Shown one piece after another: positions 1-32,707 of a stretch of 32,707 bases of DNA (within the stretch, counting starts at the first letter, position 1; each line of letters begins with the position of its first letter). Below the pieces are notes generated by a model. That model was not told the DNA's origin and did not search any database. It saw nothing but the letters and a program-made list of their open reading frames with translations. The translations under genes and the position numbers were made by a program. This DNA comes from Syntrophaceae bacterium (GTDB taxonomy: Bacteria; Desulfobacterota; Syntrophia; Syntrophales; Smithellaceae), in assembly GCA_003142535.1 (NCBI GenBank), contig PLMQ01000058.1, positions 1 through 32,707 on the forward strand. Direction: 5' to 3'.

Positions 1-2
1 CT

Positions 3-221
3 TTACCTATATTTATACCCATTCCGATACTTCAGGCGCTCCTGGAAAAGGGCGCAGCATTGGGTACTGCGCTGGCATTTATGATGTCGATCATTGGGCT
101 TTCTCTGCCGGAAATGATCATTTTGCGAAAAGTTATCAAACTGCCGCTCATCATAATTTTCATCAGTATAGTAGCAGTGGGAATAATGATTGTCGGTTTT
201 CTATTTAATTTAATATTTTAA
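3..221 (+). CDS. Permease C-terminus (ArsP/DUF318-like), truncated by window edge
   Basis: This is the last 72 codons of a gene that begins before the window; it stops with TAA at 219-221. The visible tail is very hydrophobic, with two likely membrane segments separated by a short basic loop (LRKVIKLP), and it ends in GFLFNLIF. That pattern resembles the C-terminus of the predicted permease family DUF318/ArsP, which is often found in arsenic and thiol operons. The DGC-domain gene starts 23 bp downstream on the same strand, so the two are probably co-transcribed. The family call rests on a short fragment and on context: membrane protein is near certain, ArsP-like is likely, and the substrate is unknown. 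Confidence 0.6.
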   Translation, partial: LPIFIPIPILQALLEKGAALGTALAFMMSIIGLSLPEMIILRKVIKLPLIIIFISIVAVGIMIVGFLFNLIF

Positions 222-244
222 AATAATTCCAAAGGAGAAACATT

Positions 245-661
245 ATGGCTGATTGTTGTAAGGGAGAAACTAAATTAATTTATGCGTGTTCCGGCGCCGC
301 CGATGTCGGTGAGATCGCCGATAGGGTGGTACGAAAACTGCGTTCTGAAGGAGATTTTCTGATGACTTGTCTTGCTGGAGTTGGTGCCGGGTTATCGGGC
401 TATGTGCAATCGGCCAAAGGCGCCGATGCGAATATTACCATTGACGGTTGCCCCGTTGCCTGCGCTAGAAAAACTCTCGAGCGAATAGGTGTAACGCCGA
501 AGTCCTATATTTTAACGGAGCTGGGGCTGGTTAAAGGTAAAGCCGCCGTTTCAGAAAAAATTATTAATGAAATGTGCGAGAAAATAAAAAATACAAATGG
601 TTCCAAACCGGTAAAAGAAAAAATCATTTCCGGCGGATGCTCTTGTGGCGGAAAGTGTTGA
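245..661 (+). CDS. DGC-domain putative zinc-binding protein
   Basis: A 138-residue soluble protein rich in cysteine: CC at residues 4-5, further cysteines near 15 and 42, the family-defining Asp-Gly-Cys at about 67-69 followed by PVAC, and a C-terminal CSCGGKC. The DGC family (PF08859) is described only as putative zinc-binding. It frequently accompanies DUF318 permeases and arsenic genes. The start is supported by AAAGGAG eight bases upstream of ATG. It lies between the permease and an exported thioredoxin, so a role in metal/metalloid or persulfide handling is plausible, but that is inference. No signal peptide is visible. The stop is followed 7 bp later by the thioredoxin start. Confidence 0.8.
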   Translation: MADCCKGETKLIYACSGAADVGEIADRVVRKLRSEGDFLMTCLAGVGAGLSGYVQSAKGADANITIDGCPVACARKTLERIGVTPKSYILTELGLVKGKAAVSEKIINEMCEKIKNTNGSKPVKEKIISGGCSCGGKC

Positions 662-668
662 AAGTGAT

Positions 669-1094
669 ATGAAACTAAACTCCAAATTATTTATTATAAG
701 TTTAACGACGGCGATAATTTTTACGTTCCTTATACTGGTCACTGATCACCAAAATGCTTCTGCTCAAACAAAGAATAATAAAGAGATAAGCACAGAGGGA
801 AAAACCGCTGCGCCATTGGTAACTTTTGTCGAAATCGGCTCTATCAATTGCATCCCCTGTAAAGCTATGCAGCCCATTATGAAAGCAGTGGAAGAGGAAT
901 ATAAGGGGCAGGTGAAGATTGTCTTTCACGACGTCTGGACGGCAAAGGGTAAAGCTGATGCCCGCATATATAATATTAGAGTAATCCCCACACAGGTATT
1001 TCTGGATAAAAACGGCAAGGAATATTTCCGTCATGAGGGATATTTCCCGAAAGAGGAAGTGGTCAGGGTGGTAAAAATGCAAGGGGTCAAGTAA
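669..1094 (+). CDS. Exported thioredoxin-fold protein (CxxC = CIPC)
   Basis: A 141-residue protein when started at ATG 669. An earlier in-frame ATG at 645 lies inside the upstream gene and would add eight charged residues ahead of the signal sequence, so 669 is preferred. Residues 1-33 form a signal peptide or anchor: a basic start, a hydrophobic stretch, then a NASAQT cleavage-like site. The thioredoxin fold follows, with the active site CIPC near residue 61 and the cis-proline segment VIPTQ. It overlaps the next gene (CcdA-like) by 1 bp, TAATG, which implies translational coupling. The likely role is a periplasmic thiol-disulfide reductant that receives electrons through the CcdA-like protein. 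The protein it reduces cannot be read from the sequence. Confidence 0.85.
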   Translation: MKLNSKLFIISLTTAIIFTFLILVTDHQNASAQTKNNKEISTEGKTAAPLVTFVEIGSINCIPCKAMQPIMKAVEEEYKGQVKIVFHDVWTAKGKADARIYNIRVIPTQVFLDKNGKEYFRHEGYFPKEEVVRVVKMQGVK

Positions 1095-1801
1095 TGATCG
1101 TTGATCTCTTTACCTGGCTTTCAGGAACGCTGACGCAGTCACCAGAAATCGCGCTTATCGGCGCTTTCATCTGGGGCGTGCTTTCCGTCGCCCTTTCACC
1201 GTGCCACATTGCCTGTATTCCATTGATTGTCGGCTTTATTGACGGCCAGGGAAATATCAGTACAGGGCGGGCTTTTGTGCTTTCTTCTCTTTTCGGCCTC
1301 GGTATTCTGATAACGATGGGCATCATCGGCCTGATTACCGGTTTAATGGGACGGATGATCGGCGATATCGGCGGCTATGGTAACTACTTTGTGGCGGTCA
1401 TTTTCTTTCTTGTCGGCCTTAATCTACTCGGGGTTCTGCCGCTTCCTTTTATGGAAGGCGGAGCGAACCCGAAATATCAACGCAAAGGAATGCTGGCTGC
1501 TTTCATCTTGGGGCTATTATTCGGCATCGCGCTGGGTCCTTGCACGTTCGCTTATATGGCCACCATGCTGGGTGTTGTTTTCAGCATGGCATCCACCAAA
1601 CTTGTTTTTGCCATATCCCTGCTTCTGGCTTACGGTATCGGACATTGCGCAGTACTTGTTTTTGCAGGGACATTCACGGAAGTTGTTCAACACTATCTCC
1701 ACTGGAGCGAAAAATCCAAAGGCGCAATTATTTTGAAAAAAGTTTGCGGTATTCTCGTGATATTAGGCGGTATTGACTTAATTATACTAAATTTTATTTG
1801 A
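1094..1801 (+). CDS. CcdA/DsbD-like transmembrane thiol electron carrier
   Basis: A 235-residue integral membrane protein with about six hydrophobic segments, matching the size of CcdA-type proteins (the DsbD membrane domain). The two redox cysteine regions of the family are visible: SPCHIAC near residues 34-38 and GPCTFAYM near 150. Such proteins move reducing equivalents from cytoplasmic thioredoxin across the membrane to an exported thioredoxin-fold partner; the partner here is most likely the CIPC protein encoded directly upstream, whose stop overlaps this start. The gene ends with tandem TGA TGA codons, and arsC begins 13 bp later. A role in cytochrome c maturation is possible for the family, but no haem genes are nearby. 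Confidence 0.85.
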   Translation: MIVDLFTWLSGTLTQSPEIALIGAFIWGVLSVALSPCHIACIPLIVGFIDGQGNISTGRAFVLSSLFGLGILITMGIIGLITGLMGRMIGDIGGYGNYFVAVIFFLVGLNLLGVLPLPFMEGGANPKYQRKGMLAAFILGLLFGIALGPCTFAYMATMLGVVFSMASTKLVFAISLLLAYGIGHCAVLVFAGTFTEVVQHYLHWSEKSKGAIILKKVCGILVILGGIDLIILNFI

Positions 1802-1814
1802 TGACCTAAAGGTA

Positions 1815-2249
1815 ATGACGTTCATAAAAAAAAGAGTTCTGTTTTTATGCACAGCTAATTCCTGCCGCTCGCAGATGGCGGAAGGCATCGTCAACCATTT
1901 TCTGGGCGATAAGATTGAGGCATTTTCCGCAGGCACTGAAGCGACATATGTCAATCCCACTGCTATTGAGGTGATGAAAGAAATCGGCATTGATATTTCA
2001 AGGCATGAATCTAAAAATTTAATGGCATTCGATGGACAAAGTTTTGATTATGTCATCACGCTATGCGGCAATGCTAATGAAACCTGTCCGCTTTATATCG
2101 GCGGCGCGAAAAAAACGCATATCGGTTTTAACGATCCGGCCAAAGCCACAGGCACACAAGATGAGATTCTCAAAAAATTTCACCGCGTGCGCGATGAGAT
2201 TAAAGAAAAACTAACTGCCTTTTTTCAGACAGAGAAAATAATTAATTGA
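1815..2249 (+). CDS. arsC: Arsenate reductase, thioredoxin-coupled (LMW-PTP fold)
   Basis: A 144-residue protein with the low-molecular-weight phosphatase loop CTANSCR at residues 12-18 (C-x5-R) and two more cysteines, C84 and C91. This is the same spacing, offset by two, as the C10/C82/C89 relay of Staphylococcus aureus pI258 ArsC. A DP pair follows at about 107-108. The three-cysteine relay identifies a thioredoxin-regenerated enzyme rather than a simple tyrosine phosphatase: it reduces arsenate to arsenite in the cytoplasm, and the Acr3 pump encoded 10 bp downstream can then export the arsenite. Start ATG 1815 has AAAGG close upstream. No arsR-type repressor is visible in the window, so regulation probably lies before position 1. 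Confidence 0.93.
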
Positions 2250-2259
2250 GAGGGAATTT

Positions 2260-3315
2260 ATGTCGGAACATGTTGCCAGTAAATTGTCATTTTTGGATCG
2301 CTTTCTTACTTTGTGGATTTTTGCAGCCATGATTCTGGGTGTGGGGCTTGGCTATTTTATACCCGGCGTCGAGGCCTTTATTAATTCGTTTCAGGTGGGC
2401 ACAACCAATATACCCATTGCCGTAGGACTTATTTTGATGATGTATCCGCCATTCGCCAAGGTGAAATATGAGGATTTACCGCAAGTCTTTCGCAATGGAA
2501 AAGTTCTCGGCCTCTCCCTTGTGCAGAACTGGCTGATCGGACCTGTCTTGATGTTTATCCTGGCCATCGTTTTTTTGCCGGATAAACCTGATTACATGGT
2601 TGGCTTGATTATGATCGGTCTGGCGCGCTGCATCGCGATGGTTATTGTCTGGAATGAACTAGCCAAAGGCAATACAGAATACGCTGCCGGACTTGTTGCC
2701 TTCAACAGTATTTTTCAGGTTCTTTTTTATAGCGTCTATGCCTGGTTCTTTATTACCATCCTTCCGCCGCTCTTCGGACTTTCCGGAAGCATCGTGGATG
2801 TGAGTATCCAACAAATCGCTCAGAGTGTTTTTATTTACCTGGGGATTCCCTGCATTGCCGGCGCATTGACACGGCTCATTGGCGTAAAACTGAAGGGAAA
2901 ACAATGGTATCATGAGCGGTTTGTGCCCGTGATCAGCCCCCTGACCTTAATTGCTCTTCTTTTCACCATTGTCGTGATGTTCAGCCTGAAGGGCAATCTG
3001 ATTATTACACTGCCGCTGGATGTCGTGCGAATTGCAATTCCGTTGTTGATCTATTTTGTAGTCATGTTTCTGGTGTCGTTTTATATGGGCAAAAAACTGG
3101 GGGCGGACTATTCCAAAACGACAACATTAGCCTTTACCGCAGCCAGCAATAACTTTGAGTTGGCGATTGCTGTAGCTGTAGCCGTTTTCGGTATTAATTC
3201 CGGTGCTGCTTTCGCTGCTGTCATCGGTCCGCTTGTGGAAGTGCCGGTAATGATCGGACTGGTTACTGTGGCCTTGAAATTTCAAAAGAAATATTTTATA
3301 CCTATTGGGAGGTGA
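2260..3315 (+). CDS. acr3: Arsenite efflux permease Acr3
   Basis: A 351-residue, ten-segment membrane protein typical in length for the Acr3 (BASS superfamily) arsenite exporter. It begins with the family-like [12 protein letters not shown] and contains the conserved [13 protein letters not shown] segment near 126-139, whose cysteine is functionally important in Acr3 proteins, and the later [10 protein letters not shown] segment near 294-303. It exports trivalent arsenite/antimonite using the proton gradient. Start ATG 2260 is preceded by GAGAGG. Its stop codon overlaps the strong ribosome-binding site (GGGAGGTG) of the next gene. Together with arsC it forms a complete arsenate-to-arsenite detoxification pair. 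Confidence 0.95.
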
Positions 3316-3321
3316 AAAATA

Positions 3322-4368
3322 TTGAAGATAACAGAGGGCCTCAAAAAATATAGAAACGCGATAACCATAATTCTCGCGCTGGCGGGCATTGCCCTGATGT
3401 TTTATTACGATTACTGCGATACGGCGTGCAGTTACCTCAAAGGCGATATCTTGGGGATTGACCTCAAATGGTTTGGCAGCGCCTATATGGCAGCGATTAT
3501 CGCGTTTGCCGCTTTTAAACAGACGCCGTTTGTGCGGGCACTTCTGGCAGCAGGTCTCGGCGTGGAAGTCCATTTATATGCCTTTCAAGTACAAAATGAT
3601 GTTTATTGCCCGTTTTGTCTGGCGTTTTCCGTGATGGTCATTTTGGCTTTCATAATTAATTACGAAGTCCCATCTGCCTGGTTTGATAACCGGCGCAGGA
3701 TGTGGCTCTATTTTCTTGGAGAGGTGAATTTTCCTATGTTTAAGATTCATAAGTTGCCGTTACTCGTTGTCAGCATTGTTGGATATCTTGTCATCGCGTT
3801 TACCTTTTCCGGTTCTGTTACGCCTGCCTACGGACAGGGCACAACCTATAGCGTTCCGTCACTGGGCAAGGGAACTTACGAGGTTATATTATTTACGGAT
3901 TATTTCTGCCCGCCCTGCAAGCGCATTGACGCAAAGGCTGAACCGGTTATGAAGGAACTGCTGGCATCGGGAAAAGTAAAGATTACTTTTGTCGATGTGC
4001 CATTTTCACCCGCCACGCCGATGTATGCAAAATATTACCTTTATGCCGTGAATGCCGGTGCTAACGCCAAAGAGATTTTGAGAATCCGCGCAGCTTTGTT
4101 TTCCGCGGCCCAGGTTAATAATATCCAGAAAGAGAATGTCATGCTGGGCTATCTGTCTGAACAGAAGATCGCCTGGAAACCCTATGATGAAAAGTCTGTC
4201 TTCCAGCAGTTTAGCCGGATTATCAAGGAAAATAGCGTCAATCAAACCCCTACCTGCGTCATCAAGTATTCCGCGACAAATATAAAAAAATACGTTGGTG
4301 ATGATGAAATTTGGGATGGACTGACAAAATTAAAATCATATATAAGAGGAGGTCAACATGACCGATAA
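3322..4368 (+). CDS. VKOR-DsbA fusion: membrane disulfide-forming oxidoreductase
   Basis: A 348-residue fusion. Residues 1-115 form a vitamin-K-epoxide-reductase-like membrane domain with both cysteine pairs (C32/C36 in YCDTACS; C96/C99 in YCPFC). After another membrane segment (about 145-165), residues 180-345 are a DsbA/thioredoxin-like domain with active site CPPC at 196-199. Bacterial VKOR-Trx proteins reoxidise a thiol oxidase using quinone and so introduce disulfides into exported proteins. Translation probably starts at TTG 3322, eight bases after GGAGGT; no better ATG lies near. Its 3' end overlaps the next gene by 11 bp. Its presence beside a reducing CcdA/thioredoxin pair is notable: both directions of periplasmic thiol chemistry are encoded in one operon. 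Confidence 0.88.
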   Translation: MKITEGLKKYRNAITIILALAGIALMFYYDYCDTACSYLKGDILGIDLKWFGSAYMAAIIAFAAFKQTPFVRALLAAGLGVEVHLYAFQVQNDVYCPFCLAFSVMVILAFIINYEVPSAWFDNRRRMWLYFLGEVNFPMFKIHKLPLLVVSIVGYLVIAFTFSGSVTPAYGQGTTYSVPSLGKGTYEVILFTDYFCPPCKRIDAKAEPVMKELLASGKVKITFVDVPFSPATPMYAKYYLYAVNAGANAKEILRIRAALFSAAQVNNIQKENVMLGYLSEQKIAWKPYDEKSVFQQFSRIIKENSVNQTPTCVIKYSATNIKKYVGDDEIWDGLTKLKSYIRGGQHDR

Positions 4369-4648
4369 ACCTGATCCACAGCAACCCCAGCCAATCAAAA
4401 TCAATACCAGCGATGAGATATCCAGAGGCAGATACAGCAATTTAATGTTAGCATCGCATAGCCCGGATGAGTTCATGCTGGACTGGCTTTTGAACTCACC
4501 CAATGGTCCCCATCTTGTCGCGCGGGTAATTTTGAGCCCGGCCAATATGAAGAGAACAATCGAAACACTGAAGATCAGTTTAAAGCAGTATGAGGATAAA
4601 TTCGGCACAGTAAAATTGATTGAGCCGGAGGAACAGAAGGTTCATTAG
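4358..4648 (+). CDS. DUF3467 family protein
   Basis: A 96-residue soluble protein with a proline/glutamine-rich start followed by the DUF3467 (PF11950) pattern: a GRYSNL segment near 25-30, HSPDEFMLDWL near 35-45, a P-x-LVARVILSP strand, and a C-terminal helix ending YEDKFG. The family function is unknown. The gene overlaps the VKOR-DsbA gene by 11 bp and uses AGGAGG inside that gene as its ribosome-binding site, so it belongs to the arsenic/thiol operon and is its last member. Its stop codon's final base begins a perfect inverted repeat. Confidence 0.85.
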   Translation: MTDKPDPQQPQPIKINTSDEISRGRYSNLMLASHSPDEFMLDWLLNSPNGPHLVARVILSPANMKRTIETLKISLKQYEDKFGTVKLIEPEEQKVH

Positions 4649-4686
4649 CATCATGACGGAGCAATCAGTTTGCTCCGTCATGATGC
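4648..4686 (+). terminator. Perfect 17-bp hairpin at end of arsenic operon
   Basis: Two perfectly complementary 17-nt arms (4648-4664 and 4670-4686) flank a 5-nt loop. The first base of the stem is the last base of the DUF3467 stop codon. No long T-run follows, so this is either a weak intrinsic terminator or a stability/processing hairpin that closes the operon transcript. Confidence 0.6.
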
Positions 4687-4723
4687 GGCTGGTTTCATAC
4701 CCGTGATTATGCAGGCGGCAATT

Positions 4724-4879
4724 TTATCTAAAACTATAATTGCCTGCGCCGAAAATTCCGAGTATCCCGACGATAATTAAATAAATGGCCACAATAAAGT
4801 TCAGAAACTTGGGTACGATGAGAATGACAATACCGGCGATAAGCGCCAACACTGGTCCGATAGTAAGATGTAGATTCAT
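4724..4879 (-). CDS. DUF3096 small membrane protein
   Basis: A 51-residue hydrophobic protein. The start chosen is ATG at 4879 (MNLHLTIGP), preceded by AGGATAAAG; a longer reading to 4936 adds a charged stretch not expected in the family. The sequence has two transmembrane segments, about 5-22 and 25-43, with a short VPKFLNF connection, matching DUF3096 (PF11295) in length and pattern. Function is unknown. It lies convergent to the arsenic operon and is a stand-alone gene. Confidence 0.8.
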   Translation of the reverse strand: MNLHLTIGPVLALIAGIVILIVPKFLNFIVAIYLIIVGILGIFGAGNYSFR

Positions 4880-5036
4880 AACTTTATCCTTTCTTAAGAA
4901 AAAATCTGGTAATCCTTTCTTACGGCAAAGTTCCAATAAAATTTGCTGGAGACTTAGCCACCTTTTAACCGCTTGCTCTAAAAATATATTTCACTTACTT
5001 TAATACAGAGCCTAAATAATTACCATGCTTTTTATC

Positions 5037-5100
5037 GTGAAACTCCAATTACGCAAGTGAAGCGCAGCGGAATTGGCAAGTTGAATCCGCCTAGGCGGAC
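5037..5100. repeat. Dispersed repeat R3, copy A
   Basis: Ends GTGAAACTCCAATT and GGAATTGGCAAGTTG (to 5083), followed by GAATCCGCC and a GTCCGCC-type palindrome to 5100. Reverse-complemented, the same blocks occur in copy B (20646-20775), and the ends occur in copies C (22974-23054) and D (32541-32702). Similarity to copy B continues past 5100 as far as the last codons of the aldehyde oxidoreductase gene. Confidence 0.75.
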
Positions 5101-5113
5101 GCAGCGGAGGGGT

Positions 5114-7312
5114 TCATCCCCGTGGTTGCCCGTTCATTGCAATTATTCTTGTCCTCGTTTCCGCATTCAGAAAATTCCACAAGCCGATTTGTTGGAGGGT
5201 AGCGATGGTTGGAATCCCCGCGGAAGTCCAGCCGCGTTCCTGATAATACACAGAAATCAATTGGCGCAGTTGTTCTTTTCTGTGCTTCATCAGGATTTCG
5301 CGTTTGTCGGCGGTTTTCATATCCCTGATCTCAAAGAGGGATTTATCAAGGATTTTTACAAGTTCCTGGTCATTATAATCCTTTTCGGCTTCGTAGAGGG
5401 TATCATCGCTGGGGCCAATAGCCCTGTCCGGAATCCAGTCGTGTTCGCCGGTCGCGTTCTCATAAACCATGACATTCATTACCCGCTGCAAATTGATATC
5501 CCGATCTGTCTGCTCGAATATCTGCTCCCAGGTCATATTTGTGCCCAGCATTCCGTTATAAAAATCAGCGTAGATTTCCTGCGAGGCGGGGTTAATATAA
5601 ATATCCGTATCTTTACGTTTTTCGGAATCAGGATTGAAAACATCCACCCAGGGCAGTTTGCACAAGCCCAGATTGTCATTGCCCAAACGGACGCGCGGAT
5701 AGGTGATTAATGCTTTAGCGCGTGCAGCAAAGTTTGGAAACGCGCCCAGCAAATCTACTTTGATGAGCCAGGCGGCGGCGTGATGCGCCCCGATATCGCT
5801 CGCTGCCGCGTAAGATGCCTGCATGGACAAAGAACGGTGTGTTCGGTAAAGAGAAAAGGGAAGCCCTTTGGTCTGCATGGCAAATTGTTCGAGCTCCTTT
5901 TGGGGATTGGGTTTACCCGTTCTTGATGCATAAATAGCTGCGATCCAGGCGATCAACTCGATCATGCCCTTGCCGAATACTTCGGCCAGCGCAGTTTCTT
6001 TGCGGGCAATTTGATGGATAAAGTTAAGAGCGGCCTTTTCATCTCCCCAGTTGAGCGTAAATCCGTCCGTATCTTCGGCAATCAGGTATCCTCTCTGATA
6101 GCATTCCATCAAAAAGGCCATCATCACGGCGGTAGTGATAGTATCAATGCCGTAATTATCACAATGCCAGTTGGCTTCCATGATAAATTCGGGATGCCAC
6201 ACACCGAGGTTAGAGCCGAAACCGGCGGCTGTTTCATACTCAGGGCCATCCACCCATACCTTTTTTCCGCTATGCTCACCAGAGGTCAATGTTACCCAGC
6301 CGCCTTTAGTGCAACGCAGATTACAGCCGGGGAAGCAGCCATCCATGCCGCGATGGTCAAAAAGATGCTCGGCGTAAAATTTGCCGCAGATATTTTCCGC
6401 CCGCGGATCAGATCCCAGCTGATAATTTTTTACCGGCAGCGATTGGTATGTATCTTTATTCATAAAAGCGATCAGCCCTGCCGAACCTTTACGGGACATT
6501 TTGAGCGATTGCGGGTCAACCTCCTTCACGATCTTGTGGAGCTTCAATCCCGCTTGTTTTACTTTCTCCCAATCCGCCGCTCCATAAGGATTGTCGCCAT
6601 GCGGATATTGCGCCAGGACAACTATAGCCCGAATGTTCTTATGCATCATGACGGAGCCCAGGCCCGTGCGTCCGGCCTGCTTGGTCCGAAAAAGTCCTTT
6701 TGTTGTTTCATCAACTGGTTTGGTGGCATCGAAATAATGACTGTTGATGCATCCATAGGTCGTGTTTGCCGCGCCGATACCTGTCGTCAGAAAGACGATA
6801 TCCTTTTTTTCATGGCCGGCCTTTACAAATTGCTCAACAATTGCATGCTCCAGATTGAAGACCTGATCAATAGCCGGAGCATCCGTTATGGATATTTCAC
6901 CCCGGAAAGCATCAATGATAATCATGACATCTTTTTCAGCAATGCCCGATATCTCCAGTGCATCGAAACCGGCGTATTTGAGGTAAGCGCCGAAATGACC
7001 ACCAAAATTGGAGACACCCGGAATGTGGGTGAGCGGGGATAAAGAAATAGCCATGCATTTGCTTGTTCCCGGGAATTGCGGAACGCCGCCGAGAGGACCC
7101 GGTGCAAAAATCAGCGGGTTTTCCGGAGCGTAGGCGGTTGTTGTAGCGGTTATTCTCTGGTGCAGCAGATAGAGCCCCAAGCCCCTGCCGCCGATAAAAA
7201 AATCCCGAATCTGCGGGTTAAGCGGATTGATGGCAATAGCGTTTTTCCCAACATCTATCGTCAGAATGTGATTAGCATATCCATGATTAAGCGGTGTCTT
7301 CGTATACTTCAT
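5114..7312 (-). CDS. Aldehyde:ferredoxin oxidoreductase (tungsten/molybdopterin family)
   Basis: A 732-residue enzyme of the AOR family, somewhat longer than classical archaeal AOR (about 600). Visible features are the N-terminal GGRGLG (41-46), AGRTGLGSVMM (213-223), the [4Fe-4S] cysteines C326, C330 and C334 (spacing x3-x3) with a fourth at C551 (LGLCKLPW), GPEYET at 356-361 and DNYGIDT near 385-391. These enzymes hold a tungsten or molybdenum bis-pyranopterin and interconvert aldehydes and carboxylic acids with ferredoxin. The substrate cannot be read. Start ATG 7312 has CAGG about 10 bases upstream. A TTGACG-17-TATACT promoter lies about 65 bp upstream (7378-7406). The stop codon lies in sequence similar to repeat R3. 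Confidence 0.92.
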   Translation of the reverse strand: MKYTKTPLNHGYANHILTIDVGKNAIAINPLNPQIRDFFIGGRGLGLYLLHQRITATTTAYAPENPLIFAPGPLGGVPQFPGTSKCMAISLSPLTHIPGVSNFGGHFGAYLKYAGFDALEISGIAEKDVMIIIDAFRGEISITDAPAIDQVFNLEHAIVEQFVKAGHEKKDIVFLTTGIGAANTTYGCINSHYFDATKPVDETTKGLFRTKQAGRTGLGSVMMHKNIRAIVVLAQYPHGDNPYGAADWEKVKQAGLKLHKIVKEVDPQSLKMSRKGSAGLIAFMNKDTYQSLPVKNYQLGSDPRAENICGKFYAEHLFDHRGMDGCFPGCNLRCTKGGWVTLTSGEHSGKKVWVDGPEYETAAGFGSNLGVWHPEFIMEANWHCDNYGIDTITTAVMMAFLMECYQRGYLIAEDTDGFTLNWGDEKAALNFIHQIARKETALAEVFGKGMIELIAWIAAIYASRTGKPNPQKELEQFAMQTKGLPFSLYRTHRSLSMQASYAAASDIGAHHAAAWLIKVDLLGAFPNFAARAKALITYPRVRLGNDNLGLCKLPWVDVFNPDSEKRKDTDIYINPASQEIYADFYNGMLGTNMTWEQIFEQTDRDINLQRVMNVMVYENATGEHDWIPDRAIGPSDDTLYEAEKDYNDQELVKILDKSLFEIRDMKTADKREILMKHRKEQLRQLISVYYQERGWTSAGIPTIATLQQIGLWNFLNAETRTRIIAMNGQPRG

Positions 7313-7377
7313 TAGTGAAACCTGTTTTCTTTTCCTTCCAGCTTTTTAGTTTGTATTAGATTGCTATGTGGGCATGG

Positions 7378-7406
7378 AGTATAAAAGGAATAGGGCTATG
7401 CGTCAA
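7378..7406 (-). promoter_or_regulatory. Promoter for the AOR gene, duplicated block
   Basis: On the - strand: TTGACG (7406-7401), 17-nt spacer, TATACT (7383-7378). This is close to the sigma-70 consensus. The same pair with the same 17-nt spacing occurs at 12232-12260 and 13637-13665, always just downstream of an acyltransferase copy. This one is about 65 bp upstream of the AOR start and points into it. Confidence 0.75.
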
Positions 7407-7433
7407 TAAAATAATAAGCGCAGAAGAACAAAA

Positions 7434-7588
7434 GAAGACCTTTGTAAAACGACTCTGTTCGTCATACCGGCGAAAGCCGGTATCCAGGCATCGTCCCGGC
7501 GAAGGCTGGGGACCATAATATTGATAATGCTGGATTGACCCTGAAGGGCAAAGAGCCGGTATTCACCGGAATGACAAAATTAAGTATA
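7434..7588. repeat. Dispersed repeat R1, copy 1 (inserted in acyltransferase 3' flank)
   Basis: Begins with ACCTTTGTAAAACG, continues with GTCATACCGGCGAAAGCCGG and ends near GGTATTCACCGGAATGAC. It matches the palindromic repeat at 25042-25171. The flanks of the sister acyltransferase copies (12260-12290 and 13665-13695) join directly without this segment. The right end is degenerate: no matching terminal repeat is obvious after 7577. Confidence 0.75.
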
Positions 7589-7592
7589 ACAC

Positions 7593-8840
7593 TCAAGGAT
7601 GAACGAATATCACCATCAATAAGAATATGACTATAACTGCCGCCACCGATAAACGGGGATGCGGTTTTATGGCATACTTGCTGATAGTATAACTCATCAG
7701 GAAAGATAAAGAGAAAACGATTCCGAACTTTATCAGGCTGGGAGTGCCCACCAGATTAGCCAGTAGCAATTGCAGGACTACTACAATCGGCAGATGCACC
7801 AGATAAATATTATAAGAATTTGCCGCTAAGGTTTCATTGATTTTATTTGGTCGATTCCAATAGCGCACTGCAATGCTCGTAAATACGATGAGAAAAGTCA
7901 CCCTTAGAAAGGAAAAAAGCCACACATACATTATGATGAATTTCATATTGGTTTGATTCGCAATTAAATTGTTGAAATTAACAACATAACCAAAACATAA
8001 AATAATGCATATTGATATCCAGAGAAGGGGATGGCCGGGGAAATTATTATCTTTAACAAACCAGTTTCTGGAGAAGGCATAGATGCCCAGAGCGAAATAG
8101 ATAATGTAAACAGGTAATCGCCAAGTCTGAAATTGAAGAACGTTGAAAATAATTGCCCAAGGGTCGGGATAAGGATAAGGAATAATGGTATTGAGTCTAA
8201 AAATAAATACGCCTAATAACCCAACAAATAACATAACCAGCAGCATTGTTTTTCCAGAGTGTGTTTTTTCTCGAATGGAAGATGAAGGGGAAAGGCGCTT
8301 CTTCAGAGCATATATTATTCCGAATATAATAAAGAAAAAAAGAAGCAGAGAAATAAACCAATAAATAAAATGATTAAAGCTTATACTTGTGCTCCAGAAA
8401 CCCGTATAGAAATTACTTGCACTTTTCATCCAATTTATCCAAAATTGACCGTAGCTTAACAACTGCTGGCCGCCTAAATGTTTATAATAATAGACATAAG
8501 TATAAATGGGTGCAATGAAGATGACGCCAATCAGTAAAGGAATGCCCAGCCTTAGAAATTTGTCTTTAAGAAAAACGAGAGTTCCTTTTTTCTGAATATT
8601 GGGCAGGGCAAAATAACCGGCAATAAAAAAAAGCACCGGCATGATAAACACGTCAATTATCATTCGCATCGCGTCGAAAAATGTGGCGGTTGTAGAAGGA
8701 TCCCAAACAGCCCACCAGAAGGTTAAATTACCGTAGCTGTTCCCTGCATGTTGAAGGACAACAAACGCAACCATTAAATAGCGAATGTTATCTAAAAATA
8801 TAATCCTGTTTTCTGATGAATCCGGTAATGTCGGTGTCAT
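7593..8840 (-). CDS. Acyltransferase 3 family membrane protein, copy 1
   Basis: A 415-residue polytopic membrane protein with about ten hydrophobic segments. The first one carries the family histidine (VLQHAGNSY, about H31), and an FFIAGYFALP segment with basic loops follows, as in acyltransferase family 3 (OafA/OpgC-like). Such enzymes transfer acetyl, succinyl or similar acyl groups onto extracellular sugars or lipids; the acceptor here is unknown. ATG 8840 follows GGAG eight bases upstream. It is clearly paralogous to the two neighbours at 12288 and 13694: they share the MTPTLPE-like start, the FALPNIQKKG segment and the IYLVHLPIVV segment near the C-terminus. Its 3' flank contains a repeat insertion and then a promoter. 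Confidence 0.88.
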   Translation of the reverse strand: MTPTLPDSSENRIIFLDNIRYLMVAFVVLQHAGNSYGNLTFWWAVWDPSTTATFFDAMRMIIDVFIMPVLFFIAGYFALPNIQKKGTLVFLKDKFLRLGIPLLIGVIFIAPIYTYVYYYKHLGGQQLLSYGQFWINWMKSASNFYTGFWSTSISFNHFIYWFISLLLFFFIIFGIIYALKKRLSPSSSIREKTHSGKTMLLVMLFVGLLGVFIFRLNTIIPYPYPDPWAIIFNVLQFQTWRLPVYIIYFALGIYAFSRNWFVKDNNFPGHPLLWISICIILCFGYVVNFNNLIANQTNMKFIIMYVWLFSFLRVTFLIVFTSIAVRYWNRPNKINETLAANSYNIYLVHLPIVVVLQLLLANLVGTPSLIKFGIVFSLSFLMSYTISKYAIKPHPRLSVAAVIVIFLLMVIFVHP

Positions 8841-8956
8841 GATTTTGCTCCTGCCTAATATTACGAATAAAATATTTTACCTTTATTTTGACTGCACCTT
8901 TAGAACCTATATGAGGACCTGTTATTATCACCTTGTTCGTTTCAGGTACGTAGCAA

Positions 8957-10570
8957 TTAATATCCTGGTGGGTGTCTGAATGCGCCGGACGCGCCATCAA
9001 TTGTCTTGGCAACGGACAGGAGTTCCATATCATGCCAGCGTTTTCCCACGATCTGTACGCCTAACGGCAACCCCTGCTGGGTGTGGCCCATAGGTATTAC
9101 CACAACAGGGTTGCCGGTAAGATTGAATATAGTAGGATAGGAGACATTTGCAACCCAGTAATTGAGGGCTTTTTCATCAACCATAATCTTTCCGTTATGA
9201 ACAGGGAGAACGCCGCCCAGATATCGCTCCGGCGGCATGTGGTTAAAAGCAGGTGTCGAGGTAACCGGACAAAGATATGCATCATACGGGGTCAGAAATC
9301 TATCCATTATGGCAATCAGCTTTCCCCTTTTTGTCAGCACTTTTAAATACTTTTCATATGACATGGGGTAAACCATTCGGGATGTTGGGACCTCTTTTCT
9401 CTTGGACGTGCCCGTTACATACTGCAAGAACCGCGCATACCACGGGAGATAAGGCCCGAAGCCTTCCATATCGAGCAAATCACCATATGTGTTCCAGGCA
9501 AGCATAAAATCAAAACCGGGCGGGTTCACCTTTTCCACCTTGCAGCCCTGTTGTGACAGCTTCTCCGCCAACGCTTTAAGCGCGGTTCGCGTTTCCGCTG
9601 TAACCGGCACGCCGCCAAAATCGTCGGTCCAGGCGATACGGAGTTTTTTGAGATCTTTCTTCCCGGTGTCATTGAGGTTCGCGAGAGGGACATCGACATC
9701 GTCTGGATCAGTACCGGCAATGATCGTAAGGGCCAGCTTCAGATCATCAATAGAACGAGCAAGCGGTCCCTGAACAGGGAGGTGAGGTGTGGTTTTGAAA
9801 TCGAATTTCGGCATATCCGGCGTCGGAAGTCCCGGTAAGGAACCAGACAGAGACACCATATGTTGCGTCGGCTTCAGACCGTAAATGCCACAGAAATGAG
9901 AAGGAATGCGGATGGAACCAGCAAGGTCATTTCCTATTTCCAGAGGGCTTAACCCCGCAGCAATTGCCGCTGCACCGCCGCCGGTACTGCCGCCGGGCGT
10001 TCTTGATATATCCCAGGGATTATTCGCCGTGCCGAAGACAGGACTGTTGGCTTGAACATCCATGCCCATGGAAGGCAGGTTGGTTTTTCCGATAATAATG
10101 GCCCCTGCCTTGCGCAACCGCTCAACCACGGGGGCGTCAGCGGATGGCACATACTTGGCGAGGGCGGGCAAACTGCTTGTCGTCTTCATACCCGCGGTGG
10201 CAATGTTGTCCTTGATGGTCATGGGAACGCCATGTAGCGGCCCCCATATCTCGCCTCGGATAAGCGCCTTGTCCGCCTCTTTTGCTCTTTGTCGTGCCCC
10301 ATCTTTGTCGAGGGTAACAATGGCATTGAGCTTACCGTTATGTTTCGCGATCTGTGCAAGATAGGCATCAACAACTTCCAGGGATGTAACCTGTCGTAAT
10401 CGTATCTTCTGAGCCAGCTCACTGGCCGACAAAAAAATAAGATCATGAGATGCAATGCCTTTCTCCATAGCAAAGGCATTGGTTCCGGTAATGATGAGAA
10501 CAGCTATACATAAGCAGATTGTGCCTATTTTTTTAACTAACTTGCGATTGACTAAAGAGTTCTTCTTCAT
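8957..10570 (-). CDS. Exported amidase (amidase signature family)
   Basis: A 537-residue protein. The start is ATG 10570, after GGAGGA; a longer reading adds only seven residues upstream. Residues 1-35 are a signal peptide (KK-rich start, hydrophobic core, NAFA). The amidase signature follows: catalytic Lys in MTIKDN (about K120), PGGSTGGGAAA near 192-202 supplying the cis-Ser, and GNDLAGSIRIPS near 213-224 with the acyl-enzyme Ser (about S219). The family hydrolyses amide bonds through a Ser-Ser-Lys triad; export suggests an extracytoplasmic amide substrate. Many relatives are annotated as GatA-like, but the signal peptide and absence of gatB/C argue against tRNA amidation. It lies 34 bp downstream of the slipin gene and is probably co-transcribed with it. 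Confidence 0.9.
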   Translation of the reverse strand: MKKNSLVNRKLVKKIGTICLCIAVLIITGTNAFAMEKGIASHDLIFLSASELAQKIRLRQVTSLEVVDAYLAQIAKHNGKLNAIVTLDKDGARQRAKEADKALIRGEIWGPLHGVPMTIKDNIATAGMKTTSSLPALAKYVPSADAPVVERLRKAGAIIIGKTNLPSMGMDVQANSPVFGTANNPWDISRTPGGSTGGGAAAIAAGLSPLEIGNDLAGSIRIPSHFCGIYGLKPTQHMVSLSGSLPGLPTPDMPKFDFKTTPHLPVQGPLARSIDDLKLALTIIAGTDPDDVDVPLANLNDTGKKDLKKLRIAWTDDFGGVPVTAETRTALKALAEKLSQQGCKVEKVNPPGFDFMLAWNTYGDLLDMEGFGPYLPWYARFLQYVTGTSKRKEVPTSRMVYPMSYEKYLKVLTKRGKLIAIMDRFLTPYDAYLCPVTSTPAFNHMPPERYLGGVLPVHNGKIMVDEKALNYWVANVSYPTIFNLTGNPVVVIPMGHTQQGLPLGVQIVGKRWHDMELLSVAKTIDGASGAFRHPPGY

Positions 10571-10604
10571 ATTATTTCCTCCTCTGAACAATCACGCTCC
10601 ATGA

Positions 10605-11456
10605 TTATTTGACTTGCTTGTTACTTTCCATCTTGTTTATTGCGCTCAATCCGCCGATTGCGCCGAGGTTCATTGATTCGAGGGCGGAACTGGGAACAAT
10701 AATCAGCGAACCCTTCTCCTTGAGGCCTTCAAAGAGCATATTCATGCCGCGCAATTGCAGTGCTACCGGATTATTGATGTACATTTCGCTGGCCTTGGCG
10801 AATTTCTCGGCAATTTCGGTTTCGGCGGTGCCGAGGATGATTCTGGCCTGACGTTCTCTTTCTGCCTGCGCCTGTTTGCTCATAGCATCGGAAAGATTTG
10901 CGGGGATGATGATATCCCTGATACCCACAGTCTGGCAGGTAATACCCCAGGGATTTGTGTGCTCATCAATGATATGCTGGAGGGATTCGGCAATTTTATC
11001 TCTGTTTTGCAGAAGATCCGCCAGCTCATGTTTTCCGATAGTCTCCCGTAAGCTGGTCTGAGCCAGAAAAGTTACCGCGGCAATATAGTCCTGAACTTCC
11101 AGTGCCGCTTTTTCAGCATCCCATACTGTCCAATAAGCGATGGCATCGACTGTTACCGGGACAGTATCTTTCGTGAGTGTGGATTCAGCCTTAAAATCTA
11201 TGACCCGAACACGCTGATCAATATATCTGACAACACGGTCAACAATGGGAATAATAAAAAATAGACCAGGCCCCTTGAGGCCGATAAATTTGCCCATTCT
11301 TAAAACAACAGCTTTATCCCATTGATCGGCAATTTTTAGTGACGCAGCAAAAATTATTGTAACTAAAGCAATACTGATACCCAGCGGGAAATTAATAATG
11401 TGAAACCATAATAGCAGCTCATCAATTGCCATGAAAACAACAAGAATCAATATCAT
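10605..11456 (-). CDS. Slipin (SPFH/band 7/stomatin-like) membrane protein
   Basis: A 283-residue protein. One or two hydrophobic segments (about 1-42) precede an SPFH domain beginning QWDKAVVLRMGKF, with GPGLFFIIPIVD, RVRVIDF and a later QAQAERERQARI coiled region, as in bacterial slipins. These proteins oligomerise in membranes and often work with NfeD proteases, but no nfeD is present here. The ATG at 11456 has little ribosome-binding sequence. Fourteen codons upstream in the same frame an ATG with a strong AAGGAGGAGG begins the four-codon frame ATG ATA TTT TAA, so an in-frame stop separates the good start from the protein. The gene follows the GntR-type regulator and precedes the amidase. 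Confidence 0.88.
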   Translation of the reverse strand: MILILVVFMAIDELLLWFHIINFPLGISIALVTIIFAASLKIADQWDKAVVLRMGKFIGLKGPGLFFIIPIVDRVVRYIDQRVRVIDFKAESTLTKDTVPVTVDAIAYWTVWDAEKAALEVQDYIAAVTFLAQTSLRETIGKHELADLLQNRDKIAESLQHIIDEHTNPWGITCQTVGIRDIIIPANLSDAMSKQAQAERERQARIILGTAETEIAEKFAKASEMYINNPVALQLRGMNMLFEGLKEKGSLIIVPSSALESMNLGAIGGLSAINKMESNKQVK

Positions 11457-11486
11457 TACCGGATTTACATATTTTGTGTTTTCTTC

Positions 11487-11498
11487 TTAAAATATCAT
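11487..11498 (-). promoter_or_regulatory. Four-codon leader frame (Met-Ile-Phe-stop) before slipin
   Basis: ATG at 11498 follows AAGGAGGAGG with good spacing, then ATA TTT TAA. The frame is identical to that of the slipin gene, whose next ATG lies 14 codons on at 11456. It may be a leader with re-initiation, or the relic of an older start interrupted by a stop. Confidence 0.45.
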
Positions 11499-11509
11499 AA
11501 ACCTCCTCC

Positions 11510-11881
11510 TTATCTCTGTTTGATTTCTTTAATGATATCATCGGCGGTGAATCCATAGCTTGATGCAATGCTCAGGAGCTCCGAGCAAATGTCAGCGAGT
11601 TTTTTTTTGCGTTCGCCCGAGTTAATTTGTATTTTGCTAACTCCGATAAATGTGCCAGTTCCCTGTTGTGTTTCCAGAATATTCTGGATTTCCAACTCCT
11701 TGTATGCCTTGCTGACAGTATTGAGGTTCACTTTTAAGTCGACAGCAAGAGAGCGCACCGTCGGCAATTGTTCGCCGACCTTCAGACTGCCCGTAGCGAT
11801 ACCGTAGCGAATCTGATCAATAATTTGCCGGTAGAAGGGGACACCGCCTTTAGGGTCTAATTTGAACTCGATCACCAACAA
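11510..11881 (-). CDS. GntR-family regulator, YtrA-like short type
   Basis: A 123-residue protein. Residues about 10-78 are a GntR winged helix-turn-helix (PFYRQIIDQIRYGIATGSL, LPTVRSLAVDLKVN, NTVSKAYKELE, then the wing QGTGTFIG). The tail is only about 40 residues, as in the YtrA subfamily, with no FCD or UTRA ligand domain. YtrA-like regulators commonly repress their own operon, often with transport or membrane-stress genes. The strong site AGGAGGTGA is 4-5 bases before ATG. A promoter and a palindrome overlap just upstream (11923-11967), and slipin and amidase follow, so it probably controls all three. Confidence 0.88.
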   Translation of the reverse strand: MLVIEFKLDPKGGVPFYRQIIDQIRYGIATGSLKVGEQLPTVRSLAVDLKVNLNTVSKAYKELEIQNILETQQGTGTFIGVSKIQINSGERKKKLADICSELLSIASSYGFTADDIIKEIKQR

Positions 11882-11922
11882 TCACCTCCTTTTCCTTCTT
11901 CGGTATGTTCCATATAGCTATA

Positions 11923-11967
11923 GTACTAGTTGGCTAGTACAATATAGCACTAAAACAGTAATGTCAA
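11923..11967 (-). promoter_or_regulatory. Promoter with GntR-type operator
   Basis: On the - strand TTGACA (11967-11962) is followed by TATATT (11946-11941, 15-nt spacer) or TATTGT (17-nt spacer). Immediately downstream is the inverted repeat GTACTAG-CCAA-CTAGTAC (11940-11923). A palindrome directly after the -10 box upstream of a YtrA-like regulator suggests autorepression; binding is inferred. Confidence 0.65.
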
Positions 11968-11984
11968 GAAAAATTTTATTAATT

Positions 11985-12120
11985 TCAAAATAAATGGATT
12001 TTATTATCAATTATGGTATTACAAAAATTATAAACACATTGAATATCGGCCTTGAGTTTGGCAGACTTATACCGTTTCGATTTCAAAGGATAACAACGCT
12101 GCCAACAAATTAGCCAATGA
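11985..12120. repeat. Dispersed repeat R2, copy 1, with internal deletion
   Basis: The block from TCAAAATAAATGGATT through ACCGTTTCGATTTCAAAGG to TTAGCCAATGA matches 17722-17914 nearly base for base, except that about 60-70 bp in the middle (the GGCGGC...GACGACG part) are missing. The rest of the 11882-12287 gap holds the GntR promoter, an inverted repeat and a conserved promoter block. Confidence 0.7.
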
Positions 12121-12175
12121 CCGGGAGCGCATCCCGAAGGGGGCGCCTAATAATAAACAGGTTCTTACCTTACCG

Positions 12176-12204
12176 GTAATTACCATTCGTTAAATGGTAA
12201 TTAC
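12176..12204. repeat. 12-bp inverted repeat
   Basis: GTAATTACCATT (12176-12187) and its exact complement (12193-12204) are separated by CGTTA. It lies downstream of the conserved promoter block on the - strand. There is no T-run on either side, so it is more like a binding site or repeat end than a terminator. Confidence 0.5.
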
Positions 12205-12231
12205 AAGCGCATTGGTATTATGTGGTAGGGA

Positions 12232-12260
12232 AGTATAAAAGGAATAGCCCCCTGCGTCAA
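12232..12260 (-). promoter_or_regulatory. Duplicated promoter block after acyltransferase copy 2
   Basis: - strand TTGACG (12260-12255), 17 nt, TATACT (12237-12232). It matches the blocks at 7378-7406 and 13637-13665. It points to the GntR gene 350 bp away across repeat R2, so it may be a stranded copy without a close target. Confidence 0.6.
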
Positions 12261-12287
12261 TAAAATTATAGGTTACAAAAGAAAAAA

Positions 12288-13574
12288 TCACACTAACGGA
12301 TGAACGAAAATTAACGGCAATAAAGATATAATCACAGCGGCGGTTGCCGATAAACGCGGATGTGGCTTTATGGCATATCGGCTGATGGCATAACATATCA
12401 GGAAAGATGAAGAGAAAACTATTCCGTACTTGATCAGGCTCGGAGTGCCCGTCAGATTAAACAGCAGCCATTGAAGAATTACAACAATCGGCAGGTGCAC
12501 CAGATAAATATTATAAGAATTAGCTGCCAGCGTTTCATTAACCTTATTAGGACGATTCCAATAACGAAAACTGATGCTCGCAAATAAAATGAGAAAAGCC
12601 GCCCGCAGGAAAGAAAGAACACTCGCACCTATAAAGCGGAGCTCAGAATTGGCCGGGCTGGACATCGAGCTTTTTGTGACTGCAATATAAGCAAAACCTA
12701 AAATAATGCAGATTAATATCCAAAGAAAGGGATGACCGGGGAAATTATTATCTTTAACAAACCATTTCCTGGAGAAGGCAAAAATGCCTAAAACAAAATA
12801 TATTATATACGCAGGTAGCCGCCAAGTCTGAAATTGAAGAACACCGGCAATAATTACCCAGGGGTTGGGATAAGGATAGGGGAGCAAATTAACTATTATG
12901 CGTCCAATTATACACAATATCCCCACAGACAACATAACCAGCAGCATTGTTTTTCCGGAGTCTATCTTCTCGGGAACAGAAGATGAAGGGATGAAGCGCT
13001 TTTTCAGGGCGTATAATATTCCAAATATAATAAAGAAAAAGAGCAATACCGTAATGAACCAGTAAGCAGTATGATTAAAACTAATTTTATCAGGAGATAT
13101 AAAGAAAAGGTTTCCTTTGCTGTTATAGAGAAAACCAGTATGGAAATCACCGGCGGTTTTCAACCAATTTAGCCAAAATTGACTATAATTGGACAACGGC
13201 TGACCGGCTAAATGCTTGTAATGTTGAATATAGGAAACTATGGGAACAATGAAGATGACACAAATCAGCCAGGGAATGCCCAACCGCAGAAACTTGTCTT
13301 TAAGAAAAACGCCGGTCCCTTTTTTCTGAATATTAGGCAAGGCAAAATAACCGGCAATAAAAAAAAGAACCGGCATAATAAACACATCAATAATCATTCT
13401 AGCCACGTTGAAAAAATTAGTAGTTGTAGCAGGATCCCAAACATACCACGATGAGGTAAAACCTGTATAGCCGTTCCCTGTATGTTGAAGGACGACAAAA
13501 GCAATCATTAAATAGCGAAGATTGTCTAAAAATAGAATCCTGTTTCCCGTTTGTTCCGGTAATGACGGTGTCAT
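12288..13574 (-). CDS. Acyltransferase 3 family membrane protein, copy 2
   Basis: A 428-residue polytopic membrane protein. The start is ATG 13574 (MTPSLPEQ), with AGGA nine bases upstream; a longer reading of 27 residues lacks homology to its sisters. The family histidine is in VLQHTGNGY. It is a close paralogue of copies 1 and 3, with a few residues more in the third loop (the NSKGNLFFISPDK segment). It is predicted to acylate an envelope sugar or lipid; donor and acceptor are unknown. It lies head-to-tail with copy 3, 119 bp apart, and has its own promoter block in that gap. Confidence 0.88.
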   Translation of the reverse strand: MTPSLPEQTGNRILFLDNLRYLMIAFVVLQHTGNGYTGFTSSWYVWDPATTTNFFNVARMIIDVFIMPVLFFIAGYFALPNIQKKGTGVFLKDKFLRLGIPWLICVIFIVPIVSYIQHYKHLAGQPLSNYSQFWLNWLKTAGDFHTGFLYNSKGNLFFISPDKISFNHTAYWFITVLLFFFIIFGILYALKKRFIPSSSVPEKIDSGKTMLLVMLSVGILCIIGRIIVNLLPYPYPNPWVIIAGVLQFQTWRLPAYIIYFVLGIFAFSRKWFVKDNNFPGHPFLWILICIILGFAYIAVTKSSMSSPANSELRFIGASVLSFLRAAFLILFASISFRYWNRPNKVNETLAANSYNIYLVHLPIVVILQWLLFNLTGTPSLIKYGIVFSSSFLICYAISRYAIKPHPRLSATAAVIISLLPLIFVHPLV

Positions 13575-13636
13575 GATTTCCTGCTTTCTTCCGGCTTTTC
13601 GTATAGTTTTACAAGAGATTACATATGTGGTGGGGA

Positions 13637-13665
13637 AGTATAAAGGGAAGAGCACCGTGCGTCAA
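13637..13665 (-). promoter_or_regulatory. Promoter for acyltransferase copy 2, duplicated block
   Basis: - strand TTGACG (13665-13660), 17 nt, TATACT (13642-13637). It sits 29 bp after the stop of copy 3 and about 63 bp before the start of copy 2, and matches the blocks after copies 1 and 2. Confidence 0.75.
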
Positions 13666-13693
13666 TAAAATAATGTGCCACAGAACAACGAAA

Positions 13694-14950
13694 TCACACT
13701 CGCGGATAAACGAAAATAACCATCAATAAAAATATAACCAGTATGGCCACTATTGATAAACGGGTATGCGGCTTTATGGCATATTTGCTGATGGCATAGC
13801 TCATTAGAAATGATAATGAGAAAACAATGCCGTACTTGATCAGGCTGGGCGTGCCTGTTAGATTAACCAGTAGCAATTGCAGAACTACAACAATCGGCAG
13901 ATGAACCAAATAGATATTATAGGAATTTGCCGCTAATGATTCATTAATTTTATGAGGACGATTCCAATAACGAAAAGCAATGCTCATAAATACAATGAGA
14001 AAAGTCGCTCGCAGAAAAGAAAGAAAGCATCCACTTATAAAACGTAGTTCGGTATCGGCCGGGTTTGATATATAATTATTCATAATAACAAGATAAACAA
14101 AACATAAAACAATGCATATCGATAGCCAAAGAAGAGGATGGCCCGGGAAATTATTATCTTTAACAAACCATTTTCTGGAGAAGGCATAGATGCCTAATGC
14201 AAAATATATTATATACGCAGGTAACCGCCAAGTCTGAAATTGAAGAACGCCGGCAATAACTAACCAGGGGTTGGGGTAAGGATAAGGAATCACGGTAACA
14301 GACGTGCGCATGATTATACACAATAATCCGACAGATAACATAACTAACAACATTATTTTTCCGGAGTGCCTCTTTTCTTGAATAGAAGATGGAGGAAAGA
14401 AGCGTTTCTTCAGAGTATATATTATTCCGAATATAATAAAGAAAAAGAGGAGCAAAGAAATGAACCAATAAACATTGTGATTAAAACTAATTATACTAGG
14501 ATACAGGAAACCAATGTGGAAATCACTGGCACTTTTCATCCAATTTATCCAGAATTGGCCATAATTTAACAATGGCTGGCCACCTAAATGTTTGTAATGA
14601 TAAATATAAGTAATAATGGGTACAATGAAGATGACCCCAATCAACAAGGGAATTCCCAACCGCATAAATTTGTCTTTAAGAAAAACACCGATTCCTTTTT
14701 TCTGAATATTAGGCAGGGCAAAATAACCAGCAAGGAAAAAAAGGACAGGCATGGAAAACACATCAATTATTACCATAGTTATATCGAAACAAACAATCAG
14801 GCGGTCTGAATCACCAACAGCCCAATACCGGCCAAAAGTGCCATAACTCGCCGCTGCATGAGTCAGGACAATAAACACAATCATTAAATAGCGAAGATTG
14901 TCTAAAAATAGAATCCTGTTTCCCGTTTGTTCCGGTAATGTCGGTGTCAT
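13694..14950 (-). CDS. Acyltransferase 3 family membrane protein, copy 3
   Basis: A 418-residue polytopic membrane protein. The start is ATG 14950 (MTPTLPEQ), with GGAG nine bases upstream. The family histidine is in VLTHAAASY; the residues just after it differ from copies 1 and 2, while the membrane segments and C-terminal half are nearly the same. It is predicted to be an envelope acyltransferase of unknown acceptor. As the first of the tandem pair on the - strand it has no duplicated promoter block upstream. The 285-bp gap before it shows no clear promoter. Confidence 0.88.
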   Translation of the reverse strand: MTPTLPEQTGNRILFLDNLRYLMIVFIVLTHAAASYGTFGRYWAVGDSDRLIVCFDITMVIIDVFSMPVLFFLAGYFALPNIQKKGIGVFLKDKFMRLGIPLLIGVIFIVPIITYIYHYKHLGGQPLLNYGQFWINWMKSASDFHIGFLYPSIISFNHNVYWFISLLLFFFIIFGIIYTLKKRFFPPSSIQEKRHSGKIMLLVMLSVGLLCIIMRTSVTVIPYPYPNPWLVIAGVLQFQTWRLPAYIIYFALGIYAFSRKWFVKDNNFPGHPLLWLSICIVLCFVYLVIMNNYISNPADTELRFISGCFLSFLRATFLIVFMSIAFRYWNRPHKINESLAANSYNIYLVHLPIVVVLQLLLVNLTGTPSLIKYGIVFSLSFLMSYAISKYAIKPHTRLSIVAILVIFLLMVIFVYPRV

Positions 14951-15172
14951 TATTTTGCTCCTTTCCCTGCCTACCACCGAGATCGGTTAATATCTTTTTT
15001 CATAGTTAACGGCATAAACTAATCGGCCGTATGTTTTTTAACCCGCCTCATAAATAAGGGGGTTTCCCCTTTACCCTAATTAGGGGCCATCGCACCAAAC
15101 GGAATTTTATGTAAGTTAAGCTTTTCGTAATGGACGAAACTGCCCTCGTGCCACAATTATTTTTTGCTTGAC

Positions 15173-15193
15173 AAAAATCCTATGGGGATTTTT
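15173..15193 (-). terminator. Candidate weak intrinsic terminator after the hydrolase-like gene
   Basis: AAAAATCC (15173-15180) and its complement GGATTTTT (15186-15193) surround a 5-nt loop. On the - strand the stem ends in five Ts and lies about 45 bp past the stop at 15236. The stem is AT-rich, so the call is weak. The rest of 14951-15235 shows only short palindromes near 15057-15086. Confidence 0.4.
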
Positions 15194-15235
15194 CCCTTTT
15201 TGTTTAGTTTTACCCGGCATTGCTGTATCCGATTA

Positions 15236-16105
15236 CTATTTCAAATATTTCTCCAGAAATTTTTTAACTTGTATAGTTGAATCTTCGGCGGCAGCTTGGT
15301 CGTATTTTAAAGTCCATGGCTCATAGTGATGTTCTTGGTGCCCATAATATATCTTTACAGAGCGTGACCCCGCAAAATCAAAGCCTTGATAGCCAACAGG
15401 ATAAACCTTTAATAAAACTTCGTAAATGTTTTTTTCAGGCGGCACCATTAGATTTTTGCAATCATTTCCTTTTCTCTTTGATGGTCCTTCGCCAATCAGG
15501 ATCATCAAAGGTGTATTAAAATCGATTAATTTTTGGGTGCAAAGGCCATACATATTTACAGCAGCCTGAAATTTATCTTTTTTATTCTGAAGCACGCCGT
15601 AAGATAATGCAATACCACCAAGCCCCCATCCGATAACGGCTATTTTATTGGGATCAACAAAAGGCAGTCCGGCAAGATAGTTTTTCGCATCAAACGCATC
15701 ATCAGCGCGGCTGGAAAAAAGTTCCCATATAATATGCATATCATTATGTGCCGGTTTATGATCATAGAGCGCGATACCCCGCGACCCCAAAGTGTCCACC
15801 AGTAATGTTACATATCCCCAATCTCTAAGCTTTTCCTCCCATTGATAATCACCTGCATTTCTCATCTCTTTATCCAGGAGCATGACAACAGCGGGGAAAG
15901 GGCCATTACCCGTCGGTTTCGTAAGCCAACCTTTTAATTTTGTTTGGTCTGTCGGGAAAATATCCCGGCCATGTCTTTTAAATATTACATTATTATGATC
16001 CTTAATATTGTTTTCCGTCATTATGAGTGGAGAGCAGGAAACGGACACTAAAATAAAAGCTAATAGAAAAAACCGAAACAAATACTGCAATGTTGTCTTC
16101 ATCAT
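15236..16105 (-). CDS. Dienelactone-hydrolase-like exported protein lacking the nucleophile
   Basis: A 289-residue protein. The N-terminus is a signal sequence (KTTLQYLFRFFLLAFILVSVSC) with an imperfect lipobox, so it may be a lipoprotein. The alpha/beta-hydrolase fold of the dienelactone hydrolase family is clear: PAVVMLLDKE, DTLGSRG, DAKNYLAGLPFVDPNKIAVIGWG and a late GHQEHHYEPW carrying the His. At the nucleophile elbow, where relatives have GxCxGG or GxSxGG, this protein reads GWGLGG, so the catalytic Cys/Ser is replaced by Gly. It may be inactive or have another role such as binding. GGAGGG precedes the tandem ATG ATG; the second (16102) has better spacing. The AraC-like regulator lies upstream on the same strand. 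Confidence 0.82.
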   Translation of the reverse strand: MMKTTLQYLFRFFLLAFILVSVSCSPLIMTENNIKDHNNVIFKRHGRDIFPTDQTKLKGWLTKPTGNGPFPAVVMLLDKEMRNAGDYQWEEKLRDWGYVTLLVDTLGSRGIALYDHKPAHNDMHIIWELFSSRADDAFDAKNYLAGLPFVDPNKIAVIGWGLGGIALSYGVLQNKKDKFQAAVNMYGLCTQKLIDFNTPLMILIGEGPSKRKGNDCKNLMVPPEKNIYEVLLKVYPVGYQGFDFAGSRSVKIYYGHQEHHYEPWTLKYDQAAAEDSTIQVKKFLEKYLK

Positions 16106-16320
16106 ATTCCCTCCTTTGAAAGATAGTTTTTAGTATTTCCTTCAATGTGCGCCTATTCGGGTTAACCCCAACATTGCTGCAGATCACGTCATAGATACCC
16201 AAGAATTGATTAGTACCGCAACAATCGCAACTAAACCAATAAAAATGAAACTCCTTTTATTTGATGATTTTGCTCCTTTTGCTTTTTATTATTTATATAT
16301 CTCTTTTTGATTTTCTAAAC

Positions 16321-16357
16321 GTTTCCAATCTTGCTTTTTATTGTTTCCAATCTTGCT
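16321..16357. repeat. Two 15-bp direct repeats, 22 bp apart
   Basis: GTTTCCAATCTTGCT occurs at 16321-16335 and again at 16343-16357. The period of 22 bp (about two helical turns) is typical of paired AraC-family half-sites. They lie about 215 bp upstream of the hydrolase-like gene and just past the end of the AraC-like gene. Nothing else stands out in 16106-16503. Confidence 0.6.
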
Positions 16358-16503
16358 AAAAGACAGATTAGAAAAAGGGAGATACGCAAAGATAAGATTT
16401 TGTATGAAAAAATGGTTGCGTACTTTTCATTTTAAGAAGATAACGGAATACAATAAGAAATCGCGGAACACTACTTGATGAATATCGGGGAGAATGATCT
16501 TTC

Positions 16504-17505
16504 TTATATTAGTTTTATTGGAATGCATAGATCGGCAATCATGTGCTTGAGAGGATGCTCATCATAATCGTTGCAATAAATTTGGTAGGCATGTCGAGTG
16601 TCAATTTTATATCCACTCGAGGGGAGCCAATCAATAAATAATCTTACCCATTCTTCTTCTGTATCGTGTTTATCCGTTTCACAATGATAGACTGCATACT
16701 TCCCACCAGGAATATCACGAATATTTAATCTTTCGTTGATATTAATATATTTTCTAGGTATGGTTAAGCATATATCATAGCTAAATTTTTCAGGAGTAGT
16801 CACGAATCCATCACTATTAAGGACTCCAATAAGTAACGAGTTTTCATTAAGCAATCCTCTTTCTTTTGCCCAGAGAGATATTTTTTTGCGTGCCTGTCTG
16901 TGTTTTTCGTGATCGTGCCCTATGATTCGAATATATGCCAGATGAAAAGATGGCATCTCGACAACATTTACCCGCATGGGTCTCTTTTGTTCCCTAACTT
17001 TTTTTGTCAATGAATTAATCCATTCATGTCCAGTGTCAGAACAATAAATTGTGCGGGGAAGGTCTTCTTTTTCAGAAAGTTTGTTTACAGGACCACCTAT
17101 GCCTCGCATTTTGTACCAATTATATTCCCCTCTGACAAATTTTGGAGAAACATCAAAATGTTTTTTAAAAGCTTTGGTAAAATTTTGCGAACTGGAAAAT
17201 CCGCATTCCAACGCAATTTCTGTAATTGATTTATTTTCTTCTACTCCTAGTTTGAAAAAAGCGAATTCTAGGCGCTGACGTCGGACAAACTCATTGACTG
17301 TTTCTCCCATTTGGTTGTGGAAGATACGATGAAAATGATACTTGGAAAGACAAGCTTCTTTAGCAATTTTTCCCAGATCCAAATTTTCGACAGCATGTGC
17401 CCAAATATAGTCAATCGCGCGATTCACTCTGTAAATATATTCGTATTTGGTCTTATTAGAAATAGTTGTCATAAGGATAAAATTAGCCGGGACTTCCGTA
17501 TTCAA
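16504..17505 (-). CDS. AraC-family regulator with GyrI-like ligand domain
   Basis: A 333-residue protein. Residues about 25-125 hold the two helix-turn-helix motifs of AraC/XylS regulators (KIAKEACLSKYHFHRIF and ITEIALECGFSSSQNFTKAFKKHF). Residues about 175-333 form a GyrI-like (SOUL/BmrR-type) effector-binding domain (VVEMPSFHLAYIRIIG, then GKYAVYHCE). This order matches Rob/SoxS-like regulators that sense small hydrophobic compounds. The start is uncertain: TTG 17505 has AAGGT upstream, whereas ATG 17472 has no visible ribosome site. It lies upstream of the hydrolase-like gene on the same strand, with paired direct repeats between them, so local control is plausible. Confidence 0.88.
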   Translation of the reverse strand: MNTEVPANFILMTTISNKTKYEYIYRVNRAIDYIWAHAVENLDLGKIAKEACLSKYHFHRIFHNQMGETVNEFVRRQRLEFAFFKLGVEENKSITEIALECGFSSSQNFTKAFKKHFDVSPKFVRGEYNWYKMRGIGGPVNKLSEKEDLPRTIYCSDTGHEWINSLTKKVREQKRPMRVNVVEMPSFHLAYIRIIGHDHEKHRQARKKISLWAKERGLLNENSLLIGVLNSDGFVTTPEKFSYDICLTIPRKYININERLNIRDIPGGKYAVYHCETDKHDTEEEWVRLFIDWLPSSGYKIDTRHAYQIYCNDYDEHPLKHMIADLCIPIKLI

Positions 17506-17721
17506 CCGGTTGACCTTGAATCTTTTTGATTTTGTTATGACGTTGCTTATTCACGGCTGAACTATAGGCAACTTGGCCTTTTATGTCAATTAATTATAGG
17601 CCTCAAAATACTGGGCATGGTGTCAATGTTAGTCTTCAGGCGTGAACTGCGTTTATTACCATTTATAATGTTGAATATTTTATCGAGACAGCAATGTGTG
17701 TAGTTCAGGAAGTAATACATG

Positions 17722-17931
17722 TCTCAAAATGAAATGGATTTTATTATCAATTATGGTATTAGAAAAATTATAAAATATTGAATATCGGCCTTAAGTTTGG
17801 CGACTTATACCGTTTCGATTTCGAAGGATAACGAGGCGGCAAGGAGGAAGCGCCGGAGGCGTATTTGAAAATACGTTGAGGACGCTGACGACGCAGCTAA
17901 CAAAGTTAGCCGATGAAAGCGAAATGGTGTA
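17722..17931. repeat. Dispersed repeat R2, copy 2 (most complete)
   Basis: It shares TCAAAATGAAATGG through TTAGCC with copy 1. The core 17809-17928 has imperfect terminal inverted repeats (ACCGTTTCGATTTC against GAAAGCGAAATGGT). A reversed copy is at 27572-27681. The next base after its right end region begins the ketoacyl synthase start codon at 17932. The remaining part of the 17506-17931 gap (17506-17721) shows no recognisable feature. Confidence 0.75.
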
Positions 17932-18930
17932 ATGAAAATTAGAGACATTGCCATCGCCCTGCCCGCAAAAAGGATTGACAACAAATTAATTGCCGAATGG
18001 ACGGGCGGTGATGAGGAATTCATTAAAAATAAAATCGGCATCGAAAGCCGCACTTTTTTAGGCGAGGATGAATCACAAATTGATTTATCCATGCAGGCTT
18101 GTGAAAATTTGTTCGCTAAAAATCCGGAGCTAGCGCGCGATAAAGTCGGGTTGCTGATTGTTGTTACCCAGAATCCTGCCTATAAGCTTCCCCACAGTTC
18201 GGCAATTTTGCAAAATAAATTAGCGCTGAGTGTCAATACCGCCTGTTTTGATATAAATCTGGGCTGTTCGGGATATGTCTATGCTCTGTCGGTGGCTAAA
18301 GCTTTCATGATTGCCGAGAATATTGATGAAGCAATTGTTGTTACCTGCGATCCCTATTCGAAAATTATGGATAAGTCTGATTATGAAACAATCAGTGTTT
18401 TCGGTGATGCGGCGACGGCTACCTGGTTATCCTCCGCAAAAGGTGCTGTTATCGGCATGCTTGATTACGGAACGGATGGTGCCGGGGCGCAGCACTTGAT
18501 GGTCAAATCCGGCGGCAGTATCTTTCCCCATAAGGGCATCTGGCACGAAAATCAAACCGCCGTCAATGCCGATGATTTTCACGTCAAAATGAATGGCCGG
18601 GCAATCTTCAACTTCATGATGAAGCGCGTTCCTTCATCAGTTGATGCTTGTTTGCGGAAAAACGGGTTATCTTTATCCGCCGTTGATTATTTTTTCTTTC
18701 ATCAAGCAAGTAAATATCTGATTGACAACCTGCGGGAAAAAATGAATCTTCCCGAAGATAAAGTACCCGTGGAGATGAAAGATTGCGGCAACACGGTATC
18801 GTCTTCCATCCCTATCCTTATCCATAATTTTATGCTAAGAGGTCTGCTACCCAATAAAAAGTGTCTGATTTGCGGTTTTGGTGTCGGCCTCTCATGGGCG
18901 ACAAATATAATTTCGTTTGGCGGTGAATAA
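17932..18930 (+). CDS. 3-oxoacyl-ACP synthase III (FabH-like)
   Basis: A 332-residue thiolase-fold enzyme of normal FabH length. The catalytic triad is present: Cys112 in LGCSGYVYAL, His257 in FFFHQASKYL and Asn287 in CGNTVSSS. It condenses an acyl-CoA (or acyl-ACP) with malonyl-ACP, initiating a fatty-acid or related chain. The N-terminus MKIRDIAIALPAKRI fits the family, confirming ATG 17932, although no ribosome site is obvious: the 5' region is the end of repeat R2. Its stop overlaps the ACP start by 1 bp, so the two are translationally coupled. No other fatty-acid genes are near, suggesting a special-purpose synthase rather than the housekeeping FabH. Confidence 0.9.
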   Translation: MKIRDIAIALPAKRIDNKLIAEWTGGDEEFIKNKIGIESRTFLGEDESQIDLSMQACENLFAKNPELARDKVGLLIVVTQNPAYKLPHSSAILQNKLALSVNTACFDINLGCSGYVYALSVAKAFMIAENIDEAIVVTCDPYSKIMDKSDYETISVFGDAATATWLSSAKGAVIGMLDYGTDGAGAQHLMVKSGGSIFPHKGIWHENQTAVNADDFHVKMNGRAIFNFMMKRVPSSVDACLRKNGLSLSAVDYFFFHQASKYLIDNLREKMNLPEDKVPVEMKDCGNTVSSSIPILIHNFMLRGLLPNKKCLICGFGVGLSWATNIISFGGE

Positions 18931-19208
18931 TGACGCAGCATGAAGCATTAAATAGCATCACGACCGCGCTGAGAAAGGTTCTCAAGCGCGACAATATTGA
19001 AATAACTCCGGAGACTGACCTGGCGGAGAAAAAAATACTCGATTCCCTGGATAGAATTGTTTTTGTGATGGAATTATCCGAATTGACGGGCAAAGATTTT
19101 CCGGAAGAAATTGATCTGGTCAAGACAGGAATATTGAAAGTACATAATCTGGTAGATTTTTTAACAGGTGTTAAAAACATTTCCGATTTCGCAAATATCA
19201 AGGTTTAA
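18930..19208 (+). CDS. Acyl carrier protein, dedicated partner of the KAS III
   Basis: A 92-residue acidic helical protein with the phosphopantetheine attachment motif LDSLDRI (Ser about 39), followed by the typical second helix (VFVMELSELTGKDFPEE). It carries acyl chains as thioesters. Its first base is the last base of the upstream synthase stop (TAATG), which argues for a matched pair. It diverges from housekeeping ACP in the sequence around the serine (no DSLDxVE), consistent with a specialised pathway. Confidence 0.85.
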   Translation: MTQHEALNSITTALRKVLKRDNIEITPETDLAEKKILDSLDRIVFVMELSELTGKDFPEEIDLVKTGILKVHNLVDFLTGVKNISDFANIKV

Positions 19209-19326
19209 GTCTTCGTCCGCTCATTAGCCTCATTGTAGTTGCGCGACAGAGGGTGACGAGGCAAAAAAGCAACGATTCAATATAACCCATAATAGCAGTA
19301 GGAAACGAGCCGGGCAGGGAAAGTTT

Positions 19327-20592
19327 ATGGGACATCTGGTAGGAAAAGATATCTACAGGAAACTGGGGAAAAAGATCGATGGCCTGAGCCTGCGCGCTCC
19401 TTATACCAAGGCCTTTTCCGCTTTGGTGCACGAATTATACAGTGAAGAAGAAGCGCAATTGATTGTAAAAATGCCTTTTCGGCCTTCGGCAATTAGCAGA
19501 ATTGTGAGGATGACAGGTATCCCTGACGCCAAGTTGCAACTCATGCTGGACAAGCTCTGCGATGCCGGTCTGGTCATGGACATATGGCACCCGCGGAAAA
19601 AGCAATTTATCTATATGCCGATGCCTTTTATTGTCGGTATCTATGAGTTTACGTTGATGCGGACCGGTGATCCCGAAAAAAGCCGTCACTGGGCTCAACT
19701 GCTTAATGCCTATTTAAGCGAAGAGGACTTATACCGCGCCAACATCAGCAAAGGGCAGCAGATAGGGATCATGCGGACGATTCCTCATGATGACGCGAGT
19801 CTACTAAATGATTATGTAGAAATTTTTGATTATCAGCGTGCCCGGACAATTGTTGAACAGGCGAAGGTTTATTCTATCGGGATTTGTTCCTGCCGCCATG
19901 AAGCCATGCACATGAATGAGAAAAAGTGTGATGTTCCTCTGGAGACTTGCTGTTCCTTTGGCCGGTCGGCCGAATATCTTATTCGCCATAAGCTGGCGCG
20001 TCAGGTGGATAAACAGGAAATGCTGGATTCTCTGGCACGCGCGCAGGAATCCGGTCTAGTGCTGAACGGAGAAAATGTAAAGCGCAATATGGAGTATATC
20101 TGCCAGTGCTGCTCCTGCTGCTGTCATCTCATTAAATCAATTAACCAACATGGCTATCAGGGAATTCTGGTAACTTCCGGGTTGCTGCCAGTGCTGAACA
20201 AAGATCTCTGCAAGGGATGTGAAAAGTGCCTGAAAACATGTCCTGTGCACGCCATAAGCAAACAAAAGCTCGAAGAAAAAAAGTTTACGATGCATGTGGA
20301 TGCTGATCGTTGCATCGGTTGCACCGTCTGCCAGTGGGCTTGCACAAATAAAGCTATTCTCATGGGACGCTCCGATAAAAAGGTAATCTATCCAGAAGAC
20401 GGCCTGGAAAAATATATTTTATCCTGTCTGGAGAGAGAAACTCTGCAGAATATACTCTTCGATGAACCGCAAAAAATGACTCATGAATTTATGAGGATTT
20501 TCCTCGGTGCCTTCTTGAGATTGCCGCCTGTTAAGCGCGCGCTTTTGAGTGATGCTTTCCGCTCAAGGTTTCTGAAGATGATTAAGGGATAG
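19327..20592 (+). CDS. Large [4Fe-4S] protein with two ferredoxin clusters and extra cysteine motifs
   Basis: A 421-residue protein. An N-terminal helical/winged-helix-like part (about 20-95) leads to a region with CSCRH (187-191), KCDVPLETCCSFG (about 200-212) and CQCCSCCCH (259-267). Two bacterial-ferredoxin clusters then follow: CKGCEKCLKTCP (295-306) and CIGCTVCQWAC (329-339). Such proteins are common in anaerobic Desulfobacterota and are annotated only as 4Fe-4S ferredoxins. Their partners are not known, and electron transfer is the likely role. AGGGAAAG precedes ATG. It follows the ACP gene by 118 bp and ends 4 bp before the GIY-YIG start, so it may share their transcript. Confidence 0.85.
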   Translation: MGHLVGKDIYRKLGKKIDGLSLRAPYTKAFSALVHELYSEEEAQLIVKMPFRPSAISRIVRMTGIPDAKLQLMLDKLCDAGLVMDIWHPRKKQFIYMPMPFIVGIYEFTLMRTGDPEKSRHWAQLLNAYLSEEDLYRANISKGQQIGIMRTIPHDDASLLNDYVEIFDYQRARTIVEQAKVYSIGICSCRHEAMHMNEKKCDVPLETCCSFGRSAEYLIRHKLARQVDKQEMLDSLARAQESGLVLNGENVKRNMEYICQCCSCCCHLIKSINQHGYQGILVTSGLLPVLNKDLCKGCEKCLKTCPVHAISKQKLEEKKFTMHVDADRCIGCTVCQWACTNKAILMGRSDKKVIYPEDGLEKYILSCLERETLQNILFDEPQKMTHEFMRIFLGAFLRLPPVKRALLSDAFRSRFLKMIKG

Positions 20593-20595
20593 AAA

Positions 20596-21033
20596 TTGCG
20601 AGTAGGAATTACCAAAGCGATGAAATCAAAAAAGACAACATCAAATCACGGGTATGAACCCCAAAGCAAGCTGCGGGGTATTATACCCTCCGCTGCGCGG
20701 GATTGCGAAGTCCGCCGACAGGTGGATTCAACTTACCAATTCCATAGTGCCGCGCATACGGAATTGGAGTTTCACAATAAATCCTGGCTGGTCTATATCT
20801 TGCGCTGTAAGGATAAGAGTTACTATACAGGTATCACCAGTGATATGGAAAAGAGGCTGGCGGCGCATATGGCAGGAACTGCGTCCAGATACACCCGCGC
20901 CAGAAGGCCGGTAAAGCTGCTGGCAACAACCAGGCTCATGTCCCGGAGTGACGCACTGCGCCTGGAAATAAAAATTAAAAAGCACCCGAAGGCAAAGAAA
21001 CTGGCAGTTCTGGCGGCACAATCAAAGATATAA
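20596..21033 (+). CDS. GIY-YIG nuclease-like protein with repeat-derived N-terminus
   Basis: A 145-residue protein. The conserved domain is at residues about 62-140: VYILRCKD, YYTGIT, KRLAAHMAG, SRYTRARRPV, EIKIKKHPKAKK (the UPF0213/YhbQ-like GIY-YIG group). Single-domain members of this group have been linked to DNA/RNA ends and repair. The start is TTG 20596, eight bases after AAGGGA at the end of the upstream gene; ATG 20620 is an alternative. Residues about 17-60 are encoded by dispersed repeat R3 (20646-20775), so the protein carries an extension absent from normal family members of about 85-100 residues. Confidence 0.8.
   Translation: MRVGITKAMKSKKTTSNHGYEPQSKLRGIIPSAARDCEVRRQVDSTYQFHSAAHTELEFHNKSWLVYILRCKDKSYYTGITSDMEKRLAAHMAGTASRYTRARRPVKLLATTRLMSRSDALRLEIKIKKHPKAKKLAVLAAQSKI
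20646..20775. repeat. Dispersed repeat R3, copy B, inside the GIY-YIG gene
   Basis: Core 20729-20775: CAACTTACCAATTCC, a 16-nt spacer, then GGAATTGGAGTTTCAC. The left extension (from ATCACGGGTATGAACCCC) matches the reverse complement of copy A including its CTCCGCTGCG and GTCCGCC blocks. It is open in the reading frame of the GIY-YIG gene. Confidence 0.75.
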
Positions 21034-21089
21034 ATACGAGTGCCAACCCTTCCTGTATTCGGTGTTCGTAAAGTGATAATCGGAAGCAA

Positions 21090-22841
21090 TTACTTGCCGA
21101 TCAAAGATTTCGCCCATCGGGCAGCGCGGATAATTTTATTGATATCCTCGATCATAATCCGATTTTGTTTAATGGAAAAGAGATTCGCTTCGGCGGCAGC
21201 GACAAATACTTTTTCCACTTTGGCAACAGGCACACCGAGGTCATCAGCAATTCTTGCGGCGATTTTATCAATGGAAACCATAAACATTTTTTTGTCACCG
21301 GTTTCGCTCTTTAAAATCAGATACAACTGTTGAAGGACAAAAGGAGTACATTCCATTGTCAGATGCGGGTGAATAAACATGTCCGCCGCTTGCAGCCTGC
21401 GGGTGATTGTAGAAACTATTTTTTCAATATAGGGTGGTAGTTTTTTTAAATTACGGGCAAGATGCTGTTTTGTTAATACGGCAACTTCTGTATCTTCGAG
21501 AGCTTTTACGCTGGCCGAACGTTTGTCATTGGTAATCAGAGCCATTTCTCCCACAATGTCCCCTTCCTGTAGTGTGCTCAACAGGATTTTGGTGCCGCCT
21601 GATTCCTTGAAAACCTGAACGCTGCCTTTGGTGATCAGATAAGCTTCTTCACCCGGTTCTCCTTCCTGCATAAGAAACTGATCGCAGGCAAAGTTTTTCT
21701 TTTCCTGTTTTGACCATTTGCCGGAAATAATATCATCCACATCGGCAATTAATTCTTGCACGCTGTGATAGCGATCTTCTTTTTTGAATGCTGTCGCCTT
21801 CGTTATTATCCGGCATAATTCTTCCGGAATCAGCCTTTCAGGGTTGCGGGTTTGCGGCGGAATCATGTCGCGATGCTCGGCTTTATTAAGAACATCCAGA
21901 ACACTATTTCCCTCATATGGTGGTTCCAGCGTTAACATATGATAAAGAGTTGCGCCCAGTAAAAAAATATCTGTTTGTTTGTCCGGGGCAGCGCTATCCA
22001 CCTTTACTTGTTCTGGAGCCATGTAAGCCGGAGAACCCTGGATAATTTGCCTGTCTCTATTGGAGGCTATGGAAATATCCCTAAGGATTTCCCGGTGAGC
22101 TGAATTTTCTTCCTTTTCCGGATCACCGATATACCGTGCTAAGCCCCAATCCATAACCATGACTTCACCATACTGGCCGACAATTACATTATGGGGCTTA
22201 ATATCCTGATGAATGATATCTTTGGAATGGGCAAAAGCAATGGCATCACAAATCTTCCGGAAAATGTTCAGAAGGTCAAATATACTGAATTCTTCAACAT
22301 ATTCCGGAGTACCTTTTTTTATCTCTTTTATAATATAATTAAGAGGTTCTCCTTCCACCATTTTCATGGTGAAATAAAGCCCCGTTTCATTAGATAATCC
22401 CAGTTCATGAACCGGAACAATATTGGGATGTTCCAGCAAACCGGTAATTTTGGCTTCTTTGATTAATTCATTGAGGGCATCGCGGTCATTTTTCAAAGAC
22501 GGCAGAACAACTTTCATGGCCGCAGGGCGCTGCAAATCCTGGTCGATTACGTTTAATATCGCTCCCATTCCGCCGGAAAATAGTTTTCTCTGAAATTTGT
22601 ATTTATTATCTTTCTCTCTCTTGATTGCTACCCGATAAAGATCTTTTTCGAGATCGGATATACCCAGAAGCCTGAAGTCGGTTTCCGGTATTTGCTCTTC
22701 CGAAGTGCAGCGGTGTGTTTGTTTATAGGTGCTGTAGCTTGCCTCTGATTTTACCTTAATTCCGGCATCCGATATTATTACGGTATCTTCGCAGTTAATA
22801 GTAACTGTCTTATCAATTTTTTTTGTTATCGACATATACAT
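21090..22841 (-). CDS. Ser/Thr protein kinase with C-terminal cyclic-nucleotide-binding domain
   Basis: A 583-residue cytoplasmic protein. The kinase domain (about 82-375) has SGGMG (89-93), catalytic Lys110 in AAMKVV, HQDIKPHN at 211-218 (HRD changed to HQD), DWG at 231-233 in place of DFG, and APE at 275-277. A cNMP-binding domain follows (about 383-480) with an intact phosphate cassette, GEMALITNDKRSASV, keeping the arginine. The last 80 residues resemble a Crp-like winged helix (KIAARIADDLGVPVAKVEKV). It probably couples a nucleotide signal to phosphorylation. ATG 22841 and ATG 22835 are both possible; the second has AGGATG upstream. No membrane segment is seen. It is convergent with the GIY-YIG gene. 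Confidence 0.88.
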   Translation of the reverse strand: MYMSITKKIDKTVTINCEDTVIISDAGIKVKSEASYSTYKQTHRCTSEEQIPETDFRLLGISDLEKDLYRVAIKREKDNKYKFQRKLFSGGMGAILNVIDQDLQRPAAMKVVLPSLKNDRDALNELIKEAKITGLLEHPNIVPVHELGLSNETGLYFTMKMVEGEPLNYIIKEIKKGTPEYVEEFSIFDLLNIFRKICDAIAFAHSKDIIHQDIKPHNVIVGQYGEVMVMDWGLARYIGDPEKEENSAHREILRDISIASNRDRQIIQGSPAYMAPEQVKVDSAAPDKQTDIFLLGATLYHMLTLEPPYEGNSVLDVLNKAEHRDMIPPQTRNPERLIPEELCRIITKATAFKKEDRYHSVQELIADVDDIISGKWSKQEKKNFACDQFLMQEGEPGEEAYLITKGSVQVFKESGGTKILLSTLQEGDIVGEMALITNDKRSASVKALEDTEVAVLTKQHLARNLKKLPPYIEKIVSTITRRLQAADMFIHPHLTMECTPFVLQQLYLILKSETGDKKMFMVSIDKIAARIADDLGVPVAKVEKVFVAAAEANLFSIKQNRIMIEDINKIIRAARWAKSLIGK

Positions 22842-22925
22842 CCTGTTTTGCCGCCATCCGTATCACGACCACCGCTTATGCGGGATAGCCCCACTAAGCT
22901 TCGCCCGCGGGATTAATTCAGCTAA

Positions 22926-22958
22926 CAGATATTACAAACGGTCGCGCAGTAATATCTG
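22926..22958. repeat. 10-bp inverted repeat
   Basis: CAGATATTAC (22926-22935) and its exact complement (22949-22958) surround 13 nt. It lies between the helicase and kinase genes, about 90 bp upstream of the kinase start, beside repeat R3 copy C. It may be part of that repeat or a binding site. Confidence 0.45.
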
Positions 22959-22973
22959 AGTTTCATTAATTCG

Positions 22974-23054
22974 ACCAACCAATTTCAACTTGTGACCTTA
23001 AGGTTACAAGTGACCTTAAGGTTATGCACTGCGCTTTTGCAATTGGGGTCTCAC
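22974..23054. repeat. Dispersed repeat R3, copy C
   Basis: Ends CCAATTTCAACTTGTG and GCAATTGGGGTCTCAC resemble the other R3 copies. The middle holds two 14-bp direct repeats, TGACCTTAAGGTTA, each containing the palindrome AACCTTAAGGTT-type core. Copy D has related ACCTGAAGGTCACAAG and ACCTAAAGGTGACAAG blocks. Confidence 0.65.
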
Positions 23055-23067
23055 TAATAACGGTAAA

Positions 23068-24771
23068 TTAGTGCCGGTATTTACTTTCTCTTCGACCCTG
23101 TGATTTCCCCTTGTTCCTTTTTCTTGCAAAAAAAGAGTTTCCCGGTTTGGCAAATATTTTATTTCCCTTTTCTCTGCTTTTACCTTTATCGGCATATTCA
23201 ATCTGGATGCGGCGGTTCTGGAATTTTTCTTTTGTCAATTTTGCGATGATAATTTCCACCTGCCCGGCATCCGTCTCAAAAAAAGAATTGCAGCGCAGAA
23301 CATCAACATGAGAAATGCGCAGATCTGGCATATTGACTGTTTCCTGCAGGTAAGCTTTGAGCCGGCGGTCATTAAATCTATCCATTTGCCCCAGATTGAT
23401 AAATAACCGGACGGAACCAGAACCGGAGCCGACACCACCAGATCGGCCGCTTTCTTTTCTCAATTCCACGTTAATATCGGCAGCGTTGCGGTAATAGCTT
23501 AAAAAACGGTTAAATTCCGCCGAGACGAACCGCTGAATGATTTCCTCTTTGGTGATGCCCTTCAATTGTTCATAAACCGCGGGCAGAAAGGCTTCGATTT
23601 CTTGATGCTGAATTTCGGTGTTCTTAACTTTTTCGATTAAATGCAAAAGCTGCTTTGCACAGATTTCGGGGCCTGTCGGAATTTTAACCTGCACAAATTT
23701 CTTGCCGATTTGTTTTTCAATATGTTTGATGCGAAAATCTTCTTTTAAATTTATGATGACAATCGAAATGCCGGATTTGCCAGCCCGGCCTGTCCGGCCG
23801 CTGCGGTGAGTATAGTTTTCAATATCGTCCGGCAGGTTATAGTTGATGATATGCGTTAAATTAGTAACATCAATACCACGGGCTGCCACATCAGTCGCCA
23901 CCAGCATTTGCAGATTCTTTGTTCGAAAGCGGTTCATCACGCTGTCTCTTTGCGGCTGGGAGAGGTCTCCATGCAAGGCATCCGCGTTATACCCGTCTTT
24001 AATTAACGATGCGGCAACTTCCTGAGTTTCAATTTTTGTCCGGCAAAAAATAATCGCGTAAATATCCGGATAATAATCGGCAATTCGCTTCAGGGCTACA
24101 TACCTGTCTTTGGCATGCACCACATAATATTGATGCGAAATGTTTTCCGCTCCCATATTTCTCAGGCCGACCGTTATTTCCGCAGGCTTCTTCATGTAAC
24201 TGCGGGCGATGGCTTCAATGCCCCGCGGCATTGTTGCGGAAAAGAGCAGCACTCTTTTCTGTTCCGGAGTTCCGGATAAAATGGCGTTCAAATCATCTTT
24301 AAATCCCATGTCCAGCATTTCGTCGGCTTCATCGAGCACCAGCCAGCTGATGGTGGAAACATTTACTTTTTTTCTTTTGAGCATATCGAGCATGCGACCA
24401 GGCGTGGCAACAACAATCTGTGCTCCCTGGGCTACCTGCTTTATCTGGCTGACAATATTGGCGCCGCCGTAAATCGGCACAATATGCAGATTTTCGATAT
24501 GCTGGGCATAGTGACTCAGCTCATCAGTTATCTGCAAGCAAAGCTCTCTGGTCGGCGCGAGAATTAATGCCTGCGTTTTGGTTGAGGAGGGATCGATCTT
24601 TTGAATAATGGGTATGCCGAAAGCCGCCGTCTTGCCCGTTCCCGTATGCGCCAGGCCGACTAAATCCCTTGTTTGCTGTAATAGAAAAGGTATTACTTCC
24701 TGCTGCACAGGCATCGGCGCTGTAAAACCCATTTCCGTTATTGCCTTGAGGATTCTTTTATCAATGCCCAA
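23068..24771 (-). CDS. deaD: DEAD-box RNA helicase with C-terminal DbpA-type RNA-binding domain
   Basis: At least 567 residues. Helicase motifs in order: PMPVQ (Q motif, about 19-23), AHTGTGKT (41-48), PTRELC, TPGRML, DEAD (147-150), SAT (178-180), ATDVAARG and HRSGRTGRAG. A DbpA-like RNA-binding domain follows (about 445-520, VRLFINLGQMDRFNDRRLKAYL) and then a basic tail. It unwinds RNA, probably in ribosome assembly or cold adaptation as for DeaD/CsdA. The first usable standard start is TTG 24771, but it has no ribosome site. The frame stays open for ten more codons to ATT 24801, preceded at good spacing by TGAGG, and those codons encode the family-like TTFKELG. The true start is therefore probably ATT 24801. 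Confidence 0.92.
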   Translation of the reverse strand: MGIDKRILKAITEMGFTAPMPVQQEVIPFLLQQTRDLVGLAHTGTGKTAAFGIPIIQKIDPSSTKTQALILAPTRELCLQITDELSHYAQHIENLHIVPIYGGANIVSQIKQVAQGAQIVVATPGRMLDMLKRKKVNVSTISWLVLDEADEMLDMGFKDDLNAILSGTPEQKRVLLFSATMPRGIEAIARSYMKKPAEITVGLRNMGAENISHQYYVVHAKDRYVALKRIADYYPDIYAIIFCRTKIETQEVAASLIKDGYNADALHGDLSQPQRDSVMNRFRTKNLQMLVATDVAARGIDVTNLTHIINYNLPDDIENYTHRSGRTGRAGKSGISIVIINLKEDFRIKHIEKQIGKKFVQVKIPTGPEICAKQLLHLIEKVKNTEIQHQEIEAFLPAVYEQLKGITKEEIIQRFVSAEFNRFLSYYRNAADINVELRKESGRSGGVGSGSGSVRLFINLGQMDRFNDRRLKAYLQETVNMPDLRISHVDVLRCNSFFETDAGQVEIIIAKLTKEKFQNRRIQIEYADKGKSREKGNKIFAKPGNSFFARKRNKGKSQGRRESKYRH

Positions 24772-24888
24772 TTCTTTAAATGTTGTTACTGTTGTTTTAA
24801 TGGTTTTGCCTCACTTGTTTTCCGAGAGTATTAACCGGGCGATATACCGGTATTAATTATGGAAAGAGATATTATTCTTTATACTTAA

Positions 24889-24904
24889 TTGAGAAATTTC
24901 TCAA
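24889..24904. repeat. 16-bp perfect palindrome upstream of the helicase gene
   Basis: TTGAGAAATTTCTCAA reads the same on both strands. It lies about 90 bp before the proposed helicase start and may be an operator. The rest of 24802-25040 has a shorter palindrome, ATACCGGTAT (24844-24853), and no gene. Confidence 0.45.
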
Positions 24905-25034
24905 GGAAAGGTTTTGCCCGCATAGGCGAATTTGCCGGATGGGCCAACAGCAATAAAGATTAGCCGCAATTAACTTTTGGTTAAGAATCATTGTAAAAAA
25001 ATACTTCATGTAGTAAACAAAAGCCGCACGCAAT

Positions 25035-25179
25035 ATAGTGCGAGCTTTGCAAAACTCCGCTATTCGTCATTCCGGCGAAAGCCGGAATCTAGGAAATACT
25101 TGATAATACTGGATTCCGGCTTTCGCCGGAATGACATAATTGCTGGTTTTATACAGTTTTGCAAAGGTCTCATAGTGCG
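25035..25179. mobile_element. Repeat R1, copy 2: MITE-like element with 8-bp duplication
   Basis: Element 25043-25171 with terminal inverted repeats (CTTTGCAAAACT at 25045-25056 and its complement near 25154-25166) and a long internal palindrome (GTCATTCCGGCGAAAGCCGG against its complement ending GGAATGAC). ATAGTGCG flanks it at 25035-25042 and 25172-25179, as expected for a target-site duplication. No transposase is encoded, so it would need one in trans. It ends about 40 bp before the fusion gene at 25219. Confidence 0.75.
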
Positions 25180-25218
25180 GTATTTCTAATTGGTCACTAA
25201 TTTAAAGGAGAAAAAAAT

Positions 25219-27546
25219 ATGGAACTCCAGGGATTCCTTAAAGGCATCGAAATCATCTCTGATTTGCCGGATGAAGATATAAACCTCATTGCTAAAAATG
25301 CCCAGCTTCTGGATTTTCCGGATGGAACCGTTGTTATCGGAAGAGGTGAACTGGGCCGTTTCCTCTGGATCGTTTATGAAGGAGAAATGGAAGTCCTGCT
25401 TACCGAGGATAATGGAAACAAAAGGACAATTGCCACATTGGAACGGGCGCAAGTCTTCGGGGAAATGTCGCTTTTGACCGGGGAGCCGGCAGTTCTGGAT
25501 GTAATTGCCAATGGTGCAGCCAGGCTTCTGCGAATTCCGCGGGAGATTTTTTCCCGTATCATTGCCGGTAATCCCCAAACGCTCGGCAAATTCACCCGCC
25601 TGGTAACGAAGAGAATGCTCCGTAATGAACAGGATGACGCCCGGATTCGCCTGAAAAATGTTCACAAGGAAAATGAAGACCCTTATGATCTGAACTTCTC
25701 TTCCGTCGCCGATCCGCTGAAGATTCTTACGGTGAACTGTGGCAGCTCATCCTTGAAATATACATTATTTGATACGACAAAAAATGAGCCGGTCATGGAA
25801 GGGCTTATCGAAAAAATCGGGTCCGGCGATGCTTCTCATGTCATTAGGACAACGGAAACAAAAAAAGAGCAACCGGCCAAAAACATAATGGTTATTGAAG
25901 ATGCTTTCCGGATGATGGTAGCCACTATCACGGACAAGTCAAATACAGGAATAAGTGATCTGGGAGAGATAAGGGCTGTCGGGCACCGCGTTGTGCACGG
26001 CGGGGCTAAGTTTCCCGTTGCGGTTCTGATCAATGATGAGGTGTCCGCGTCCATTAAAGAGCTTAATCCTCTTGCTCCCCTGCACAATCCCTACAATCTG
26101 GAAGGGATCGAATTGATGAAGAAACTTATTCCTGCCGTGCCGCAGGTTGCCGTTTTTGATACGTCCTTTCATATGAACATGCCGGAAAATGCCTATACGT
26201 ATGCGCTGCCTTATGAAATCTGCGAGCAGGAGCAGATTCGTCGCTACGGTTTTCATGGAACGAATCACAAATTTGTCGCTCTGAGCGCAGCAACTTTCCT
26301 CAAGCGTCCGCTGGGGGAGTTACGGATGATTTCCTGCCATTTGGGAAGTGGCGCTTCCGTTTGCGCCATCGATCGCGGGCAGAGTGTTGATACGAGTATG
26401 GGGATGACCCCGCTGGAAGGTTTGGTTATGGGTACGCGGGCAGGGGACGTTGATCCCGGTGTAATCCTGCATCTGCTGCGGCACCGCAAGATGAGCGCCG
26501 ATGAAATTGATCAGATGCTCAATAAAAAAAGCGGCCTTCTGGGCATCAGCGGTAAAAGCAATGATATGCGGGAGATTTTATCGGCGGCCGAAGCTGGTGA
26601 TATGCGCTGCAAAAGAGCAATTTCAACTTTCTGCTACAGGATCAGAAAATATATCGGCGCCTATACGGCTGCGATGGGCGGACTGGATGTGCTGATTTTC
26701 ACTGGCGGAATCGGTGAGAATTCGGCGGAAATCCGCTCGCGGATCTGTCAACTCATGGAGGCATTCGGTATCTTTGTTTTAGATGATATTAACCGGAATG
26801 CCCATGTTCAGCACGGTCAGATAACAGATATTGCCGAGCCCCGCTCCCGCGTCCGGATTCTCATAGTTCCGGCTGATGAAGAAAAAATGATTGCCCGCGA
26901 AACACTTCATGCGTTGGGCAGGGTGAGGACAAAAGACGATATTCAAAAACTCCAGTCCCTTCCTATTCCCATATCTACTTCGGCCCATCATGTCCACTTG
27001 AGTCAGAAAGATTTTGAAATTCTCTTCGGCGCCGGGCAGGTAATGTCGCCGCGCTCGGAACTCAGCCAGCCCGGGCAGTTTGCCGCTGTCCAGGCGGTTA
27101 ACCTCATTGGCCCGAAAGGGAGAATTGATCACGTCCGGATTCTCGGCCCCGCCCGTAAAGAATCGCAGGTGGAAATATCGCGCACGGAACAATTCAAGAT
27201 GGGCATTGATGCGCCCACCCGGGATTCCGGAGATATTGAAGGGACTCCGGGAATCACACTGGAAGGAGAACTGGGAACGCTCAAATTAAGCAAGGGTGTA
27301 ATCTGCGCCAAGCGCCATATCCATATGTCTCCGGCGGAAGCTCTGAGTCTCGGCTTGCGCGATAGGGATGTAGTTATGGTCAAGGTTAAAGGCGTGCGGG
27401 AAATAATCTTCGGAGATGTGCTTGTCCGCGTTCATCCTGATTACCGGATGGATATGCATCTTGATACGGATGAGTCCAATGCCGCCCAGATTTCCGAAGG
27501 AACAGTTGGTTACATTGAAGCCATCCAGCACCGCAATTACATGTAA
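25219..27546 (+). CDS. Three-domain fusion: cNMP-type sensor, acetate kinase, PduL phosphotransacylase
   Basis: A 775-residue cytoplasmic protein. Residues 1-135 are a Crp-like cyclic-nucleotide-binding fold (FLWIVYEGEMEVLL, then FGEMSLLTGEP), but the usual arginine of the phosphate cassette is absent (GEPAVLDV). Residues 167-567 are a full acetate kinase: NCGSSSLK (173-180), GHRVVHGG (255-262), FDTSFH with Asp314, GFHGTNH (344-350), CHLGSG (373-378), GGIGEN (496-501). Residues 573-775 are a PduL-type phosphotransacylase with both zinc-ligand motifs, HHVHLS (590-595) and KRHIHMS (698-704), plus a C-terminal MHLDTDESNAA. Together they would convert acetyl- or propionyl-CoA to acyl-phosphate and then to acid plus ATP. 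AAAGGAG precedes ATG. A mobile repeat lies just upstream. Confidence 0.93.
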   Translation: MELQGFLKGIEIISDLPDEDINLIAKNAQLLDFPDGTVVIGRGELGRFLWIVYEGEMEVLLTEDNGNKRTIATLERAQVFGEMSLLTGEPAVLDVIANGAARLLRIPREIFSRIIAGNPQTLGKFTRLVTKRMLRNEQDDARIRLKNVHKENEDPYDLNFSSVADPLKILTVNCGSSSLKYTLFDTTKNEPVMEGLIEKIGSGDASHVIRTTETKKEQPAKNIMVIEDAFRMMVATITDKSNTGISDLGEIRAVGHRVVHGGAKFPVAVLINDEVSASIKELNPLAPLHNPYNLEGIELMKKLIPAVPQVAVFDTSFHMNMPENAYTYALPYEICEQEQIRRYGFHGTNHKFVALSAATFLKRPLGELRMISCHLGSGASVCAIDRGQSVDTSMGMTPLEGLVMGTRAGDVDPGVILHLLRHRKMSADEIDQMLNKKSGLLGISGKSNDMREILSAAEAGDMRCKRAISTFCYRIRKYIGAYTAAMGGLDVLIFTGGIGENSAEIRSRICQLMEAFGIFVLDDINRNAHVQHGQITDIAEPRSRVRILIVPADEEKMIARETLHALGRVRTKDDIQKLQSLPIPISTSAHHVHLSQKDFEILFGAGQVMSPRSELSQPGQFAAVQAVNLIGPKGRIDHVRILGPARKESQVEISRTEQFKMGIDAPTRDSGDIEGTPGITLEGELGTLKLSKGVICAKRHIHMSPAEALSLGLRDRDVVMVKVKGVREIIFGDVLVRVHPDYRMDMHLDTDESNAAQISEGTVGYIEAIQHRNYM

Positions 27547-27571
27547 TACCAATTCTAAATTAGAGCGCTAT

Positions 27572-27681
27572 CTTTGTTGGCAGCGTCGTCGGCTTCCTCA
27601 ACGTAGTGATAGGGGACGGTCGCGACCATCCTCTATATCTCCCCCTTACCGCCGCGTTATCCTTTGAAAGCGAAACGGTAC
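27572..27681. repeat. Dispersed repeat R2, copy 3 (reversed)
   Basis: Reverse complement of the R2 core: TACCGTTTCGCTTTCAAAGG, then a GAGG..GGCGG-like middle, then ACGTTGAGGAAGCCGACGACGCTGCCAACAAAG. The central part is unlike copy 2. It directly follows the fusion gene. Confidence 0.7.
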
Positions 27682-27742
27682 AAGTATCATTCTTGATTGG
27701 GCTCTCCTGCCAATTAGGGTGAGGAAAAGCCCCCGTAAAAAG

Positions 27743-27772
27743 CTGCGGAAAAAACTAATGTTTTTTCCGCAG
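27743..27772 (-). terminator. Intrinsic terminator for the TPR membrane-protein gene
   Basis: CTGCGGAAAAAAC (27743-27755), loop TAAT, then its exact complement (27760-27772). On the - strand it is followed by CTTTTT and lies about 125 bp past the stop of the gene at 27896. It may also slow transcripts arriving from the fusion gene on the + strand. The remaining 27773-27895 shows no feature. Confidence 0.65.
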
Positions 27773-27895
27773 TAGTCATAAAGAAAGTTGTCAAATGTAG
27801 TTTATTGGTTACACCTACCTATGCTGTTCAGTGGTCGTCATTCATCAAAACTGAGCATTACCATTTGTAATCAGTCTTAGAGTCCGCCCACTCAA

Positions 27896-29596
27896 TCAAC
27901 GGCAGTATCCCTTGCCTTTAGCGATGTTTAACGTTTTGCATGCTCCCAATGCACACGCTTTTTGCGCATCACGGCAGCCAAAATTGTTGTTGCCCTGTAT
28001 AAAATAAGCAGCCCCCCGGTTGTTGTAAGCTTCGGCTAAATCCGGTCGCAGGCGGATAGCCTCGTTAAAGTCTGTAAGGGCATGCTGATATTGACCAAGT
28101 TTATAGTAAGCAATACCCCGGTTGTTGTAGACAATGGCATAATCAGGTTGTCGGCTGATCGCCTCGTTGTAGTCCTCAATGGCTCGCTGCTGCTGGCCAA
28201 GATGAGCGTAAGCAAGCCCCCGGTTGTAGTAAGCAGTGACATAATCAGGTGTTATATGCAAAACATGATTAAAAAGCTCGATACTGTTTTTCCAGTAACC
28301 ACATTGTTGCCAGGTTAAAACTGCCAGGATGGCCAGGACGGCTATTCCGGCCGGGAATAAAATCTTTTTGCGCATGTTTTCGCGTTGGAACAAAAGCGGA
28401 ATGCCCCAGACCAGCATAATGGCAATGCCGATAGAGGGCAGATAAGTATAGCGGTCGGCCATCGCTTGTCCGCCGACCTGCACCAACCCGATTACGGGAA
28501 TCAGAGTTCCCAAATACCAAAACCAGCCCACGAATAAAAAAGGCAATTTCTTAAGGGCATAAATAACAACAATAGTAATTCCGATCAAGATGAAGCAAGA
28601 AACTAATATTTGCCATAGCGGAAAGGGATATTCATAGGGATACAATACGGCCAGATCAACCGGCCAGAAAGTTTTTCCTAAATAAGAAACATAAGAAATG
28701 ATCGCATTCAGAACACGTGCAGGAAAGGGCAGCCTCTGCACAGAAATCAGAGCGCCGCCTTTATTTTGAGCCCAGAGGGTAACAATACTCGCGGCGATTG
28801 TTAAGAAAATAAAAGGAGCCTTTTCCCATAAAAGAGAACGGATGATTGAAGAACGGCTCACAAGCGGCGTGGATATCCTTTCCTCTTTAGTGGAATAGGC
28901 TTTACGCTGTTTAGTTTTCTTCTTTCCTGATCTTTCACTAACCGCTACCGGCACTTTTACTGGAGCGAGGGCTTTCTGCCATCGTCCTAACGGCCAGTAA
29001 TCAAGAAGCATCAGCACAAAAGGCAGGGTAACCAGCATGGGTTTGGCCATTAGTCCCAGAGCAAATAATGTTAAACAAAGAAAATATCTGGAGAGTTTAT
29101 GCTCTTCAACGTAAAAGGCATAGACGTAGAGGGTTGCCATACCGAAAAACATGCTCAAAACATCTTTGCGTTCGGCAGCCCAGGCAACCGATTCCACCCG
29201 CAGGGGATGCAGGGCAAAAAGAGCTGCGACGAAAGCGGAAGGCCAAAGGGATTTTGTCGTCTTTTCTAAAAAGAAGAACAAAAAGAGGACACTGCCGATG
29301 TGCAACAATAGATTTACCAGGTGATGACCAGAGGCGTTTGCGCCGAATAAGCTCCAGTCCAGAACATGAGAAAGTAAAGTCAGGGGATGCCAGTTAGCTA
29401 AGACAACAGCGCTAAATGCCCATTTGATCGTTCCCGAATCAAGGCCTGATTGAATATGATTGTTTTCAGTAATATAAGCGTAGTCATCAAAACTAACAAA
29501 ACCATTGCCCAGGATTCGGCTAAAGGCGATAAAAGAAACAACAATTAAGAATATGACAATGAAATATGTATATTTTTTATTCATAAGTTGGGCCAT
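27896..29596 (-). CDS. TMTC-like polytopic membrane protein with C-terminal TPRs
   Basis: A 566-residue protein. About ten membrane segments (residues 10-430) begin with a first loop FVSFDDYAYI carrying paired aspartates, as in GT-C glycosyltransferases and the TMTC/O-mannosyltransferase-like group; a basic loop lies near 235-255. The C-terminus has three tetratricopeptide repeats (YVTAYYNRGLAYAHLGQ, YAIVYNNRGIAYYKLGQ, LAEAYNNRGAAYFIQGN; about 440-545) and a cysteine-bearing tail. Relatives are common in Desulfobacterota and are annotated as TPR proteins; a sugar-transfer role is inferred from the fold only. Either ATG 29596 or ATG 29584 (GGATGG upstream) may be the start. Confidence 0.82.
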   Translation of the reverse strand: MAQLMNKKYTYFIVIFLIVVSFIAFSRILGNGFVSFDDYAYITENNHIQSGLDSGTIKWAFSAVVLANWHPLTLLSHVLDWSLFGANASGHHLVNLLLHIGSVLFLFFFLEKTTKSLWPSAFVAALFALHPLRVESVAWAAERKDVLSMFFGMATLYVYAFYVEEHKLSRYFLCLTLFALGLMAKPMLVTLPFVLMLLDYWPLGRWQKALAPVKVPVAVSERSGKKKTKQRKAYSTKEERISTPLVSRSSIIRSLLWEKAPFIFLTIAASIVTLWAQNKGGALISVQRLPFPARVLNAIISYVSYLGKTFWPVDLAVLYPYEYPFPLWQILVSCFILIGITIVVIYALKKLPFLFVGWFWYLGTLIPVIGLVQVGGQAMADRYTYLPSIGIAIMLVWGIPLLFQRENMRKKILFPAGIAVLAILAVLTWQQCGYWKNSIELFNHVLHITPDYVTAYYNRGLAYAHLGQQQRAIEDYNEAISRQPDYAIVYNNRGIAYYKLGQYQHALTDFNEAIRLRPDLAEAYNNRGAAYFIQGNNNFGCRDAQKACALGACKTLNIAKGKGYCR

Positions 29597-30132
29597 CCGT
29601 TAAAACATAATTTTATTATTACAAGACAACAAACCTGTGTCGTAATGTAGCATTTTTCATAGTAACAAATACATAAATAAATTACTTTATTCTGTTTGCT
29701 TATCCGTTTTTCTCTTGCTCCAGGGTAACCTGCCCCGATACTTGTAATACATGTTAAGTTAGAGTTCAGCCATTTATTGATTATTTTCAATTGAAATGTT
29801 GTGTGAATTGGGAAGGGTTTCATAAACCGATTTTTAAGGGGTTTTTCCTCACATTCATGCAATCATATATATGGGCCAATGAAAACACAGCTGCGTTTTC
29901 ACGCAGTATAAATTCCCTTTGTTAAAATAGCACTGGAACAATGGATCGCTTTGCTATTTCTTTCTGACACCGAATCCGGTTTTTGGCCAATGCGGAAGCA
30001 ACATTTTTTCCGCGTCAACAAAGATTAATACAAAGAGAGATGCAACTTTACAGCAATATATCAACCCCGGCATTACATGCTGCTAATAGAGTAAAAAAGC
30101 CTGCGCTTGCGTGTAAGGAATGATCTTTTCAC

Positions 30133-30161
30133 TTGACAAGCTGGTAAGCTATATATAGATA
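30133..30161 (+). promoter_or_regulatory. Candidate promoter for the thiolase-SDR operon
   Basis: TTGACA (30133-30138), 17 nt, TAGATA (30156-30161); TATAGA with a 15-nt spacer overlaps it. It would give a leader of about 110 nt. The rest of the 685-bp gap 29597-30281 is AT-rich with no convincing gene. Confidence 0.5.
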
Positions 30162-30281
30162 AATTTTGCAAACTCAAGAAAGCAAACTTCTCAATAGTAT
30201 TTATTCTGTTGCGGAATTGTAGAATCAGTTTGCGGTGGAATTGAATATTATAGAGTAAATCCAAAAATTAAGGAGTGAATT

Positions 30282-31550
30282 ATGAGTAAAGTAAGTATCA
30301 TCGGTGCTTATAACACCAAGTTTGGTTCCTTTGTTGAGAAAAACAAAGAAACAGGCGAAGTAAAAGATCTGAAAAGTTATTATGATCTGATTATTGAAGC
30401 TGGACAGGGAGCTATCAAAGACGCGGGTCTGGAGCCCAAAGATATAGATGGTATTTGGTTGGGCACTTGCTCTCCTTCAATGTTTGTCAATCAGGAACAC
30501 GATGCCCCGTTGGCATTGGAAGTAGCGCCCAATGATCTTAGATTTGTCCATACAACAAGAACAGAAGCGGCCTGCGCTTCATCGTCTATTGCATTGTACA
30601 ACGCAATTTTTGGCGTTGAATCAGGAAGATTCAAGCGAGTTCTCGTTATTGGCGCTGAAAAAATGAATCTTCTGGATACAAAAGGAACAACCCATGCTCT
30701 GGCTTGTTCGTCTTACTGGCCGTCAGAAGGCTCCAAGGGAATGACCTTCCCCGGTCTTTTTGCCGAGTACGCAAAGGGTTACATGAAGCATTATAATTTT
30801 ACACTGGAAGAATTGAGAAAGATGTTAGCCACTGTTTCCGCCCTGATGTATAAGAATGGCGTCGAAAATCCATTGGCACAGTTCAGTAAGGGTGGTCCTC
30901 CGGATAAGATGCAACTCTTTACCGCTGAAGCTATTCTCAACCTGCCCTCGGAAGGCAAGGGTAGCAATCCGATTGTCGCCGATCCTTTAAGGCTGCATGA
31001 TTGCTCTCTGATTTCCGATGGAGCGGCCGCTCTTGTGATTGTTCCGACCACGGAAGCCAAAGCAATCAGCAAAAAAGTTGTTGAAATTGCCGGCATTGGT
31101 TCCAAAACGGAGAGAATGCCCTTAAACGTCAGGCCGAACATGTATGAACTCTCTGCCGGTAAATTGGCTGTAAAACAATCTTTCGCTGAAGCCGGAATCA
31201 CCATCAAAGACGTAAATGTTGCTGAAGTTCACGATTGCTTTACCATTAACCAGCTTCTCAGTACGGAAGCGCTGGGACTTTCCAAAGACGGCCGTGCCGG
31301 ATTTGACTATATCGAAGGGAAATACAGCCGTAACGATGATTGCCCGATCAATTTATCCGGCGGTCTCAAGTCGAAAGGTCATCCCGTTGGCGCAACCGGC
31401 GCTTCCATGCATGCGCTGATTTATAAGCAACTGATCGGTGAGCCTATCGGCGCTACCCGCACTAAAGGTCAGCCGGAAATCGGCGTCGCCTTCAATGTTG
31501 GTGGCTCTGCTGTCACCAATTGCGTCACAACGATGAAGAGAATTAAATAA
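30282..31550 (+). CDS. Thiolase family protein (SCP2/acetyl-CoA acetyltransferase-like)
   Basis: A 422-residue thiolase-fold enzyme. The nucleophilic Cys98 is in EAACASSS; His317 is in VHDCFTIN; GGLKSKGHPVGATG (about 360-373) carries the second active-site His, and NVGGSAVTNC closes the fold. Sequence style is that of the SCP2/non-decarboxylating group, which makes or cleaves 3-oxoacyl-CoA such as acetoacetyl-CoA. That group often has a separate DUF35 OB-fold partner, and none is present here. AAGGAG precedes ATG. An SDR reductase starts 22 bp after the stop, so the pair probably interconverts acyl-CoA, 3-oxoacyl-CoA and 3-hydroxyacyl-CoA. Direction and chain length cannot be read. Confidence 0.88.
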   Translation: MSKVSIIGAYNTKFGSFVEKNKETGEVKDLKSYYDLIIEAGQGAIKDAGLEPKDIDGIWLGTCSPSMFVNQEHDAPLALEVAPNDLRFVHTTRTEAACASSSIALYNAIFGVESGRFKRVLVIGAEKMNLLDTKGTTHALACSSYWPSEGSKGMTFPGLFAEYAKGYMKHYNFTLEELRKMLATVSALMYKNGVENPLAQFSKGGPPDKMQLFTAEAILNLPSEGKGSNPIVADPLRLHDCSLISDGAAALVIVPTTEAKAISKKVVEIAGIGSKTERMPLNVRPNMYELSAGKLAVKQSFAEAGITIKDVNVAEVHDCFTINQLLSTEALGLSKDGRAGFDYIEGKYSRNDDCPINLSGGLKSKGHPVGATGASMHALIYKQLIGEPIGATRTKGQPEIGVAFNVGGSAVTNCVTTMKRIK

Positions 31551-31572
31551 TTTACTAAAATAATTTAGGAGA

Positions 31573-32373
31573 ATGACTATGTTAGAAATTAAAGATTCTG
31601 TTGCTGTTATTACAGGCGGAGCGCGAGGTATCGGTTTTGCAATCGCGGAGCATTGGGTTAAACAAGGCGGTAAAGTGGTTATCGGCGATATTTTAGTGGA
31701 TATCTTAAAAGAAGCGGAGAAGAAACTTAAAGCGATAGGCGGCCAGGTAGCGACTGTTGTCTGCGATGTTACCAAGGAAGAAGATTGTGCCAAACTTGCC
31801 GATACGGCGATCGAAAAATTCGGCAAAATTAATTTGGTTGTTCCCTGCGCCGGCATCATTAAAGACGGTATGATGGTATCTCCCGATAAGGAGACAGGAA
31901 AAGTAACAAGAAAGATGTCTCTGGACCAATTTAAAATGGTCATTGATGTCAATCTTACAGGCGTCTTTTTAACTATCCGCGAATGCGCCGAAAGAATGAT
32001 TAACAATAAATGCAAGGGTTTGCTCTGCCTGATTTCTTCTACCGGCTCTTTAGGTACGGCCGGTCAAATCAATTATTCATCAACCAAGGCGGCAGTATCG
32101 GTAATGCCGAAAGTTCTTACTGCCGAATTTATGAGAAGAGGCCTGGGCGGGCAAATCCGTTGCGTCGCGATTGCTCCCGGTTATGTAAACACTGATATTT
32201 TAAAGGGGATGAATAAAGAAGCTTTAGCTAAGATTAACGCGGATATTCCCATCGGCCGTCTGATTGAGCCGGAAGAAGTTGCTCAACTTGCCTGTGATTT
32301 ATATAAAAACGAAGCGCTGGCCGCAGAAGTTTATTGCTGCAGCGGCGGCTTGCGTCTCAGTTCCAAAGGATAA
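31573..32373 (+). CDS. Short-chain dehydrogenase/reductase (FabG/3-hydroxyacyl-CoA dehydrogenase-like)
   Basis: A 266-residue classical SDR. TGGARGIG (12-19) binds the nucleotide; Asp37 after the second strand favours NAD(H) over NADP(H). The catalytic set is Ser153 in LISSTGS, Tyr166 and Lys170 (NYSSTK). The insertion MMVSPDKETGKVTRK near 98-112 is longer than in many FabG proteins. As the partner of the thiolase upstream it most likely acts on 3-oxoacyl/3-hydroxyacyl-CoA. TTAGGAG precedes ATG. It is the last gene of the operon, followed by structured RNA and a terminator. Confidence 0.9.
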   Translation: MTMLEIKDSVAVITGGARGIGFAIAEHWVKQGGKVVIGDILVDILKEAEKKLKAIGGQVATVVCDVTKEEDCAKLADTAIEKFGKINLVVPCAGIIKDGMMVSPDKETGKVTRKMSLDQFKMVIDVNLTGVFLTIRECAERMINNKCKGLLCLISSTGSLGTAGQINYSSTKAAVSVMPKVLTAEFMRRGLGGQIRCVAIAPGYVNTDILKGMNKEALAKINADIPIGRLIEPEEVAQLACDLYKNEALAAEVYCCSGGLRLSSKG

Positions 32374-32392
32374 TCCCGCGGATTTGAAATCA

Positions 32393-32481
32393 CCCGGCTC
32401 ACGCCGGGGGAGGAATGCGCCGTTGTCTGCGGGAGGTCGTGTTCTTCAGGGGAGCTTCCGGCTCCTGCCGGAGGGGGCTCC
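32393..32481 (+). other. GC-rich hairpins in the operon 3' region
   Basis: CCCGGC-TCAC-GCCGGG (32393-32408) and a longer bulged hairpin (32451-32481, CCGGC-TCCT-GCCGG core with GGAG/CTCC closing) lie between the SDR stop and the terminator. They may protect or process the transcript. Confidence 0.5.
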
Positions 32482-32504
32482 ACTAGCAAAATAGTTTAGT
32501 TGGC

Positions 32505-32540
32505 AAATCCCCGTGGCGCGCGCCACGGGGATTTTTATTT
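32505..32540 (+). terminator. Intrinsic terminator of the thiolase-SDR operon
   Basis: A perfect palindrome of two 15-nt arms (32505-32519 and 32520-32534; CCCCGTGGCGC core) followed by TTTTATTT. A strong rho-independent terminator. Confidence 0.85.
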
Positions 32541-32702
32541 GTGAAACTACAATTCCGAAAGCGAAGCCCGGCAGGGAACACCGGCGCATAACCTGAAGGT
32601 CACAAGTGCCTGGGGGATGCAGGGCGAAGCGTATAACCTAACCACCTGATACCCTAATCACCTAAAGGTGACAAGAGGGCACAAGTCGGAATTGGTAAGT
32701 TG
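32541..32702. repeat. Dispersed repeat R3, copy D (longest)
   Basis: GTGAAACTACAATTCCG at the left and CGGAATTGGTAAGTTG at the right match the ends of copies A-C. The interior carries ACCTGAAGGTCACAAG and ACCTAAAGGTGACAAG palindromes related to copy C. It starts directly after the terminator. Confidence 0.7.
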
Positions 32703-32707
32703 TAATG

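Follow-up and report, generated by a model that had tools for sequence, protein, structure and literature searches.

Among the genes of the window (the whole 32,707-nucleotide stretch of DNA that was analysed), one encodes a chain in which a domain of the cyclic nucleotide-binding (CNBD) fold, an acetate kinase (AckA) and a PduL phosphotransacylase follow one another. The fusion is genuine, old and widespread, and it probably acts as a bifunctional enzyme to which a CNBD-fold domain is attached. Judging from the residues of the ligand pocket, the role of that domain is most likely something other than canonical cAMP/cGMP sensing.

Three complete domains in one chain

An earlier sequence-only reading had described a Crp-like sensor domain, a complete acetate kinase and a complete PduL in one frame without a frameshift. 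This description holds: full-length Pfam matches, the modelled folds and the recurrence of the same frame in independent genomes all support it. Over the 775 residues of the chain, Pfam places cNMP_binding (PF00027) at aa 32-116 with 62 bits against a cut-off of 27.5, Acetate_kinase (PF00871) at aa 168-560 with 483.5 bits (cut-off 22) and 392 of 392 profile positions covered, and PTAC (PF06130) at aa 584-758 with 242 bits (cut-off 25) and 175 of 176 positions. NCBIfam agrees, with the ackA subfamily and phosphate propanoyltransferase models above their cut-offs and the acetate kinase model TIGR00016 at 481 bits against 293.

An AlphaFold2 model of the chain, for which 39 family members served as input, is confident (pLDDT 88.5, pTM 0.86). 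In fold comparisons its kinase part matches the solved acetate kinase 1g99 (TMt 0.94), its PduL part matches 5cuo (TMt 0.96, 1.1 Å) and its N-terminal part matches the CNBD 5kjx (TMt 0.77). The linker motif DPYDLNFSS between the first two domains is strongly conserved, and its DPY is kept in nearly all three-part chains. The positions of these features are collected in Table 1.

Table 1. Features of the three-part gene and its surroundings, in window coordinates
Feature	Position	Strand	Basis or remark
CNBD-AckA-PduL three-part gene	25219..27546	+	775 aa, ATG start, single open frame
In-frame stop TAA upstream of the ATG	25198-25200	+	Sequence read
Shine-Dalgarno-like AAGGAG, ATG 8 nt downstream	25205..25210	+	Sequence read directly
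CNBD, aa 1-140, degenerate ligand pocket	25219..25638	+	Pfam (aa 32-116); pocket analysis
Arg47, where ordinary CNBDs from the same scan mostly have Asp or His	25357..25359	+	Pocket analysis
Phosphate-binding-cassette equivalent GEMSLLTGEPAVLDV, aa 81-95	25459..25503	+	Ala91 stands in place of the canonical Arg, Asp94 in place of the canonical Thr/Ser
Linker motif DPYDLNFSS, aa 154-162, CNBD/AckA junction	25678..25704	+	Conservation
Acetate kinase domain, aa 168-560	25720..26898	+	Pfam, NCBIfam, residue comparison
Ser377, corresponding to Asn211 of M. thermophila AckA (PHOSPHATE2)	26347..26349	+	Residue comparison
PduL/PTAC domain, aa 584-758	26968..27492	+	Pfam; residue comparison

Distribution of the fusion

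Scanning 155 genomes of the order recovered the full-length three-part chain in 26, at 61-80% identity to the window chain, and pieces of it at contig ends in several more. Two copies occur in 4 of the 155 when contig-end pieces are counted. These genomes (G150, G151, G152 and G154) each carry two diverged three-part paralogues, those of G150 and G154 sharing about 65% and 55% identity with the window chain. A two-part AckA-PduL chain without the CNBD was found in 8 of the 155. When 395 genomes were sampled evenly across the phylum, long matches were few and came only from the order and one other family.

A wider survey, in which named genomes were scanned with a profile of the CNBD plus linker and the matches then submitted to a domain scan, found the three-part layout at loci from about eight phyla. 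These include Smithella and other Syntrophaceae, Deltaproteobacteria labelled as Myxococcota, Nitrospirota (Ca. Magnetominusculus), Ca. Fischerbacteria, Aminicenantes, Hydrogenedentes, a planctomycete and Pseudomonadota, among the last the isolate Sulfurisoma sediminicola (L069). In a tree of the AckA domain the three-part chains cluster, with a single label change needed and weak support (57/61), a topology that allows one origin of the fusion and does not prove it. The Smithella locus (L033) falls inside the window chain's own family in this tree, from which the placement in the Smithellaceae is deduced.

The sequence-only reading had named a sequencing error joining separate genes as one thing that would overturn it. 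Many independent genomes carry the uninterrupted frame with 61-80% identity, and it is uninterrupted again in the S. sediminicola isolate; a sequencing or assembly error that fused adjacent genes is therefore excluded for practical purposes, its probability being negligible.

The PduL half

The PduL domain of the window chain is 43% identical to the Rhodopseudomonas palustris enzyme (5cuo) and contains both PduL histidine motifs. The zinc ligands of the latter (PMC4784909), H48, H50 and E109 for Zn1 and H157, H159 and H204 for Zn2, correspond to H591, H593, E652, H700, H702 and H747, and its phosphate arginine R103 is conserved as R646. The two proteins differ in that the window PduL is fused to a kinase and lacks an encapsulation peptide, in a genome devoid of microcompartment genes. 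Shell genes (PF00936) were found in none of 34 genomes (the window's own and 33 relatives) by a search whose control finds those of E. coli and Synechococcus. A link to microcompartments, from which PduL is best known, was rejected on this ground. In the chain of Ca. Magnetocorallium (L048), the CoA-site residues of PduL are altered while the zinc ligands are kept and the kinase hallmarks are intact, a drift opposite to that of the four Pseudomonadota chains described below.

The kinase half

The kinase domain shares its fold and hallmarks with the AckA enzymes of Methanosarcina thermophila (1g99) and Thermotoga maritima (2iir), to which it is about 45-47% identical across the domain; it differs from them by a serine in place of Asn211 and by its position within a longer chain. 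Across a hallmark set that comprises N7, S10-S12, K14, R91, H123, D148, F179, H180, N211, P232, G239, R241, G331, E384 and others, 17 of 18 positions are identical to the M. thermophila enzyme, the sole exception being Asn211, which is Ser377 here. The catalytic residues N7, R91, H123, D148, H180, R241 and E384 are all conserved. So are V93, L122, F179 and P232 of the acetate pocket, which favours acetate as the substrate.

The motifs of both enzymes had been called intact. For NCGSSSLK, GFHGTNH, GGIGEN and the PduL histidine motifs this is accurate, and Asn211 is the point at which the statement needs correcting. When this asparagine of M. thermophila AckA was replaced by serine, only 4.4 of 883 units of specific activity were left, an approximately 200-fold loss, whereas fungal AckA naturally has serine at this position (PMC4390882). 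Apart from L014 and L015, all chains of the Syntrophales type have this serine, and it may weaken the kinase and make its step slow.

In four three-part chains (L059, L061, L062 and L069) the kinase site is destroyed, the equivalents of S10, S12, K14, N211, G239, G331 and E384 all being replaced. Every compared PduL residue is kept in these chains, the CNBD persists and the kinase fold is still under constraint. They likely form a pseudo-kinase branch within the Pseudomonadota. The former kinase may act there as a scaffold that joins CNBD and PduL, or as a relay from one to the other. Both of the genomes of this branch that were checked contain another acetate kinase, which in L061 is an intact ordinary AckA. 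This AckA appeared as a protein of 800-900 aa and was considered as a further fusion; that idea was rejected, since its first 400 aa have no Pfam match and seem to be read out of frame.

A remodelled cyclic nucleotide pocket

Ordinary CNBDs hold the phosphate of the cyclic nucleotide through an arginine in the phosphate-binding cassette (PMC12422582). This residue is present in none of 35 distinct fusion chains (Ala in 19, Thr in 14, Ser in 2), whereas of the 62 other CNBDs encoded at the retrieved loci 59 have it (Fisher p about 3e-23, although kinship among the sequences means that such p-values overstate independence). The loss spans about eight phyla and is not a selection effect, since the scan patterns omitted that position. 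Other pocket residues have changed as well. Position 47 is Arg or Lys in 29 of 35 fusions and in 4 of 62 other CNBDs, which mostly have Asp or His there; position 94 is Asp in 28 of 35 fusions and in 8 of 62 others, where Thr or Ser is usual. The cassette glutamate Glu82 is retained in all 35 fusions.

The CNBD and the linker are under purifying selection, with pairwise omega in the CNBD of about 0.05-0.26. The domain is therefore not decaying, and together with the conserved linker this constraint indicates that it does something. With the phosphate-binding arginine absent from every fusion examined and the pocket remodelled, switching by cAMP or cGMP in the usual way is unlikely. The earlier label of a cNMP-type sensor is thus not supported in the form in which it was given.

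Two genes away in the window, a Ser/Thr protein kinase (21090-22841, minus strand) ends in a CNBD whose cassette arginine is retained (GEMALITNDKRSASV), and class III cyclase genes are present in the genome. The organism therefore probably has ordinary cyclic-nucleotide signalling, which the fusion protein appears not to use.

Proposed function and alternative readings

The reading that we favour, and consider fairly probable, is a cytoplasmic bifunctional enzyme of acetyl-CoA/acetate interconversion under a repurposed CNBD. The PduL domain would interconvert acetyl-CoA and phosphate with acetyl-phosphate and CoA, and the kinase domain would interconvert acetyl-phosphate and ADP with acetate and ATP. 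The CNBD fold would have been recruited into the fusion once or a few times and then remodelled, presumably losing the canonical binding of the cyclic nucleotide phosphate. By way of the conserved DPY linker it would most likely govern how active the enzyme is, how it oligomerises or which partners it binds, either with a ligand other than cAMP or cGMP or with no small ligand at all. Of the original interpretation, the two-enzyme part is supported by the complete domains and the kept catalytic residues, and the cAMP/cGMP-type sensor is the part that lacks support. The domains, the conserved residues, the distribution, the purifying selection and the loss of the arginine are observed directly; the two activities, the direction of the reactions, any channelling and the regulation are deduced from them.

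The CNBD might instead be purely structural, an oligomer-holding or docking part without any sensing. The loss of canonical ligand contacts across the family and the strong conservation of the linker suit such a role, and enzymes of the acetyl-CoA/acetate pathway are known oligomers. However, R47, D94 and E82 are conserved in their new form rather than drifting, and this, like the strong selection on the domain, is what a ligand site or a specific contact would lead one to expect; we regard a structural role as possible but doubtful. It would be less probable still that the domain is a true cAMP/cGMP switch with a non-canonical mode of binding, in which Arg47, for example, takes over from the cassette arginine. 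The fold is clear from both Pfam and the fold match, Glu82 is invariant, the genome encodes cyclases (one such gene lies near the fusion on a relative's contig), and a CNBD-regulated metabolic enzyme, mycobacterial Pat (Rv0998), was itself retrieved as a fold match. Yet the arginine is missing from the whole family when nearly all other CNBDs have it, the aspartate that replaces Thr/Ser in most fusions would repel a phosphate, and the protein kinase CNBD in the same window shows that the organism's ordinary CNBDs are intact. For these reasons such a switch seems improbable.

The kinase residues raise the further question of whether the fusion is mainly a regulated phosphotransacylase whose kinase half is weak or a scaffold. 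The serine at the Asn211 position in nearly all Syntrophales-type chains speaks for this, as do the Pseudomonadota chains, where the kinase residues are replaced beside an intact PduL in genomes that, in the two cases checked, hold another acetate kinase. The window chain fits it poorly: every other kinase hallmark is kept, serine is natural in fungal AckA, and the genome has no other acetate kinase. We therefore consider this reading unlikely, if somewhat less so than a cyclic-nucleotide switch. More tentatively, a CNBD rebuilt for a non-cyclic-nucleotide signal (possibly a pathway metabolite) could be combined with a proteobacterial kinase half that has become a non-catalytic relay from sensor to PduL; this is a speculative proposal, with odds against it.

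Relation to known systems

PduL domains without encapsulation peptides have been described in multidomain proteins, most of which carry an acetate kinase annotation, and it was proposed that an AckA-PduL fusion may allow channelling (Erbilgin et al., 2016, PMC4784909). Neither the two-enzyme fusion nor the channelling idea is therefore new. The window chain shares with those two-domain fusions the order of kinase then PduL and the missing encapsulation peptide, and differs by its N-terminal CNBD and DPY linker. To the question left by the sequence-only reading, whether the three-part architecture had been described, the answer is thus divided: the AckA-PduL part is published, and for a CNBD placed atop it no paper was found in the open-access literature searched, which is weak evidence of novelty. 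The window chain is only about 50% identical to the AckA-PduL chains without CNBD from its own order. In a set of these CNBD-less chains (L018-L023) V93 of the acetate pocket is Gly, which suggests a larger acyl substrate.

CNBD-controlled enzymes are known in general, and Pat is a cAMP-responsive enzyme. Pat (Rv0998, 4ava) and the window chain both have a CNBD ahead of an enzyme of acyl metabolism; the catalytic domains are unrelated, however, and the CNBD of the window chain lacks the phosphate-binding arginine. The loss of this residue throughout the fusions is a warning against taking every CNBD as a cAMP/cGMP sensor.

Metabolic setting and gene neighbourhood

How syntrophs living at the energetic limit obtain ATP from acetyl-CoA is a real question. 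Syntrophus aciditrophicus is reported to have neither AckA nor Pta and to run acetyl-CoA synthetase in reverse (PMC4992975), and the patchy presence of the fusion gene in the order fits this report. Relatives within the order carry the fused enzyme, and it could be overlooked or wrongly labelled when only pta or a separate ackA is looked for. The genome to which the window belongs measures 2.93 Mb and is rated 100% complete. Neither a further AckA or PduL nor a Pta/Ptb (PTA_PTB, control positive) was found in it; one clear AMP-forming acetyl-CoA synthetase gene and several genes of ADP-forming-type synthetases are present. If the CNBD controls the fused enzyme, substrate-level phosphorylation would be open to direct allosteric control at this step.

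The neighbouring genes, for a DEAD helicase and a TPR protein, lie on the opposite strand, so the fusion gene stands alone. Operon context was tried as a clue to function and set aside, for the neighbours are not conserved and indicate no pathway: across the window and the annotated relatives there is no conserved partner gene, the neighbours being helicase, TPR, RadC, MFS, polyA polymerase, secretion ATPase and other genes. The window has no Rfam match that could point to an RNA regulator upstream of the gene, and promoter-like sites did not exceed those in shuffled sequence. About 85 nt upstream of the gene, at 25066-25135, lies a 27-nt near-perfect inverted repeat (ATTCCGGC-type palindrome) that looks like a dispersed repeat.

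On one relative's contig (L117) the fusion has a GGDEF gene on one side and a gene for a GAF-class III cyclase on the other (8088-9338 and 12903-15167, both on the minus strand), an arrangement seen only there among the relatives with annotated neighbours. An ABC ATPase-CNBD fusion lies close to the three-part gene of another relative (L121, 5750-6883, plus strand). Elsewhere in the window, at 1094-3315 on the plus strand, there are arsenic-type genes for an ArsG-like permease and an ACR3 arsenite efflux transporter.
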